A stretch of 64,000 nucleotides of DNA from Hyphomonadaceae bacterium (GTDB lineage: Bacteria > Pseudomonadota > Alphaproteobacteria > Caulobacterales > Aquidulcibacteraceae). Every line of letters begins with the position of its first letter. The first letter of the stretch is position 1. A model generated the notes under the pieces. It was given only the letters and a program-made list of their open reading frames with translations, did not search any database and was not told where the DNA came from. Positions 1 to 64,000 of the stretch are shown here, piece after piece. The stretch lies in contig JAIELJ010000006.1 of the NCBI GenBank assembly GCA_019753105.1, forward strand, positions 310,001 to 374,000. Direction: 5' to 3'. The translations under genes and the position numbers were made by a program.

Positions 1-2
1 AG

Positions 3-371
3 CATGCAATCAGCCATCCGGCGCTGCAACGGCGTGGGCTTGAGCTGATGCTCGACGCCATCCCGCTGGGTCACGCCAATGCGCTCGATGCGGCGTATCT
101 TTCGGATCGCATCGCCGTGTTTGAGGGCCGAGAGCAAACCTTCGGCACACAATTCAACTGGGACGCTCACGGCCAGCTCTCGCCTGCGCCAACGCGGGAC
201 GAAGCGGACCTCGATGCGCGGCGCGCAAGCGTGGGGCTGCCGCCAATGGCGGAGACGATTGCCGAAATTCTCGCCCGCGCGGCAGCGGAAGGCGACACCG
301 CGCCGGACGATTTGGCCCAACGGCGTGCGGAATCCGAAGAATGGGCCCGCCGAGTCGGCTGGCGCGCTTGA
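3..371 (+). CDS. DUF6624-family protein, C-terminal part (5' end outside window)
   Basis: The reading frame is open from the first bases of the window to a TGA at 369-371, so only the last 123 or so residues of the gene are present; the in-frame ATG at 48 is probably internal. The peptide reads HAISHPALQRRGLELM, then AAYLSDRIAVFEG, then FGTQF. That order (defeated/paired partner residues, a DR..V.EG segment and a GTQF motif) is what I know from DUF6624 proteins, small bacterial proteins of unknown function. No catalytic role can be given. The gene ends 44 bp before the alpha/beta hydrolase on the same strand. Confidence 0.6.
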   Translation, partial: HAISHPALQRRGLELMLDAIPLGHANALDAAYLSDRIAVFEGREQTFGTQFNWDAHGQLSPAPTRDEADLDARRASVGLPPMAETIAEILARAAAEGDTAPDDLAQRRAESEEWARRVGWRA

Positions 372-415
372 CCGGCGCGCCGCACACGCCACTCTAGCGC
401 CGACGGAGGGTGGAT

Positions 416-1444
416 ATGTTGCGGTGGATTTTTGGCGGATTGCTTACGCTAATCGGTTTGGTCGCGGTGGTCGTAGTCGGCGGCTATTTCTTCCTGAAGC
501 GCGATGACATTCCCTATGAAACGTTAGCCGCGCGCTATGAGAGCGCCGCATCGCGCTACGCCGAATTGCCCGGTGGCATTCGCATGCACTATCGCGACGA
601 AGGCGCCCCCGATGCGCCAGTGCTGCTGCTGATCCACGGCTTCTCGGCGTCACTCCATACGTGGGAGCCTTGGGTCGAACGGCTCGCCACCGGCGAACAG
701 CGCATCAATGATTATCGCGTCATCTCCGTCGATCTGCCCGGCCACGGGCTGACCAGCGCACCGGCGGGCTATCGCGCCTCTATCGAAAACTTCCGTGATG
801 CGGTTGAGGCGTTCACGCGTGCTCAAGGGCTCGATCGCTTTTTCCTCGCCGGCAGCTCGATGGGCGGCAACGTTGCTTGGGAATACGCGCTGGCGCATCC
901 CGAGCAAGTCGAAGGCCTTATCCTTGTCGATGCTTCAGGCTGGCCCGAAACACGCGCCAATCTCTCAGAAGATCCGCCCGTGTTCAGGTTACTGCGCAGC
1001 CCTGCCGCGCCTCTACTGCGCGATCTCGATAACACGAACCTCGTTCGCCAAGGGCTGCAAAACTCTTTCGTGGATCAAAGCTTCGTCACCGACGCGATGG
1101 TCACACGCTATTCGGAGCTTTCGCGCGCGCCGGGCCATCGCGACATTCTCCTGCAAATCACGCTCGGCTTCCGTGACCGGAATTACGCGACGGCTGAGCG
1201 TCTGCAGGCGCTGACGATGCCGGTGCTGGTGATGACAGGCGATCAGGACCGGATCGTGCCGCCCGACCACGCACGCCAGTTCGCTGAAGCAATCCCGACA
1301 GCGCGTTCGGTGACGTTCCAGAATGTGGGCCATATTCCGCAAGAAGAGGTGGCTGACCAATCAGCTATGGCGGCGCACGAGTTCATGTACCAGGTGATGG
1401 AGCCGCCAACCATGTGCGCCGCGACTGCGGGCGCGCGTTGCTAG
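416..1444 (+). CDS. membrane-anchored alpha/beta hydrolase
   Basis: A hydrolase of the alpha/beta fold with an N-terminal membrane anchor (hydrophobic residues about 5-25, GGLLTLIGLVAVVVVGGYFF), so the catalytic domain probably faces the periplasm. The oxyanion-loop HGFSAS, the nucleophile elbow GSSMGG (Ser about 148), the acid in GDQDRIVP (Asp276 or 278) and His306 in VGHIP form a complete triad in the usual order. I prefer the ATG at 416 because GGAGG at 405-409 sits 6 bp upstream; a GTG at 410 would overlap that site. The substrate cannot be told from sequence; esterase or haloalkane-dehalogenase-like lipase activity are the usual options. The C-terminal end carries several Cys residues of no clear role. 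Confidence 0.85.
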   Translation: MLRWIFGGLLTLIGLVAVVVVGGYFFLKRDDIPYETLAARYESAASRYAELPGGIRMHYRDEGAPDAPVLLLIHGFSASLHTWEPWVERLATGEQRINDYRVISVDLPGHGLTSAPAGYRASIENFRDAVEAFTRAQGLDRFFLAGSSMGGNVAWEYALAHPEQVEGLILVDASGWPETRANLSEDPPVFRLLRSPAAPLLRDLDNTNLVRQGLQNSFVDQSFVTDAMVTRYSELSRAPGHRDILLQITLGFRDRNYATAERLQALTMPVLVMTGDQDRIVPPDHARQFAEAIPTARSVTFQNVGHIPQEEVADQSAMAAHEFMYQVMEPPTMCAATAGARC

Positions 1445-1500
1445 GGGCCTAGCGTTTCGACTGACACATAAGTTTCGCGCAGAAAGGCTAGGTCACGCCC

Positions 1501-3192
1501 ATGCTTACGACACGCCGCGCGCTTCTCGCCGCCACCGCAACACTCGCCGCGGCGCCCCGCCCTGCGTGGGCGCAGAACCTTTCGCGCGGTATGTTCACCC
1601 ACGGCGTCGCCTCTGGCGATCCGCTACCCGAGGGCGTGATCATCTGGACGCGCTTCATCGGTCCTGGCGGTCGCATTGGGTGGGAAGTTTCCGAGGACGA
1701 GAGCTTTGCGGAGGTCGCGCAGCGCGGTGAGGCCAGCGCATCGCCGGTCAACGACTTCTGCGTGAAGATCGATGTACGTGGGCTGGCGCCCGGGCGGCGC
1801 TATTTCTACCGCTTCCTGTCCGCCAACGACCCTTCGCCAACCGGCCGCACCCGCACCGCGCCGGCGCAAGGCGGCGACAGCCTCTCGATCGCGCTCTTTT
1901 CCTGCTCGAACTACGGCTTCGGCTATTTCCACGCCTACGGCCATGCGGCGATGCGCGACGACATCGATCTCGCCGTTCACACCGGCGATTACATCTACGA
2001 ATACGGGCGCACCAATTACCCAAGCGAAGCCGAGACCGTCGCCGGTCGGATCATCGATCCCGCGTCCGAGATCGTGCGGCTCAACGATTATTATCAACGC
2101 TACGCCACCTATCACGCCGACCCCGATCTGCAGGCGCTACGCCAAGCAAAACCGATGGCCGTGGTCTGGGACGATCACGAGATCACCAACGATACGTGGC
2201 GCGATGGCGCGCAGAACCATCAAGTCGAATTCGAAGGCACATGGCTCGATCGCGTCGCAGCGGCGTCGAAAGCGTATTTCGATTGGATGCCGATACGCCG
2301 CCCCACGGATCGCGGCGCGCGCATCTATCGCACGCTCGATTGGGGCGATCTCGCCCGCATCGTGTTGCTCGATACGCGCCATATCGGGCGAGATGAGCAG
2401 ATCAATTATCGCAGCGCGCTGATGCCGCGTCTGGCCGAAGCTGGCGCTGATGCGGCGGCGATTGTCGCTGAGTTTCGCCGCACCGTGCTCGACAATCCAA
2501 ACCGCACATTGCTTGGCGCGGATCAGGAGCGGTGGTTCGCTGAGGCGCTGGCGCAATCGAAGAACCGCGGGCAGACGTGGCAGATCATCGCCCAGCAGGT
2601 GATCATGGGCGAACAGATGTATGCGCCCGGCGCAACGCGCCTATTGCCAGAGAGCGCCAGCAGCGGCACGCGCCAATGGATTGGCAGCGGCGAACAACTG
2701 ACCGCGCAAGGCCTGCCCTGGAATATGGATTCGTGGGGCGGTTATCCCGCCGCGCGCACACGCTTCCTCGACGCTTGCGTCGCCAACGCGAACAATACCG
2801 TTGTGCTCGCCGGCGATAGCCACAATTGTTGGCTCAACAACATCGCGGCGCCAGCCGGCGGCCGGAACGCTGCGATTGAGTTCGCCGGCGGCAGCGTCAC
2901 CTCGCCCGGCTTTGAACGCTCGCTCTCCAACGCCGAACCCGGCGAACGCGAAGCGCTGATGCGCAACGCCAATCCCAATCTCGTCTGGTGCGACCTCACT
3001 AAGCGCGGCTATGGCGCGCTGCGCTTCAGCCGCACAGCGTGCGAAGCTGAATGGGTGGCGTTCGAGAACGTGCGCACGCCGCAAGCAGGCGCGCCAGAAA
3101 TCACTCGTCTTGCCGCCGAAGCGACCGCGAGCGCTGGGCCAGGCGCGTGGTTCGCGCCCCAGCCGGACTCTCGCGAACCGCGCCGCCCGTAA
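1501..3192 (+). CDS. phoD: PhoD-like alkaline phosphatase/phosphodiesterase
   Basis: A 563-residue protein of the PhoD family, metal-dependent phosphomono- or diesterases secreted to obtain phosphate. The N-terminus has TTRRALLA followed by an Ala-rich hydrophobic stretch ending in AWAQ, a twin-arginine-type signal peptide, as expected because PhoD folds with its metals before export. The N-terminal PhoD domain (fibronectin-like, GVASGDPLPEGVIIWTR) is followed by the metal-binding core: SCSNYGFGYFHAYG, HTGDYIYEYG, VWDDHEITND, LLDTRH and LAGDSHNCW, all in order. Length is typical. It lies 56 bp after the hydrolase gene and 40 bp before the glucosidase gene on the same strand, so the three could be one transcript. 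No Pho box was identified. Confidence 0.9.
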   Translation: MLTTRRALLAATATLAAAPRPAWAQNLSRGMFTHGVASGDPLPEGVIIWTRFIGPGGRIGWEVSEDESFAEVAQRGEASASPVNDFCVKIDVRGLAPGRRYFYRFLSANDPSPTGRTRTAPAQGGDSLSIALFSCSNYGFGYFHAYGHAAMRDDIDLAVHTGDYIYEYGRTNYPSEAETVAGRIIDPASEIVRLNDYYQRYATYHADPDLQALRQAKPMAVVWDDHEITNDTWRDGAQNHQVEFEGTWLDRVAAASKAYFDWMPIRRPTDRGARIYRTLDWGDLARIVLLDTRHIGRDEQINYRSALMPRLAEAGADAAAIVAEFRRTVLDNPNRTLLGADQERWFAEALAQSKNRGQTWQIIAQQVIMGEQMYAPGATRLLPESASSGTRQWIGSGEQLTAQGLPWNMDSWGGYPAARTRFLDACVANANNTVVLAGDSHNCWLNNIAAPAGGRNAAIEFAGGSVTSPGFERSLSNAEPGEREALMRNANPNLVWCDLTKRGYGALRFSRTACEAEWVAFENVRTPQAGAPEITRLAAEATASAGPGAWFAPQPDSREPRRP

Positions 3193-3232
3193 GAGACTTG
3201 CGCGGCGACGCGGCGTTCGCCATGCCTAGGCA

Positions 3233-4813
3233 ATGAGCACTGACTGGCTGCGTGGCGCCGTTATTTATCAAATCTACCCGCGCTCGTTTCGCGATAGCGA
3301 TGGCGATGGCGTCGGCGATCTCAAAGGCGCGATCGAGAAGCTGGATTACATCGCTTCGCTCGGTTGCGACGCGATCTGGCTCTCGCCGTTCTTTACCTCG
3401 CCGATGAAGGATTACGGCTACGACGTCAGCGATTACACAGGCGTCGATCCCCTCTTCGGTTCACTCGCTGATGCTGACGCGCTGATCAAACGCGCGCATG
3501 AGCTGGGTCTGAAAGTGATAATCGATCAAGTCTGGTCGCACTCTTCGGATCAGCACGCGTGGTTTACCGAGAGCCGATCGGGCCGCGACAATCCGAAAGC
3601 CGATTGGTACGTTTGGGCGGACGCCAAGCCGGATGGTTCACCGCCGAATAATTGGCAGGCCATGTTCGGCGGCTGCGCGTGGACTTGGGATGCGCGCCGG
3701 CGGCAATATTATCTGCACAACTTTTTGTCCGAGCAGCCCGATCTCAACGTGCGCAATCCGCCGGTGCAGGACGCGCTCTTGGACGTCGCGCGCTTCTGGC
3801 TTGATCGCGGCATTGATGGCTTCCGGCTCGATGTCGTGAACTTCTTCGTTCACGATGCACAATTGCGCGACAATCCGCCGATCACGACGCTCAAGCGCGC
3901 GCCGCCGCGCCCGCATCAGTTTCAGCGCCATCTCTACAGCCGCACGCAACCGGAAACGCTGCAGTTCATCGCGCGCTTGCGCGCTCTGCTCGATCAATAT
4001 GGCGTGATGGCTGTCGGCGAGATCGAGGACGAAGAGCCGCTGAAGGTTCAGCGCGAATACACAGATGGCCCCGACCGCCTACACACGGCTTACTCTTTCT
4101 TCCTACTGCGCCAGCGCGAACTGAACGCCGCGGTCATCAAAGACGCAATGGCGCAATGGGAAGGCGCGCGCGGCTGGCCATCATGGTCATTTTCGAACCA
4201 CGACGTGATCCGCTTCCCTACCCGTCTCGCCGGCGATGACCCTCAGCGTACGAAGCTCATGCTCGCACTGCTGCTCGCTTTGCGCGGGGCGATCTTTCTC
4301 TATCAGGGCGATGAACTCGGCCTGCCGCACGCAGACGTTCCGTATGAGCGTCTGCGCGATCCGGAAGCGATCGCGTTTTGGCCCTCCGGCATTGGTCGCG
4401 ACGGCGCGCGTACGCCGATGCCTTGGCGGCGCGCTGCCAACATGGCGGGCTTCACCGATGCGCCGGACGCGTGGCTACCGCTTGATCCGCGCCACGCGGA
4501 GCGCGCCGTCGACGCGCAAGAGAGCGATCCCGACTCGGTGCTCGCCTTCACGCGCCGGATGATCGCGCTGCGCAAATCAAGCGCCGCGCTGCGCGAGGGT
4601 GAGTTCGTCGCGCTCGACGCACCGGACACTCTCCTGGCTTTCGAGCGGCGCGCAGGTGACGAGCGCGTGCTCTGCCTGTTCAATCTCGACGCGGGCCCGA
4701 TCGTTCGCCCTCTGCCGGCCGGGGCGGTCACGAAACTGACCCTGGGCGAGGTCCGAGAAGCGACCGGCAGCGTGACGCTCGGCGCGTTTTCAGGGCTTTT
4801 GGCCGTTCTCTGA
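3233..4813 (+). CDS. alpha-glucosidase, glycoside hydrolase family 13
   Basis: A 526-residue GH13 enzyme of the oligo-1,6-glucosidase/alpha-glucosidase group, which releases glucose from short alpha-glucans or disaccharides. It opens with the family signature WLRGAVIYQIYPRSF and YIASLGCDAIWLSPF. The catalytic residues are visible: nucleophile Asp200 in GFRLDVVN, acid/base Glu263 in VGEIEDEEP and transition-state Asp324 in FSNHDVIR. The region DGDGVGDL is the usual calcium-loop-like segment. There is no signal peptide, so it should be cytoplasmic and act on imported sugars. The short C-terminal beta domain is complete. No sugar transporter or regulator lies next to it; the neighbours are a phosphatase upstream and zinc-uptake genes downstream. 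Confidence 0.9.
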   Translation: MSTDWLRGAVIYQIYPRSFRDSDGDGVGDLKGAIEKLDYIASLGCDAIWLSPFFTSPMKDYGYDVSDYTGVDPLFGSLADADALIKRAHELGLKVIIDQVWSHSSDQHAWFTESRSGRDNPKADWYVWADAKPDGSPPNNWQAMFGGCAWTWDARRRQYYLHNFLSEQPDLNVRNPPVQDALLDVARFWLDRGIDGFRLDVVNFFVHDAQLRDNPPITTLKRAPPRPHQFQRHLYSRTQPETLQFIARLRALLDQYGVMAVGEIEDEEPLKVQREYTDGPDRLHTAYSFFLLRQRELNAAVIKDAMAQWEGARGWPSWSFSNHDVIRFPTRLAGDDPQRTKLMLALLLALRGAIFLYQGDELGLPHADVPYERLRDPEAIAFWPSGIGRDGARTPMPWRRAANMAGFTDAPDAWLPLDPRHAERAVDAQESDPDSVLAFTRRMIALRKSSAALREGEFVALDAPDTLLAFERRAGDERVLCLFNLDAGPIVRPLPAGAVTKLTLGEVREATGSVTLGAFSGLLAVL

Positions 4814-4841
4814 GGCGAAGGGGCTGGTCAGGGCCGCGGCC

Positions 4842-4854
4842 GTTACAATATAAC
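4842..4854. promoter_or_regulatory. candidate Zur operator upstream of the His-rich/TonB receptor pair
   Basis: GTTACAATATAAC is a near-perfect palindrome. It matches the core I know for alphaproteobacterial Zur boxes (GTTATANTATAAC) at all but one fixed position. It ends 8 bp before the ATG of the His-rich gene, where a repressor would block transcription. The zinc assignment rests on this match plus the type of genes downstream; binding is inferred. Confidence 0.55.
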
Positions 4855-4862
4855 TCGCCCCG

Positions 4863-5264
4863 ATGACGCCGAAGCGCAGAACGCAGGACCGTGTCGAACG
4901 CAGCGCCCCCGTGCGCGCCTTCGCCATGCTCGCCGCGACGGTCGCGCTCTTCCTGCAAATCTTCGTCGTCCAGACGCACACGCACGTGCAGCCGCCCCTC
5001 GGCAGCTGGGGTCAAACGGAGACGGCAAGTCTCCACGCCGAAGGCGATGGTCACAACCACACCCATGTCGAGCTCGCGCACGATACGGTGGGCTGTATCG
5101 TCTGCGCCGTGCACGCCACGGCGGGCAGCGCGACATTGGCAGGCGCCGTTGTGCTCTCCGCTGCGCACAATGCCGCGTACGAAACCGCAGCGCGCGCTAT
5201 TCGTCGTGCGCCGCTGGCGATCACGCATTCCTGGCAAAGCCGCGCGCCGCCTCTCGCTCTCTAA
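4863..5264 (+). CDS. small His-rich membrane protein, probably zinc-linked
   Basis: A 133-residue protein with one N-terminal hydrophobic segment (about residues 17-36, FAMLAATVALFLQIFVVQ), followed by a His-rich outer part: THTHVQ, GDGHNHTHVELAH, then CIVC and VHA. Short His/Cys proteins of this build (DUF2946-like) are often encoded just ahead of metal-related TonB receptors, and may pass or sense metal in the periplasm. It ends 73 bp before the TonB receptor gene and sits just behind the Zur-like palindrome, so co-regulation by zinc is likely. The ATG at 4863 lies so close to the operator that the transcript may be leaderless or nearly so. Exact function unknown. Confidence 0.65.
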   Translation: MTPKRRTQDRVERSAPVRAFAMLAATVALFLQIFVVQTHTHVQPPLGSWGQTETASLHAEGDGHNHTHVELAHDTVGCIVCAVHATAGSATLAGAVVLSAAHNAAYETAARAIRRAPLAITHSWQSRAPPLAL

Positions 5265-5337
5265 GCACCGCTAACGCGCTCACGCTTGAGCGCACGCCGC
5301 GCGTTCGCGCGCGATCACTCCGCTTAGAGGCATTATC

Positions 5338-7338
5338 ATGCGTACCAGTTTTAAAGCATACCTGCTCGGCTTCGTCGCCTTCGCAGTCCTCGTTCCCAGC
5401 GCCGCCATGGCGCAAGACACCAACACCGAAGAAGAAGTCATCGTCACCGCCCCGCTCGAAGGCTCGCGCATCGAGAGCTTGCAGGGCGCGGAAGTGCTGC
5501 GCCGCGATGACATCATCGCCCAGCTCAATGGCGGCTTAGGCGATACGCTCGACGCAACGCCCGGCATCGCCACGACGTTCTTCGGCGCAGGCGCGAGCCG
5601 GCCGATCATTCGCGGCCTCGGCGAAGACCGCGTGCGCGTGCTGCAAAACGGCATCGGCACGATCGACGCCTCCACCGCATCACCGGATCACGCTGTCACG
5701 TCCGATGGCTTGGACGCCGAGCGGATCGAAATCTTGCGAGGCTCGGCAGCGCTGGCTTATGGCGGCAACGCCATTGGCGGCGTCGTCAATGTGATCGATC
5801 AATCAATCCCGACGCGCGCGGTCGACGGCCTGGAGTTCGAGGGCCTGCTCGCGGCTTCCAGCGTCGATGACGGCACGCATGGCGCGGGCCGCTTGCGCTT
5901 TGGCGCGGGCGACTTCGCGTTCAACCTCTCGGCCTCTGGCAGCCGCACCGATCCCTACGACACGCCGGTCGGCGTCGCCGCGAACCAGTTCACCGAGAAC
6001 CGCTCATACGGCCTCGGCGGCTCGATGCTCGGCGAGTGGGGCTTTGCGGGCCTCGCCATCAAGCGCACCGAAGACGAGTACGGCTTGCTGCCGCATCACG
6101 AAGACGAGCCAGCCGGCCGTATCGAACTTGAGCAAACGCGCATCGAGTCGCGCGGCGATTTCCGCGTGAACTGGGGCGCGTTCGATCGGCTCGATTACGG
6201 CATTCAGCATTCGGACTACGAGCACACCGAGTTCGAGGGTGACGGCGAGCCGGGCACGATCTTCAACAGCGAAGGCTATGAAGCGCGCCTCGAAGCCCAT
6301 CACCGCGGCGAACGTCTGCAAGGCGCGATCGGCCTTCAATACTCCGATGTCGATTTCGGCGCTGTCGGCGAAGAAGCGTTCATCACCGCGACCAACACGC
6401 AGGACACCGGGCTCTTCATCATTGAGCGCCTCGACTTCGGCGGCTGGGGCCTGGAAGGCGGCGCGCGCGTTGAGCGGCGTGAGTTAGACAACGTCACCGT
6501 CGGTGGTCGCGAGTTCGACACATGGGCGGCCTCTGGCGGCGTCTTCTTCCGCCCAGCGCAAAACTGGTTCGTCGGCGCCACCCTTGCCCGCACCGAACGC
6601 GCGCCGACAGCGGTTGAGCTCTTCTCTGACGGTCTGCACTTGGCGACGGAAAGCTATGAGATCGGCAATCCGGATCTCGATCCAGAAACCGCACTTTCGC
6701 TTGAAGGCTCGGTGCGTTTCGACAACGGGCGGATCAGCACCGAACTCAATCTCTATCGGATCGAGTTCGAGGACTACATCGCGCTGCTCGACACCGGCGT
6801 CATCTTCTGGGTCGATGAAGGCGCAGGGACTGATGGCTTCAGCCCGCCCGACGCAATTCCAGTCGGCGCTGAAGAGTTCGGCGTCTTCGGTTTCAGCCAA
6901 GAGGACGCGACGTTCGAAGGCGGCGAGTTCGCGATCCGCGCGCGTCTGTTCGAGGCCAACGGCATCGCGGTCAGCGCCGACGCTGCTTATGATTGGGTAC
7001 GCGCAAGCTTTGATGGCGGCGGCAATCCCCCGCGCATCCCGCCGTCTTCGCTGACGTTCGGCGTCACAGCTGACAGCACGCATTGGACAGGCCGCGTCGA
7101 AGTCGTCGATGTCGGCGAGCAAGATCGCCTCGCCGCGTTCGAGACCGCGACATCCGGCTATACGTTCTTGAACGCGAGCCTCGCCTTCCGCCCACAAGGT
7201 GAGGACAGCACTTGGTCTCTGCGCCTCGATGCTCGCAACCTGGGCGATGACTTGGGCCGCGTGCACTCCTCCTTCCTGAAGGACGATCTCGCGCTCCCGG
7301 GGCGCAACTTCCGGCTGACATTGCTGACGGAGTTCTAA
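5338..7338 (+). CDS. znuD: TonB-dependent receptor, ZnuD-like (zinc uptake)
   Basis: A 666-residue outer-membrane receptor. It has a signal peptide (to AMAQ, about residue 25), a TonB-box-like EEVIVTAP, and a plug domain with the pattern PIIRGLGEDRVRVLQNG ... ASPDHAVTSDGLDAERIEI and LRGSAALAYGGNAIGGVVNV. The SPDHA segment and the overall plug text resemble ZnuD-type zinc receptors rather than siderophore receptors. Acidic and His-containing segments such as LLPHHEDEPAG and HSDYEHTEFEGDGEPG look like the metal-binding outer loops of ZnuD. The barrel ends with a terminal aromatic residue (LLTEF), the signal for outer-membrane assembly. The Zur-like site upstream of the preceding His-rich gene supports zinc as substrate. 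Copper or another metal cannot be excluded. Confidence 0.8.
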   Translation: MRTSFKAYLLGFVAFAVLVPSAAMAQDTNTEEEVIVTAPLEGSRIESLQGAEVLRRDDIIAQLNGGLGDTLDATPGIATTFFGAGASRPIIRGLGEDRVRVLQNGIGTIDASTASPDHAVTSDGLDAERIEILRGSAALAYGGNAIGGVVNVIDQSIPTRAVDGLEFEGLLAASSVDDGTHGAGRLRFGAGDFAFNLSASGSRTDPYDTPVGVAANQFTENRSYGLGGSMLGEWGFAGLAIKRTEDEYGLLPHHEDEPAGRIELEQTRIESRGDFRVNWGAFDRLDYGIQHSDYEHTEFEGDGEPGTIFNSEGYEARLEAHHRGERLQGAIGLQYSDVDFGAVGEEAFITATNTQDTGLFIIERLDFGGWGLEGGARVERRELDNVTVGGREFDTWAASGGVFFRPAQNWFVGATLARTERAPTAVELFSDGLHLATESYEIGNPDLDPETALSLEGSVRFDNGRISTELNLYRIEFEDYIALLDTGVIFWVDEGAGTDGFSPPDAIPVGAEEFGVFGFSQEDATFEGGEFAIRARLFEANGIAVSADAAYDWVRASFDGGGNPPRIPPSSLTFGVTADSTHWTGRVEVVDVGEQDRLAAFETATSGYTFLNASLAFRPQGEDSTWSLRLDARNLGDDLGRVHSSFLKDDLALPGRNFRLTLLTEF

Positions 7339-7344
7339 GCGTTA

Positions 7345-7379
7345 AAGGGCCGGCGCTCGGGGAGAACGCGCCGGCCCTT
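7345..7379 (+). terminator. rho-independent terminator-like hairpin after the TonB receptor
   Basis: AAGGGCCGGCG (7345-7355) pairs perfectly with CGCCGGCCCTT (7369-7379), giving an 11-bp stem followed by TTC TTC. It lies between convergent genes, so it may serve both. Confidence 0.7.
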
Positions 7380-7396
7380 CTTCGCACCCGTTGCGC

Positions 7397-7912
7397 TCAG
7401 TGCGCGGGCGGCAACAGCACGCGATCGATAACGTGAATGATGCCGTTAGACGCTTCGACATCGGCGTTGATCACGCGCGCATTGTTGATGCTGACACCTT
7501 GGCGGCCATCAATGGTGAGGCGCGCGCCAGCAACGGTTTGCGGGCGCACTTGCCGCCCAGCCAGATCGCCTGCCTCAACGCGGCCCGCGATAACGTGATA
7601 GCTCAGCACGCGGATGAGTTCGTCGCGATTTTCGGGGCGCAGAAGGCGTTCAACCGTGCCTGACGGCAGCGCGCGAAACGCTTCGTCCGTCGGTGCGAAC
7701 ACCGTGAATGGGCCATCGCCCTTCAGTGTATCGACCAGGCCAGCAGCGCCGAGTGCCGCGGCGAGCGTTTGAAACTGACCGGCGGCAACGGCCGTATCGA
7801 CGATGTCGGCACCGCGGTGGGCGTGATGTGATTTAACTTCGCGTGGATGCGCAGACGCTGGCGCGGCGGCGATCATGAGCACGGCGCACGCGGCAAAAAC
7901 TTGCTTCAACAT
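7397..7912 (-). CDS. secreted fasciclin-domain protein
   Basis: A 171-residue secreted protein with a signal peptide (MLKQVFAACAVLMIAAAPASA) and one fasciclin (FAS1) domain. The hallmarks are present: GPFTVFAPTDEAFRALP (H1-like), the YHVIAGRV box, and NGIIHVIDRVLLPP at the end (H2). FAS1 domains act in cell adhesion or matrix contacts; no enzyme activity is expected. I place the start at the ATG at 7912, which begins the signal peptide; the longer open frame to 7972 adds 20 residues that do not look like a protein start. A short His-rich linker (HPREVKSHHAHRG) precedes the domain. Transcribed alone, convergent with the TonB receptor. Confidence 0.88.
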   Translation of the reverse strand: MLKQVFAACAVLMIAAAPASAHPREVKSHHAHRGADIVDTAVAAGQFQTLAAALGAAGLVDTLKGDGPFTVFAPTDEAFRALPSGTVERLLRPENRDELIRVLSYHVIAGRVEAGDLAGRQVRPQTVAGARLTIDGRQGVSINNARVINADVEASNGIIHVIDRVLLPPAH

Positions 7913-7989
7913 TTGGGTGGGCTCCAGATTTGAGTTCGTTGCGCGCGCATGTCTGTTACGCCGCCCCGCCAAAGCTGGATCACAAGAAG

Positions 7990-8015
7990 AAAGGCCCGGC
8001 TTGCGCCGGGCCTTT
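7990..8015 (-). terminator. terminator of the OmpA-family gene
   Basis: AAAGGCCCGGC (7990-8000) and GCCGGGCCTTT (8005-8015) form a perfect 11-bp stem with a 4-base loop. Read on the minus strand it is followed by a T-rich tail (TTTCTTCTTG), fitting the end of the gene that stops at 8039. Confidence 0.8.
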
Positions 8016-8038
8016 GGAGTGTCGAACGCTTAGAGCGA

Positions 8039-9019
8039 TCAGCGGAAGCTGATCGTCACTGCCGTGCGGCGGTTCAGCGGCTCGCGCACGCCGTCGCGCG
8101 TTGCACGGGCGAGATCGGTTTCGCCGCGGGCTTGCGTTTGGATCGAGCCTGCGCCGATGCCACGTGCGACAAGCGCATCACGGACGACGCCAGCACGGCG
8201 CTCGGACAGACCTTGGTTATAGGCCGTCGAACCAGACGTATCGGTGTGGCCGACAACAACGACACTGTTCACGTTGCACTGACGTGCGCGCGCGACAGCG
8301 GCGTCGATCGTCTCCTGCGCCGATTGGTTGAGGTTCGAGCGATCCCACTCGAAGTACACAACGAAGTCAGACGCCGGGCACGCAACCGGCGGCGGTGGTG
8401 GCGGCGGTGACGGAGGCGGCGGCGGCGGAGGTGGCGGCGGCGGCGCAGCGGCGGCAGCAAACTGCCAACGCAGACCAACAGTCACAGCCTGATGTTCGTA
8501 CGACACGTCGGTCGGGCCATCGAGGTCAAGCTCGAGGTCATCCATGACGAAATAGCGATAGCCGACATCAATCGTCGCGCGCTCGCTCACGGCGATGCCG
8601 ACGCCTACCATCGCTTGGTAGGCCAAGCCGGAATCATCGAGGTCGTTGAAGTCGAGCTGGCCGTAGCCGATACCGGCGCCGATATACGGTTGGAAGCGGC
8701 CGCCACGATTGAAGTCGTAGAAGAGGTTGAACATGCCCGCGAGCACTTCGGCGTCTTCGTCGAACAGATCGACTTCGTTATTGCGCCACGACAGTTCTGC
8801 GTCGGTGCGGAAGCCATTTTGGAAGGCGTAGCCGAGCGCTAAATCGGCCATCCAGTCGTCTTCGAGATCGAATTCGGTATCGAATGCTTCGACGTTGCCA
8901 TCGACGGAATAACCGGCATCGGCGCGGCCATACCAACCTTCTGTCGCGGCGGCTGGTGCGGCGGTGAGGCCGCAGATCAGCGCTGCGACTGCGAGAGTCT
9001 GCAAGAGCTTCTTCTTCAT
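8039..9019 (-). CDS. OmpA-family outer membrane protein
   Basis: A 326-residue porin-like protein in three parts: signal peptide (to AAPAAA, about residue 25); an eight-stranded OmpA/Omp25-type barrel (GWYGRADAGYSVDG ... VTVGLRWQF, about residues 26-193); a long proline linker (about 195-214, almost only Pro); and a C-terminal OmpA domain (about 217-326). The last contains VVVVGHTDTSGS and NQGLSERRAGVVRDAL, whose Asp and Arg bind the diaminopimelate of peptidoglycan, so it ties the outer membrane to the cell wall. The Pro tract is encoded by a simple GGC/CGG-rich run at about 8391-8450, which could vary in length between strains. Stands alone, with its own terminator. Confidence 0.92.
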   Translation of the reverse strand: MKKKLLQTLAVAALICGLTAAPAAATEGWYGRADAGYSVDGNVEAFDTEFDLEDDWMADLALGYAFQNGFRTDAELSWRNNEVDLFDEDAEVLAGMFNLFYDFNRGGRFQPYIGAGIGYGQLDFNDLDDSGLAYQAMVGVGIAVSERATIDVGYRYFVMDDLELDLDGPTDVSYEHQAVTVGLRWQFAAAAAPPPPPPPPPPPSPPPPPPPVACPASDFVVYFEWDRSNLNQSAQETIDAAVARARQCNVNSVVVVGHTDTSGSTAYNQGLSERRAGVVRDALVARGIGAGSIQTQARGETDLARATRDGVREPLNRRTAVTISFR

Positions 9020-9125
9020 GATCGTCCCCTGGGGAGCCAGCGACGCAAATGCGCGCGCGGGATGGCGCGGAAACTAGGCCTCGAAGGTGCGTGCGGTAAG
9101 GGTTTTCGCGCGCGAAGCGAGCGTT

Positions 9126-9764
9126 TTATTGCGCCGTTGGAAAGGTCAAACCGAACCCGCTGACGACGGGATCAGCGGCGAGAATTGCGGCGTTATCTGA
9201 TTGGAACTCACGGTCTCCCATCGCGTTGACGTCCTCGCGCCCGCGCGGGTTGAAGCGCATCTGCGCGCGACACGTCTGCGTGTATTGCAACGCGCCGCCA
9301 TTCCAATTCGAAACCCAACCGCCGTAATCCCATCCAAAACCATAGAGTTGGAAAGCGCGCCCGTTCATTCGTTCAACGTCCGGGAGCGAAGAGCCAATCG
9401 TGTAACCCTCGCTACCGCGCCATTGCGTGCCTTCGTCATGGACGCTGACTGTCGCCAAACGCTGCCCATCGAGGTCCCAGGCGATTTCCAAGCGGGTCGT
9501 GGGATCGTCGGCAAAGACGATGGCGGCTTCGTAGGTGTCGCCTTCTGCGCCGTTGAGCGTCTGAACACTGATGTTCTGTGCGCCAAACCGCTCGGCCAAA
9601 GTCGCCGGCGTCAAAGACGCAAAATCTTCGCACGAGAGCACGAGGTCCTCGGCTGGACCGTCCGTCCGATCGGCGGCGTCAGCGTTGGTTTGCGACGCGC
9701 TCGGCGGCGCCTCGGCAGAACACGCGGCGAGAACGCAAGCGGCAGCCAGCAACAAGGCGCGCAT
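9126..9764 (-). CDS. hypothetical lipoprotein
   Basis: A 212-residue protein starting MRALLLAAACVLAACSAEAPP, a lipoprotein signal peptide with the lipobox LAAC (Cys about 15). The mature part has SCEDFASLTPATLAERFGAQNI and a repeated acidic/aromatic text (WDLDGQRLATVSV, YGFGWDYGGWVSNWNGG, CRAQMRFNPRG). Two further Cys residues could pair in the periplasm. I recognise no named family; related unnamed lipoproteins occur in this bacterial group. It is followed downstream by nothing on its strand until the OmpA gene and lies 13 bp after the stop of the gene starting at 10764, so it may be transcribed with the dehydrogenase. Confidence 0.75.
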   Translation of the reverse strand: MRALLLAAACVLAACSAEAPPSASQTNADAADRTDGPAEDLVLSCEDFASLTPATLAERFGAQNISVQTLNGAEGDTYEAAIVFADDPTTRLEIAWDLDGQRLATVSVHDEGTQWRGSEGYTIGSSLPDVERMNGRAFQLYGFGWDYGGWVSNWNGGALQYTQTCRAQMRFNPRGREDVNAMGDREFQSDNAAILAADPVVSGFGLTFPTAQ

Positions 9765-9777
9765 GTGAGCGCCCTCC

Positions 9778-10764
9778 TCAGAGCATCGATGGAATGACGC
9801 GATCCGGCGGCTTGTGGCAGTCAGCGAAGGTCTTGATGTTGATGATGACCTTCTCGCCCATATCGATGCGGCCCTCGATCGTGCCGGAGCCCATGTGCGG
9901 CAGCAGCATGACGTTCGAAAGCTTCTTCAGCTTCGGATTGATCGCCGGTTCGTTCTCGAACACGTCGAGGCCTGCGCCTGCGAGTTCGCCCTTCTCCAGC
10001 ATCCGCGCCAGCGCGCCTTCATCGATCACCTCACCGCGTGCGGTGTTGACGATATACGCGTGCGGCTTCAGCAGCGCGAGGCGGCGCGCGGAGAGCAAGT
10101 GATACGTCGCCGGCGTATGCGGGCAGTTCACCGAGACGATATCCATGCGCGACAGCATCTGATCGAGGCTGTCCCAATACGTCGCCTCAAGCTCTTGTTC
10201 GATATGCGCGCTCACCTTGCGGCGATTGTGATAATGCACTTGCAGACCGAACGCGCGCGCGCGGCGCGCCACCGCCTGGCCGATGCGGCCCATGCCGATA
10301 ATGCCGAGGCGCTTGCCCCAGATGCGCCGGCCCATCATCCAAGTCGGCGACCAGCCGGTGAACTTGTCCTGCTCGATGATTTTCACGCCCTCAACGATCC
10401 GGCGCGGCACCGCGAGGATGAGCGCCATGGTCATGTCGGCGGTGTCTTCGGTCAAAACGCCCGGCGTATTGGTCACGGTGATGCCGCGCTGCACGGCGGT
10501 GGCCACATCGATGTTGTCGACGCCCGCGCCGTACTGCGCGATCAGCCGCAATTGCTCGCCGGCGCGCGAGAGCACCTTGGCGTCGACGCGATCTGTGACT
10601 GTCGGCACAAGAACATCCGCGCGTCCAACAGCGGCCACGAGCTCTTCCGCCGTGAACGGCTTGTCCTCGACATTGAGTTCAGCGTCGAACAATTCGCGTA
10701 GCCGCGTCTCCACCGGATCCGGCAGGCGGCGCGTGACAACGACTTTGAGTTTCTTCGACGACAT
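9778..10764 (-). CDS. D-2-hydroxyacid dehydrogenase (glyoxylate/hydroxypyruvate reductase-like)
   Basis: A 328-residue cytoplasmic NAD(P)H-dependent reductase of the D-isomer-specific 2-hydroxyacid dehydrogenase family. The Rossmann motif LGIIGMGRIGQAVARRA (about residues 150-166) and a following HYHNRRK segment bind the cofactor; Arg/Lys after the second strand suggest NADPH is possible. The catalytic Arg lies in NTARGEVIDEGAL, the Glu in DVFENEPAINP and the His in LPHMGSGT. The substrate-loop text YGAGVDNIDV is typical of glyoxylate/hydroxypyruvate reductases and formate-dehydrogenase-like relatives. Substrate is inferred. The gene is divergent from the SH3 protein and 13 bp ahead of the lipoprotein gene. 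Confidence 0.88.
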   Translation of the reverse strand: MSSKKLKVVVTRRLPDPVETRLRELFDAELNVEDKPFTAEELVAAVGRADVLVPTVTDRVDAKVLSRAGEQLRLIAQYGAGVDNIDVATAVQRGITVTNTPGVLTEDTADMTMALILAVPRRIVEGVKIIEQDKFTGWSPTWMMGRRIWGKRLGIIGMGRIGQAVARRARAFGLQVHYHNRRKVSAHIEQELEATYWDSLDQMLSRMDIVSVNCPHTPATYHLLSARRLALLKPHAYIVNTARGEVIDEGALARMLEKGELAGAGLDVFENEPAINPKLKKLSNVMLLPHMGSGTIEGRIDMGEKVIINIKTFADCHKPPDRVIPSML

Positions 10765-10903
10765 TCACTCTCCATAAACCACGATCCGCACGGATCAAAG
10801 GCATGCCGATTAAGCCGACCTTTAGAGGACCGTCGCATCATCGTCCCTCCTCTCCAACAAGAGGGGCCCTCTGACATGAGGGGCAAGAACTAAGGTTGGG
10901 TAG

Positions 10904-11401
10904 ATGCGCCGTGGGATTTCCGCCGCGATGGTCGCGGCCGCCGTGATTTTCGCCTTGGGCGCCGCACAAGCGGACACGCCGACCGTCGGTACCGACTCCA
11001 ATCTCCCAGTTCCGCGCTATGTCAGCTTGCGTACACAAGACGCCAACGGCCGTCACGGGCCGGGCCTCGAGCACCCTGTCGACTGGATCTATCAGCGCGT
11101 CGGCCTGCCGCTGCAGGTGACCGGCGAGAGCGGTCCGTGGCGCCGCGTTGTCGATCCGGACGGCGCTGTGGTTTGGATTCACGCACAAAATCTCGACGCG
11201 CGCCGCATGGCCTATGTGCGCGAAGCCTCCACCCTGCGCCGTGATCCGCGCGCCAACGCGCGCGAAATCGCCTATCTCGACCAAGGCGTCGTCGGCGCTT
11301 TGACCGGCTGTGACGGCGACTGGCGGCGCGTCGCTGTCGGCGGCCGCGTCGGCTGGGTCCAGGCTAGCGCCCTCTGGGGCGCGGAGTGCGAAGGGCTCTA
11401 A
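10904..11401 (+). CDS. secreted SH3-domain protein
   Basis: A 165-residue exported protein. An N-terminal signal peptide (AAMVAAAVIFALGAAQA, cleavage about residue 23) is followed by two bacterial SH3-like units: YVSLRTQDANGRHGPGLEHPVDWIYQRVGLPLQV with WRRVVDPDGAVVWIH, and a second one, STLRRDPRANAREIAYLD with WRRVAVGGRVGWV. Such proteins (DUF1058/SH3_4 type) are placed in the periplasm and thought to contact the cell wall. Its stop overlaps the end of a small opposite-strand reading frame. It lies 119 bp upstream of fabA on the same strand; in several alphaproteobacteria other short genes sit there, and no functional tie is implied. Confidence 0.85.
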   Translation: MRRGISAAMVAAAVIFALGAAQADTPTVGTDSNLPVPRYVSLRTQDANGRHGPGLEHPVDWIYQRVGLPLQVTGESGPWRRVVDPDGAVVWIHAQNLDARRMAYVREASTLRRDPRANAREIAYLDQGVVGALTGCDGDWRRVAVGGRVGWVQASALWGAECEGL

Positions 11402-11463
11402 GGGCTCAAACCCTTGTTTTTGGTCGCATAGCCGCGAGAGGGCGGCCGCTTCGCCTTGCCCAT
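11398..11463 (-). CDS. possible small protein of 21 residues
   Basis: A short frame reads MGKAKRPPSRGYATKNKGLSP on the minus strand, with GGAGG (11468-11472, minus strand) 4 bp ahead of the ATG. It is basic and too short for a fold. It lies in the gap between the SH3 gene and fabA, where no other gene explains the strong ribosome-binding sequence. Without comparison to relatives this stays a candidate. Confidence 0.3.
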   Translation of the reverse strand: MGKAKRPPSRGYATKNKGLSP

Positions 11464-11520
11464 GCGGCCTCCAATGTCTAAGCCCAAGCCTTCTCTTTCA
11501 CGCTTCAGCGCGAGACCGAC

Positions 11521-12051
11521 ATGGCCGAGCGGCCCTCCTTCTTTTCCTACGAAGACCTGATCGCCTCCGGCGAAGGCCGCCTGCACGGCCCGGGCAATGC
11601 GCAACTGCCGCTGCCGCCAATGCTGATGTTCGACCGCATCGCCAGCGTCACCGCTGAAGGCGGCGACCACGGCAAGGGCGTGATGATCGCCGAATTCGAC
11701 ATCAATCCCGAGCGCTGGTTCTTCGAATGCCACTTCCGCGGCGACCCGGTCATGCCGGGCTGCCTCGGTCTCGACGCCATGTGGCAGCTCTCCGGGTTCT
11801 TCATGGCCTGGGCGGGTTCGCCGGGCCGCGGCCGCGCGCTGGGTGTTGGTGAGGTCGCCTTCCGCGGCCAGATCACGCCGAGCACCAAGCTCGTCACTTA
11901 CGAAATTCATCCCAAGCGCATCATCCAGCGCTCGCTGCACATGATTGTCGCTGACGGCGTCACGAAAGCTGACGGCGTCACTATCTATACGGCCAAGGAT
12001 CTCAAAGTCGGTCTGTTCTCACCGGAACAGCTCGAAGCACAGATGAAGTAA
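11521..12051 (+). CDS. fabA: 3-hydroxydecanoyl-ACP dehydratase/isomerase FabA
   Basis: FabA dehydrates 3-hydroxyacyl-ACP and isomerises trans-2- to cis-3-decenoyl-ACP, the branch point for unsaturated fatty acids in anaerobic-type type II synthesis. The 176-residue length is standard. The active-site His71 lies in [13 protein letters not shown] and Asp85 in [10 protein letters not shown], at the same positions as in E. coli FabA (70 and 84). The N-terminal [11 protein letters not shown] and PMLMFDRI are also diagnostic. fabB starts 11 bp after its stop, so the two are one operon, as is usual for species making unsaturated lipids this way. Confidence 0.97.
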
Positions 12052-12062
12052 CGGAGAAGCGG

Positions 12063-13277
12063 ATGCGTCGCGTCGTCGTCACCGGCATGGGGATCGTCTC
12101 CTCAATCGGCAACAATACGCAAGAGGTGCTGGCCTCGCTGCGCGAAGCCAAAAGCGGCATCCGCGCCGCACCCGAATACGCCGACAAAGGCATGCGCTGC
12201 CAAGTGCATGGCGAACCGTCGTTGAAGCCGGAAGACGTCGTCGATAAACGCAACATGCGTTTCATGGGCGAAGGATCGGGCTGGAACTTCGTCGCGATGG
12301 AGCAAGCCATCGTCGATGCGGGGTTGAAACCCGAAGAAGTCTCGCACGAGCGCACCGGCATCATCATGGGCTCAGGCGGCCCCTCCGCACACGCGATCGT
12401 CGCTGCTGCCGACACGGCGCGCGAAAAGGGTGCGCGTCGCGTTGGGCCGTTTGCAGTGCCAAAAGCGATGAGCTCAACTGCGAGTGCGACGCTTGCAACG
12501 CCGTTCGAAATTCGCGGCGTGAACTATTCGATCAGCTCGGCCTGCGCGACGAGCGCGCATTGCATCGGCAATTCGTACGAAATGATCCGCGACGGCCGCC
12601 AGGACATCATGTTCGCCGGCGGTAGCGAAGAACTCGATTGGACGCTCTCCGTGTTGTTCGACGCGATGGGCGCGATGAGCACCAAGTACAACGACACGCC
12701 GGAACGCGCCTCGCGGGCTTACGACAAGAATCGCGATGGCTTTGTCATCGCCGGCGGCGCGGGTGTGCTGGTGCTCGAAGAATACCAACGCGCCAAGAAG
12801 CGCGGCGCGAAAATCTACGCCGAGCTCGCCGGCTACGGCGCCAATAGCGACGGCTTCGACATGGTCGCGCCCTCAGGCGAGGGCGCTACGCGCTGCATGC
12901 AGATGGCGCTCAAATACGTCGATCGCCCCGTCGATTATCTCAACCCGCACGGCACTTCGACGCCGGTCGGCGATCTGAAAGAGATGGAAGCCGTGCGTGC
13001 AGTGTTTGGCTCGAAGATGCCGCTGATCTCCAGCACCAAATCACTGACCGGCCACTCGCTCGGCGCTGCGGGCGTGCAGGAAGCAATCTATTCGATCCTC
13101 ATGCTCAATAACGGCTTTGCCTGCGAGAGCGCGCATATCGAAGAGCTCGATCCAGCCTTCGAGGGCATGCCGATCCTGCGCAAACGCGAAGACCGCGAAC
13201 TGAATTGCGTGCTGAGCAATTCGTTTGGATTCGGTGGGACCAATGCGAGCCTGGCGTTCACACGCGTGGCCGCCTAG
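12063..13277 (+). CDS. fabB: 3-oxoacyl-ACP synthase I FabB
   Basis: FabB elongates cis-3-decenoyl-ACP and so commits the FabA product to unsaturated fatty acids. The 404-residue protein has the KAS thiolase fold with the Cys-His-His triad: Cys161 in [10 protein letters not shown], His296 in [11 protein letters not shown] and His331 in [13 protein letters not shown], plus the structural Lys326. The C-terminal [14 protein letters not shown] closes the family pattern. It follows fabA by 11 bp and is followed by a hairpin at 13286-13317. Length and motifs are complete. Confidence 0.97.
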
Positions 13278-13285
13278 ACAGCAAC

Positions 13286-13317
13286 GAGCGCCGGTCTGCT
13301 TTCGCAAACCGGCGCTC
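13286..13317. terminator. hairpin between convergent fabB and a small membrane-protein gene
   Basis: GAGCGCCGGT and ACCGGCGCTC form a 10-bp stem with a 12-base loop. There is no T-run on either side, so termination efficiency is uncertain, but its place between two convergent stops fits a shared terminator. Confidence 0.5.
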
Positions 13318-13366
13318 AAAGCGATCGCTTGAGACGAGGGGTACTCGGCCTTCGTGATCGCCAAGC

Positions 13367-13666
13367 TTAATTGGTGGCGCGCTCGACCTGATCGCCTGCG
13401 GTTTCCACGGCGTCGCCGGCATTTTCGGCGACCGTTTCTGTCTGCGCTTCGATCTGCGACTGCGCTTGGTCCGCCTCAACGCCGGCTTGTTGGAATGAGC
13501 CTTGGCTGTACGCGAACGCGATGATCGCGCCAGCGACCAAAACCACGCCGAGCAGCATGCCAAAGCCAAAGCCGCCCTTTTTCTTTGGACGATCCACCAC
13601 GACGCGTCTGTCAACCACATTGCCATCGGCGTCGCGTTCGACGTGGGTTTCGCGGATCTCGGCCAT
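13367..13666 (-). CDS. small single-pass membrane protein, unknown function
   Basis: A 99-residue protein in three parts: a charged N-terminus (AEIRETHVERDADGNVVDRRVVVDRPKKKGG), one hydrophobic segment (about residues 33-53, FGMLLGVVLVAGAIIAFAYS), and an acidic Ala/Gln/Glu-rich tail predicted to be helical (QAQSQIEAQTETVAENAG). The positive charges before the membrane segment place the N-terminus inside and the tail in the periplasm. I do not recognise a family. It lies alone between fabB (convergent) and fabI (divergent, 114 bp). Confidence 0.7.
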   Translation of the reverse strand: MAEIRETHVERDADGNVVDRRVVVDRPKKKGGFGFGMLLGVVLVAGAIIAFAYSQGSFQQAGVEADQAQSQIEAQTETVAENAGDAVETAGDQVERATN

Positions 13667-13780
13667 TTTATTCTCCTAAACAGATGCGCACTGGCGCTTA
13701 TGCAAAGAACGCCCGCAGCCACCTGGGGTTCCGGGCCACCACGAGAGCCGCTATAGAGACGCCAAATTCAGGAGTTCGAC

Positions 13781-14596
13781 ATGGCCGACGAGTGGGTGTT
13801 TCCGAAGGGCGAATTGATGCGCGGCAAGCGCGGCTTGATCATGGGCGTCGCCAACGACAAATCGATCGCCTGGGGCATCGCCAGCCAACTCGCCGCGCAA
13901 GGCGCGGAACTCGCGTTCACCTATCAAGGCGAAGCGCTTGAAAAGCGCGTCCGCCCGCTGGTGCAAAGCATCGGCGCCGACACCATGCTCGAATGCGACG
14001 CCACCAATGACGATCAACTCGATGCGGTGTTCGCAGAACTCGAAAAGAAATGGGGCAAGCTCGACTTCCTCGTTCACTCGATCGCCTTCTCCGACAAGAA
14101 CGAGCTCAAAGGCTCGTTCATCGAGAACACGACGCGCGCGAACTTCCTGCGCTCGATGGATATCTCAGCCTTCTCGTTCGTCGCCGCCGGCAAGCGCGCC
14201 GCGAAGATGATGGAGCGCGGCGGCTCGATGATCACCCTCACCTATCTCGGCGCCGAGCGCGTTCTCCCGAGCTACAACGTGATGGGCGTCGCCAAAGCCG
14301 CACTTGAAGCGTCGATGCGCTACATGGCGCGCGACCTCGGCCCTTCCGGAATTCGCGTCAACGCGATCAGCGCCGGCGCCATGCGCACGCTCGCCATCGC
14401 CGGCATCCAGGGCGGCCGCGGCCTCATTCAAACCGGCCGCGAGTGGTCCTTGATGAAAGAAGACACGAGCATGGAAGGCATCGCGGGCTGTGCGCTTTGG
14501 CTCTGCTCCGACCTCGGCCGCTCCACGACGGGTGAAGTCATCCACGTTGACGCCGGCTTCCATATTGTCGGTTTGCCGGATACGGGCGGCGAGTAG
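13781..14596 (+). CDS. fabI: enoyl-ACP reductase FabI (NADH)
   Basis: FabI reduces trans-2-enoyl-ACP in the last step of each fatty-acid elongation cycle and is the target of triclosan and isoniazid-type drugs. The 271-residue SDR-family protein has the divergent nucleotide-binding text GLIMGVANDKSIAWGIA, the VHSIAFSDKNELKG segment, and the catalytic Tyr165 and Lys172 in SYNVMGVAKAALEASMRY (the FabI spacing Tyr-x6-Lys). Ile/Met at the drug-contact positions are of wild type as far as can be read. Start at ATG 13781 is preceded by GGAG at about 13770. The N-terminus is about ten residues longer than E. coli FabI. Confidence 0.96.
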   Translation: MADEWVFPKGELMRGKRGLIMGVANDKSIAWGIASQLAAQGAELAFTYQGEALEKRVRPLVQSIGADTMLECDATNDDQLDAVFAELEKKWGKLDFLVHSIAFSDKNELKGSFIENTTRANFLRSMDISAFSFVAAGKRAAKMMERGGSMITLTYLGAERVLPSYNVMGVAKAALEASMRYMARDLGPSGIRVNAISAGAMRTLAIAGIQGGRGLIQTGREWSLMKEDTSMEGIAGCALWLCSDLGRSTTGEVIHVDAGFHIVGLPDTGGE

Positions 14597-14658
14597 GAAA
14601 AACGCGGAACTTTTTCGGGCGTTGCGCGTACCCCGTTACGCAAGACCCGGAGTTCCCG

Positions 14659-15411
14659 ATGTCGTTTTCCGCTGGAATGCTCAACAACGTGCCGTGCCAC
14701 TCTTGCCCGCTGCGCGCGAAGGGGCCGTTCAAAGATTACGCTGATCGCGACATTCGGTTTCTCGATGAGCTGAAGAAAGATCACGTCGCGTTTGAAGCCG
14801 GCCGCGACATTGTCATGGCTGGCGACACCGATCCGCCGCTCTACACTTTGTTTTCGGGCTGGGCGTTTCGCTACAAGCTCCTGCCCGACGGCCGCCGCCA
14901 GATTTTAAACTTCCTGCTGCCTGGCGATCCGATCGGCTTTCAAGGCCACATGTTCGAAGCGTCGCCGCATAGCGTGCAGACGCTGACCGACGTGGAAGTC
15001 TGCTCCTTTCATCGCAGCAAGATTTGGGAGCTGTTCCGCTCGCATCCGGAATTGGCGTTCGATCTGACTTGGCTCACCGCGCGCGAAGAATGCTTTGTCG
15101 ATGACAACCTCCTCACCGCCGGCCGCCGCAGCGCTTTAGAGGCGGTGGGCGCGTTGCTGATCCATCTTTACAAGCGCGCTGATGCGCTTGGGATGCATCG
15201 CAATGGCGGCGTAGAGTTTCCGCTGACGCAAAATCACATCGCCGACGCGCTGGGCCTTTCGTTGGTTCACACCAACAAGTCGCTGCGCAAGCTCTCGAAG
15301 ATTGGCATGCACGAGATCAAGAACGGCACGCTCACATTCATGAACGGTCGCGCGATGGAAAAACTCGCGCAAATATTCGATGATCCAGTGGCGGCGCGGC
15401 CGCTGCTTTAG
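14659..15411 (+). CDS. Crp/Fnr-family transcription regulator
   Basis: A 250-residue regulator: N-terminal cyclic-nucleotide-binding-like beta roll (about residues 25-150, including FSGWAFRYKLLPDGRRQILNFLLPGDPIG) and C-terminal winged helix (about 165-235), with the recognition region LTQNHIADALGLSLVHTNKSLRKL. The N-terminal text NVPCHSCPLR has two Cys residues, fewer than the four needed for an oxygen-sensing FNR cluster, and the cAMP-binding pocket residues are not evident, so the signal is unknown. Many alphaproteobacteria carry several of these. It lies 62 bp after fabI on the same strand; a link to lipid synthesis is possible but unproven. Confidence 0.88.
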   Translation: MSFSAGMLNNVPCHSCPLRAKGPFKDYADRDIRFLDELKKDHVAFEAGRDIVMAGDTDPPLYTLFSGWAFRYKLLPDGRRQILNFLLPGDPIGFQGHMFEASPHSVQTLTDVEVCSFHRSKIWELFRSHPELAFDLTWLTAREECFVDDNLLTAGRRSALEAVGALLIHLYKRADALGMHRNGGVEFPLTQNHIADALGLSLVHTNKSLRKLSKIGMHEIKNGTLTFMNGRAMEKLAQIFDDPVAARPLL

Positions 15412-15635
15412 CCGCCTTGCTGTTGCGCCTCCGCGAGAATTGAGCGGGCGGTTTCAACGTCGTCTTCCGACGCCATCAGCCGCCAGCCATGTTCCATCAT
15501 GGATGGGTCAAGCTCCGCCATCAGCACATTGAACTCAGGCAGAAGCGTCTCGACGCCGGCGCTTTGCAGCACAGATTGCGCGACAACCGCTTCCGAGCGA
15601 GAGGAAAACCGCGCGACTATGACGAGCGAGGACAT
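15408..15635 (-). CDS. DUF2007-type small protein (first of two)
   Basis: A 75-residue protein of the DUF2007 family: VIVARFSSRSEAVVAQSVLQSAGVETLLPE ... GWRLMASEDDVETARSILAEA. These fold as a small alpha/beta unit resembling a signal-transduction domain; no activity is known. The next gene upstream (15678-16028) shares the pattern (ARYYDRSEAFVVRSALEAAGVAVFMEN), so the pair is a tandem duplication that diverged. Its stop overlaps that of the Crp/Fnr gene by 4 bp in convergent orientation. Confidence 0.7.
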   Translation of the reverse strand: MSSLVIVARFSSRSEAVVAQSVLQSAGVETLLPEFNVLMAELDPSMMEHGWRLMASEDDVETARSILAEAQQQGG

Positions 15636-15677
15636 GGGCGCACGCTGGACGCGATTAACGGCGAAATCTGGACCGCT

Positions 15678-16028
15678 CTAAGCCGCTTCCCAACGATAAG
15701 TGCGCATCGGGACCCAAAGCACCAGCCCCACGAGAAAGATCTGCACTGCATGAAACGCCAAGAATGCGACGGTGAAGTGCCGGGTCCGAAGTACTTGGTC
15801 GCAAGGCGCGGGGTTCGCTAAGGCCTCCTCTAGCACCGCGAGAGCAGCGGGAAGGTCCTCTTCAATCACGAGGACGCGGAATCCACCCAACGCCAATTCC
15901 GAAAATGGCTTAAGAGCAATTTGATTGTAGTTTTCCATGAATACCGCAACGCCCGCTGCTTCGAGCGCGCTGCGAACGACGAATGCCTCCGACCGATCAT
16001 AGTAACGTGCGACGAGCCCTAACCCCAT
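15678..16028 (-). CDS. DUF2007-type protein with C-terminal membrane segment
   Basis: A 116-residue protein: residues 1-72 match the DUF2007 pattern (GLVARYYDRSEAFVVRSALE, ALGGFRVLVIEEDLPAALAVLEEAL), and the C-terminus adds one membrane span (about residues 84-105, TVAFLAFHAVQIFLVGLVLWV). So the domain is held at the inner membrane. Paralogue of the gene 42 bp downstream. Function unknown for the family. Confidence 0.68.
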   Translation of the reverse strand: MGLGLVARYYDRSEAFVVRSALEAAGVAVFMENYNQIALKPFSELALGGFRVLVIEEDLPAALAVLEEALANPAPCDQVLRTRHFTVAFLAFHAVQIFLVGLVLWVPMRTYRWEAA

Positions 16029-16060
16029 GCGGACATCCTAGCCGAGCGCCAAAATGAGAA

Positions 16061-16087
16061 AAGCCCGCCGCTTGCGCGACGGGCCTT
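16061..16087 (-). terminator. hairpin after the lipoprotein hydrolase gene
   Basis: AAGCCCG and CGGGCCTT flank CCGCTTGCGCGA, followed on the minus strand by TTTTCTCATTTT. Nearly the same sequence occurs at 18011-18036 after pnp. Confidence 0.65.
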
Positions 16088-16116
16088 CCGGTCCTTTGTC
16101 TGGGGCCCGCGCTAGG

Positions 16117-16938
16117 TCACTCGCTCGCCGCTGGGGCCTCACGCCCTTGCGCATCGATCGCCGCGACCAGCGCATCGACTTGGCTGAAGAATGGCGAGTG
16201 GCCGCTTTCTATGCGGATGGTTTCGCGCACTAGCGTCGCGGCAATCATCGTGTCCTGCAGCGCCGGACTGACCACGCGGTCGAGACCCGTGCGGACATAG
16301 ACCTTGTCGACTCCGGCGAAGCGCTCGGTCAGCGTTACCGGCTCAGCCAGTGGAGGCAGCGGCTCTTCGAGCATGCGCGACGGCGTGCGGGCGGCGACTT
16401 CGGGCGTGCAATCGTTGCAGAAGAGCGTCGCTTGCTGATCCGCCGCGATAGCCGCAATCAAGCGCGCTTCGTCGATGCGAAACGCAGGACCGGCGCTCGA
16501 GCCAGCGTCTTGACCAGACAGCGCCTGCAACGACTGGCCGCTCTGCGGCAAGTACGCGCCGACATAAACCAAAGTGCGAACGCGCTCGGGCGCTGCTTCC
16601 GCAACGTTGGAAATGTTGATGCCTCCGAAGCTGTGGCCGACGAGAACGACAGGCTGCGTTTCGCTCGCAAACGAAGCGAGTATCGCATCGCGATACGCGG
16701 TCAAGTTTTGCGCTCCAGCTTCGCCTGCGTTGGCGGGGCGGCCCGGCAGATCGACAACGATCACACGCCGGCCGCGCGCCTCTAGGCCCGCCTTCACGGC
16801 GTCCCAAGCATTGCCTTGCATGAAGGCGCCATGCACCAGCACGATCGTCGCAGCTTCCGGCTCAGGCGCCGCTTGTTCGGCCGGCGTGCAAGCCGCTAAG
16901 GTCGCAAAAGCGGTCGCGATAAATATTCTGCGCAACAT
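16117..16938 (-). CDS. alpha/beta hydrolase lipoprotein
   Basis: A 273-residue hydrolase with a lipoprotein signal peptide (MLRRIFIATAFATLAACTP, lipobox LAAC), so it is anchored in the envelope. The catalytic text is IVLVHGAFMQGNAWDAV (oxyanion loop), VVLVGHSFGGINIS (nucleophile Ser), an acid near RTGLDRVVSP and the His in ESGHSPFFSQ. The pattern is closest to the salicylate-esterase/hydroxynitrile-lyase type of small esterases ("alpha/beta fold hydrolase" with HGAF and GHSPFFS). Substrate unknown. Two Cys in FCNDCTPEVA could form a disulfide. Confidence 0.85.
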   Translation of the reverse strand: MLRRIFIATAFATLAACTPAEQAAPEPEAATIVLVHGAFMQGNAWDAVKAGLEARGRRVIVVDLPGRPANAGEAGAQNLTAYRDAILASFASETQPVVLVGHSFGGINISNVAEAAPERVRTLVYVGAYLPQSGQSLQALSGQDAGSSAGPAFRIDEARLIAAIAADQQATLFCNDCTPEVAARTPSRMLEEPLPPLAEPVTLTERFAGVDKVYVRTGLDRVVSPALQDTMIAATLVRETIRIESGHSPFFSQVDALVAAIDAQGREAPAASE

Positions 16939-17001
16939 AATGTATCATCCTCCGCACCACGAACCGCCTTTAACGTCGGTTCGTAAAAGCCTTGCGATAA
17001 A

Positions 17002-17948
17002 TCAAGCCGCGCACAGTGCATCACCGCCGGGCAGAGCGACGCGCAAGAGCTTGGCTTCTTCGCGCCCGCCCTCGAACAGGCCGCCGGTCGTGAGCGCGTA
17101 AAGCGCATCGCCGTCCGGCGTAAACGCCACGGCTGTCGAGCCGTCCGCGCCTTCCGGCAGCACCACCGTGACAGCGCCGTCTTGATCAAGGCGCAGCAGT
17201 CGATTTTGATGTGTTGCAAGGTAGATCGCACCGTCTTCCGCGACCGCGAAATCGTCGATCGCGCCGGGCTCGCCGACCAGCGTCAGCGCGCCCGATGGAC
17301 GCAGATCGGCGTCGATCGCGACGCGGTAAAGCGCGCCCCGTACTGAGTTCGACACGAACACCGCGTCGTCCACCACTTCTACGCCGTTAGCGCCGGGGCG
17401 TTGATCTTGACCTGTAGCGTCCGGGGCAAGCTCCGGCGCTTCCAGCCAAACACTGAGCGCGCGCGTTACAGGATCGAAGCGCCAGACACGCGACGCAATC
17501 GAGTCGGCGATAAGGAACGTCCCATCGGGTAACGCGCCGATGCCATTGAGAAAGCGCGCGTCCGGCGCAGCGATGCGCGCCGTCTCCGCGCCGTTTTGAT
17601 CGAGCAGCAAGATCATATTGGAGGCCAAAAACGCTGGCCCCGCTGTGAACGATGCGCCGTGTGCGGTGACGACATAGCCGCCCGCATAAGGCGCAATCGC
17701 CACCGGGTGCGCTGCGAGCGTGATAAACGTTTGCGCGGCGTCGGCGGTGGGGTCATGGCTTCGATGGTGCGGCCGATATAGCTCGTGAACAGCACGCGGC
17801 CTGAGCGCTCAACGATCAGGTTCTCTAAAAACTGACCGTTCGGATAAGCCGCCAATGTCTCGGCGCTGGCGCATGCTTGCTGCGCCGGCTCGCGCGCACA
17901 CGCAGAAAGCGCCGCAAGACATGCGAACAAAGCAAAGGTCTTACGCAA
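17002..17948 (-). pseudogene. SMP-30/gluconolactonase-like lipoprotein gene with a frameshift
   Basis: Two frames together make one beta-propeller protein. The first (17948 down to about 17745) has a lipoprotein signal (ALFACLAALSACAREP) and NLIVERSGRVLFTSYIGRTIEAMTPP. The second continues, in another frame, DAAQTFITLAAHPVAIAPYAGGYVVTAHG and then typical propeller repeats (LNGIGALPDGTFLIADS, GANGVEVVDDAVFVSN, IDDFAVAEDGAIYLAT) to a stop at 17002. The break lies near 17745-17755, in the G-run GGTGGGG on the plus strand; one added base would restore the frame. SMP-30-like propellers act as lactonases or calcium-binding sugar enzymes. Either a true pseudogene or a sequencing error in the homopolymer. 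Confidence 0.75.
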
Positions 17949-18010
17949 TTTGGTGCCCCTTCCATGTGGTCATATGAGCGATCGTTGAATGTTTTGTGAC
18001 GCGCAACAAA

Positions 18011-18036
18011 AAGCCCGCCGCTTGCGCGACGGGCTT
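18011..18036 (-). terminator. terminator after pnp
   Basis: AAGCCCG (18011-18017) and CGGGCTT (18030-18036) flank CCGCTTGCGCGA; on the minus strand TTTTTGTTGCGC follows. This ends the rimP-to-pnp gene cluster. Confidence 0.7.
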
Positions 18037-18060
18037 TCCGGTTTGCTTAGCAGCTAGAGC

Positions 18061-20295
18061 TTAGTCGCCCGAGCCTTCGCGGCGCGGGCGGTCACCGCCG
18101 CCACGACGGGGACCGCGATCGCCACGCGGACGATCGCTGCGTTCACGACGCGGGCCCGGATCTTCAGCTTCTTCGCCCATCTCAGCCGAGAGATCAGCGC
18201 CCGTGGTTTGATCGACGACCTTCATCGAGAGCTTCACCTTGCCGCGATCGTCGAAGCCGAGGAGCTTCACCTTCACGGTGTCGCCTTCCTTCACGACGTC
18301 GCCCGGCTTCTCAACGCGCTCGCGCGCCAGCTGAGACACGTGAACGAGGCCGTCCTTGGCGCCGAAGAAGTTCACGAAGGCGCCGAATTCCATCACCTTC
18401 ACGACCTTGCCTTCGTAGATCTGGCCGACTTCCGGTTCGGAGGTCAGCGACTTGATCCACTTGATCGCCGCTTCGATCGACTCGGCATTGGCCGAAGCCA
18501 CCTTCACCGTGCCGTCGTCTTCGACGTTCACTTTCGCGCCGGTCTTTTCCACGATTTCGCGGATGACCTTGCCGCCGGTGCCGATCACGTCACGGATCTT
18601 ATCGACCGGGATTTTGATCTGCTCGATACGCGGCGCGTTCTTGCCGACTTCGCCGCGCGGCGCGTCCATGGCTTTGTTCATCTCGCCAAGGATGTGCAGA
18701 CGCGCGCCGTGTGCACGCTCGAGGGCGACCTTCATGATCTCCTCGGTGATGCCAGCAACCTTGATGTCCATCTGCAGCGAGGTGATGCCGTTGGCGGTGC
18801 CGGCGACTTTGAAGTCCATGTCGCCCAGGTGATCTTCGTCACCCAAAATGTCGGTCAGGACTTCGAAGCCGTAGTCTTCCAGGATGAGGCCCATCGCAAC
18901 GCCCGCAACGGGTGCTGCAATCGGAACGCCGGCATCCATAAGCGCGAGCGACGAACCGCAAACCGTAGCCATCGACGACGAGCCATTCGACTCGGTGATC
19001 TCGGAAACGAGGCGCACCGTGTACGGGAATTGCTCAGCGCTCGGCAGAACAGCCTTCATCGCGCGCCAGGCCAACTTGCCGTGGCCGATTTCGCGGCGGC
19101 CGGCGCCACCCATACGGCCGGTTTCACCGACGCTGTAGGGAGGGAAGTTGTAGTGGAGCATGAAGCGCTCTTTGGTCGTGCCGGAAAGCGCGTCGATGAA
19201 TTGCTCATCTTCGGCGGTGCCGAGGGTGGCAACGACGATCGACTGCGTTTCACCGCGGGTGAACAGCGCCGAGCCGTGCGTGCGCGGCAGGAAGCCGACC
19301 ATCGACTCGATCGGACGCACCTTATCGACGGCGCGGCCATCGATGCGGCCCTTTTCCTTGACGATGCGAGAGCGGACGACGTCGCTTTCGACTTCCTTGA
19401 ACACTTCCTTGATGACGTTGGCGTCGGCGCCGTCGGGATTGGTTTCCGACTTGCCAAGTTGCGCCTTCACCTTGTCGCGCAAAGCGCCGACGGCGGCGTA
19501 ACGCTCGTCCTTCTTGGTGATCTTGTAGGCGGTGGCGAGATCGGCGCCGACGAGATCCTTGATCTTGCTCTTCAGCGCCGAATTGTCCGGCGGCGTGAAT
19601 TCGAACGGCTCTTTGCCGGCCTTCTCGGCAAGTTCAATGATCGCATCGATCACCGGCTGCATGCCCTTGTGCGCGAGCGAGAGCGCCTGGAGCATTTGCT
19701 CTTCGGTGAGCTCCTTCACTTCCGACTCGACCATCATGATCGCGTTGGCGGTGCCGGCGACGACGAGGTCAAGCGACGAGCCCGCCATGTCCGGGATCGT
19801 CGGGTTCAGAACCGGCTTGCCGTCGATCCAGCCGACGCGCGACGCAGCGATCGGGCCCATGAACGGCACGCCGGAAATGGTCAGCGCAGCGGAGGCCGCA
19901 ACCATCGCCAGCAGATCGGATTCATTCTCGTTGTCCCACGAGAGAACCGTGATGATGACTTGCACTTCGTTCTTGAAGCCATCGACGAAGAGCGGACGGA
20001 TCGGACGGTCGATCAGGCGCGACAGCAGCGTTTCACGCTCAGTCGGGCGGCCTTCACGCTTGAAAAAGCCACCGGGAATGCGGCCCGAGGCGAAATACTT
20101 CTCTTGGTAGTTCACGGTCAGCGGAAAGAAGTCCTGACCCGGCTTTGCTTCCTTCGCGTACACAACGGTCGCGAGCAGAGCGGTCTCGCCCCAAGTGGCG
20201 TAAACGGCGCCATCAGCCTGGCGCGCAACGCGGCCAGTTTCGAGCGTCAGCGGACGTCCGGCCCAATCGATGGTGACGGATTTGATATCAAACAT
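18061..20295 (-). CDS. pnp: polynucleotide phosphorylase
   Basis: PNPase degrades RNA 3' to 5' using phosphate, and takes part in the RNA degradosome. The 744-residue protein has two RNase PH domains (first from about residue 10, second about 310-545), the alpha-helical linker, a KH domain ([22 protein letters not shown], about 557-577) and an S1 domain ([22 protein letters not shown], about 620 on). The catalytic second core shows [25 protein letters not shown]-type text with the usual SD/SS residues. The C-terminus ends in an Arg/Gly-rich basic tail ([15 protein letters not shown]), common in alphaproteobacteria. It is last in the cluster, 218 bp after rpsO, where many bacteria place PNPase and RNase III control hairpins. 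Confidence 0.98.
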
Positions 20296-20478
20296 ACAGC
20301 GTACTCCAGACCGTGGGCCCCTGCCCGACGGTCTCGTTCAGGTGCGCAACAGCGGATTCCGTTGCGCGTATTGCCTCCGGCCCGAATGGACGGAGGGTGG
20401 TCTTTGCCGCGTGACAAGCACGCAGCGAATGAGGGGTGAAAAGCGAGGTGAGCGCGTAAAGCGCCCGCACCCCTCAGC

Positions 20479-20500
20479 GACGCGCGCTTTCGCGCGCGTC
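20479..20500 (-). terminator. hairpin between rpsO and pnp
   Basis: GACGCGCG and CGCGCGTC form an 8-bp stem around CTTTCG, 14 bp after the rpsO stop. It may stop part of the transcription into pnp or serve as an RNA-processing site, as known for rpsO-pnp in other bacteria. No long T-run follows. Confidence 0.45.
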
Positions 20501-20513
20501 TGAAGAGCTGCGC

Positions 20514-20783
20514 TTAACGGCGCAGGCCCAGCTTCTCGATGATCGCTTGGTAGCGAGCAACGTCACGAGACTTCACATAGTCGAGCAACCGGCGGCGCTG
20601 AGAGACCATCTTGAGAAGGCCTTGGCGCGAGTGGTTGTCTTTCTTGTGGGTCTTGAAGTGCTCAGTGAGGTTAGCGATGCGCTCAGAGAGGATCGCAACC
20701 TGCACTTCCGGCGAACCGGTGTCGTTCTTCGTCTTGGCATTGTCTTTAATGAGCGCGGCTTTGCGCTCTGCAGTCACCGACAT
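20514..20783 (-). CDS. rpsO: 30S ribosomal protein S15
   Basis: S15 binds the central domain of 16S rRNA and starts assembly of the platform of the small subunit. The 89-residue length and the text [56 protein letters not shown] and the C-terminal [12 protein letters not shown] are standard. It lies 9 bp after truB and upstream of pnp, the common gene order. The 218-bp gap to pnp contains a stem-loop at 20479-20500. Confidence 0.98.
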
Positions 20784-20792
20784 CGCAAACTC

Positions 20793-21749
20793 CTAGTCTG
20801 CTAAGTGGAACACGCGCGTCGGCGAAAACTTGCCGGCACGCACGTCACCCAGCGCTACCGCCTTGCCCTCAAAGAGAGCCACTGCCGCGCGGGACGCGTC
20901 CTGCCCGGCAATAGTGCGATCGCGAAATTTCGGCTTCAGCGCCTCCATCACATGCGGAAGGAGAACGATGGGCCGTCCTTGTCTGAGCTTGAACGCGTCC
21001 TCGCCGTTGATGGCCAGTGCCGGGATGTCGTCCAGCGCGGTCTCAACGGGCTTCAGGCGTTCTGACGCGGCGCCCTTATGGCGCAAATCCTCGAGCGCGT
21101 CGAGGGTGACCGATTCGGCTTCGGTAAATGGGCCGACGGCAGTCCGGCGCAGCCGCCAAACATGGCCCTCCGCGCCCAATTTGGCCGCGAGATCGCGAAC
21201 CAAAGCTCTGATATAGAAGCCTTTTCCCGAGCGAACCCGGAAATGGGCGAGATCCGGCTCCGTTCCCACCAGTTCGGCCTCGTAAACCGTGACGAGCCGG
21301 GACTCCAGTTCCACCGCCTCCCCCGCGCGCGCTAGGTCATAGGCGCGCTCGCCATCGACTTTCACCGCGCTGAACTGCGGCGGCACTTGCTCGATCTCAC
21401 CGAGAAAGCCAGGCAGCGCTGCACGGATCGCGTCTTCAGTCGGGCGGACATCGGACGTCGCGACCACCTTGCCTTCACGATCCTGGGTATCGGTCGAGGC
21501 GCCCCATTTGATCGTGAAGAGGTAGGTCTTCCGAGCTTCCATCAGCCACGGCACAGTTTTGGTTGCCTCACCCAGCGCGATTGGCAGCACGCCGGACGCC
21601 AGTGGATCGAGCGTGCCGGCATGGCCTGCCTTCTGCGCATTGAAGGCGCGGCGGATAGCGGCGACAGCATGCGTGGACGTCATATCGTCCGGCTTGTCGA
21701 GCACGACCCAGCCCGAAACGTCATCGCCCTTCTTGCGGCGGCCCATCAC
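20793..21749 (-). CDS. truB: tRNA pseudouridine(55) synthase
   Basis: TruB makes pseudouridine at position 55 in the T-loop of tRNAs. The 318-residue protein contains [13 protein letters not shown], the catalytic motif [16 protein letters not shown] (Asp), [10 protein letters not shown], and [17 protein letters not shown] of family I pseudouridine synthases, with a C-terminal PUA-like extension ([14 protein letters not shown]). Its start codon overlaps the rbfA stop by ATGA, showing translational coupling. Confidence 0.97.
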
Positions 21750-22159
21750 GCTTCGTCCTCACCGCGCTTCAGATCGCGCGCGACATCGGGGCTCGCCAGC
21801 AACTCATCGATGTGACGGGCTTCATCGAAAGAAATGTCCGGCTGGAAGTGCAGCTGTGGCGTAAAGCGCAGATCGACCGACTTCGCCAAGCGCCCGCGCA
21901 GAAACGCTGCGCTGCGCGTCAGGCCGTCAGCGATGTTCTGCGGATCGCCCGGACCGAGCGATGATACGAACGCCGTCATGTGTTGTAGATCGGGCGATGC
22001 GCGCACTTCGCCGATCGTGATCGAGACACCGCGCAGTGCGGGATCGCGCAAGTCCTCGCGCGCGAGAATCTCGACGAGCGCATGGCGCACAAGTTCGGCG
22101 GCGCGCAATTGGCGTTGCGACGGTCCGTGGCCGTGATCTTGTCCGCGCTTATTCTTCAT
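21746..22159 (-). CDS. rbfA: 30S ribosome-binding factor A
   Basis: RbfA helps the last steps of 30S maturation by binding near the 16S rRNA neck, and is needed at low temperature. The 137-residue protein shows [41 protein letters not shown] and [19 protein letters not shown], all typical for the KH-like fold. It lies 3 bp after a lipoprotein gene that splits it from infB and overlaps truB by 4 bp. Confidence 0.96.
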
Positions 22160-22162
22160 CGT

Positions 22163-22753
22163 CTACTGCGCCGTGAACGCGTAGGCGTTGCAGAGCGTCG
22201 GCCGCTCGCCCGGCTCGCCCTCGCCGCTGAACGCCGCGATTTTGAACACCCAGCGCCCACCCGCATCGACAAACTCACTGACCGCCAAAAAGCGCGTGCG
22301 ATCCGTCGTGCAGAGTCCGCCTTGAACGGCGCTGGCCGATACGTTTTCCGCTTGCACTCGAAAGAGCCACGCATTGACGCGCGGATCGCCGCCGATCACC
22401 GCCGCGTAGCTCTGCCCGCCCACGCCGGAGCGTGAGTTCGCTGGCACCACCGCGTACGGCTGGGCTTGAATGGTGATGCCGTTAGCGAACGCGAAGACGA
22501 CGGGGCCGCCACGCGGACCAACCAAGCTCACCCGCAAATTGCCGGAAACGGTGCGCGCTGATTCCGACGACGCGCGCCATTGCTGACGCGCCACTGCCGG
22601 CTCTTCCTGCGGAACGACATCGACGTTGCGGATTTCCGGCTCGACAATCGTCGAGCGGCGCACGTTCGGCGCCTGCTCGGTTTCGCCTTCGCGCTGACAC
22701 CCACCGAGAGCCAACCCGAACGCCGCGATCGCGGCCAGCACTAATGCACGCAT
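22163..22753 (-). CDS. lipoprotein of unknown function inside the infB-rbfA operon
   Basis: A 196-residue protein beginning MRALVLAAIAAFGLALGGCQREGE, a lipoprotein signal with the lipobox LGGC. I chose the ATG at 22753 (11 bp after the infB stop) because it starts the signal; the longer frame up to 22855 only overlaps infB. The mature part includes ARTVSGNLRVSLVGPRGGPVVFAFANGITIQAQPY and CTTDRTRFLAVSEFV, with two Cys that may pair. I do not recognise the family. Its place, 11 bp from infB and 3 bp from rbfA, means co-transcription with ribosome-assembly genes, an uncommon order. Confidence 0.8.
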   Translation of the reverse strand: MRALVLAAIAAFGLALGGCQREGETEQAPNVRRSTIVEPEIRNVDVVPQEEPAVARQQWRASSESARTVSGNLRVSLVGPRGGPVVFAFANGITIQAQPYAVVPANSRSGVGGQSYAAVIGGDPRVNAWLFRVQAENVSASAVQGGLCTTDRTRFLAVSEFVDAGGRWVFKIAAFSGEGEPGERPTLCNAYAFTAQ

Positions 22754-22764
22754 GGCAACGCCCT

Positions 22765-25359
<2,595 letters not shown>

Positions 25360-25431
25360 GCAGTAGTGTTGCCAATCCTATTTCGTTCAGGCCTAAATTC
25401 GCCGTCACACGCCATTTAAGACGTTTGGGTG

Positions 25432-26202
25432 TCAAACGTCCGATCGCTCGCCGCGGCGATGGACCGAAAACGATCCGTCGGACGCGACGCCCAGTTTCCA
25501 CGACACAGAGCGCCAGGAATCGGGCCAAGAGTCTGGAACGATGGCGCGGAACCCCGCGAGGCGGCCAATATCCGCCGCCCAGGCCAGCGCCAAACGCTCT
25601 TGAAGCAGGCATGCGTGTATCACACGTTCCCGCCCCAACGCCACGCCCAAATCCTCGGCCGCAAAGCAGCCAACCGCAGGCGGCGCAGCGCCCCAGAGCC
25701 CTATATGGAGGCTCATCAGCTTTTCGCGACCCTCCTCGGCGCCGTCTTTTGCTTCGATCAGCACAAAGGCCGGCGCGGAGCGGATTGCGCTCTCAACTTG
25801 AGTGGCGCCGGTAGCGATTGCGCCGCCGCGCCGGGCCATGCCCAGCATGTCGAGACATCGTTTCGCGAGCAGCGCTTCAGTCAGATCGGCGAGCCCTTCG
25901 GGCGCCTTCGCGTTGGCTTTGAAACCACGCGAAAACGCGCCCTTCTTGGCCGCCTCTTCGACTTTGGCGCGCGTCGCCGTCACCCATGCCCCGCGACCTG
26001 GGAGCTTGGCCGCCACATCGGGCGTGACAACATCATCCGGCCCGAGCGCGAACCGGATCAGGTTCGCCTCGTCGGTCACTTCGCCACTTAGGATGCACCG
26101 CCGCTCACGTCCGCGGCGACCGCCGCGCGCCTCGTCGGAGCTTGAGCTTTGCTCCGGCGAAGGCGGGTCAGCCTCTATCTGGGAAGACGCTGGATGCTTC
26201 AT
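25432..26202 (-). CDS. ylxR: YlxR/DUF448 RNA-binding protein fused to an L7Ae-like domain
   Basis: A 256-residue protein made of two units usual for alphaproteobacteria. Residues about 30-105 are DUF448/YlxR: RRCILSGEVTDEANLIRFALGPD and PGRGAWVTATRAKVEEA. Residues about 120-200 resemble ribosomal L7Ae/RNase P-type domains: LDMLGMARRGGAIATGATQVESAIRSAPAFVLIEAKDG. The C-terminal 60 residues are less clear. ATG at 26202 has an AAGGAG ribosome-binding site (minus strand); the frame to 26274 lies inside nusA. Its start overlaps the nusA end by 35 bp. YlxR relatives bind RNase P RNA or nucleoid sites in other bacteria; role here unproven. Confidence 0.85.
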   Translation of the reverse strand: MKHPASSQIEADPPSPEQSSSSDEARGGRRGRERRCILSGEVTDEANLIRFALGPDDVVTPDVAAKLPGRGAWVTATRAKVEEAAKKGAFSRGFKANAKAPEGLADLTEALLAKRCLDMLGMARRGGAIATGATQVESAIRSAPAFVLIEAKDGAEEGREKLMSLHIGLWGAAPPAVGCFAAEDLGVALGRERVIHACLLQERLALAWAADIGRLAGFRAIVPDSWPDSWRSVSWKLGVASDGSFSVHRRGERSDV

Positions 26203-27817
26203 CCGCGTCTCCTTCAGTTTCGACGACTTCTTCCTCTGGCGGCGCCTCGATCCAGCCGGCTGAGATCCGCGCATTGAGGATCAGCGCATCGGCTTGTTCT
26301 TGCGTGAGTTCGTACTTTTCCAGGACACCAGGCTCACGCACGCGCTCGCCATTCTTGGTTTCGAACCAGCCGCGGAGTTCATCGCCGGTGAAGCCGGCGA
26401 AGTCTTCCAGCGTCTTCACGCCCTGCTCGCCAAGCGTCACCAGCATCGTGGCGGTGAGCCCCGGCACTGATTTCAGATCGTCCTGCACGCCGAGTTCGAC
26501 GCGCTTGGCTTCAAGCTCAGCTGCGAGCTTATCGAGGAAGTCCTTGGCGCGAGCCTGCAGTTCGTCGGCGATTTCGTCGTTCAGGCCTTCGATGGAAGCG
26601 AGTTCCATCTGATCGACATAAGCGATTTCTTCGACCGTCTCGAAGCCTTCCGAGGCCAAGAGCTGAGCGAACATTTCGTCCACTTCGAGCGCCTTGACGA
26701 AGATTTCGGTGCGTGTCGCGAATTCCTTCTGACGACGCTCGGACTCTTCCGCTTCGGTTAGAATGTCGATCGACCAACCGGTGAGCTGCGAGGCGAGACG
26801 CACGTTCTGGCCGCGGCGGCCGATGGCCAGCGAAAGCTGCGCTTCGCCGACAACCACTTCAACCCGCGCCTCTTCCGGATCGAGCACCACCTTGGAGACT
26901 TCCGCCGGCTGCAGCGCGTTGACGATGAAGGTCGCCGGATCGGCAGACCACGGAATGATGTCGATCTTTTCGCCCTGCATTTCGCCGACGACCGCCTGCA
27001 CACGCGCACCGCGCATACCGACGCACGCGCCGACAGGGTCAATGCTGGAATCATGGCTCAAAACCGCGATCTTCGCGCGCGAGCCCGGGTCACGGGCGGC
27101 AGCCTTGATCTCGATTACGCCTTCGTAAACTTCCGGCACTTCCTGCGCGAACAGGCGCGCCATGAACTCAGGCTTGGCGCGCGAGAGGAAGATCTGCGGG
27201 CCTTTGGTTTCGCGGCGCACGTCATAGACGTAGGCGCGTGTGCGATCGCCAACGCGAAGGTTTTCGCGCGGGATGCCTTCACTCTTGCGGATCACCCCTT
27301 CGGCGCGGCCGAGGTCGACGATCACATTGTAGAATTCGACGCGCTTGACGACGCCATTGATGATCTCACCGATGCGATCCTTGTACTCTGCGTACTGACG
27401 CTCACGCTCAGCTTCGCGGACTTCGTGATTGATCACCTGTTTGGCGGTTTGCGCGGCGACGCGGCCGAACTCGATCGGCGGCAGGCCTTCGTCATATTCC
27501 TTGCCGACATGCGCTTCAGGATCGGTCTTTAGGGCGACATTGAGCATAATGTCGGTCGACGGATTGAACGGACGGGTCTCCGGATCGAGCATGCTCTCAT
27601 CCACCACCGTCATCACGCGCTTCAGCGCCATTTCGCCGGTCTTCGGATCGATGGTGGCGCGGATATCGTGCTCGGCGCCGTAGCGCGAGCGCGCGGCTTT
27701 CTGGAGCGCATGCTCCATCGCCGTGATGACGATCTCTTTGTCGATCGACTTTTCACGCGCGACCGCGTCCGCGATCTGCAGGATTTCGAGCCGGTTAGCC
27801 GAAATGCCAGTGCTCAT
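26168..27817 (-). CDS. nusA: transcription termination/antitermination factor NusA
   Basis: NusA binds RNA polymerase and controls pausing, termination and rRNA antitermination. The 549-residue protein has the N-terminal RNAP-binding domain, S1 domain ([24 protein letters not shown]), two KH domains ([18 protein letters not shown] and [22 protein letters not shown]) and two acidic C-terminal repeats typical for proteobacteria ([50 protein letters not shown]). The start at 27817 overlaps the rimP stop by 4 bp. Second gene of the cluster. Confidence 0.98.
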
Positions 27818-28368
27818 GCCGTTTTCCCTTCGTCAGTATTTTCGTCAACGCCAGCAGCTTCCGCCGCTTTCGCGCGTTTCAAATCTTCTTCGATCAGCTT
27901 GTCGGTCAGCACCAAGCGCGCGTCCGACAGCGCCGAAAATTTCAACACCGCTTCGCCGTGATCACCGACGACCGTGATCTCATCGCCTTGCACGGCTTTG
28001 ATGACACCCTTCCAACGGCGGCGGCCATCGACCATTCCGGCGGTCTCGATCTTGGCCTCATGCCCCGCGAAGCGTTCGAAGTCCTCGATCCGCATAAGCG
28101 GGCGATCGATTCCGGGCGAACTGATCTCCAGATCATATTCACCGCCCGGGATCGGATCTTCCAGATCGAACACCGGCGACAGCGCCCGCGACAGGCGCGA
28201 GCAATCGTCAATGCCCATCTCCCCGTCCGAGACGCGCTCGGCCATGATTTGCAGACGTTTGCGGCGGTTGCCCGAGACGCGCACGCGCACGATCCGGTAG
28301 CCGAGGCCCGAAGCCGTCGGCTCGATCAGCGCAATCACGCTCTCTTCAACAGGGTTCGTCGCGCGCAA
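27814..28368 (-). CDS. rimP: ribosome maturation factor RimP
   Basis: RimP binds S12 and helps early 30S assembly. The 184-residue protein has the N-terminal text VEESVIALIEPTASGLGYRIVRVRVSG and GIDDCSRLSRALSPVFDLEDPIPGGEYDLEISSPGIDRPL, a diagnostic box, followed by an Sm-like C-terminal domain (VIKAVQGDEITVVGD). It starts the nusA-infB cluster; the terminator of the upstream gene lies at 28393-28419, so the operon promoter lies between 28369 and about 28392 or overlaps it. C-terminal extension is charged. Confidence 0.96.
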   Translation of the reverse strand: MRATNPVEESVIALIEPTASGLGYRIVRVRVSGNRRKRLQIMAERVSDGEMGIDDCSRLSRALSPVFDLEDPIPGGEYDLEISSPGIDRPLMRIEDFERFAGHEAKIETAGMVDGRRRWKGVIKAVQGDEITVVGDHGEAVLKFSALSDARLVLTDKLIEEDLKRAKAAEAAGVDENTDEGKTA

Positions 28369-28392
28369 GCGGCGGGCTCCAGGTAAACAAAA

Positions 28393-28419
28393 AGCGGCGG
28401 AGCTTTTGGCCCCGCCGCT
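28393..28419 (-). terminator. terminator of the 28483-28920 gene
   Basis: AGCGGCGG (28393-28400) and CCGCCGCT (28412-28419) form a perfect 8-bp stem, followed on the minus strand by TTTTTGTTT, a classic rho-independent site just ahead of rimP. Confidence 0.8.
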
Positions 28420-28482
28420 GAACCCTCATCGAGGGCATCAGCGATGTCGTGAAGGGAATATAGCGGGACTGGGGCGGCTTTG

Positions 28483-28920
28483 CTAGCCCCCCGCACCGCA
28501 GGAGGTTTCAATCGCTTGGGCCCCTTGGCCAGGGATGATGAGGTAGAGGGTCGCCACGACCCGTTCGCCGCCTGCCGCGCCCGGACATCCAACGATGCGC
28601 ATTTCTCTAAGCCCCGCTGACCCGGCTTGGCGCGTCATGGCGAGATGCACGGCATGCGCGCGCGCCACCGACAATTCGGGATCAGAACTGTAGCTACGCA
28701 ACACGACGACAAAACTTACGCTGCAAGCGCGTGTGCGCGCCATTGATGCCGCGACCGTCTCCTGAGCCAAATCCGTCAGATCTGCCGAACCGTCCTCAAA
28801 CGTGAGCGAATATTCGCTCGTGGGGCAAACCACGAGGGCCCTTGCTTCTGGTGCTGTCGCCACGGACGCTAGAAAGCTCACCAGGAACGCGACCGCCAAG
28901 ATCGTCAATCTTGAAACCAT
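28483..28920 (-). CDS. exported protein with a degenerate OmpA-C-like domain
   Basis: A 145-residue protein with signal peptide (LTILAVAFLVSFLASVATAPEARA). The rest aligns by eye with the OmpA domain of the protein at 8039-9019: CPTSEYSLTFEDGSADLTDLAQETVAA... against CPASDFVVYFEWDRSNLNQSAQETIDA..., then ARTRACSVSFVVVLRSY against ARQCNVNSVVVVGHT. The peptidoglycan-binding Asp (HTDTSGS) is replaced by RSYSSDP, and the Leu-Ser-x-x-Arg helix is changed (SVARAHAVHL), so wall binding is doubtful. Three Cys remain. It is transcribed ahead of rimP with its own terminator at 28393-28419. Confidence 0.7.
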   Translation of the reverse strand: MVSRLTILAVAFLVSFLASVATAPEARALVVCPTSEYSLTFEDGSADLTDLAQETVAASMARTRACSVSFVVVLRSYSSDPELSVARAHAVHLAMTRQAGSAGLREMRIVGCPGAAGGERVVATLYLIIPGQGAQAIETSCGAGG

Positions 28921-29021
28921 GACGCGACCTTACCGCCATCTACGGTCCGAGCAATCCGAGAGGACCTTTCGGCGCGCTTCGGATTGACGTTCTCTCCGGA
29001 AGAGCCGACCGCTTTCCATCC

Positions 29022-29855
29022 ATGGCGCTCAACCCCTTCCTCAACCCGCGCGGCAAGCTTCGGAACGGCTGGTGGGTCGCACTTTTCTTCGCGATCCTGA
29101 CGGCGCTGCTGCTCTCGCTGATCCTGATATCGCGCACGAGCGAAACCGGCGTCCCACACTGGCAGCAGGCTGCGATCATTCTCGTGGCGTCGCTCATCTG
29201 TCAGGCGCTGCGGCGCAGGCCAATCGCTGAACTGCTCGGCGCGTTCGACTCGAAATGGCTGAGCCAGTTGGCGATCGGACTAGCCTTAGGCGCTGCGCTG
29301 ATGGCCCTCCCCGCAGCGTTTCTCGCCGCAGGTAGTTGGGTGACGTGGCGCGTGAACGCCGACTGGACCGACGCGATCGGCGCTACGCTTCTGACGCTAG
29401 CGGCAGCTTCAGCGGCGGAAGAGCTGCTCTTCCGCGGCTTTCTGTTTCAGCGCCTCATCGACGGTCTCGGCGCGTGGCCCGCACAACTGCTCATCGCCGC
29501 CCTCTTCACGCTGACGCATTCGGACGCGCTCGCTGAAATCGGCCCGCTCGCCTACCTGGCCGGCGCCAACATCTTCGTCGCCTCGATCCTGTTCGGCTTG
29601 GCTTATCTGCGCACGCGCAGCCTAGCGCTGCCTCTTGGCCTCCACTTCGCAGCGAACGCGATGCAAGGGCCAGCGCTTGGGTTCGGCGTCAGCGGCAATG
29701 ACGCACCGGGCCTGCTCACGCCGACACTTCACGCGCCCGATTGGCTAACCGGCGGCGCGTTTGGACTCGAAGCGAGCGTTCCCGGCTTCGTCTGCGTCCT
29801 TGTAATGACCTCTGCGCTCTGGCTGTGGCGACCGAAGCGGACGGAGACCGACTAA
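29022..29855 (+). CDS. CPBP-family intramembrane metalloprotease
   Basis: A 277-residue membrane protein with about seven hydrophobic spans. The CPBP (CAAX protease/bacteriocin-processing) signature is complete: EELLFRGFLFQRLID (Glu-Glu-x3-Arg), then a His-containing motif FTLTHSDALAEIG, and LHFAANAMQG near the end, the second His region. In bacteria these proteases or chaperone-like relatives handle prenylated-type peptides, bacteriocin immunity or anti-sigma cleavage; the substrate here is unknown. Its stop overlaps the trmB stop by 4 bp in convergent orientation. Confidence 0.88.
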   Translation: MALNPFLNPRGKLRNGWWVALFFAILTALLLSLILISRTSETGVPHWQQAAIILVASLICQALRRRPIAELLGAFDSKWLSQLAIGLALGAALMALPAAFLAAGSWVTWRVNADWTDAIGATLLTLAAASAAEELLFRGFLFQRLIDGLGAWPAQLLIAALFTLTHSDALAEIGPLAYLAGANIFVASILFGLAYLRTRSLALPLGLHFAANAMQGPALGFGVSGNDAPGLLTPTLHAPDWLTGGAFGLEASVPGFVCVLVMTSALWLWRPKRTETD

Positions 29856-30577
29856 GCCCTCACAAACCTAAGCCAAATCGGCGCGCAATCGCCGAGCTTC
29901 TTGGCTTCGTAGCGCGTCGTCACATGCCCGGGCCAAGGCTTGCGCCAATCTTCGGCGCGCTCCGCCGTCCACGCAAAGCGCGCATCGCTCGTCACATGCT
30001 CCAGCGTCCATTCCGCATAGTTCGCCCAATCCGTCGCGAAGCGCAGCTCTGCGCCTGGCTTCAGCACCCGGGCCAGTTCGCCCAAGAAATCCGGCTGGAT
30101 GAGGCGGCGTTTGTGATGGCGCGCTTTGGGCCACGGATCGGGAAACAGGATGTAGCAAAGGTCGAGGCTCGCATCCGGCAGCCGCGCAATCACATCGCGC
30201 GCGTCGCCATTATGGATGCGCACGTTCGATACGTTCGCCTCTTCCACATGCCGCAAGCACGAGGCGACGCCGTTCAAGAACGGCTCGACGCCGATGTAGC
30301 GCGTATCAGGATGCGAGGTGGCCTGCGCCACGAGGTGTTCCCCGCCGCCGAAGCCGATTTCAAGCACCAACCCGTCGGCTGCCGCCAGACCGGGCCGGGG
30401 CACGAGCGACGGCGGGCCATCCTCCGGCGGCGCAAACAGCACCCCCGGGTCCAGCGCCCCCTCCTCCGGCACAGCCAGATACGGCAGCAGCGTCTCCATC
30501 AGCCCAGCTTGGCGGGGCTTGAGGGTCCGGGCCTTGATCCGGCCGTAAGTGCGCAGGGGGCGGCGATGGTCTTCCAC
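29852..30577 (-). CDS. trmB: tRNA (guanine-N7)-methyltransferase
   Basis: TrmB methylates G46 in the variable loop of tRNAs using SAM. The 241-residue protein shows YGRIKARTLKPRQ, the SAM motif GLVLEIGFGGGEHLVAQA (about residues 70-87), RIHNGDARDVI, and the family box LDLCYILFPDPWPKARHHKRRLIQPDFL. The last, with Asp and the basic RRL, is diagnostic. The N-terminus is longer than in E. coli by a Pro-rich stretch. Divergent from the aldehyde dehydrogenase by 87 bp. Confidence 0.95.
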   Translation of the reverse strand: MEDHRRPLRTYGRIKARTLKPRQAGLMETLLPYLAVPEEGALDPGVLFAPPEDGPPSLVPRPGLAAADGLVLEIGFGGGEHLVAQATSHPDTRYIGVEPFLNGVASCLRHVEEANVSNVRIHNGDARDVIARLPDASLDLCYILFPDPWPKARHHKRRLIQPDFLGELARVLKPGAELRFATDWANYAEWTLEHVTSDARFAWTAERAEDWRKPWPGHVTTRYEAKKLGDCAPIWLRFVRA

Positions 30578-30664
30578 GCCCGTCTGATACCTACCGCCGC
30601 GCGAACTCGTCCAGCGCTCCTATATCTGCTAGCAGTGCCGAAACTTTCCCCGGAGGAGACCCCC

Positions 30665-32104
30665 ATGCGCGAACAGCTCAATTTTTACATCGACGGCAAA
30701 TGGGTCGCCCCGGCGAAACCGCGCGCGCACGACGTGATCAATCCGGCCAATGAGGAACCCTGTGGCCGCATCTCGCTGGGCTCCGCCGACGACGTGAACA
30801 AAGCTGTCGCCGCCGCGAAGAAGGCGTTCGAGACTTGGTCGCAAACCACTGTCGATGAGCGCAAGGCGATCCTCGACAAAGTCATCGCCGTCTATCAGCG
30901 CCGCATGGGCGAGATGGCCGAGACGATCTCGATGGAAATGGGCGCACCGATGCCGATGGCGACGTCGCAACAAGCGCCGGCCGGCCTTGGCTATCTGATC
31001 GACGCGCGCAAGCAGCTCGACACGTTCGACTTCGACTACGATTACGGCAAAGGCCGCCGCATCCTGAAAGAGCCGATCGGCGTCATCGGCATGATCACGC
31101 CGTGGAACTGGCCGATGAACCAAATCGGCGCGAAAGTCGGCCCGGCACTCGCTGCTGGGTGCACGATGGTGCTGAAGCCGTCCGAGCTTGCGCCGCTGAA
31201 CGCAATCCTGTTCGCCGAAATCCTCGATGAAGCCGGTGTGCCGCCTGGCGTGTTCAATCTTGTGAACGGCGACGGCCCCGGCGTCGGCAACGCCCTCTCC
31301 TCGCACCCGGACGTCGACATGCTGAGCTTCACCGGCTCGACGCGCGCCGGCACGTCGGTGATGCAGAACGCCGCAGTCGGTATCAAGAAGGTCGCACTCG
31401 AACTCGGCGGCAAGAGCCCGAACATCATCATGGATGATGCCGATCTCAAAACCGCCGTTACGCGCGGCATGCTGCACATGGCCAACAATACCGGCCAAAG
31501 CTGCAACGCCCCGTCGCGCATGCTGGCGCCGAAGGCCAAGTACGAAGAGGTCGTCGCGATCGCCGCCGCCGCTGCCAACAGCGTGAAGATTCAAGCGCCG
31601 GATCAAGCTGAAGCTGGCGCGATGGGTCCGCTCGCTAACGCCAACCAATTCCAGAAGGTGCAAGGTCTCATCCAAAAAGGCATCGACGAAGGCGCACGCG
31701 TCGCCGCGGGCGGCGTTGGCCGCCCGGACGGTTTCAATCGCGGCTATTACGTGAAGCCCACCGTGTTCGCTGACGTGAACAACAACATGACCATCGCCCG
31801 CGAAGAAATCTTCGGCCCGGTGCTCTGCATCATTCCGTACGAAACCGAAGAAGAAGCGATCAAGATCGCCAATGACACGCCGTACGGCCTCGCCGCTTAT
31901 GTTCAAGGCACGAGCCAAGAGGGCGTCCGCAAAGTCGCGCGCCAACTCCGCGCCGGCATGGTCCACATCAATGGCGCACAAGGCGGCCTGGGCTCGCCCT
32001 TCGGCGGCTACAAGCAATCCGGCATCGGCCGCGAAGGCGGCGCCTTCGGCGTCGAGGAATTCCTCGAAGTGAAGGGCGCTTACGGCTGGGGCGAACAGGC
32101 CTAA
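30665..32104 (+). CDS. aldehyde dehydrogenase family protein
   Basis: A 479-residue NAD(P)-dependent aldehyde dehydrogenase. Start at ATG 30665 (MREQLNFYIDGKWVAP) with GGAGG at 30652-30656; the frame continues upstream but overlaps trmB. Conserved sites: cofactor region ITPWNWPMNQIGAKVGPALAAG, FTGSTRAGT, Glu246 in ALELGGKSPNI, catalytic Cys280 in NNTGQSCNAPSRM, and GYYVKPTVFADV ... EEIFGPVL. The Gln-Ser-Cys-Asn text replaces the common GQ-x-C-x-A/T pattern only slightly, so activity is expected. The physiological aldehyde is not clear; nearest characterised types are broad-specificity aldehyde and betaine-aldehyde dehydrogenases. Confidence 0.93.
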   Translation: MREQLNFYIDGKWVAPAKPRAHDVINPANEEPCGRISLGSADDVNKAVAAAKKAFETWSQTTVDERKAILDKVIAVYQRRMGEMAETISMEMGAPMPMATSQQAPAGLGYLIDARKQLDTFDFDYDYGKGRRILKEPIGVIGMITPWNWPMNQIGAKVGPALAAGCTMVLKPSELAPLNAILFAEILDEAGVPPGVFNLVNGDGPGVGNALSSHPDVDMLSFTGSTRAGTSVMQNAAVGIKKVALELGGKSPNIIMDDADLKTAVTRGMLHMANNTGQSCNAPSRMLAPKAKYEEVVAIAAAAANSVKIQAPDQAEAGAMGPLANANQFQKVQGLIQKGIDEGARVAAGGVGRPDGFNRGYYVKPTVFADVNNNMTIAREEIFGPVLCIIPYETEEEAIKIANDTPYGLAAYVQGTSQEGVRKVARQLRAGMVHINGAQGGLGSPFGGYKQSGIGREGGAFGVEEFLEVKGAYGWGEQA

Positions 32105-32167
32105 GCGTAAACAAGCCGAAAACGCCGGTTTCACGCAGTATTAGGCATAAAGTGCAATCGTGCGCGG

Positions 32168-32731
32168 ATGACAACGTCCGCGCACGATCCTTTTTCCGCG
32201 AGCTTCGACTCGATTGAACCGACCGCCGCCGCGCGCTCGGCGATCGAGTATGCGTTCGATTTGGTGACGCCAAGCGCTGCCGCGCCCGAGCAGGAAGCGC
32301 CCGGCTTCTATCTGGTCGATGATGCGGCTGGCCGCTTCGAGATCGATCGGGAGATGGGCATCATCTCCGTGCGCGATGAGAGCGTTCTCGCCAGCGAACA
32401 CCTCGCGATTCACGCAGTACGCATGCGCGTGATCGAGCGTTCTGGCCACAGCTACGAGATGGAGATGAAGCTCCGCCTCACCGGTCGCGTGCCGCAAATG
32501 GTGGGCGCCGAAGATGCGCTGTTCGATATTCCGCAAACGGAAGCTGCGCCAGTGGCAACGCCGGAACCGCAGACGCACTGGACGCGCTTTGCCGCCGTTC
32601 ACGGCGTGACTGCAAAGGCAGCGCTGCCCAACGCTTCGTTCGTGCAACCGGAATATCCCGCAGTCAGCGTCACCTACACGCACTTCGCTGTCGGCGCGTT
32701 CCCGCCAGCGTTCCGCTCCAACGCATATTGA
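32168..32731 (+). CDS. hypothetical protein, possible cadherin-like fold
   Basis: A 187-residue protein without signal peptide or membrane span. The text PGFYLVDDAAGRFEIDREMGIISVRDESVLASEHLAIHAVRMRVIERSGHSYEMEMKLRLTGRVPQM resembles the rhythm of a cadherin/dystroglycan beta-sandwich (DREMGIISVRD), but I cannot name a family. The C-terminal part is Ala/Pro/Thr-rich and ends with several Tyr/Phe. It stands between the aldehyde dehydrogenase and the PLP enzyme, 63 and 45 bp away, all on the plus strand. Confidence 0.6.
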   Translation: MTTSAHDPFSASFDSIEPTAAARSAIEYAFDLVTPSAAAPEQEAPGFYLVDDAAGRFEIDREMGIISVRDESVLASEHLAIHAVRMRVIERSGHSYEMEMKLRLTGRVPQMVGAEDALFDIPQTEAAPVATPEPQTHWTRFAAVHGVTAKAALPNASFVQPEYPAVSVTYTHFAVGAFPPAFRSNAY

Positions 32732-32776
32732 TCTCCGCTCCGCACGCGCCGATGTTTCGCGCAAAGGAGACATCGC

Positions 32777-34057
32777 GTGGCTGAGAAACCGTGGCGCCGG
32801 CGTGCAATCGGCAATCACCCGCTGAAGCCCGAAACCCTGATGATGGGTTACGGCTACGATCCGATGCTCTCGGAAGGCTCGCTGAAGCCGCCGCAATTCC
32901 AGACCTCAACGTTCGTGTTCAAATCGGCGCAAGCCGGCAAAGACTATTTCGCAGCCATCCAAGGCCGCCGCAAACTCGGGCCGGATGAAGAGCCCGGCCT
33001 CATCTATTCGCGCGTCAACAACCCCAATGTCGAAGTTGTCGAAGATCGTTTAGCGCTGTGGGACGGGGCCGAGACAACTCTCGTCTTCGCCTCCGGCATG
33101 GCCGCGATCTCAACGACGCTCTGGGCCTATCTGCGCCCCGGCGACGTGATGATCCATAGCCGCCCAATCTATGGCGGCTCTGAGACCCTGATCGATTCCA
33201 TTCTGCCGGAGTTCGGCGTTCACGCCGTCGCGTTCGAAGCAGAGCACGGCCCCGCCGCACTCGAACGCGCTGTGAAAGAAGCGCAAGCCAAAGGCCGTGT
33301 CGGCGCCATCTTCATCGAAACGCCCGCGAGCCCCACCAACGCGCTGGTCGACATCGCGCTCGCGCGCAAACTTTCAGAGTCACTTGCTCAAGACGGCAAG
33401 CGCCCACCCGTCATCGTCGACAACACCTTGCTCGGCCCGATCTATTCCACGCCTCTCGCGCACGGCGCCGATATCGCGGTGATGTCGCTCACCAAATATG
33501 TCGGCGGCCATTCCGATCTAATCGCCGGTGGCGCATCCGGCGCCAAGTCCATGCTCGCGCCCGTGCGGCGCATGCGCTCCACACTCGGCACGATGTGCGA
33601 CACGCACACCGCTTGGTTGCTGATGCGCTCGCTCGAAACCTTGAAGCTCCGCATGGAAGCGGGCGCAGCACACGCGCGCAAGGTCGCCGATTTCCTGCGC
33701 AATCACCGCAAGATCGACAACGTCTGGTATCTCGATTTCCTGCCCGCCGATCACCCCGATCGGCCACTCCATGAGCGCCAAAACAAAAGCGCCGGCTCAA
33801 CCTTTTCGTTCGAAGTGAAGGGCGGCGAAGCCGAGGCGTTTCAGCTCCTCGATAAACTTCAGATCATCAAGCTCGCCGTCAGCCTCGGCGGCGCGGAGAC
33901 ATTGGCGTCACATCCCGCCTCGACCACGCACTCTGGTCTGCCCGCAGGCGAACTCGCGCGGTCCTCAATCAAACCAAACCTGATCCGGATCTCCATCGGC
34001 ATCGAAGATCCCGACGACATCATCGCTGATTTGGCGCAGGCGCTGGACGCGGTGTGA
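32777..34057 (+). CDS. cystathionine gamma-synthase family PLP enzyme
   Basis: A 426-residue enzyme of the Cys/Met metabolism PLP family (fold type I), which makes or breaks C-S bonds in cystathionine, O-acylhomoserine or methionine. PLP-binding Lys240 lies in VMSLTKYVGGHSDLIAG; YSRVNNPNVEVVEDRLALWDG, FASGMAAISTTLWAYL and YGGSETLIDSILPEFG are further signatures, and SLGGAETLASHPASTTHS binds the carboxylate. Start is GTG 32777 with AAGGAGA at 32764-32770. Homologues in this branch are usually called cystathionine gamma-synthase family without proven reaction; methionine gamma-lyase or O-acylhomoserine sulfhydrylase are alternatives. Confidence 0.9.
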   Translation: MAEKPWRRRAIGNHPLKPETLMMGYGYDPMLSEGSLKPPQFQTSTFVFKSAQAGKDYFAAIQGRRKLGPDEEPGLIYSRVNNPNVEVVEDRLALWDGAETTLVFASGMAAISTTLWAYLRPGDVMIHSRPIYGGSETLIDSILPEFGVHAVAFEAEHGPAALERAVKEAQAKGRVGAIFIETPASPTNALVDIALARKLSESLAQDGKRPPVIVDNTLLGPIYSTPLAHGADIAVMSLTKYVGGHSDLIAGGASGAKSMLAPVRRMRSTLGTMCDTHTAWLLMRSLETLKLRMEAGAAHARKVADFLRNHRKIDNVWYLDFLPADHPDRPLHERQNKSAGSTFSFEVKGGEAEAFQLLDKLQIIKLAVSLGGAETLASHPASTTHSGLPAGELARSSIKPNLIRISIGIEDPDDIIADLAQALDAV

Positions 34058-34063
34058 GCGCGG

Positions 34064-34396
34064 CTATTCCGCCGTTTGAATCGAGTTCATATAGGCCAAG
34101 AGTGCATCGACGCTCTGTGGATTGAACTGAAACTCAGGCATGGGATGAGTGACGCGGATACCCGCGATCAGCTCCTCTTTCAGCACGTCTTCGCGATAGC
34201 GCGACAGAACGGAACGAAATGGCGGCGCTTGCGCCATCGGGCTATCGCCATAGGCGCCGATGGAATGACAGGCCGCGCATTGTGCTTCTGCGATTTCAAG
34301 ACCGTCGGCCGCGAGTTCCGCGCGGCTGGGCGTCGCCTCTGTGGCGCAGGCGCCAAGTGTGAGCGCCGCTAGAACTATCGGGACCAACCGCTTCAT
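34064..34396 (-). CDS. small cytochrome c lipoprotein
   Basis: A 110-residue class I cytochrome c. The start at 34396 gives the lipoprotein signal MKRLVPIVLAALTLGACATE (lipobox LGAC). The haem site is QCAACHSIG (CxxCH) and the likely distal Met lies in THPMPEFQF; the C-terminal helix SVDALLAYMNSIQ packs on the haem. Such proteins pass electrons in the periplasm. The frame continues upstream to 34765 but overlaps the divergent helicase. Partners cannot be named; no oxidase genes are adjacent. Confidence 0.88.
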   Translation of the reverse strand: MKRLVPIVLAALTLGACATEATPSRAELAADGLEIAEAQCAACHSIGAYGDSPMAQAPPFRSVLSRYREDVLKEELIAGIRVTHPMPEFQFNPQSVDALLAYMNSIQTAE

Positions 34397-34552
34397 CGCA
34401 CGCTCCTCACACGACAATCGTACGACCATGAGGGATATTTCGGATGTGCGTTTGCGCGAGCGCAATTTTTCGCAGTCGATTGCCTCTGGCCCACCCATAT
34501 TGCGCCACCGACACTTTGCGGCGGACGCGAAACACTCGATATAGCAGGCCAG

Positions 34553-35842
34553 ATGGCCATTCTCCCCAAAGCACCCGATCCCGCCGTTGCCGAAGCGCAG
34601 CAAGCGCTGGCTGATCGCACGCCTGTCGTGTTCGTTATCGGGCGCGCCGGCACCGGCAAAAGCCACTTCATCCGATCGCTGGTTGATAACGATCCGCAAT
34701 ACCCCCAGGCCGTACTGGCGCCCACGGGCCTCGCAGCCATGAATATCGGCGGCCAGACAGTGCACTCATTTTTCGGCTTCCCGCCGCGACCGCTGATCGG
34801 CAATCACGAAAAGCCGAACTGGTTCTTCACCCGCACCGCGCGCGCCATCAACCGGCTCATCATCGACGAAATCTCGATGCTCCGCGCCGACGTGCTCGAC
34901 GCGATGGATCAGCACTTGAAGGTCGCGCGCAAATCCTCGCGACCCTTTGGTGGCGTGCAGATGCTGCTCGTAGGCGATTTCTATCAGCTGCCGCCGGTCG
35001 TGCGTGGCGAAGAAAGCCAGTTGCTCGAAGACGCCGGCTATTCCAGCCCCTACGCCTTCTCCGCCCATTGCCTGCGCGATGCACCGATTGCCGCCGTGCA
35101 GCTCACCGAAGTGCATCGCCAGACCAATCAGGACTTCATCGCGCTTCTCTCCGCCATCCGCGAACGGCGCGGCGTCGAAGAAGCGGTGACGATCCTGAAC
35201 ACTGTGTGCCTCGATCGGTCTCTGCCGAAGCGCCCGGTCTTGCTCTGCGCCACCAATGCAGTCGCGGACAAGTACAACGCCCAAGGCCTCGCCTCGCTCG
35301 AAGGCGCGGGCGCGCGTTACACCGGCGCGTTCGAAGGCGAAGCGCCAAAAGCGCAGGGCGATCGCTTCCCCGCGCCGATGGAGCTTGTTTTGAAGCGCGG
35401 TGCACGCGTGATCTTCACGCAAAACGATCCGGAGGGCCGATGGGTGAACGGCTCGCTCGGCACCGTGCGTTCGCTGGAGGAAACGGTGATCGTTGTCGCG
35501 CTCGATGCGGGCGATGAGGTCGATGTCGAACGCGCCGTGTGGCCGCAAGCGCGCTGGACGTGGAACGCCAAGGAAAACCGCATGGAGGTGAAAGAGGAAT
35601 TCAAATATGTGCAATTCCCGCTCGCCCCAGCGTGGGCGCTCACCATCCACAAAGCCCAAGGCATGACGCTCGACAGCGTCGAAATTGATCTCGGCCGCGG
35701 CGCCTTCGCGCCAGGCCAAGCCTATGTCGCGCTCTCCCGCGCACGCAGCATGGAGACGCTGCGACTGACGCGGCCGATTTCCGAGCGCGATGTACAGGTT
35801 GATCCGGCGATCGCGGATGGACTGGAGCGGATTGGGATTTAG
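34553..35842 (+). CDS. PIF1/RecD2-like DNA helicase
   Basis: A 429-residue superfamily 1 helicase. Walker A is GRAGTGKSHFI (about residues 29-39) and Walker B LIIDEISML (about 102-110); GGVQMLLVGDFYQLPPV is motif III, and the C-terminal 2B/SH3-like region ends in LTIHKAQGMTLDSVEIDLG and YVALSRARSMETLRL (motifs V and VI). This arrangement is that of PIF1-type 5'-3' helicases, which resolve G4 and R-loop structures. It is compact, with no accessory domain. A frameshifted small gene starts 3 bp after its stop, so the two may once have been coupled. Confidence 0.92.
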   Translation: MAILPKAPDPAVAEAQQALADRTPVVFVIGRAGTGKSHFIRSLVDNDPQYPQAVLAPTGLAAMNIGGQTVHSFFGFPPRPLIGNHEKPNWFFTRTARAINRLIIDEISMLRADVLDAMDQHLKVARKSSRPFGGVQMLLVGDFYQLPPVVRGEESQLLEDAGYSSPYAFSAHCLRDAPIAAVQLTEVHRQTNQDFIALLSAIRERRGVEEAVTILNTVCLDRSLPKRPVLLCATNAVADKYNAQGLASLEGAGARYTGAFEGEAPKAQGDRFPAPMELVLKRGARVIFTQNDPEGRWVNGSLGTVRSLEETVIVVALDAGDEVDVERAVWPQARWTWNAKENRMEVKEEFKYVQFPLAPAWALTIHKAQGMTLDSVEIDLGRGAFAPGQAYVALSRARSMETLRLTRPISERDVQVDPAIADGLERIGI

Positions 35843-35844
35843 CG

Positions 35845-36347
35845 GTGCGCCTTTATCGATACGTCGGCTCTGTTGCGAATTTGGAGTCCGTGGCAGATGC
35901 ACCACCTGGTGCGATCATCGATAGCACCGATGATATTGTTGCTTGGCTGAACACCAATCTTGACGACGCCGATCCCACAGGCATCGTTTTCGTTACCTAT
36001 ACGGTCGATGCACAACGTCGCCTTCAGATCGCACCGAGACTACGGAGCACGTCGCCTGCGCGTCGGGTGGCCCCGTCAGAGCGGCTGGTGAACTGGCTTT
36101 GGCTCCGGATGGAAGTGTCGTCGAGGCTTCAAATCAATCGACGGGCTTTTGCCCTGAACCCGAGTGTTGGGAGGCCGTAACCTCCGTGCTGAAACGCATC
36201 GGTGTGAAGCACCCAACGGCCTTTACACGTGCGTTCACATTTCGCCGCTGTTCGGCCTGCACACAGATTCTGATCATCAAAGATAGCTGGTTTGTTTGCG
36301 ACGTATGTGGCGCGGACGTGCCGCGACACTGGAACTTCACCGACTAA
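35845..36347 (+). pseudogene. small zinc-ribbon-type hypothetical gene split by a frameshift
   Basis: The first frame (GTG 35845) gives LYRYVGSVANLESVADAPPGAII ... GIVFVTYTVDAQRRLQIAP. A second frame, open across about 36050-36347, continues with EHVACASGGPVRAAGELAL, then QSTGFCPEPECWEAV and RRCSACTQILIIKDSWFVCDVCGADVPRHWNF, which ends in two CxxC pairs. Together they match a family of single proteins I know from actinobacteria and others (...SEHVACAGGGPV...; ...CAVCGAELPREW...). The join lies near 36040-36055 and fits loss of one base, or of four. No function is known. Truncation by an error in the read cannot be ruled out. Confidence 0.65.
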
Positions 36348-37885
36348 CCCAGCCCGCCCCTTCGCGGGCTTGCCGTCAGCTCGTTGTGCACGTGCCCGTT
36401 ATCGTCCTGCTCCACGAGCTTCACGTCGTAGCCCCAGAGGTCAGCCGTATGTTGCAGCACGCGTTGCGCGTCGGTCTCTTCGAGCACAATCCCATCCAGC
36501 ACACGGTGCATGAGGATGAGCTTTCGATCGCCTGCTAGATCGACATCGACGATCTGAATGTCGGCGTCGCGGTACGCGATGTCGTACTGCTTCGCCAGGG
36601 CGCGCTTGATGTTGCGATAGCCGCGTTCGTCATGGATGGCGGATACGTTCATCTCGTCTTCGTCCTCATCGTCAACGACGCGGAAGAGGCCGAAATCGCG
36701 GATGACGCGCGGCGACAGGAACTGCGAGATGAAGCTTTCATCGCGATAGTTCGCCCAGATGTCGCGCAGCGTGCCGTATGGATCGCCATTGCCGGCGATG
36801 CCGCCCATCCATTCGCGATCTTCATCCGTCGGCGCCAGACACACGCGCTCGATATCGCAGCACATGGCGAAGCCCAGTGCATACGGGTTGATGCCGCTAT
36901 AGCGGCGATCATCGAAGCCCGGCTGCATCACCACGCTTGTGTGTGAGTGGATGAATTCGAGAAATGAGCCGTCGGTGATCTGGCCCTTCTCGTGCAGGCG
37001 ATTCATGATGCGATGGTGCGTGTAGGTGGCGCAGCCTTCGTTCATCACCTTGGTTTGGCGCTGCGGATAGAAATACTGATTGATCATCCGCACCATGCGC
37101 AGCACTTCACGCTGCCATGGCGCCAAGCGCGGCGCAGTTTTTTCGAGGAAGTAGAGCAGATTTTCTTCCGGCAGACCGAGCAACGCTTTGCGTTTCGCGT
37201 CGTCGTCCTTGCCGGCCTTGCGCTTGCCTTGCGGCACCGTGCGCCAAAGATCATTGAACAGCTGCTCGCCGTGACGGCGGCGCTCCTCTTCGCGCCTCTC
37301 CTCCGAGCGCAGATCCGCCATGCGCTTCCTCGGAAAGCGATGAATGCCGTGGCTCTGCAGCGCGTGCGCCGCATCGAGCGTGCGCTCCACCGCCTCTTGT
37401 CCGTAGCGATCTTCGAATTTGGCGATCAGCGATCGAGCGAACTCAAGATAGTCCAAGATGCCGTCAGCGTCGGTCCATTGCTTGAAGACGTAATTGTTCT
37501 TGAAGAAGTGGCTGTGGCCGTAGCCCGCATGCGCCAGCACGAGCGTCTGCATCGTCGCGGAATTCTCCTCCATGATGTAGACGATGCACGGGTTGGAATT
37601 GATGACGATCTCGTAGGCGAGGCCCTGATAGCCTTTGCGATACATCGCTTCATTGCGCGCGAAATGCTTGCCGAAGCTCCAGTGACGGTAAAAGAGCGGC
37701 ATGCCTGTCGAGGCATAAGCATCGAGCATCTGCTCAGTCGTGATCACTTCGATCTGATTGGGATAGGGATCGAGGCCCATCTCGTTCACGCCGATCTCGC
37801 CGCACGCTTCGTGCACGCGCTTGATCAGATCGAAATCCCAGTCGGGCCCATTGAAGAGCAGTTTGGAGTCAGCCACCAAGCTCAT
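36344..37885 (-). CDS. spoVR: SpoVR family protein
   Basis: A 513-residue SpoVR/YcgB protein. Typical text: NGPDWDFDLIKRVHEACGEIGVNEMGLDPYPNQIEVI, TEQMLDAYASTGMPLFYRHWSFGKHF, NPCIVYIMEEN and NQYFYPQRQTKVMNEGCATYTHH. In Bacillus SpoVR takes part in the spore cortex; in Gram-negative bacteria the gene forms a stress/stationary-phase operon with a PrkA kinase and a YeaH protein, as here. Its biochemical role is unknown. Its start overlaps the yeaH stop by 4 bp, so it is the last gene of a three-gene operon read leftward from 41124. Confidence 0.95.
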   Translation of the reverse strand: MSLVADSKLLFNGPDWDFDLIKRVHEACGEIGVNEMGLDPYPNQIEVITTEQMLDAYASTGMPLFYRHWSFGKHFARNEAMYRKGYQGLAYEIVINSNPCIVYIMEENSATMQTLVLAHAGYGHSHFFKNNYVFKQWTDADGILDYLEFARSLIAKFEDRYGQEAVERTLDAAHALQSHGIHRFPRKRMADLRSEERREEERRRHGEQLFNDLWRTVPQGKRKAGKDDDAKRKALLGLPEENLLYFLEKTAPRLAPWQREVLRMVRMINQYFYPQRQTKVMNEGCATYTHHRIMNRLHEKGQITDGSFLEFIHSHTSVVMQPGFDDRRYSGINPYALGFAMCCDIERVCLAPTDEDREWMGGIAGNGDPYGTLRDIWANYRDESFISQFLSPRVIRDFGLFRVVDDEDEDEMNVSAIHDERGYRNIKRALAKQYDIAYRDADIQIVDVDLAGDRKLILMHRVLDGIVLEETDAQRVLQHTADLWGYDVKLVEQDDNGHVHNELTASPRRGGLG

Positions 37886-39177
37886 GCCGCCGCCTCCGCA
37901 TTCTGGCGGGAGAAGAGATCGCGGAACACCGGATAGATATCGCGGCGGTGACGCACTTTGCGCATCGCGAACGGCTCGCCTTCCGGTACGCGGCGATACG
38001 CGCGCCAGAGATTTGTGCTGGGCTCACCCGCGCCGGGCGCTTCTTCCTCGTCGTCCATGCCGACTTCGACATAAGCGTAGTACTGGCAAATCGGCAGGAT
38101 CACATCCTTCAGCTGCGCCAGCACGACGGCGTTATCGCTCGACGTGTTGTCGCCATCGCTCGCTTGCGCGGCGTAGATGTTCCAGTCGCTGACCGGATAA
38201 CGCTCGCGCACGATCTCAGCCATTTTGAAGAGCGCCGTGGAGACCACCGTCCCGCCGGTCTCGCGGGAATAGAAGAAGGTCTGCTCATCCACCTCGGACG
38301 CTTCGTGTGTGTGGCGGATGAAGACGACATCGACGTGCTCGTAACGACGGTTCAAGAAGAGATAGAGCAGCGAATAGAACCGCTTGGCCAGATCCTTCAT
38401 GTGCTCGTTCATCGAGCCGGAGACATCCATCAGGCAGAACATCACCGCGCGCGCGATCGGCTTCGGCGTTGTCTCCAAGCGGCGGAAGCGAACGTCGACT
38501 GGATCGATGTAGGGAATGCGCTTGGTGCGCAGCAGCAGCGCTTCGAGTTCGGAGCGTAGCTTCACCAGCTCTTCGAACTGCCCGCCCTCGCGCTCAAGCT
38601 TCTCGATCTGCTCACGTAGCGCGACGATCTCATCGTTCTTCGGCCGCTTCAGCGCAATTCGCCGCGACATTGAATGACGCAAAGTGCGCGGCACTGATAA
38701 GCGCGACGGGGGACCCGAAGTCGAGTAGCCAGCCTGGCGATAGAGCAGGGACGTCGCGCCCGTCACTTGCCGCTTCGCCAGATCGGGCAACTCCAGATCT
38801 TCGAGATAGAGATCGAGATATTCTTCGTCGCTCAGCGCAAAGCGAAACTCGTCTTCGCCTTCGCCGCTATCGGACGCCTTCGAGCCTTGCCCGCCGCCTT
38901 GCTCGGGACGCGGGATGCCATCGCCTTCAATGTACTTCTTGTTGCCAGGCAACAGGTAGTCGCGCACGCCGCCCTGACTCGATCGCCGCAGGCTCGGCTC
39001 ATGCACGCCGCCGGCGGGGATCGAAACTTCTCCGCCCTTACCGGCGTCCTTGATTGAGCGCGTGCTCGACGCTTCGCGCACCGCTTTGCGCACTTGTGCG
39101 CGCGCACGGCGCAAGAAGCGCTGACGGTTAGCGAAGCTTTTCCCGCCGGGGTTTAAGCGCCGGTCAATAATGTGCAC
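37882..39177 (-). CDS. yeaH: YeaH/YhbH family protein (DUF444)
   Basis: A 431-residue protein of the DUF444 family. The N-terminus is basic (INPGGKSFANRQRFLRRARAQVRKAVREASS), followed by a Gly-rich region (GGEVSIPAGGVHEPSL), a linker, and a C-terminal von Willebrand A-like domain with the metal site FCLMDVSGSMNEHMKDLAKRF (DxSxS). YeaH is phosphorylated or needed alongside the kinase YeaG in enterobacteria under nitrogen and stationary stress. It overlaps spoVR by 4 bp and lies 6 bp after prkA, which implies translational coupling. Confidence 0.93.
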   Translation of the reverse strand: MHIIDRRLNPGGKSFANRQRFLRRARAQVRKAVREASSTRSIKDAGKGGEVSIPAGGVHEPSLRRSSQGGVRDYLLPGNKKYIEGDGIPRPEQGGGQGSKASDSGEGEDEFRFALSDEEYLDLYLEDLELPDLAKRQVTGATSLLYRQAGYSTSGPPSRLSVPRTLRHSMSRRIALKRPKNDEIVALREQIEKLEREGGQFEELVKLRSELEALLLRTKRIPYIDPVDVRFRRLETTPKPIARAVMFCLMDVSGSMNEHMKDLAKRFYSLLYLFLNRRYEHVDVVFIRHTHEASEVDEQTFFYSRETGGTVVSTALFKMAEIVRERYPVSDWNIYAAQASDGDNTSSDNAVVLAQLKDVILPICQYYAYVEVGMDDEEEAPGAGEPSTNLWRAYRRVPEGEPFAMRKVRHRRDIYPVFRDLFSRQNAEAAA

Positions 39178-39183
39178 GCGCGC

Positions 39184-41124
39184 TTACCCCGCCTGCTTGA
39201 CCCGCATGTACCACTCGACCAACCGGCGGACTTGCCGCTCGGTATAGCCGCGCTCGGTCATGCGCATCACGAATTCCTCGTGCTTCTTCTCGGTCTCGCC
39301 GTCTTTCTTCGAACCGAAGGTGATAATCGGCAGCAAGTCCTCGACTTGTGAGAACATGCGCCGTTCGATCACTTCGCGGATTTTCTCGTACGAGGTCCAA
39401 GACGGGTTCTTGCCGCCGTGGCCTGCGCGCGCGCGCAAAGTGAACTTCACCACCTCGTTGCGGAAATCCTTCGGATTCGCGATGCCGGCGGGCTTTTCGA
39501 TCTTCGAGAGCTCTTGATTGAGCAGCTCGCGATTGAGCAGCTGACCGGTATCTGGATCTTTGAAGTCGATGTCTTCGATCCACGCGTCGGCATAATCGAC
39601 GTAACGGTCGAACAGGTTCTGACCGTAATCGTGGTAGCTCTCCAGATACGCCTTCTGGATTTCGTTGCCGATGAACTCCGCGTAGCGCGTCGCGAGTTCG
39701 GCCTTGATGAACTCCAGCAGCTTGCCCTCGGCCTCCTGCGGGAATTGCTCGCGGCGGATCGCCTGCTCCAGCACATACATCAAGTGCACCGGATCGGCGG
39801 CGACTTCCTGCGTGTCGTGGTTGAAGGTCGCCGCCAGCACCTTGAAGGCAAAGCGCGTCGAGATGCCGTCCATGCCCTCATCGACGCCAGCAGAGTCCTT
39901 GTATTCCTGCAGCGTCCGCGCCTTCGGATCGACCTCTTTCAGGCTCTCACCGTTATAGACGCGCATCTTGGCGAAGAGGTTTGAGTTCTCGTGCTCTTTC
40001 AAGCGCGAGAGCACCGAGAAGCGCGCCAGCATTTCCAGCGTCGCCGGCGCACATGGCGCCTCGGCGAGTTCAGAGCCGCGGATCAGCTTCTCGTAGATTT
40101 TCAGCTCTTCGTTCACACGCAGGCAGTACGGCACCTTGATCACGAAGATACGGTCGATGAAGGCTTCGTTGTTCTTATTATTCTTGAACGTCTGCCACTC
40201 GGCTTCGTTCGAGTGCGCCATGATGATGCCGTTGAACGGTATCGCGCCGATATTCTCGGTGCCGACATAATTGCCTTCCTGCGTCGCCGTCAGCAACGGG
40301 TGCAGCATCTTGATCGGCGCTTTGAACATCTCGACGAACTCGAGCATGCCCTGGTTGGCGCGGTTTAGACCGCCCGAATAGGAGTATGCGTCAGGATCGT
40401 TCTGCGCGTGCATTTCGAGCTTGCGGATATCGACCTTGCCGACGAGCGAGCTGACGTCCTGGTTGTTGTCATCGCCCGGTTCGACTTTGCCGACGCCGAT
40501 TTGGCGCAGGCGCGAGGGGTTCACCTTTGCGACGCGGAATTTGGTGATGTCGCCGCCGAATTCGTCGAGGCGCTTCACGCACCACGGGCTCATCAAGCCG
40601 GTCAGGCGCCGGCGGGGGATGCCGTATTCGTCGTCGAGCTTCTGGCCCCAGACTTCCGGATCGAAGAGACCGAGCGGGCTTTCGAACACCGGGCTCATTT
40701 CGTCACCCGCCTTCAGCACGTAGATCGGCTTATCTTCCATCAGCGCCTTCAGGCGCTCGGCCAGCGAGGATTTACCGCCGCCGACCGGGCCGAGCAGATA
40801 CAGGATCTGCTTGCGCTCTTCCAAACCCTGCGCGGCGTGGCGGAAGAAGGCGACGATGCGCTCGATCGTCTCTTCCATGCCGTAAAACTCGGCGAACGCC
40901 GGATAGAACCGCACCGTGCGGTTCATGAACACGCGGCCGAGCCGCGCGTCCTTCGATGTGTCGACCATGCGCGGCTCGCCAATCGCGGCGAGCAAACGCT
41001 CATGCGCGGTCGCGTAGGTTAGCGGGTCATCGCGGCAGAGACTGAGATAGTCCTGAAGCGACATCTCCGCTTCGCGCTTCGATTCGAACGAGCGCGCGTA
41101 GCTGCGAAAGAGATCCTCAGACAA
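39184..41124 (-). CDS. prkA: PrkA/YeaG-type serine protein kinase
   Basis: A 646-residue PrkA protein: AAA-type N-terminal domain with Walker A LLGPVGGGKSSLAERLK (about residues 110-126), and the C-terminal kinase-like domain (HYGQNLF-type helices, MRVYNGESLKEVDPKARTLQEYK). The signature NEAEWQTFKNNKNNEAFIDRIFVIKVPYCLRVNEE is diagnostic. In E. coli YeaG works with YeaH in stress adaptation; in Bacillus PrkA affects sporulation. Recent work suggests it can act as a protease rather than a classical kinase, so the label is by family. First gene of the operon; upstream lies a 319-bp intergenic region shared with the PodJ-like gene. Confidence 0.95.
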   Translation of the reverse strand: MSEDLFRSYARSFESKREAEMSLQDYLSLCRDDPLTYATAHERLLAAIGEPRMVDTSKDARLGRVFMNRTVRFYPAFAEFYGMEETIERIVAFFRHAAQGLEERKQILYLLGPVGGGKSSLAERLKALMEDKPIYVLKAGDEMSPVFESPLGLFDPEVWGQKLDDEYGIPRRRLTGLMSPWCVKRLDEFGGDITKFRVAKVNPSRLRQIGVGKVEPGDDNNQDVSSLVGKVDIRKLEMHAQNDPDAYSYSGGLNRANQGMLEFVEMFKAPIKMLHPLLTATQEGNYVGTENIGAIPFNGIIMAHSNEAEWQTFKNNKNNEAFIDRIFVIKVPYCLRVNEELKIYEKLIRGSELAEAPCAPATLEMLARFSVLSRLKEHENSNLFAKMRVYNGESLKEVDPKARTLQEYKDSAGVDEGMDGISTRFAFKVLAATFNHDTQEVAADPVHLMYVLEQAIRREQFPQEAEGKLLEFIKAELATRYAEFIGNEIQKAYLESYHDYGQNLFDRYVDYADAWIEDIDFKDPDTGQLLNRELLNQELSKIEKPAGIANPKDFRNEVVKFTLRARAGHGGKNPSWTSYEKIREVIERRMFSQVEDLLPIITFGSKKDGETEKKHEEFVMRMTERGYTERQVRRLVEWYMRVKQAG

Positions 41125-41443
41125 AATCGTGCCTCCGTTGCCTCGCTAGTCTGACATAGGGAGCCAGTGAGCGATGATTAACAACAAGCCATGCGAATCT
41201 GGCAGACGTAAGTCGGAATCAGAGCAGCGCCGCCTAGTCGCGCGGCAAAGGATGACATGATTTGCGCCGCTTGCGGCGGCAAAAGCATCGAAAACAGCAC
41301 GCACAGTTTGCGCGCATGAGCGCACGTTGAACGAATTGTGGCGAAGCGCCCCGCAACGCTTCTTTAAGAAAATCAGAAGCCCTTATTTTACGCGGCCTTA
41401 AGCACGTTCCTTCATCCATGGAGGATCGGGACACGAGGCTGTT
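41125..41443. other. intergenic region between divergent prkA operon and PodJ-like gene
   Basis: 319 bp without a convincing gene. It must hold promoters for both directions. The plus-strand gene has GGAGG at about 41420-41425 but that is 19 bp ahead of its ATG, so the true start may be different or the site unused. The stretch 41362-41402 is AT-richer than its surroundings (TTTAAGAAAATCAG, TTATTTTACG), the best place for a promoter, but I could not assign boxes with confidence. Confidence 0.5.
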
Positions 41444-43636
41444 ATGAGTGAAATGTCTTCCTGGGTGCTCAAAGGCATCGATCCGGCGCTGCGCGAGCAA
41501 GCGGCCGAGGAAGCGGCGCGCCTTGGGGTGAGCCTCGCTGACTATCTGACCGACATCGTGATCCGCAACGCACTAGTCGAGCAGCTCAACGCCCAAACCG
41601 AGGACGAACCGACCCAGCTTTCAGTCCATGGCGCGCCGATTGTTGCGCCACAGGGCGACGGTCCCGAATCTTATGCCGTGCGCCACCGCCTGCGTGGGCT
41701 TGAGCGCCGTCTGAATGCAGCCGTCCATACGCTGGACGACGCAATGCTCGACCTGACCTCCCGCCTCGGGGAAATGGAGCATTCTGTCACCGAGGCCGGA
41801 GATGATCTCAGACAGGCCCAGCAAGACAATGGCGCTGCCTTCCTCGGCATCCGCACCGACATCGCCGTCCTCGGCGACAACATTTCGACACTGGCCTCCG
41901 CCACCACCGACCGCGCCGCCGGCTTCGATCAACGCCTCGACGCCATCGAGATGATCGCCCGCAACGCCGACGAGGCTTGCGCCGAGCTGGCCGAAGAGCA
42001 GCACGCGCTGAAGCACGCCGTCGCCAGCGATTTCGCCGACTTCACCACCGAGATCACCGGCCGGTTGCACACGACCCTGGCCGAAGTCCGCCACAACGCC
42101 GCCGAAGCCGCGGCTGAAGCCGACGCGGCCATCGCGCATCTCATCCAAGAATTCCGCCATGCCCGCGAAATGCTCGACGAGCGCCTCGAAGAGAGCGCCG
42201 CCGACACCCGCGCCCATATGCACGCCGCCTTCGCCGACGCCGCCGAGCGACTGGGCTCGCTGGCCGAGCGCGTGATCGCCAACGAACACAATGCCGCGCG
42301 CACCGCCGAACAGCTGCACGCCCGCATCATCGATACGGAAGACGCGGCCCAAACCGCGCTTGAGGAAACCGCCCAATCGCTCCGCCAGGCCGACGCCGCG
42401 CTCGCCTCCGATGCTGTGCGCCGCGCACACGACCAAGAAGCAGCGCTCGAGAACCTGCGCTCCACCCTGCGCGGCGAGATCGCCGGCCTGCGCGAAGATC
42501 ACGGCGCCGCCCAAGCCCGTATCGGCTTGCTCGACAGCGCCTTCGCCAACCATGCCGGCACTTTGGTCGAAACCCGCGAAGCGCTGGCTCAGCGCATCAG
42601 CGATGGCGAAGCACAAGTGCGCGCCATGCTCGCTCGCGCCGAAGCCGACCAAAACCAGCGCCATAACAACGCCTCAGCTCGCATCGACGCCAACGAGCGC
42701 GAGACTGCGCAACTCGGCAACCTGATCCGCGCTGAAGTTGACCGCGTCGAAAGCTGCACCACCGCTGCGTTGAGCAAGCTGGCAGGCGACATTACCCAAG
42801 GCGATTCCGACCTCGCTGCCCAGATCGCCCAGCTCCGCGGCCAAGCGCAGACCGAAACCGCACTCCTCCGCGAAGGCGTCGCTGGCGCACTCTCACGCGC
42901 GCAAATGCTGGAAGCGGCCGTCGAGCGCGTCGAAACTGCTGCTGGTCCGCTCGCAAACCGGATCGCGCAGATCGAAGCGGCGTTCGCCGGCGTCGATCAA
43001 ACAATCGCGGACCGCGTCATCGACCTCGAAAACGCAGTCAACAGCATTGACCCCAGTGTCGCGGGTCGCCTTGCCGACGTCGAAGCCGCCGTCGAAGCGC
43101 AGCGCCACCTAGCAGCGCGCGTCGACGCGCAGCAAAGCTTCATCAACGATACCGGCGAGCAGCTGCAAGGCATGACCCGCCTCCTCAACCGCGTCGCCGC
43201 CCAGACCGGCGAAACCGCGACCAAGACCGAAGAGCGCGTCCGCGCCATGGAAATGGCGCTTGCCGACATCCGCCTCGATCACATCGCCGGCGTCTCCACC
43301 GAACGCGATTCCGCTCACGACATGGTGCTGACGCTGCAAGCGCGCGTCGCCGAGATGGAAACGACGCAAGTCAACGCCATCCACACCATCACCACCGAAA
43401 TCGCCCGCTTCATCGAGGAGAACGACGCCCGCTTCGCCGCCCTCGAAGGCCCGCGCGACACGGATCGCGACCTCGCCGCCGCCTTCGAAGCGCTCCGCCG
43501 CCGTGTCGAGGAGCGCATCATCGGCGTCGAACAACGCAGCGTGCGCATGCTCGAACAAGTGGCCGACACCGTCTCCATGATCGAAGAACGCTTCGTCGCG
43601 ACACAACGCGACATCGCGGCGGTGAAGAGCGCTTAG
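41444..43636 (+). CDS. long coiled-coil protein with PodJ-like N-terminal motif
   Basis: A 730-residue protein. Residues 5-40, SWVLKGIDPALREQAAEEAARLGVSLADYL, match in style the N-terminus of Caulobacter PodJ (PWSVKGIDPKAREVAKDLARRSGMTLGEWL), the segment also seen in related SEL1-carrying polarity proteins. The rest is heptad-rich helix from about residue 80 to the end (many Ala, Glu, Arg; ERLATAE-type spacing), broken by short turns. There is no membrane span, peptidoglycan-binding or Sel1 domain, unlike full PodJ (about 970 residues). So it may be a cytosolic scaffold at the pole. Convergent overlap of 4 bp with the RTX gene at its end. Confidence 0.75.
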   Translation: MSEMSSWVLKGIDPALREQAAEEAARLGVSLADYLTDIVIRNALVEQLNAQTEDEPTQLSVHGAPIVAPQGDGPESYAVRHRLRGLERRLNAAVHTLDDAMLDLTSRLGEMEHSVTEAGDDLRQAQQDNGAAFLGIRTDIAVLGDNISTLASATTDRAAGFDQRLDAIEMIARNADEACAELAEEQHALKHAVASDFADFTTEITGRLHTTLAEVRHNAAEAAAEADAAIAHLIQEFRHAREMLDERLEESAADTRAHMHAAFADAAERLGSLAERVIANEHNAARTAEQLHARIIDTEDAAQTALEETAQSLRQADAALASDAVRRAHDQEAALENLRSTLRGEIAGLREDHGAAQARIGLLDSAFANHAGTLVETREALAQRISDGEAQVRAMLARAEADQNQRHNNASARIDANERETAQLGNLIRAEVDRVESCTTAALSKLAGDITQGDSDLAAQIAQLRGQAQTETALLREGVAGALSRAQMLEAAVERVETAAGPLANRIAQIEAAFAGVDQTIADRVIDLENAVNSIDPSVAGRLADVEAAVEAQRHLAARVDAQQSFINDTGEQLQGMTRLLNRVAAQTGETATKTEERVRAMEMALADIRLDHIAGVSTERDSAHDMVLTLQARVAEMETTQVNAIHTITTEIARFIEENDARFAALEGPRDTDRDLAAAFEALRRRVEERIIGVEQRSVRMLEQVADTVSMIEERFVATQRDIAAVKSA

Positions 43637-45870
43637 CCCCAGCCGTACGGATCGGTCTGTACGAGATTGTCGATGTCCACGTTCACGAGCGTGATCGTGT
43701 CGCCGTTCGAGAATGTGAACACGGTATCCGCGCCGACTTGAGCGGCATTATAGGTGATCCCCGTGCCCTCGTAGGCGCTGATCTCTAGGCTGTCTTGCAG
43801 ACCGCCCGCCGCGAAATCGACGACGATGTCGGCGCCTGAGCCTGGCATGAACACAAACGTGTCATCGCCATCACCCCCATTGAGCGCATCATCGCCCGCG
43901 GCGCCATTCAGCGTGTCATTGCCCTGTCGGCCGTAGAGCGTGTCGATGCCATCGCCGCCGTTCAGCTGATCAACGCCATTGCTTCCATCGAGCAGATCGT
44001 TATCCGATCCGCCATTCAAGACATCGTCGCCGTCACCGCCGTAGAACGTGTCGTCGCCCGATTCGCCAGTGACGATAAACGTCTCGAAGTTCCGGATCGT
44101 CGCACCGCCAAACGTTGCCCCGGTCTCTGTGCCATAAACCGCCAGATCGAATACGACCGGCGCGACGGACGCCGATGCACTCAGTCGAATCCGATCAATG
44201 TCAGCGCCGCCATCAGCAACCCCACCTGCGCCGACGCCATAGAAATCATCATTGCCGCCGCCGCCCTCCAGAATGTCTTGGCCTTGGCTTGTGAAGAAGG
44301 TATCCGCGCCGGCGCCGCCGCGCAGCACGTCATTATTGGCTGTGCCCTGCAAGCTGTCGTCACCCGAGCCGCCGATCAGCGTCAGCGTTTCAAAGCCGGA
44401 AAGTGAGATTTGCAGCCCTACCCCGATCGACGTGATGGAGAAGTCAGTGAGAAAAAGTGCGCTTGTGGCGGTCGAGAAGTCGCCGCTGAAGTGATCGACG
44501 CCGGCGCCGCCACTAAAGCTCATTTGGCCGCTCAACAAACCGGCGATGGAGATCGTGTCGTCACCCGCGCCTGCGCCAAAACTCAATAGGCGCTCGATGT
44601 TCGCAAACGACGTCGCAATGCCAGTGAGCGTGAATGAGGAGGCGCTGATGCTGGCGTTTATCGCGCCGGTTGCGGTCGATGCATCAAGATGCAGCCCGTC
44701 AGTGCCCGCGCCGCCGTCGATGACATCAAGCAGCGAGCCATAGATCGTATCATCGCCATCGTCGCCGTAGAGTTCGTTCGCGCCGTCGCCGCCTCTGACA
44801 ACGTCATTTCCCGCGCCTGCGTGAATGAGATCGTTGCCGGTATTTGCGATCGCGGCGTCACTGAAACCGCCGAAAAGAATATCGTCCCCGTCACCACCAT
44901 TGATGATGTCGTCGCCGCCTTGGCCGAAGACGGAATCAGCATTGCTGCCGGTGTCGAACACGTCGCCGCCAACGCCGCCGCTTAACGAGTCAGCGCCCGA
45001 TCCTGTCGTGACCTCAAAACGCTCAACTGACTCCAGGTTAACACCCAGGAACGAGCTGACCAGAAATTCGCTTGGCGCGAAGAGCACGACATCAGTTGTC
45101 CAAGCGGACAAGTCGGCTACGACCCGGTCACTGCCGCTGCCGCCGCTGAAGGAGCTTCCGCCATCTAGAAAGCCCGCGAGCACAAGCGTGTCGTCGCCTG
45201 TGCCGCCGCCAATGTAGAAGCCTTCCATGTTGCGAATAAGCGTGCTGTCCGCGAGCGTTTGTCCCGCGTCCGTCGACATCGCTGCGAAGTCAAACGTCAG
45301 CGGGGTAGAGTCGCTTCTGATAAACGTGATGTAGTCGACACCAGCGCCGCCATTGTAACTATCGATGCCTGCCGACGGCGCAGACGTGTTGGAGAACGTG
45401 TCGTCGCCGTTGCCGCCGTCCAACACATCATCACCAGCGCCGCCATCGAGATAGTCCGTGCCATCGCCACCGCTGAGCGTATCGTTGGAGGCGAAGCCGT
45501 AGAGCCGATCCGCGCCGCTAGTGCCGACAATGGTGTCCGCGCCGTTGTACAACCCGACGACAGCGGTGACCCAGTCGCCATTCAGGCCAGACGTCAAAAA
45601 CGTCAAGACGTCCACCGACGCGCCCGTCGCCGTGAACTGCGTCACACCATTCAATCTGTAAGTGATGCCGGTAATGGTACCGGTGAACGGGATATGGTTC
45701 TGGTAATTGCCGAATCCGACGCCGGTGAACTGCCACGTTTCGCCGGTGGCGCTATTGGATGCCGACCAGCTCGTTGAATTGTGCGAAGTCGAAGCAATCG
45801 CCTGAAAAAAATCGGCCCAATCGATTGGATCGAGCATGTCGATTGGAGACTGATTGAAGCTTACCGGCAT
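43633..45870 (-). CDS. RTX (hemolysin-type calcium-binding) repeat protein
   Basis: A 745-residue protein built of glycine-rich nonapeptides GGxGxDxLx in at least six clusters, e.g. GGDGTDYLDGGAGDDVLDGGNGDD, GGVGGDVFDTGS, GQGGDDIINGGDGDDILFGG, GAGNDVVRGGDGANELYGDDGDD, and a final block GGDGDDTFVFMPGSGADIVVDF. These bind calcium and fold as parallel beta-rolls. There is no N-terminal signal; the C-terminus after the last roll (SNGDTITLVNVDIDNLVQTDPYGWG) fits a type I secretion signal. Between rolls the FYIGGGTGDDTLVLAGFLDGG-type segments repeat, so the protein is modular. No enzymatic domain seen. No transporter genes are adjacent. Confidence 0.9.
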   Translation of the reverse strand: MPVSFNQSPIDMLDPIDWADFFQAIASTSHNSTSWSASNSATGETWQFTGVGFGNYQNHIPFTGTITGITYRLNGVTQFTATGASVDVLTFLTSGLNGDWVTAVVGLYNGADTIVGTSGADRLYGFASNDTLSGGDGTDYLDGGAGDDVLDGGNGDDTFSNTSAPSAGIDSYNGGAGVDYITFIRSDSTPLTFDFAAMSTDAGQTLADSTLIRNMEGFYIGGGTGDDTLVLAGFLDGGSSFSGGSGSDRVVADLSAWTTDVVLFAPSEFLVSSFLGVNLESVERFEVTTGSGADSLSGGVGGDVFDTGSNADSVFGQGGDDIINGGDGDDILFGGFSDAAIANTGNDLIHAGAGNDVVRGGDGANELYGDDGDDTIYGSLLDVIDGGAGTDGLHLDASTATGAINASISASSFTLTGIATSFANIERLLSFGAGAGDDTISIAGLLSGQMSFSGGAGVDHFSGDFSTATSALFLTDFSITSIGVGLQISLSGFETLTLIGGSGDDSLQGTANNDVLRGGAGADTFFTSQGQDILEGGGGNDDFYGVGAGGVADGGADIDRIRLSASASVAPVVFDLAVYGTETGATFGGATIRNFETFIVTGESGDDTFYGGDGDDVLNGGSDNDLLDGSNGVDQLNGGDGIDTLYGRQGNDTLNGAAGDDALNGGDGDDTFVFMPGSGADIVVDFAAGGLQDSLEISAYEGTGITYNAAQVGADTVFTFSNGDTITLVNVDIDNLVQTDPYGWG

Positions 45871-46022
45871 GCGCGTCCCCCAGGCGATTTACCGCCCCCA
45901 AGCGGCAATATCGCGGACGAATGGGCGCACGTCCAGCAAAGCTCCGGTGACGGCCTTGCCGCACCTCACCCATCCGCCAGGGCGCCTTGTGCTGGGTCGC
46001 GTCGCGCCATAAGCGAAAGCCC

Positions 46023-46868
46023 ATGTCAGTGATGGATGAACTCACCCGCGTGCTCGATCTCGAACCGATCGAGGTGAACCTGTTCCGCGGCGTCTCGCCG
46101 GCCGAGGATCGCCAGCGCATCTTCGGCGGCCAGGTCGTAGCCCAAGCTTTGATGGCCGCTTACAGGACTGTCGACGGCCCGATCTGCCATTCGCTGCAGA
46201 GCTATTTCATCCGCCCCGGCGATCCGCGCCAGCCGGTGCTCTATCAAATCGAGCGCTCGCGCGACGGCAAGAGCTTCGCCACGCGCCGCGTTATCGCCAT
46301 CCAAAAAGGCGAGCAGATTTTCAACATGGCGTGCTCGTTCCAGACGCTGGAAGCCGGCTACGACCACCAGAGCGACATGCCCGATGTCGCAAAGCCCGAC
46401 ACGCTCGTCGATGAGGTGATTACGGTTGGCGAAGAGCTGAAGGATTTGCCGGAAGCGCACCGCAACTGGATCCGCAAGCGGCCGATCGAGATGCGCCCCA
46501 TCGATCGCCAATCGCTGCTGAACCCGACGCCAAAATCATCGACGCAACACGTCTGGCTGCGCGCGCGCGAGGATTTGGGCGACGATATTGCGCTCAATCA
46601 AGCGATGCTCGCTTACGCTTCGGACTATTCACTCCTCGGCACCGCCATGCGTCCGCACGGTGCGTCGTGGATGTCCGGCGTGCAAACCGCGAGCCTCGAT
46701 CACATCCTCTGGTTCCACCGCCCAACAAACTTCTCGCGCTGGCACCTCTACGTGCAAGACAGCCCGTCTGCATCCGGCGCGCGCGGCTTCAATCGTGGCG
46801 CGATTTATCGCGAAGACGGCGTGCTGGTTGCATCAGCGGCGCAGGAAGGCCTTATCCGTAAGCGCTGA
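46023..46868 (+). CDS. tesB: acyl-CoA thioesterase II
   Basis: TesB hydrolyses medium- and long-chain acyl-CoA to fatty acid and CoA. The 281-residue protein (ATG 46023) is a double hot-dog: first half NLFRGVSPAEDRQRIFGGQVVAQALMAA, second half DYSLLGTAMRPHGASW and LDHILWFHRPTNFSRWHLY. The catalytic triad of TesB (Asp, Ser/Thr, Gln) fits: Asp in SLDHILWFH, Gln in GGQVVAQAL. The longer frame from 45987 would add residues from the intergenic region. Divergent from the RTX gene by 152 bp. Confidence 0.94.
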   Translation: MSVMDELTRVLDLEPIEVNLFRGVSPAEDRQRIFGGQVVAQALMAAYRTVDGPICHSLQSYFIRPGDPRQPVLYQIERSRDGKSFATRRVIAIQKGEQIFNMACSFQTLEAGYDHQSDMPDVAKPDTLVDEVITVGEELKDLPEAHRNWIRKRPIEMRPIDRQSLLNPTPKSSTQHVWLRAREDLGDDIALNQAMLAYASDYSLLGTAMRPHGASWMSGVQTASLDHILWFHRPTNFSRWHLYVQDSPSASGARGFNRGAIYREDGVLVASAAQEGLIRKR

Positions 46869-46920
46869 GCGCAAAATTTCTGCGCCGCGTACCGCACACG
46901 TTCCCGCTGTCACAGCTTGG

Positions 46921-46935
46921 ATAACCGCGCGTTAA
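46921..46935 (+). promoter_or_regulatory. CtrA-like site ahead of a small gene
   Basis: ATAACCGCGCGTTAA is ATAA-N7-TTAA, one base from the full CtrA box TTAA-N7-TTAA of dimorphic alphaproteobacteria, 27 bp before the ATG at 46963. Single-site matches of this quality occur by chance, so this is only suggestive. Confidence 0.3.
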
Positions 46936-46962
46936 AAGTGTAGCACCCATAAAGCGTGTACT

Positions 46963-47322
46963 ATGCGCAACAAATGGGTCGACAACTCTGACTATTTCGG
47001 ACCGGATCGCCGTCTGCGCTCAGGCCCGAAGCGCTGGAACGATCGCCGCAAGTTTGACGAAGCCGGCCAACCGCCCGCTCTCGCCGCCATGCTCCGCCGC
47101 GTTCGCGTGCAGCTCATGAACATGCCCACGCCGGACGATCGCCGCCGCGCCCATCAGATGATCAACGCCGCGGTCAAAGAAGCCGAGCGGCTCCAATACT
47201 ATCGCTGCGCCGATGCGCTGAAGCGCCTCGACTCCGATCTCCGCAACATTCGCGGCGCCAACGCCTCCGCCCTAGACGCCCTCATAGACCAAGCGCTGGA
47301 GCACGCCTCCGCAGGCGCTTAG
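46963..47322 (+). CDS. hypothetical protein with DYFGPDRRL motif
   Basis: A 119-residue soluble protein. The N-terminus NSDYFGPDRRLRSGPKRWNDRRKFDEAG is a basic motif (YFGPDRR) that I have seen at the start of small alphaproteobacterial signalling proteins, often ahead of PilZ or histidine-phosphotransfer-like parts; the rest is helical (LAAMLRRVRVQLMNMP, RAHQMINAAVKEAERL, ALKRLDSDLRNIRGANA). No PilZ strand pattern or active His is evident. Preceded by a CtrA-like site, so a cell-cycle or motility tie is possible. Function unknown. Confidence 0.65.
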   Translation: MRNKWVDNSDYFGPDRRLRSGPKRWNDRRKFDEAGQPPALAAMLRRVRVQLMNMPTPDDRRRAHQMINAAVKEAERLQYYRCADALKRLDSDLRNIRGANASALDALIDQALEHASAGA

Positions 47323-47386
47323 CAACCAGAGCGCGCAGCCAGCAGCAACCTTTGCTTGCATTCCGCCCGAAAATGGGGCGTGTTGG

Positions 47387-47431
47387 AGCCCCTGGCGTCT
47401 CTCGACGCCTGGAAGGATGTAACCCTGGGCT
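47387..47431. other. structured intergenic segment, possible RNA element
   Basis: In the 173-bp gap 47323-47495, AGCCC (47387-47391) can pair with GGGCT (47427-47431) around an inner hairpin CCTGGCGTC-TCTC-GACGCCTGG (47391-47412, one mismatch). No T-run follows on either strand. It may be part of a small RNA or the leader/terminator of a neighbour. I cannot match it to a known RNA family. Confidence 0.3.
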
Positions 47432-47495
47432 GCATCTGAGTCAACCTGCGCGCGAGTTGTCGTCTCCACTTTCCCGAGCGCATGAGTGGCAAATC

Positions 47496-48518
47496 TTAGG
47501 ATGACGACGAGCCGATGCGGCCGACGGTGATGCCTATGGTTTCGCGATAGAGCGGTGGAAAGAGGCTGATCGCTTGCTGGATCGCCGCGTAATGCTCATC
47601 GGAAACGTCACACATCATTACGTATGGCGTGCGTGTGACGGGGCCCTCGGCGAAGGAGCCGATGGCGCCGAGCGACGTGACGATCGCGGCAGGGCTCTCG
47701 AAAGCGCCGGAAATCATAAACTGCAACGTCGCGCGCTCGGCATCGGCAGTTAGCCCGCTGACGCCGCGCCTCGTGATGGTGCGGATCAACTCCAGCACAG
47801 GATATCCGATAGGCGACGACGCTTCGCGGCCGTGCGGCATGAGCGGCTCGGCGCCGCCGACTCGAATTGCCGCCACTTGGTCGACGCCCGCGGGCCGCTC
47901 CAGCACCACGTCATGCCAATCAGACTGGATGCCGAAGCGCACATTCGTGGCGGGATGAATGACATCGTGACTGACGTTTGCGCGCACGCGCGCCAGGGTC
48001 TGCGCAAATAGCGCCTCAGCCTCGATTGCATACGCCCGCATCAGCGGTGACGCGCCCTGCTCCGAGCGGCCAGCGAGCATGATCGCATTGCGCGCTTTCG
48101 GGCGAAGCACTGGCGGCAGGCATGCGAAGTCGCGGGCAATGGCCACGCCCGCCGCAGCATCCTCACAGAGCGAGACGGACAACATCCCCGCACTCAACAG
48201 CGCCCCGGCGCACATCATGCAGGGCTCCACCGTGCCCACCACGATCAAGTCGGACTCTGCCGGCAGATCGCGCCCCTCGGCGCGCTTGGCACAGTACCAA
48301 TCGATCAGCCTGCGCTCTGCGTGCGCCGTTGGATCGCGCTTGCTTTCTTCGCCCGCGACCCGATTTCTGGCTCTAGAGAACACAGTTCCGTCGCGTCCGA
48401 CGAGACACGCGCCAACACCAAATGATCCGGACTCCGACGCCAGCTTGGCTTCATCAAGCGCAAGTCTGGCCGCATTCTCAATTGTCTTTTCATCGATACG
48501 GAGCGTCATGGCGGGCAT
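47496..48518 (-). CDS. cytidine/deoxycytidylate deaminase-fold protein with unknown C-terminal domain
   Basis: A 340-residue protein. Residues about 5-150 carry the zinc deaminase fold: SGSFGVGACLVGRDGTVF, the metal/catalytic motif TAHAERRLIDW (HAE) and GTVEPCMMCAGALLSAGM (PCxxC). Proteins of this type act on guanine, adenosine in tRNA, or cytosine; the short spacing and missing partner motifs leave the substrate open. Residues about 160-340 form a second part (NVSHDVIHPATNVRFGIQSDWHDVVLERP, YPVLELIRTITRRGVSGL, YVMMCDVSDEHYAAIQQAI) that I do not recognise. Start could also be the internal ATG 9 bp later. Divergent by 38 bp from a HAD phosphatase. Confidence 0.78.
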   Translation of the reverse strand: MPAMTLRIDEKTIENAARLALDEAKLASESGSFGVGACLVGRDGTVFSRARNRVAGEESKRDPTAHAERRLIDWYCAKRAEGRDLPAESDLIVVGTVEPCMMCAGALLSAGMLSVSLCEDAAAGVAIARDFACLPPVLRPKARNAIMLAGRSEQGASPLMRAYAIEAEALFAQTLARVRANVSHDVIHPATNVRFGIQSDWHDVVLERPAGVDQVAAIRVGGAEPLMPHGREASSPIGYPVLELIRTITRRGVSGLTADAERATLQFMISGAFESPAAIVTSLGAIGSFAEGPVTRTPYVMMCDVSDEHYAAIQQAISLFPPLYRETIGITVGRIGSSSS

Positions 48519-48556
48519 TCAAACATCATGATAGCTTAACGCTCCGATAGTGACGA

Positions 48557-49285
48557 ATGCAGGATGAACCTTTGACGAAAAAGCCCAGCATAGTGGCATT
48601 CGATGGCGACGACACACTCTGGTTTCACGAGCACGTATTCGTCACGGCGCAGGAGAGAATTCGCGCGATAATGCAGCAATACGTTTCCGAGAGCCTTTGG
48701 TCGGAGACGTTCTCGCGCATCGAGATCGAGAACCTCAGACACTACGGCTATGGCGTCAAAAGCTTCATTCTTTCCGTTCTGGAGTCAGCGACGGTCGCGG
48801 CGCCTGGCAGGCTCACCAGTCAAGAGGTCAGCCAAATCCTGGAGATCGGAAAATCGATGCTCCAGCAGGATGTAAACGTACTGCAAGGGGCCCACGACGC
48901 CCTCACGAGTGTGCGCGCCGAAGGTTGCCGCCTCGTGCTGATCACAAAAGGCGATCCGGTCGAGCAAAGCTACAAATTGGAAGCGTCGGGCCTCGTCGAG
49001 CTGTTCGATGTTATCGAAATCGTCCGCGAAAAAACGCCGGACACCTACCGCGCCATTCTGGCGAAGCTTAGCGGAACTGCCGACACATTCGTGATGGTCG
49101 GCAACACGATCAAATCGGACGTCTTGCCTGTTCTCGACATCGGCGGCCGCGCCATCCACATCCCGCACGAACTGGTTTGGGAACACGAGGCAGCGCCCGC
49201 GCCGCTCGGCCACCCGCGCTTCGCGCAGGCGCCCAGCCTCGAAGCCGTGCCGCCCCTCATCGCCAACTGGGTCGCAGCGCACTGA
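48557..49285 (+). CDS. HAD-superfamily phosphatase
   Basis: A 242-residue HAD hydrolase. Motif I is AFDGDDTLW (nucleophile Asp and acid Asp), motif II is in RLVLITKGDPVEQ (Thr), motif III the Lys in VREKTPDTYR, motif IV the GNTIKSDVLPVLD (Asp). The cap between motifs I and II is alpha-helical (QERIRAIMQQYVSE ... ILEIGKSMLQQ), class C1. The closest style is the phosphoglycolate/nucleotidase-like HADs; exact substrate unknown. It is the last chromosomal gene before the mobile element, whose tRNA fragment begins 55 bp downstream. Confidence 0.87.
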   Translation: MQDEPLTKKPSIVAFDGDDTLWFHEHVFVTAQERIRAIMQQYVSESLWSETFSRIEIENLRHYGYGVKSFILSVLESATVAAPGRLTSQEVSQILEIGKSMLQQDVNVLQGAHDALTSVRAEGCRLVLITKGDPVEQSYKLEASGLVELFDVIEIVREKTPDTYRAILAKLSGTADTFVMVGNTIKSDVLPVLDIGGRAIHIPHELVWEHEAAPAPLGHPRFAQAPSLEAVPPLIANWVAAH

Positions 49286-49340
49286 CGCGTGCGCACCATC
49301 CGCCGCGGCGGATGATTCTGCTGAACGTCGCTGGAAAAAC

Positions 49341-49385
49341 TGGAGCGGGCGATGAGATTCGAACTCACGACCCCAACCTTGGCAA
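49341..49385 (-). other. 3' fragment of tRNA-Gly(GCC): attachment-site remnant
   Basis: On the minus strand the sequence runs TTGCCAAGGTTGGGGTCG, TGAGTTCGAATCTCAT, CGCCCGCTCCA: anticodon loop with GCC, variable loop, T-arm and acceptor end with CCA of tRNA-Gly(GCC). The T-stem GTGAG/CTCAT pairs properly. The part upstream of the anticodon (D-arm and 5' acceptor) is absent: after 49385 the sequence does not continue as tRNA. Integrases of this type cross over at the anticodon loop and leave such a 3' half at one end; the complete tRNA should be at the other end, beyond this window. Confidence 0.85.
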
Positions 49386-49518
49386 CGAGCCCGGGATAGA
49401 TTTTCCCTTTATTTCCGGGCATTTCCTTTCACTTCCTTGCGTTGACGGGGCCATTGAATGCGCCCCATCTCCACCCCAGAAAAATGATGCCCTTCGTTTC
49501 CGGGCCGTTCTTTTCTGG

Positions 49519-49543
49519 TGGTAGCAATATGGTAGCAAAATGG
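49519..49543 (+). repeat. direct repeats near the integrase, possible arm sites
   Basis: TGGTAGCAATATGG (49519-49532) and TGGTAGCAAAATGG (49530-49543) overlap in tandem with an 11-bp step, between the tRNA fragment and the integrase start. Integrase arm-binding sites are commonly short direct repeats in this place. Confidence 0.4.
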
Positions 49544-49605
49544 ATTCGAACTTTTGGTGAAAAAGTAAAAAGAGGCCGCGAGTTCGAATCGGAAGGCGGG
49601 CGCTA

Positions 49606-51000
49606 ATGGACGGCTTGCGCGCCCGCATCACGCTTCGGCTGATTGACGCAACCATTCCGCCCGCGGATGGCGAGCTCCGAATCTGGGACACCGATGTTCG
49701 CGGCTTCATGCTGCGCATCGCCTCCAGCGGTCGAAAAACCTATGGGCTCAAGTATCGCTATCATAACCGCCAGCGCTGGCTGACCATTGGCGAGCACGGC
49801 TCGCCTTGGACTCCCGACACTGCCCGTAGCAAGGCCAAGGAAGCGCTCTACCAGGCCAGTCACGGTGAAGACCCCCAGGCCTCAAAGCTGGAGACGCGCC
49901 TCAAGAGCGGCACGGTCAAAGAACTGTTTGAGCGCTATTTCGTCGAAGGGCGGATCGATCGGCCCTTAAAGCGCGAAAGCTCCTGGAAGGTCGATCGCTA
50001 CAATTATCAGCGCCATATTGAGCCCCTGCTCGGCAAGCGCATCGCCCGTGAACTCACACTTTCCGACCTCTCGCAGTTTCAGGCGCAGGTGGCGCACGGC
50101 AAGACGTCGATCGACGTGAAGACCCGCAAGCAGGGCCGCGCAATCGTGCGGGGCGGCACGGGCGCCGCAGCCCGATCGATGCGCACGCTCTCGGCGATGC
50201 TGTCTTGGGCGGTGCGCCACGAGATTCTCGACCAGAACCTCTGCAGCAAGATCCAGAAATATCGCGATCAGATGCGTGAGCGCGCTTTGACCGAAGTGGA
50301 AGCGCAGCGGCTCTGGACCATGATCGGCGAAGCCGAGAAAGCCTGGGTAATCACCAAGGATTTCGCCGACATCTTCCGACTCATTATGCTGACAGGCGCG
50401 CGGCGTACCGAGATCGTCGCGTTGCGCTGGTCCGAAGTTGACCTGGCGCGCATGCGCCTGGTGCTGCCGCCTGTGCGCACCAAGATGGGCGCGCTCAATC
50501 GATCGCGCTTCATTGCGCTCTCGCAGCCAGCCGTGGAGGTGCTGGAAAGCGTGAAACGCCGCGGCGAGCATGTCTTTCCCTCATCCGTGGGAGACAAGCC
50601 CCTCGTTGGCGTCAATCGCGCCTGGGAGAAAGTGCGTACCTTGGCCGGCATCCCGGACGTGCGCCTGCACGACCTTCGCCACAGCTTTGCGACCTTCGCC
50701 GTCGAAAGCGGAGCGCCGCTCTACCATGTCGGTCGCGCGCTCGGGCACTCGAAGACCACCACGACGGAGCGCTATGCGCATCCTTCCGACGCGGGAGCCC
50801 GGGCGGTTGCGTCTGAGGTGGCGGCGCGCTTCGTCACCGTGCCAGCGCCGGCGAATGACGCCGCCGCTGCTGGCGATGCCGAATGCGGACCCTGTGAGCT
50901 CACGCCGGCCCTAACGTCCGTAAGTCCCGCGCTGCGGACGCGGCGACAAGCAAATCTGAAAGAGCTTCTCAGAGCTGCGGCCCGGACTCGACCTGCCTAA
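49606..51000 (+). CDS. tyrosine-type integrase (P4/arm-domain family)
   Basis: A 464-residue site-specific recombinase. The N-terminal arm-binding domain (VRGFMLRIASSGRKTYGLKYRYHNRQRWLTIGEHGS, about residues 28-62) is the DUF4102-like type of P4 integrases, which use tRNA genes as targets. The core-binding helices follow (about 100-190), then the catalytic domain: first Arg in LTGARRTEIVALRW (about 267), the HxxR box HDLRHSFAT (His355, Arg358), GHSKTTTTERYAHP (His381, Tyr390). All active residues are present, so it should be functional. It starts 221 bp from the tRNA fragment and reads into the element. Confidence 0.95.
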   Translation: MDGLRARITLRLIDATIPPADGELRIWDTDVRGFMLRIASSGRKTYGLKYRYHNRQRWLTIGEHGSPWTPDTARSKAKEALYQASHGEDPQASKLETRLKSGTVKELFERYFVEGRIDRPLKRESSWKVDRYNYQRHIEPLLGKRIARELTLSDLSQFQAQVAHGKTSIDVKTRKQGRAIVRGGTGAAARSMRTLSAMLSWAVRHEILDQNLCSKIQKYRDQMRERALTEVEAQRLWTMIGEAEKAWVITKDFADIFRLIMLTGARRTEIVALRWSEVDLARMRLVLPPVRTKMGALNRSRFIALSQPAVEVLESVKRRGEHVFPSSVGDKPLVGVNRAWEKVRTLAGIPDVRLHDLRHSFATFAVESGAPLYHVGRALGHSKTTTTERYAHPSDAGARAVASEVAARFVTVPAPANDAAAAGDAECGPCELTPALTSVSPALRTRRQANLKELLRAAARTRPA

Positions 51001-51112
51001 GTCCACCCCAACAGATTTTTTGCGAGGCGTCTGGCACAGGACTGCCGGTTGGCGCCGTATACGAGGGTTTTGGCGAAGGCGCACTGCTGAGCACCCCTCT
51101 CTCCGACCCTGT

Positions 51113-51162
51113 TTGATATGCTGCTATATCGTTTTCCACGCTTGATATGCTGCACTATATCG
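51113..51162 (+). repeat. two direct repeats in the gap after the integrase
   Basis: TTGATATGCTGCTATATCG (51113-51131) and TTGATATGCTGC AC TATATCG (51142-51162) differ only by two inserted bases. They lie in the 216-bp gap between the convergent integrase and AlbA_2 genes, which holds no other gene that I can see. Role unknown; possibly protein-binding sites. Confidence 0.55.
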
Positions 51163-51216
51163 CCCACCGCAAAGCGGACGACAGCTCTGCACGCGCCCCG
51201 AATATCTGAAGGCCCT

Positions 51217-52668
51217 TCAGCCAGCCCAGTAGGGAATGTACTTCGCGCCCTTTCTGGCCGAGCCGGTGTCAGCGGGCTTGATCCGATTTTCTTTCTTCGC
51301 CGCCGTAATCAGATCGGTGACGGCTTGATAGTCGTCCTTGGCGAGTCCAAATCGCGCCCTCAGCGACGCATTGCTCATGTAATCCTGAACTTCGAACCGA
51401 AGCGCGCAATGAAAGTACAAGGCGCGCATCTTCTCTGCGCGAGACAATTGTTTGAACGGCTTGGCCGTGAAAACAATAACACGCATACTGTTTCCGGACA
51501 TGATGAAGTCTGGCGCGGGCAGCAGGGAATCCTCGGCCGCTTTGAACGTTCGATCGAGACCGCTTCCTCGCTCTTCGCAGAGATTTAGCTCACGCATCGC
51601 GTTCGCTAGTTTTTCGTTCCGCGATTTGCGGTCGTTTAGGATCATGTCCTTTTCGACCAAGGAATCACCAGGGTTCGATATTTCGATCCGGTTGGAAAAG
51701 ACCTCCACCATCGGACCAGCACCGTTCACTGATAAATCTTGGTGCACCAGGGCGTTTGCGATTGTCTCGCGCAAGATGTCATCGTGGTACGGATACACTG
51801 TCGTGCGTATCCCGTTGATCAGCTTCTCTTCTGCAAGCGGCTCTCTGACACGTCCAAGCAGTTCCTCAAACCCGCATGCATAGCCCTTAGCGATCGTTTG
51901 CTCGGGGCTCGCCCTCGCCTTATCGATACCCTTGTAGTGCACAACACGGACGCGTTTGCTCGCTAATGTCTCAAACGAGCCAAGGTCATGGGCGAGCATC
52001 AACGCGCCGAGATTGGTGATGTCAAAAGTCCCTTCGAGTGTGTCTCGGAGGTAGCCCTTACTGACAAGCCGCGTCAAAGCCGCGGATAACAACTGCGGCT
52101 TCGGCGTCTTAGACAGGGTGTAAAAGGCATCAACATCCAGTCGAACGGCCACCTGTTCCGCTGTGATCCCCATAGCCGCTGCGCCTTGCTCGAACGAGAC
52201 GCGAGAGGTCGCGCGATACAGTGCTGCAGTTACTGGATCGTCGGGTTTTGGCTTCTTGAGGTTTTCGCCTATGCGCACCCAAATCTCGCTCTTGTAGGCG
52301 ACGGGCGCGGCATAGCTCGGCGCGATCTCAATTATCGCGCACTTGCGGCCGTCGCACTGAAAATCGTGGAGGTTGACCTGGATTGCAGGGCTGATGACGC
52401 GCTGAATCCAATTTTGAAAATTCTCGTTGCCGATCTTCTTGCTCTTCAGCGCGACCGTAGTGCCGACGATTTTGTGTGTCGCGTCCTCTACGCCGAACAC
52501 CAGGAAGCCTCGCTCCTGCCCGGCCAAAATTGCGGCGTTGGACAGGCCCGCAACGTATTGCGCTATTCTGTCGTGATCCCAGGCGCTCTCCTTGAATTCG
52601 AGCCACGACTCCTCCGCCGGTCTCTCGACCAAGGTCTTCAACAAAGCGCAGGGGTCACTGATCGTCAT
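51217..52668 (-). CDS. AlbA_2-domain / GHKL-ATPase transcription regulator
   Basis: A 483-residue protein. Residues about 15-130 are an AlbA_2 (Schlafen-type) domain: EESWLEFKESAWDHDRIAQYVAGLSNAAILAG, RGFLVFGVEDATHKIVGT. A middle part has winged-helix character (GYLRDTLEGTFDITNLGALML), and about 290-400 is a HATPase_c_4 unit: YHDDILRETIANALVHQDLS, VEVFSNRIEISNPGDSL and LCEERGSGLDRTFKA. The C-terminus adds another winged helix (SNASLRARFGLAKDDYQAVTDLITAAKK). Such proteins are predicted DNA-binding regulators found often on mobile elements and near defence genes; none of the close ones is well characterised. Three 20-bp repeats lie upstream. Confidence 0.85.
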   Translation of the reverse strand: MTISDPCALLKTLVERPAEESWLEFKESAWDHDRIAQYVAGLSNAAILAGQERGFLVFGVEDATHKIVGTTVALKSKKIGNENFQNWIQRVISPAIQVNLHDFQCDGRKCAIIEIAPSYAAPVAYKSEIWVRIGENLKKPKPDDPVTAALYRATSRVSFEQGAAAMGITAEQVAVRLDVDAFYTLSKTPKPQLLSAALTRLVSKGYLRDTLEGTFDITNLGALMLAHDLGSFETLASKRVRVVHYKGIDKARASPEQTIAKGYACGFEELLGRVREPLAEEKLINGIRTTVYPYHDDILRETIANALVHQDLSVNGAGPMVEVFSNRIEISNPGDSLVEKDMILNDRKSRNEKLANAMRELNLCEERGSGLDRTFKAAEDSLLPAPDFIMSGNSMRVIVFTAKPFKQLSRAEKMRALYFHCALRFEVQDYMSNASLRARFGLAKDDYQAVTDLITAAKKENRIKPADTGSARKGAKYIPYWAG

Positions 52669-53174
52669 CTTGGTGGCCTTTTACCCCCTTATTACGGGAT
52701 TCGGCCAACTCACCATCTTGGTGACCTGAAAAACACAATAAATTCAATGCCCATGACCAGTGCGTATCGCCCCGCCCTTTACCCCTGCATTACGCCAGTA
52801 TGTGGCTTAAGGCTTCTCCGAGTCGGAGGCGCGAGCGGCCTGGGGCGACGACTCGCTATTACCCGCCCATCGCGGGCTCAACGCGCCTGCATTCTGGATA
52901 ACCGTTTATTTTCAGTATTTTAGGTCTCCAAAGGGGCCTCATTTCTTTTACCCTCCTATTACCGAGGGGCGCTGTTCACCACGCGAGTCATGGGGCACGC
53001 GGGGCCGAAGCTCTCATTAATCTTCCCTAGCAGCGCTGACGGATTTGACTGTTTTGACGAGGCGAACGTGTTCGCCTGTGCGCCACCACCGCCGCTGCCG
53101 TCACCGACACACGGCAGCTCAGTTTCTCAGCTCTATGATGGCGACCGCGGCGAGGTCAAAGCAGGGAGAAAATG
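52669..53174. other. 506-bp intergenic region with iterated motifs
   Basis: No gene is evident. It contains three direct 20-bp copies: TTTTACCCCCTTATTACGGG (52679-52698), CTTTACCCCTGCATTACGCC (52777-52796) and TTTTACCCTCCTATTACCGA (52946-52965), sharing TTTACCC-N4-ATTAC. A second repeat, CATCTTGGTGGCCT/CATCTTGGTGACCT (52666-52679 and 52714-52727), includes the start codon of the AlbA_2 gene. The first 20-bp copy begins 10 bp upstream of that start, so binding there could control it. Confidence 0.6.
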
Positions 53175-53651
53175 CTAGAGCAACTTCGCGGCAACGTCTG
53201 ACCACGTCAGGGCCCTCACTACTCCCTTCGCCTTCACGCCTTCCTCTTGCGGACCGAACAGAATCCGATAGCGCACGCTGGTGAGGTGAGTGAGCACCTC
53301 CATCCGGTCGTCGATAAAGTGGGTCACACCAAGGCGCTTGCAGATCGGACCCTTGTCTGGCCGCTTTCGGCAAAAATGAAGCGCCTGCGGATCGAGACCA
53401 AGCACATCGAGCAACTTGTGATGCGCGAGCCAAAGGCGGGTCTTTTCCTCCGTCCGAGGGCCGCACTTCGAAATGATGCAAATGCGCTGGCCAAACCGTT
53501 CGCGCGCCAGGCGCATCAAAGTGTCGAAAGCGCCTGCGACCGCCGGCGTCTCAAGAAAGCGATCCGAGAAAAACGAAGTGTCCCAGCCGTCGGCCTTGAT
53601 GCGATCAACGAGCACACCCCCGACGTCGACGCCTAACATTTCTGTCTTCAC
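53175..53651 (-). CDS. HAD-like protein of unknown role
   Basis: A 158-residue protein. GVDVGGVLVDRI resembles HAD motif I with the second Asp replaced by Gly (DVGGVL), so the usual general acid is missing; CIISKCGPRTEEKTRLWL covers motif II (Ser) and HFCRKRPDKGPICKRLGVTHFIDDRMEVL motifs III (Lys) and IV (DD). This variant pattern is known from small 5'-nucleotidase-like and polynucleotide-kinase-like HADs on mobile elements. Enzyme activity uncertain. It is the second minus-strand gene of the element, 506 bp from the AlbA_2 gene; it does not form an operon with it. Confidence 0.7.
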   Translation of the reverse strand: MKTEMLGVDVGGVLVDRIKADGWDTSFFSDRFLETPAVAGAFDTLMRLARERFGQRICIISKCGPRTEEKTRLWLAHHKLLDVLGLDPQALHFCRKRPDKGPICKRLGVTHFIDDRMEVLTHLTSVRYRILFGPQEEGVKAKGVVRALTWSDVAAKLL

Positions 53652-53801
53652 GCGGCGCTCTTAACTCAAACGATCGTGCAAGTCAGCTTTCGACGCGCGC
53701 GCCTGAACCTTTGCAGACCGCGCCGACATACAACTTCCCAAAGTTCGTCGAGCTGCTTCGGCCGGTCTGGGTTGGCGCTCCATGGCTCAACTCACGGAGC
53801 C

Positions 53802-53957
53802 CGCCAGGGACGATCCCCGACGTCGTCTCAAGCCGCGCGTCGCGTGCATGCAGCGCAACGGCTCACGCCGTCTTCCACTCCGTTGCAGCCCGTTGGGTGC
53901 GCCGCACGCCACTTGCGCCGCGCCAAGCGGCTCCGACGCCGGGGATCGTCCCTGGCG
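53802..53957 (+). repeat. 24-bp inverted repeat in the leader of the ardC-like gene
   Basis: The arms 53802-53825 and 53934-53957 match as inverted copies at 23 of 24 positions (core GCCAGGGACGATCCCCG), with 108 bp between them. The right arm ends 16 bp before the ardC start and just ahead of its GGAGA ribosome-binding site. The RNA could form one long stem, or the two arms could be sites for a dimeric protein. The rest of 53652-53973 (322 bp) holds no convincing gene. Confidence 0.7.
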
Positions 53958-53973
53958 CATCGGAGAACTCGCC

Positions 53974-54897
53974 ATGTTGTGCGTCAATACCCCAGCGACC
54001 GAACCTCGCCTCACCCCAGCCGCGCGGGTCACCAGCGCCATTCTAGAGGCGCTCAAGCGCGATGTGCGACCGTGGACACGTCCTTGGTCCACCAATACTT
54101 CGATCTCGCTTCCGCTGCGCGCGAATGGCCTTCCGTACAAAGGCGTCAACACCATCGCGCTCTGGGCTGCCGCGCTCGAACACGGGTACGCCTCGCCTTA
54201 CTGGCTCACCTTCAAGCAAGCACAAGCGCTCAAAGCCCGCGTGCGCAAAGGCGAGCGCGGCGCCTTTGTTGTCTATTACGGCGAACGTCTGGTTCGCGAC
54301 GACGCTGCCGAAGAGGCACCGGAAGCGTCCGCTCGTACACAGCGCATCCTGCGCGGATATTCCGTCTTTTGCGCGGACCAGGTCGAAGGCCTGCCCGAAG
54401 AATTCTATCCGTCCGCGCCTGCTTCTGCGCCGCTTTCAGAGCGGGAGGCCCAGCTCCTTCTGCAAATCGAACGCATTCCGGCCATCGTGCGTCACGGCGG
54501 CAACCGCGCGTATTATGCTCCCGCCTCCGACGCGATCCACCTGCCATCACGTGAGAGCTTCGCCGGCATCGGCAGCTATCTGATCACGCGTCTGCACGAG
54601 AGTGCGCACTGGACGCGCGCGTCGAGCAGGCTCGACCGTGATTTTGGCGCCAAACGCTTCGGCGATGCCGGCTATGCGCTGGAAGAACTCGTCGCTGAGC
54701 TTTCGGCCGCCATGGTCGGCGCGACGCTCAACGTGCCCGGCGATCATGTTGAGGATCACGCCTGCTATATCGACTCATGGCTCAAGGTTCTGGAGAGCCA
54801 ACCGTCCGCCTTCCTCTCCGCTGCTGGCAAGGCGCAGCAAGCGTGCGACTATCTTCTGCAGTTCATCGACGCGCCACCGCCCGAGCCACCCGGCTGA
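53974..54897 (+). CDS. ardC: ArdC-like antirestriction protein with zincin domain
   Basis: A 307-residue protein. The N-terminal ssDNA-binding domain (DUF1738) reads VTSAILEALKRDVRPWTRPW, LPYKGVNTIALWAAALEHGY and YWLTFKQAQALKARVRKGERG. The C-terminal metallopeptidase-like domain has HESAHW (His208-Glu209-x2-His212) and the third ligand region ALEELVAELSAA. ArdC proteins on conjugative elements protect entering single-stranded DNA from host restriction. Start at ATG 53974 is supported by GGAGA at 53961-53965; the long frame from 53782 covers the inverted repeat and is not protein-like. Placement beside the mobility genes fits a role during transfer. Confidence 0.9.
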   Translation: MLCVNTPATEPRLTPAARVTSAILEALKRDVRPWTRPWSTNTSISLPLRANGLPYKGVNTIALWAAALEHGYASPYWLTFKQAQALKARVRKGERGAFVVYYGERLVRDDAAEEAPEASARTQRILRGYSVFCADQVEGLPEEFYPSAPASAPLSEREAQLLLQIERIPAIVRHGGNRAYYAPASDAIHLPSRESFAGIGSYLITRLHESAHWTRASSRLDRDFGAKRFGDAGYALEELVAELSAAMVGATLNVPGDHVEDHACYIDSWLKVLESQPSAFLSAAGKAQQACDYLLQFIDAPPPEPPG

Positions 54898-54930
54898 TGG
54901 CCGGGCGCGCTTCGCGCCACCGGGCCCAGT

Positions 54931-55047
54931 TCGGTCACTGAGTGGCTCCCTAGCGAAGTCGCTCACCGGCCTGCCACAATCGGTCACTGCGCAGCGCAAG
55001 CTGGCAAAATCGGTCACCAGGATGCGGCTGACATGCTCTGGTCACCG
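54931..55047 (+). repeat. spaced CGGTCAC repeats between ardC-like and DUF2442 genes
   Basis: TCGGTCACTG (54931-54940 and 54980-54989), TCGGTCACCA (55010-55019) and TGGTCACCG (55039-55047) recur with 49, 30 and 28 bp steps. The middle pair sits in near-tandem 30-bp units (CTGCCACAATCGGTCAC and CTGGCAAAATCGGTCAC). They could be regulator sites for the genes downstream or remnants of an IS end. Confidence 0.5.
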
Positions 55048-55097
55048 CAACCTCCGCCCCCACTGTAAAACCCAACCGTTTAGGTTATGATTGCGCC

Positions 55098-55502
55098 ATG
55101 ACGACAGATCTCATTGATCGCGCCAATCAGCGCGCTCGGGCACGCCGGGCAAAGTATCCGGCTGCCCTTTCCGCGCGCTATGACGCCAGGTCGGGGAAGA
55201 TCGTCGTCAGCCTTGCCAACGGCGTGGACCTCTCGTTTCCACCAGCCATCGCTGAGGGTCTGGAAGGAGCGAGGGCCTCGCAGCTGGTTGAGATCGAAGT
55301 GACAGCGGCGGGCACGGGTATCCACTTTCCAAAGCTCGACGCAGACCTTTATGTGCCGGGCCTAATCGAAGACGCCATGGGCTCGCGCAAATGGATGGCC
55401 GCTCGGCTAGGAGCTCAAGGCGGACGAGCGCGCACTCCTCAGAAGGCTGCTGCGTCTCGCGAAAATGGAAAGCGCGGCGGACGGCCCAAAAAGCCGGCGT
55501 AG
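55098..55502 (+). CDS. DUF2442 protein
   Basis: A 134-residue protein. The middle part, SARYDARSGKIVVSLANGVDLSFPPAIAEGLEGA, QLVEIEVTAAGTGIHFPKLDADLYVPGLIEDAMG, is the DUF2442 domain; these small proteins often sit with toxin-antitoxin genes and are thought to act as regulators or antitoxins. The C-terminus is basic and low-complexity (ARTPQKAAASRENGKRGGRPKKPA), possibly for DNA binding. It lies 30 bp ahead of the HicB-like gene on the same strand, so the two may form a unit. Start ATG 55098. Confidence 0.8.
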   Translation: MTTDLIDRANQRARARRAKYPAALSARYDARSGKIVVSLANGVDLSFPPAIAEGLEGARASQLVEIEVTAAGTGIHFPKLDADLYVPGLIEDAMGSRKWMAARLGAQGGRARTPQKAAASRENGKRGGRPKKPA

Positions 55503-55532
55503 CGCTTACGAGACAGTCTGACGGAGTTTGAG

Positions 55533-55796
55533 ATGCCGCGCGCAGTATTCATGGCAGCCTTCCATCCCGAGGATGACGGCGGGTTCTCGGTGACGTTTCC
55601 CGACGTGCCCGCGGCGATCACCCAAGGCGAAACCTTCGACAGCGCGTTGCTCAACGCGGTAAACGCACTTCAGACGGTCCTGGGCGATGCTATCGAGCGT
55701 GGGTTGGCGCCACCTGAGCCATCTCATCGCGACGCCTTGATCGCACGGATTTGCTCGGGCGGCGCCCATGCCGTCCCAGTGCCCCTGATTATGTGA
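55533..55796 (+). CDS. HicB-family antitoxin, shortened, no HicA beside it
   Basis: An 87-residue protein. MPRAVFMAAFHPEDDGGFSVTFPDVPAAITQGETFDSALLNAVNALQTVLGDAIERG matches the N-terminal RNase-H-like domain of HicB antitoxins. The usual C-terminal helix-turn-helix (another 40-50 residues) is missing: after AVPVPLIM comes a stop. No HicA toxin is seen in the 55 bp up to the next gene or upstream. So it is either an orphan antitoxin, perhaps silencing a toxin elsewhere, or a decayed copy. Confidence 0.75.
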   Translation: MPRAVFMAAFHPEDDGGFSVTFPDVPAAITQGETFDSALLNAVNALQTVLGDAIERGLAPPEPSHRDALIARICSGGAHAVPVPLIM

Positions 55797-55851
55797 TCGT
55801 AAGATCGTCATTCCGGCGCGTTCCGCTTTCTCCGGCTGATGGGAGTGACTG

Positions 55852-56322
55852 TTACGCTCTCGCGTTTCGCGTTGAGCCACATATCTGGGCGTCTCGCGCC
55901 TGCAAGCCGCGATCCGAAGCGTGTGCTGGCGCCGGCTCACGCTCACGCTCACGCTCAAGCCGCGACCGCACCGCGGGTAGCGAAGCAAGCCAATCGTGCA
56001 AGGCGGGCGCTGGGATCAAAGTGCGATTGCCCAGCTTCACGGCGGCAAGCCGCCCGTCCGCAATCGCCGCATAGAGCGTGGTCTTTCCAACACCCAGGGC
56101 GGCGGACGCTTCCTTCATCGTAAACGTCAACTTCTCAGGCGGGAGCTCACGCGGTGGTGCGGCGACAGGTTGAGACGTAGGCTCCGGCACTGACTTCTCT
56201 GGCGGCCGATACGGCTCCGCTGCGATCTGCTCGAAAATATCGATCGCCGATCGCAAGTGCTGACAGAGCGCAAACACGCGCGCGTCGCGATGCTTCATCT
56301 GCGCCATTTGAAATGCGCCCAT
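55852..56322 (-). CDS. excisionase/AlpA-like helix-turn-helix protein
   Basis: A 156-residue protein (start uncertain: ATG 56322, or GTG 56328 behind GGAGG). The N-terminal part is helical (AQMKHRDARVFALCQHLRSAIDIFEQIAAEPYR); after a Pro-rich linker comes a MerR/excisionase-type DNA-binding domain, LTFTMKEASAALGVGKTTLYAAIADGRLAAVKLGNRTLIPAPALHDWLASLP. This fold is used by excisionases and by mobilization regulators of elements. The last 40 residues are Arg/Glu-rich. It is divergent from the relaxase over a 253-bp region with inverted repeats. The longer reading frame to 56847 overlaps the relaxase and is not real. Confidence 0.75.
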   Translation of the reverse strand: MGAFQMAQMKHRDARVFALCQHLRSAIDIFEQIAAEPYRPPEKSVPEPTSQPVAAPPRELPPEKLTFTMKEASAALGVGKTTLYAAIADGRLAAVKLGNRTLIPAPALHDWLASLPAVRSRLEREREREPAPAHASDRGLQARDAQICGSTRNARA

Positions 56323-56498
56323 CCCTCTCACTGCTTCCTCCCTGCTGCTTTCGATGTTGATCTTCACGCGCAACCTCGGTGCCGATGAAGAAAGTAGTTG
56401 CGGGAATAACAAGGAAAAAGACGAAGGGTTGATGGCAAGATAGAATGCGCCGCAGTGCTGGATGCACAGCGGCTTGTCTGCACATCTTTTTTTCCACC

Positions 56499-56530
56499 GC
56501 ACCACAAGGTGCGCTGCCGCAAAGTGCGGC
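56499..56530 (+). other. clustered inverted repeats, candidate oriT
   Basis: GCACC-ACAA-GGTGC (56499-56512) and GCCGCA-AAG-TGCGGC (56516-56530) are two adjoining perfect inverted repeats, 46 bp upstream of the relaxase start and between it and the divergent HTH gene. Relaxases of this class act at oriT sites that usually lie next to their gene and carry such repeats. The nick site cannot be placed from this sequence alone. Confidence 0.4.
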
Positions 56531-56575
56531 AAGGTGAGGAGAGCCGCTTTGCGCTGCCAAGAAGGGCGCGACGCG

Positions 56576-58564
56576 ATGGATGACGAAGACAAATTCGAAG
56601 GCGATGTCAGCCGGCGTCGCGCTAGGCGCACGCAAGACTCAAGCTCGATGTTTCGCCCGCCCTCCGCCGCCAGCTCCAAGCGCGTTGCAGCACGCGCGCG
56701 CGCGGCCTGGTACAATCGGAGCCGCGGCGCGGGCACCGTCAAACTGAAGCACGAGCGGCCCGCCGGCAGCCAGCGCGTGGTGGTGAAGATACACCCCAAG
56801 GTCCACGCGAAGGCGGCAGGCGGCGCGGGGTCGCTGATGCGGCACACGCTTTATGTCGAACGCGACGGCGCCGGCCGCGATGGCGACGCGGTCCAGGTGT
56901 TTGACCGCGAGTACGACCGGGCAGACGGCGCTGCCTTCGTCGAACGCTGCGAAGGCGACCGCCACCATTTCCGGGTGATAATCTCGCCTGAGCGCGGCGC
57001 CGCCATAGACGATCTTAAGGGCTACACGCGCGACGTGATGCGGACGGTGGAATCGGACCTCGACACCCGCATCGACTGGATCGCGGCCGAGCATCACGAC
57101 ACCGGCCATGCCCACGTGCACTTGCTGATGCGGGGCGTCCGGGCAGATGGACGCGACCTGGTCATCCCGCGCTCTTATGTTTCCCACGGTTTCCGGGAGC
57201 GGGCCGAAGGCCTCGCCACCGAGCTGCTGGGCCCGCGCCTAGAACCCGACCGCGCCGATCGGGCGGTGAAGCAGGAACGCCTCACTGAGCTTGACCGCGA
57301 GCTCGTCGCACGCTCGCGCGGCCAAGAGATCGCGATGAGCGCGCTGCCCGAGGATGGCGTGCGCGCCGCCCGGCTCGTGCAGCGGCTCAACCGGCTGGAA
57401 GAACTGGGCTTGGCTGAACCAGCTCGCGCGGGCGTGTGGAGGCTCGATGCCGAGCTTGAGGAGAAACTCATCCGCCTCGGCGATAGGCGCGACCGCGAGC
57501 GCGCCACCGCCCGATTGCTGGCGCAGGAGCAACGGTGGCTCGAACCCGAGCGCACGCGCGAACTGGAGGCGGCGCATTCGAGCCAGCGCGTTAGCGGGCG
57601 CTTGGTTGGCTTTGAACGTCTCGGCGAAGACGCGCGCGGACCGCAGCTTGTCGGCGTGGAAGGCATCGACGGCAGATTCTGGACGGCCCGCGTGGCCAGT
57701 CCCGAAGATCTGCGCGGGCTCGCCGGCGTCGATCGCGGCGCCATCGTCGAGATTGAGCGCGCGACGCCGGACTTGAAGGCGTCAGACCGCACGATCTGGG
57801 AGATCGCGCAGGAGAACGATCGTACCTATTCGGCGGCGCTCCATCGGCAAGCGCGGCCGACCGATCGCGCGAACTACATCGAGATGCATGAGCGCAGGCT
57901 GGAAGCGCTCCGACGCGATGGCGTTGTCAGCCGCGAACGCGACGGCACGTTCTATCTACCCCACGACTACCCTGCCCAAGTGGCGATGCGCGAAGGGCGG
58001 GGCGGACGCGAAAACGCGCGCGTGACGCTGATCGATCCGCACGCGCTTGAACGGCAGGCTGAGTATCCCGGCCCGACTTGGCTCGACCGCATCGCGGACG
58101 GCCGCGAAGACAAAAGCCAGATGCGCGGCGAAGGCTTTGGCGCTGAGATCGGCAAAGCCTGGAAGCAGCGGGAAGCGACGCTGGAGAAGCTCGGCTTGGG
58201 CGAGCGCGGCCCAGACGGCTTCCAGGCCATGCCCGGTTGGCGCGACAGCCTTTCTTCGCTTGAGCAGGAAACTCTTCGCGACCGCATCGAGCGCGACACC
58301 GGGCGCGTGGCGCATTTCGCGCGCGAAGGCGAGCGTGTGCATGGGCTCTACACCGGGCGCATCCATCTCGCCGAACAGAGCTTCGCCTTGATCGAGCACG
58401 ACCGCACCGCAACGCTCGCGCCTTGGCGGCCGGCGATGGATCGCGCGCTCAATCAGTTCGTCGCGGGCCAAGTCAAAGGCATGAATTTCGACTTCAAGTA
58501 CGGGCGCGGCGTCGAGAAAGAGATCACCAAGGCGTTGGGGCTCGACATCGGCGGGCGCGGATAG
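56576..58564 (+). CDS. mobilization relaxase (VirD2-like, DUF3363)
   Basis: A 662-residue relaxase that would nick one strand at oriT and guide it into the recipient. The N-terminal nuclease part has SLMRHTLYVERDGAGRDG, GDRHHFRVIISPERG, and the metal-binding triad HAHVH at 178-182 within EHHDTGHAHVHLLMRG. The middle and C-terminal parts (YSAALHRQARPTDRANYIEMHERRLEALRRDGVV and MNFDFKYGRGVEKE) are the DUF3363 region found in this group. The nucleophile Tyr is probably near the N-terminus (WYNRSRG) or in HTLYVE; I cannot decide. Start at ATG 56576; the open frame begins at 56462 but the region upstream holds the inverted repeats. No TraG/VirD4 follows. Confidence 0.9.
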   Translation: MDDEDKFEGDVSRRRARRTQDSSSMFRPPSAASSKRVAARARAAWYNRSRGAGTVKLKHERPAGSQRVVVKIHPKVHAKAAGGAGSLMRHTLYVERDGAGRDGDAVQVFDREYDRADGAAFVERCEGDRHHFRVIISPERGAAIDDLKGYTRDVMRTVESDLDTRIDWIAAEHHDTGHAHVHLLMRGVRADGRDLVIPRSYVSHGFRERAEGLATELLGPRLEPDRADRAVKQERLTELDRELVARSRGQEIAMSALPEDGVRAARLVQRLNRLEELGLAEPARAGVWRLDAELEEKLIRLGDRRDRERATARLLAQEQRWLEPERTRELEAAHSSQRVSGRLVGFERLGEDARGPQLVGVEGIDGRFWTARVASPEDLRGLAGVDRGAIVEIERATPDLKASDRTIWEIAQENDRTYSAALHRQARPTDRANYIEMHERRLEALRRDGVVSRERDGTFYLPHDYPAQVAMREGRGGRENARVTLIDPHALERQAEYPGPTWLDRIADGREDKSQMRGEGFGAEIGKAWKQREATLEKLGLGERGPDGFQAMPGWRDSLSSLEQETLRDRIERDTGRVAHFAREGERVHGLYTGRIHLAEQSFALIEHDRTATLAPWRPAMDRALNQFVAGQVKGMNFDFKYGRGVEKEITKALGLDIGGRG

Positions 58565-58719
58565 CGTGGCGCGGCGTCTCCTGCTGTTGCCTCTTGTGGG
58601 TCGATCCACGCCTTGGTCGTTGGCGGGACGATCGTCCGCGCAAAGCACCTCGATGAATTTGTTTGCCGTAAAGCGAACTGAAGTCCGGCGAGCACTTAGG
58701 CATCGACGCCCGACCCCAT

Positions 58720-61700
58720 CTAGATGAACAGTCTATAGTCATAAGATGAAGTACCAAAGCGCTGGAGCAAAGCGCCAATGCGGGCGATCTCACTGGAGGA
58801 TTGGAGTGTCGCTGGCATCTTCGTATAGAGGTCGAAGGTGTTCCAGTTCATCTTGGAAAGGCCGAGAATTTCACGGCAGAGCTGATCAAGCGGTGTCGCG
58901 CCCGCGTGACGACGGACGGTCAGCGGAGACGGGATGCGACGCTTCCCTTGGAAATACGTCTTGCGGAGGTTCACTGCTTGCGTGGCACCGTGCAGCCAGA
59001 GCAAGGCGGAATAATCGTCGAGACGCATCACCGTGCCTCGTCGGACAGGATAACCATCTTCGTCGATAGAGCCGTTCGGGCGTGTGATCGAGGCCATGAA
59101 GCGCAGTGCGCTGTCTTCCTGAATCTCTAGCATGTCTATGGCTTCGACGCCGCCCAATCCATCGAGGAAACCCTCGCGCTCATCGAGCAGGAACGGTGTT
59201 TTTTTGTGAAGAACGACGCGGCGCGGAAGCTTCATACGCGCGTCGAAAAAGAGCTGACGGATCGTCTCGCCAGTACGGCGTGCATCATCGCGAGACATGA
59301 ACGGATTCCTGCCACGAATGATGGGGTTTTCGACCTTGCTCAGCCGGTACTGCAAACCTTCGCCGCGCGAGCTGTAGATGTGACTGCATCCTAAAACAAC
59401 ATGCGAGCCTTTCTTCGCATACGCATCGAGGCTGAAGCCGAGGCCGATATAGGCAGTGTCGCCGTCGAGTCCGTCGAGAACCCATGGCGTCCGCATCCCT
59501 TTGGCGTAGAGCGCAAGCGAGAGCCACCACCAGACGCGGGCAGGTTGGCCGTCAGACAGCGTTTCTTCATCGAGAAACTGCGTGGCTGCGCCGCGCTGAA
59601 CGGCGTACGCCTTTACGAAATCATGGACATCGAAGTGCTCGTATTCGTCGCGATACTCGCGATATGCCTGCCACCGCTTGGGCGTAAGAATGATCGTCAC
59701 GTGCGGCGCATAGGTGGAGCGGAGTGTTTCGATAGCCGCCGTGATGTTTTGTGCCACTTGCGTCGCGGCCACCTTGGGATTGGTACTGGCGGGTTCGTTA
59801 CACGTTACCCAACCGGCCGAGCCAAGGTGCGGAAGTTCAAGCGGCAGACCGAAGGCCGTTTGGAATCCCGGGTAGTCGAGCAGATAGTCCCGCTCGCTGT
59901 CGTTCGGGCGGTGCAGCGTGTTTGCAGATTGCAGGTATCGCTCAAGATTGGCTGCTTCCGGCTTGGCGCAAATGACGCCGATGCGGAGCATCGGCGCCAG
60001 TCCCTTGACCGTCAGTGGAAAGTCGAATGGACGGTTTTCAAGGACCCCTCGGATCGGGTGCGTGTCCGTCTTCGTGCTGGTCGCGGACTTGTCGCTGAAC
60101 ACAAGCGTGGGTTCTGGCAGTTCCACACCGTCATACTTGATGAGCGGACGTAGCTTGTCGGAGATTGTCGGTGTCGCCGTAGCGTTCGGCAGACCTATCT
60201 GCGCAAACACCGGCGAGCGCCTTAGCGTGAACTTGAAGCCTGACGCAACGCCGCGTGGAAATTCAAACACGGCGGGATTCTTCGAGAGCAGCAGCTCGCG
60301 CCACTTGTTGACGGCAGCGTTGAACTCTTTGTTGTGCTGGTAGCCAAGGATACGGAGCTTGATGGGTCCGGCGACAGTGTGCGGGACATCCTTGCCCATA
60401 CTATCGAGCACCTTCAGCGAGGGCTTCAGGACTGCATACTGGCTTGCGCCTATGCGACGGAGGAAGATCACAAAAGATTCGTGAACAACGTAATCGCCTT
60501 GCCGCTTTAGCGGTCGCGTGTCCCACAATTCGCTTCGGCCATCGTAGCCGAGCTTGCCTTCTTCCGACATCGAGCGCGCCAGCGCCTCGCGCATGATGCC
60601 AACGATTGCGCCATCCTCGCGCCGTAACTCGTCGGGACTGACCGGCGTGCGCTCGATGCTTCCCTTGATATTGCCACGGAACGCATCGTTGATGTCGTCG
60701 AGTGTGCCAAGCGCCACCACCTTGCCCTTGAGGGGCGCGGCTACGATTGCCCGTTTTCCGACTTGCTCGCGCAGCCACGACCACACCTTTTCGGTCGGCC
60801 ATGTCTTCAACTCGAAAGCAAATACCTCGCTGGGACATTCGATCTCGAAGGCATTGCTCTTGATGATCGTCTTGCCCTGATACGTCGGCAACTTGAATGG
60901 CTGGCGGGTCAGCAAATCCGCCGGAGCCATCGCTACGATTTCCTTGCGCGCCGCCTCGCGCGCATTCCCCTCAAGGCAGTGGAGCGTCAGGCGGGTCATA
61001 AGGTCGTCAAAACCAAGCGCAGGCACATAATAGGCTTGACGGCCATTTGCGCGGGCGTGGGCGATTAGCTTGCGAACGCACTCTGGCGCATCGGCGTCGC
61101 TGTAGCCGCACCAGTAGAGGACTCCGTTGCCGCGCTGGCTGAAAGCCGCCTCCAACGTCTCCATAATGGTAGCGTCACGCCCGCTGTATCCACAGACTAT
61201 AAGCGAGTGTTGCTTGAGATTATCAGCCAGCGCCGCGCTGAGCGCGGCTTCAACCTGCTGGATCTCGTCAGGTGTATTCTTCAGTTCGTCGTAGCGATAA
61301 TCGCCGTGCATCGAGACACAGAGCAATTCGCCGACGTTGGGCGCGCGAGAGAGACGTTGCTGCGTGTCGATCCCCACTTCCAGAGGGGAGAGGCTAAAAT
61401 CGGCGGCCGCGCGCGCGGTCAAACCGTCGAAGTTCGGCGACCACACCGAGCGAATAATGTCTTCCTGCGCGAGATGACATAGCAAGCGGTAGCCGATGTG
61501 CGGACGCGCCCCACGGCTCCGCGTTTGGAAATACGCCCGCCGATCGTCCCCAATCGGAAAACAGGTGCGGATGTAGAACCCATACTCGCCGGGCGATCCT
61601 TCGGGCGGATACGTGCCTTGCTTGTCAAGCCAATGCTGAATCCGCTGGCGGACGCTGGGCAAAGATAGCTCGCGGAATTGCTCTTCAAGTCCGGGGTTGT

Positions 61701-61965
61701 TCGTCAGGAAGAGATTGCGCTTCCATTCCCACACGCACGAGTCCGCAGAGGGTATACCAGAACTGACTGACGCCCCCGCTCCGATGAACAACGTGTGCGG
61801 AGTGGCTTTGCGCACGCCGACCGAACGCACAAGCGCGTCGAGCGCAAGCGTGATCTCTCTATCTTGCGGAGATGCTTGGTCTGACTGCGCGGCGCTCACT
61901 TCTGCACCATCTCTTTGTTGTGGAGCTCGCGATGCCGCGAGCGATGCCCGGAACAAGCGAATCAA
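58720..61965 (-). CDS. single-chain Sir2-APAZ-PIWI short Argonaute (SPARSA-type defence)
   Basis: A 1081-residue fusion. Residues about 50-330 are Sir2: FIGAGASVSSG (GAGAS 62-66), SPNFDG (Asn178), SMHGD (His220), VCGYSGRDATIME; the NADase residues Asn and His are present. About 350-640 fits an APAZ region. About 690-840 is MID, with HDFVKAYAVQRGAATQF, whose Lys and Gln bind the guide 5' end. About 840-1081 is PIWI; GLGFSLDAYAKKGSHVVL lacks the catalytic Asp, as expected for a guide-directed but non-cutting short Argonaute. In known SPARSA systems guide-target pairing turns on NAD+ loss and cell death. Start codon TTG 61965 is the frame limit; GTG 61899 is an alternative. Gene 155 bp from the relaxase, convergent. 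Confidence 0.88.
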   Translation of the reverse strand: MIRLFRASLAASRAPQQRDGAEVSAAQSDQASPQDREITLALDALVRSVGVRKATPHTLFIGAGASVSSGIPSADSCVWEWKRNLFLTNNPGLEEQFRELSLPSVRQRIQHWLDKQGTYPPEGSPGEYGFYIRTCFPIGDDRRAYFQTRSRGARPHIGYRLLCHLAQEDIIRSVWSPNFDGLTARAAADFSLSPLEVGIDTQQRLSRAPNVGELLCVSMHGDYRYDELKNTPDEIQQVEAALSAALADNLKQHSLIVCGYSGRDATIMETLEAAFSQRGNGVLYWCGYSDADAPECVRKLIAHARANGRQAYYVPALGFDDLMTRLTLHCLEGNAREAARKEIVAMAPADLLTRQPFKLPTYQGKTIIKSNAFEIECPSEVFAFELKTWPTEKVWSWLREQVGKRAIVAAPLKGKVVALGTLDDINDAFRGNIKGSIERTPVSPDELRREDGAIVGIMREALARSMSEEGKLGYDGRSELWDTRPLKRQGDYVVHESFVIFLRRIGASQYAVLKPSLKVLDSMGKDVPHTVAGPIKLRILGYQHNKEFNAAVNKWRELLLSKNPAVFEFPRGVASGFKFTLRRSPVFAQIGLPNATATPTISDKLRPLIKYDGVELPEPTLVFSDKSATSTKTDTHPIRGVLENRPFDFPLTVKGLAPMLRIGVICAKPEAANLERYLQSANTLHRPNDSERDYLLDYPGFQTAFGLPLELPHLGSAGWVTCNEPASTNPKVAATQVAQNITAAIETLRSTYAPHVTIILTPKRWQAYREYRDEYEHFDVHDFVKAYAVQRGAATQFLDEETLSDGQPARVWWWLSLALYAKGMRTPWVLDGLDGDTAYIGLGFSLDAYAKKGSHVVLGCSHIYSSRGEGLQYRLSKVENPIIRGRNPFMSRDDARRTGETIRQLFFDARMKLPRRVVLHKKTPFLLDEREGFLDGLGGVEAIDMLEIQEDSALRFMASITRPNGSIDEDGYPVRRGTVMRLDDYSALLWLHGATQAVNLRKTYFQGKRRIPSPLTVRRHAGATPLDQLCREILGLSKMNWNTFDLYTKMPATLQSSSEIARIGALLQRFGTSSYDYRLFI

Positions 61966-62114
61966 ATCAAAAACAAAAGAGGAACGCTGACATAACTTGC
62001 CGCAGTCAACAAGCGGGTGGCGGTTACCCTTGTACGAGGTGACGAACTAGCCGGCAACTTGAGTTCAGTTTGCCTGACCTGCCGACGGCCTGCCGCGGGT
62101 TGGGAATTTTGCCG

Positions 62115-63719
62115 TTATAGTTGTCGCTTCAAATACGACTGATAGGCAGGAGACGCTTTCACAAAGTGGGCTCGACCATCGACGACAAAGCCATCCAACC
62201 CCTGCTCCAACACGTACCTCGAAAGATCGCTCATTCTATTGATGAATCCGCGACCGTTGAAATTCAAAGAAGTGTTGCACAAAACGCCAAAGCCTGTGCG
62301 CTCTCTGAAAACTTCCAGCAAGCCATACAGCGAGGGATTGCTCGTCTCTGACACGGTTTGAATACGCGCCGTACCGTTAATGTGCGTGACCGCTGGCAAC
62401 GCATCAGTCTTGGCGTGGAACGTATATAACATGTGTTCGCTCGGACTGGCGCAACCAAACCAGCGCAGGGCATCTTCCTCCAAGCAAACAGGGGCGATCG
62501 GCCGAAATTGTTCTCGTTGCTTGATCTCGTTGAGTCGCACACGAGTGGTCTCGTTAAACGGTGCTGCGAGAATAGACCGATTGCCCAATGCGCGCGGGCC
62601 TATTTCGTATGCCCCACTGACCCAGCCAAGAATTAAGCCTCCCGCGATGGCGTTGGCCACCACATCGTTGCTCGGTCCGAAGACATCATACGGCGCCGGA
62701 TCAAAACGGTCGGCGATGAACGCTCGCCCCGAGTATACGCTCCATTCGATCTTCGGCTCTCCAGTGAAATAGTTTTGTGCGTCGATTGCCGTGCCGATCG
62801 CTGCACCGGAATCGTTTGCGACTGGTGGGACAAAAACTTCCGAGAAGAGGCCGCTGTCCCGCCACTTGGAATTCCAGTCACAGTTCAACCCGCACCCACC
62901 CACGATGAGTAATGGGAGTCCGCGGTTAAGATGGGTTTTTGCAAACTTGTAGAAGACGTTGAATAACGCATCGCTGAAGATTCCTGCGAAATTCCGAAAC
63001 TCCGCGTCGTTGTGCCCCGCATCGTGGTACGGTGAGTTCTCTATGCCTTTGTAGGCGCTCCAACCTCTGTAGGGCCCATCCAAGAGAAAGCTCATTAGCT
63101 CCTTCTCGTGGGTTGAAGGTGTGCTTCGAGTTGAATACGACGCCAGCGCCATAAGCTTTCCTGCATCGGAAGACCGGGGGAAGGGACCGTTCTTCGGGAA
63201 GGTCGGGTCCGCCAAACCGTAAAGCACGCCATAGCGATTGCCCGGCGCCTCCAAGACGTCTGCTACCAGCGTTATGTTGAGATCGGCGTCGATCTCATAG
63301 AATGAGCCTAACTTACCTTCCCAGATGAGCGCATAGCATCGAGTCCTTTTGGGTAGGTTTGACATCCCGAAGGCACAGAGTAGGTGCGCGCGTTCGTGCG
63401 ACGATGAAAAATGGCGGACTGATTTGCCGAAAAGACGTCGCTCGCTAACGATGACGTCGTCGCTCGACACACCGCGGTAGCCAAAGTGTGCGTCGGAGCC
63501 ATTTAGAAACTCATAGTGATCTCGGGCCCACCAACCGGAAGTACACACCACATCTGGCACTTCTTCGACCTCACCGAGAACCGACAGTATCTCAGGAGCG
63601 TACAGAGGCGCATAGCGTACGTTAGAGTCCTTCTCCGCCTCGATTGAGAACTGTAACCGGCCGTCTTGAATGAATGCGATGGCACCGTCGTGACCTGGGT
63701 TCAGCGAAAGAATTTTCAT
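62115..63719 (-). CDS. NodU/TobZ-type O-carbamoyltransferase
   Basis: A 534-residue enzyme of the carbamoyltransferase family, which moves the carbamoyl group of carbamoyl phosphate, through carbamoyl-AMP, to a hydroxyl. N-terminal ASKHA-like part: LSLNPGHDGAIAFIQDG, HERAHLLCAFGMS (metal His residues), LLIVGGCGLNCDWN. C-terminal part: LGWVSGAYEIGPRALGNRSILAAP and KQREQFRPIAPVCLEE, the family signature, then VTHINGTARIQTV and LCNTSLNFNGRG. All key segments are present. I start it at ATG 63719 (MKILSLNPG); the frame reaches 63887. It lies 149 bp upstream of the Argonaute gene on the same strand. Known acceptors are antibiotics and Nod factors, and in viruses modified DNA bases. Confidence 0.88.
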   Translation of the reverse strand: MKILSLNPGHDGAIAFIQDGRLQFSIEAEKDSNVRYAPLYAPEILSVLGEVEEVPDVVCTSGWWARDHYEFLNGSDAHFGYRGVSSDDVIVSERRLFGKSVRHFSSSHERAHLLCAFGMSNLPKRTRCYALIWEGKLGSFYEIDADLNITLVADVLEAPGNRYGVLYGLADPTFPKNGPFPRSSDAGKLMALASYSTRSTPSTHEKELMSFLLDGPYRGWSAYKGIENSPYHDAGHNDAEFRNFAGIFSDALFNVFYKFAKTHLNRGLPLLIVGGCGLNCDWNSKWRDSGLFSEVFVPPVANDSGAAIGTAIDAQNYFTGEPKIEWSVYSGRAFIADRFDPAPYDVFGPSNDVVANAIAGGLILGWVSGAYEIGPRALGNRSILAAPFNETTRVRLNEIKQREQFRPIAPVCLEEDALRWFGCASPSEHMLYTFHAKTDALPAVTHINGTARIQTVSETSNPSLYGLLEVFRERTGFGVLCNTSLNFNGRGFINRMSDLSRYVLEQGLDGFVVDGRAHFVKASPAYQSYLKRQL

Positions 63720-64000
63720 ATTTCTAACCTGGTGACGTCCGGGCTCGCAGTTGCACTTAGTTATGCAGCTGTCGACCGGCGCTCTTGCGTGGTGCAGTTT
63801 TACATCAAGGCAACCTGCGGTATAAAGCGGCATCGCGAGGAGAGGCACTGAGAAATCTGATCGCTCGCGGTCGAATGCGTCAGCCAACGTTGGTGGATTT
63901 CACTGCGACTACGAACCGACATACCTGCCGAAGATGCTCAGCGCTCGGAATTCATCCGACAGTTGGTACAAAAACCACCGCCTGAGCCCCCACGCGGTCA
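63720..64000. other. right end of window, no gene assigned
   Basis: 281 bp upstream of the carbamoyltransferase. It should hold that gene's promoter. A plus-strand frame is open from 63861 to the window end but has no start codon in reach, so I do not call it. No tRNA or copy of the attachment sequence is visible here. Confidence 0.5.

Follow-up and report, generated by a model that had tools for sequence, protein, structure and literature searches.

The open reading frame at positions 58720–61965 (minus strand) of the window, a 64,000-nucleotide stretch of DNA from a Hyphomonadaceae bacterium (GenBank assembly GCA_019753105.1, contig JAIELJ010000006.1, positions 310,001–374,000), specifies a single-chain Sir2-APAZ-MID-PIWI protein that is an ordinary, well-preserved SPARSA of clade S1A. 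It is recognised by its domain order, conserved residues, loss of the PIWI tetrad, fold and clade, and its setting by the two ends of an integrative element and the cargo slot between them. Taken together, these features probably describe a guide-triggered NADase carried, along with a Druantia type II system, as cargo of a mobilisable element inserted at a tRNA-Gly gene.

Domain organization and fold

The longest version of the gene, read from a TTG, has 1081 codons and zero internal stops, and the SIR2, APAZ, MID and PIWI domains all lie within this one polypeptide. Of the PADLOC models, pAgo PDLC02384 covers residues 38–1081 (E = 0) and SIR2 PDLC02420 scores E 5.6e-196, while the only Pfam match is SIR2_2 (residues 173–291, E 1.4e-8). 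By sequence, the nearest solved structures are two SPARSA chains: the pAgo chain matches residues 615–1080 at E 6e-50 (2.8e-74 with a profile of the 33 fused sequences described below), and the Sir2 chain residues 59–358 at E 2.3e-31 (2.5e-54 with the profile). Structure searches with the predicted model recovered the Argonaute fold, Argonautes alone making up the best 50 matches listed by each search, in agreement with PADLOC and the solved chains and with the original prediction of a single-chain SPARSA-type Argonaute. The model has a pTM of 0.66 and its Sir2-APAZ part aligned at rmsd values of only 6.0 (8y80_E) to 10.0 (8jl0_A), so the mutual pose of the domains is tentative.

The fused family

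One genome scan with the window protein returned 41 loci, 32 of which are full-length single ORFs that were aligned together with it (33 fused rows). Nine loci were omitted from the alignment: two with a broken frame (L008, L033), three cut off by contig ends (L027, L029, L030) and four holding a C-terminal piece only (L037, L038, L040, L042). The last four retain just the final ~50–115 residues of the fused Argonaute and are perhaps remnants. Hosts of the fused form belong to the Pseudomonadota, Planctomycetota, Acidobacteriota, Gemmatimonadota, Verrucomicrobiota, Chloroflexota and Candidatus Latescibacterota, and one of the genes (L026) is that of Paraburkholderia graminis C4D1M; a P. graminis protein was reportedly tested by Zaremba et al. 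in 2022.

In a MID-PIWI tree of the 33 fused and six split sequences, with long-branch flags on some split rows and three fused ones, the fused forms are separated from the split ones by a branch supported at 100/100. The window protein lies inside this fused clade, S1A, so that comparison with the short-pAgo clades, which had been proposed as a check, places it with the fused SPARSA. Its closest relative is from Roseitalea (L035), with 70% identity (74% over 480 columns), and these two group with a protein from a gammaproteobacterial MAG (support 100/98), which suggests that the Argonaute has spread by horizontal transfer.

Fused forms had been taken to have next to no known examples, a part of the original prediction that is not supported. 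Besides the 32 single-ORF relatives, a 2018 survey counts 106 short pAgos with APAZ on the same chain, 102 of them carrying SIR2, in one monophyletic branch (PMC6299218), and the single-chain clade was named S1A in 2024 (PMC11156904); a reading of the window protein as a rare fusion is thereby ruled out. Within the bacterium's own class, five of 385 genomes drawn (its own included) gave a match at 1e-20, and the fused gene was found in its own genome only. Among 72,556 plasmid records, 23 matched at the same threshold, the four widest matches being two-gene SPARSA and the other 19 covering at most 38% of the query; the full-length fused form was not seen in them. A single phage record out of 50,697 matched, a 7.3-kb unannotated contig aligning to residues 38–647 at 31%.

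Catalytic and guide-pocket residues

The Sir2 residues Asn178 and His220, singled out beforehand from the sequence, were borne out. When counted on the printed alignment with GsSir2 they correspond to N142 and H186, either of which abolishes NADase activity when changed to alanine, as described in PMC10781750, and both are kept in all 33 fused and all six split rows. Another residue, E196, is invariant in the 33 fused rows and absent from the six split rows, and because of this pattern the control of the NADase in fused forms may differ from that in GsSPARSA. It could be argued that the SIR2 domain is not an NADase, and that target recognition leads instead to DNA damage or protein modification, since such domains were called nucleases in the 2018 survey (PMC6299218) and, of the rows compared, only fused ones have E196. 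This is highly improbable, as the Asn/His pair that GsSPARSA requires for NAD+ hydrolysis (PMC10781750) is invariant throughout the fused rows, and the ThsA NADase was matched in a profile search (E 0.0019).

The Lys/Gln pair expected in the MID domain is present as K785 and Q796 which, with H781, are invariant in 39 of 39 rows and align to K170, Q181 and H166 of GsAgo. Contacts to the guide 5' phosphate in GsSPARSA are given in PMC10781750 as H166, 'K70' and Q181, where 'K70' is read here as K170. NAD+ degradation by Geobacter SPARSA changes little when F158 or H166 is mutated (PMC10474274), so conservation of the pocket is no proof that sensing of the 5' phosphate drives activation. In the alignment, G843, P888, K922 and S1058 take the places of the catalytic acids of Thermus Argonaute (the second column being uncertain), and with the same proviso no fused row has an acid in any tetrad column; the split pAgo of genome G434, discussed below, has an Asp at the first position only. 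The PIWI domain thus lacks its catalytic Asp residues, as foreseen, and judging by these columns it should be a sensor rather than a cutter.

Start codon

The in-frame starts are TTG at codons 1 and 4 and GTG at codons 23 and 46. The more likely coding sequence begins at the GTG of codon 23 (58720–61899, minus strand), giving a protein of probably 1059 aa. The best Shine-Dalgarno match (AAGAGA, 4/6, with a rather long spacer of 10 nt) lies at this codon (61899), and no ribosome site is evident for the TTG. Codon 23 is 39 codons ahead of the GAGAS motif and the TTG 61 codons ahead; the ATG starts of three relatives (L003, L005 and L006) are at 40 and that of the Roseitalea gene at 37, and the plausible starts found in 13 of 19 relatives, on which the survey of start positions rests, are mostly 26–48 codons ahead. 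Residues 1–36 (TTG numbering) are disordered in the predicted model. The ribosome-site match, the relatives' starts and the disordered residues all disfavour the TTG, and the earlier argument that expression might be held low by a TTG start without a ribosome site collapses, because a better GTG start sits 22 codons downstream.

It is very unlikely that the gene is an idle or decayed copy, having arrived with the element and being no longer made or active. Decay does occur in the family, two of the 41 loci being frame-broken and four reduced to a C-terminal piece, and a TTG start would have no evident ribosome site; against this, the 1081 codons are free of stops, all catalytic and guide-pocket residues are retained, and a usable GTG is present.

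The integrative element

A 24-mer at 49343 occurs at exactly two sites in the genome, allowing up to two mismatches, and extends to a 45-bp direct repeat consisting of attL at 49341–49385 and a partner copy, outside the window at C1:389864–389908, that forms the 3' end of the intact tRNA-Gly(gcc) gene (C1:389864–389938). The element so delimited is about 30.5 kb long, its final 15.9 kb lying beyond the window. Behind attL are genes for a tyrosine integrase (49606–51000, plus strand; Pfam Phage_integrase E 4.5e-22), a Schlafen/AlbA_2 protein (51217–52668, minus strand; SLFN_AlbA_2 E 9.4e-20), an ArdC-type anti-restriction protein (53782–54897, plus strand; ArdcN E 1.4e-31, MPTase-PolyVal E 1.1e-38) and a relaxase with DUF3363 (56462–58564, plus strand; DUF3363 E 1.4e-70, with Relaxase at 6.9e-4 below the cut-off), whose plasmid relatives are annotated RlxS. 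The relaxase and Argonaute genes are convergent. The integrase, the repeat in tRNA-Gly and the relaxase uphold the proposed insertion at tRNA-Gly of a relaxase-bearing integrative element. None of the conjugation families was found in the 17 element ORFs scanned with Pfam (small ORFs covered in part), and the two pattern matches for the relaxase in viral contigs were not relatives of it.

The Argonaute gene shares its slot with a carbamoyltransferase gene (62115–63887, minus strand; Carbam_trans_C E 1.7e-52), which lies upstream in the same orientation, and the element also holds two glycosyltransferase-like genes. One ORF at L045:1750–3903 (window-equivalent 64750–66903) combines glycosyltransferase 25, a weak sulfotransferase match and glycosyl hydrolase 16. 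Two small proteins behind the first cargo slot (L045:4434–4892 and 5147–5608) have no Pfam or PADLOC match; relatives of them occur in seven of 11 sister elements.

The tRNA-proximal end of the element forms a second slot, occupied by Druantia type II genes (L045:6900–16614, PADLOC). Druantia type II consists of DruE2, DruF2 and DruM2 side by side; here DruE2 (E = 0) and DruF2 (E 1.8e-145) were accompanied by a methylase that matched DruM2 (E 7.9e-69) and, better, the generic MTase_II model (E 4.7e-77). The start of this slot is marked by a GC-rich block of ~160 bp (L045:6552–6716, window-equivalent 69552–69716), which is 80–88% identical in seven of 11 sister elements and contained within longer matches in two, although nearby genes diverge, and which has two matches in the bacterium's own genome. 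It is a candidate oriT or other cis-acting site. The possibility of a known RNA was dropped, since Rfam at the gathering threshold gave nothing on L045 except the tRNA and the covariation term of the consensus fold was unfavourable (+2.22).

Cargo slot 1 in sister elements

Relatives of the relaxase are widespread in the bacterium's family, with matches at 1e-30 in 44 of 60 genomes (its own included). Slot contents were surveyed behind one relaxase copy each from 11 other genomes, nine from its own genus and two (G397, G413) from elsewhere in the family; the slot ORFs were picked by size and place, 20 for PADLOC (two being the G434 SPARSA) and 10 for Pfam, so that annotation is partial. The left part of slot 1 occupies 58594–64000 of the window and the slot ends near window-equivalent 67534: the backbone match stops at 58592/58593 in G397, G419 and G421, 28 bp beyond the relaxase stop, and restarts at 67534–67548 in G421, G397, G437 and G434.

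Across the 12 copies, the window included, slot 1 holds annotated defence genes in five, is nearly empty (below 2 kb) in six (G413, G415, G418, G420, G432, G436), and in G419 carries a metal ATPase gene, heading toward the contig end. The defence cargo varies: G421 (L076:10585–16540) has genes for a retron III-A reverse transcriptase and phosphoribosyltransferase and a SIR2-STAND-TPR protein; G437 has PD-Lambda-2 A/B genes plus MazG_C and HMUDK_hel proteins; and G397 has a nuclease of pAgo-associated type, at modest scores (E 4e-9, 2e-7). A slot specialised for NADase systems was considered and dropped, as the TIR cargo in G420 and G432 sits in slot 2, past the conserved 160-bp block, and the systems in slot 1 of G437 and G397 lack an NADase domain.

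In G434 the slot contains a two-gene SPARSA (L088; pAgo PDLC02377 E 4.1e-180, Sir2-APAZ PDLC02419 E 1.3e-177), its genes overlapping by 4 nt. It resembles the window system in its host genus, its place behind a related relaxase and its convergent orientation, but differs in being split and in sharing only ~31% identity with either half of the window protein. This identity and the separate clades speak against a recent fission linking the two systems which, on their sequences, are separate acquisitions or the outcome of a very old divergence.

The ends of the elements also vary. G421, G420 and G432 carry the 45-bp att at either end with zero mismatches, G418 showed a single copy and G437 a single copy with two mismatches, and no copy was found in the remaining six of the 11 fetched sets. 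The integrase of the window had no match in the fetched stretches of G434, G436, G397, G419 and G413 and only 36–43% identity in G415 and G418; other tRNAs lie nearby in G434, G436, G397 and G415. With integrase and att differing among copies, what the sister elements have in common is the mobilisation module, and not always the integrase. Sphingomonas sp. Ant H11 (L033:7956–13677) likewise has a relative of the relaxase (33% over 583 aa), convergent behind a fused Argonaute gene that is frame-broken into two ORFs.

Proposed mode of action

The window protein most likely acts as a guide-directed NADase at the cost of the cell, and from GsSPARSA we infer by analogy its type of guide and target, its activation, the loss of NAD+ and abortive infection. 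The MID pocket would hold a small guide RNA by its 5' end, and pairing of the guide with invading DNA would change the shape of the dead PIWI domain without cutting. This change would activate the SIR2 NADase at the N-terminus (Asn178/His220), probably by way of oligomers, and the fall in NAD+ would bring growth arrest or death ahead of spread of the invader. The same mechanism might serve mainly to guard the niche of the element against competing plasmids and mobile elements rather than phages. The Argonaute is, after all, cargo of an element with a relaxase, ArdC and Druantia II, and the title of one paper claims an action of short pAgo/NADase systems on mobile elements that enter the cell, but GsSPARSA is described as antiphage (PMC10781750), and niche guarding as the main role is possible though rather unlikely.

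Comparison with known systems

Measured against clade S1A (APAZ group Ia, including P. graminis C4D1M), the window protein brings no new domain and no rearrangement: the one-chain domain order and the invariant residues are the same, the alignment is full-length, and identity to the P. graminis protein is 46%. It shares with GsSPARSA all domains, the NADase Asn/His pair, the guide pocket and the dead PIWI, but GsSPARSA consists of two proteins of a separate clade, whereas here one chain has 17–21 residues at the joint (counted between 590 and 610) and carries E196. The site resembles the P2/P4 defence hotspots, described by Rousset et al. 2022 (PMC9122126) as mobile-backbone sites with anti-phage systems that vary per copy, except that the carrier here is neither phage nor satellite but a probably mobilisable element bearing an RlxS/DUF3363 relaxase.

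The pair of fused and split SPARSA occupying the same slot merits closer attention. Single-chain SPARSA form a large clade, yet the solved entries matched in this study have separate Sir2 and Piwi chains. In their comparison of the native split AfAgo with an engineered single chain, the AfAgo authors leave the benefit of splitting unexplained, assume that function differs little, and propose evolutionary splitting of single chains (PMC10954474). With both forms in one slot and one genus, the question of fusion versus splitting becomes testable in one genetic background. The setting is a small mobilisable module with interchangeable immune cargo, including SPARSA, retron III-A genes and PD-Lambda-2 genes. 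It can be suggested, tentatively, that this bacterial family exchanges defence systems at the slot following the RlxS-type relaxase, where S1A and two-gene SPARSA have been swapped in the same position and orientation. If so, the window and G434 systems would be a natural matched experiment on Argonaute fusion versus splitting, and E196 would point to NADase control of another kind.
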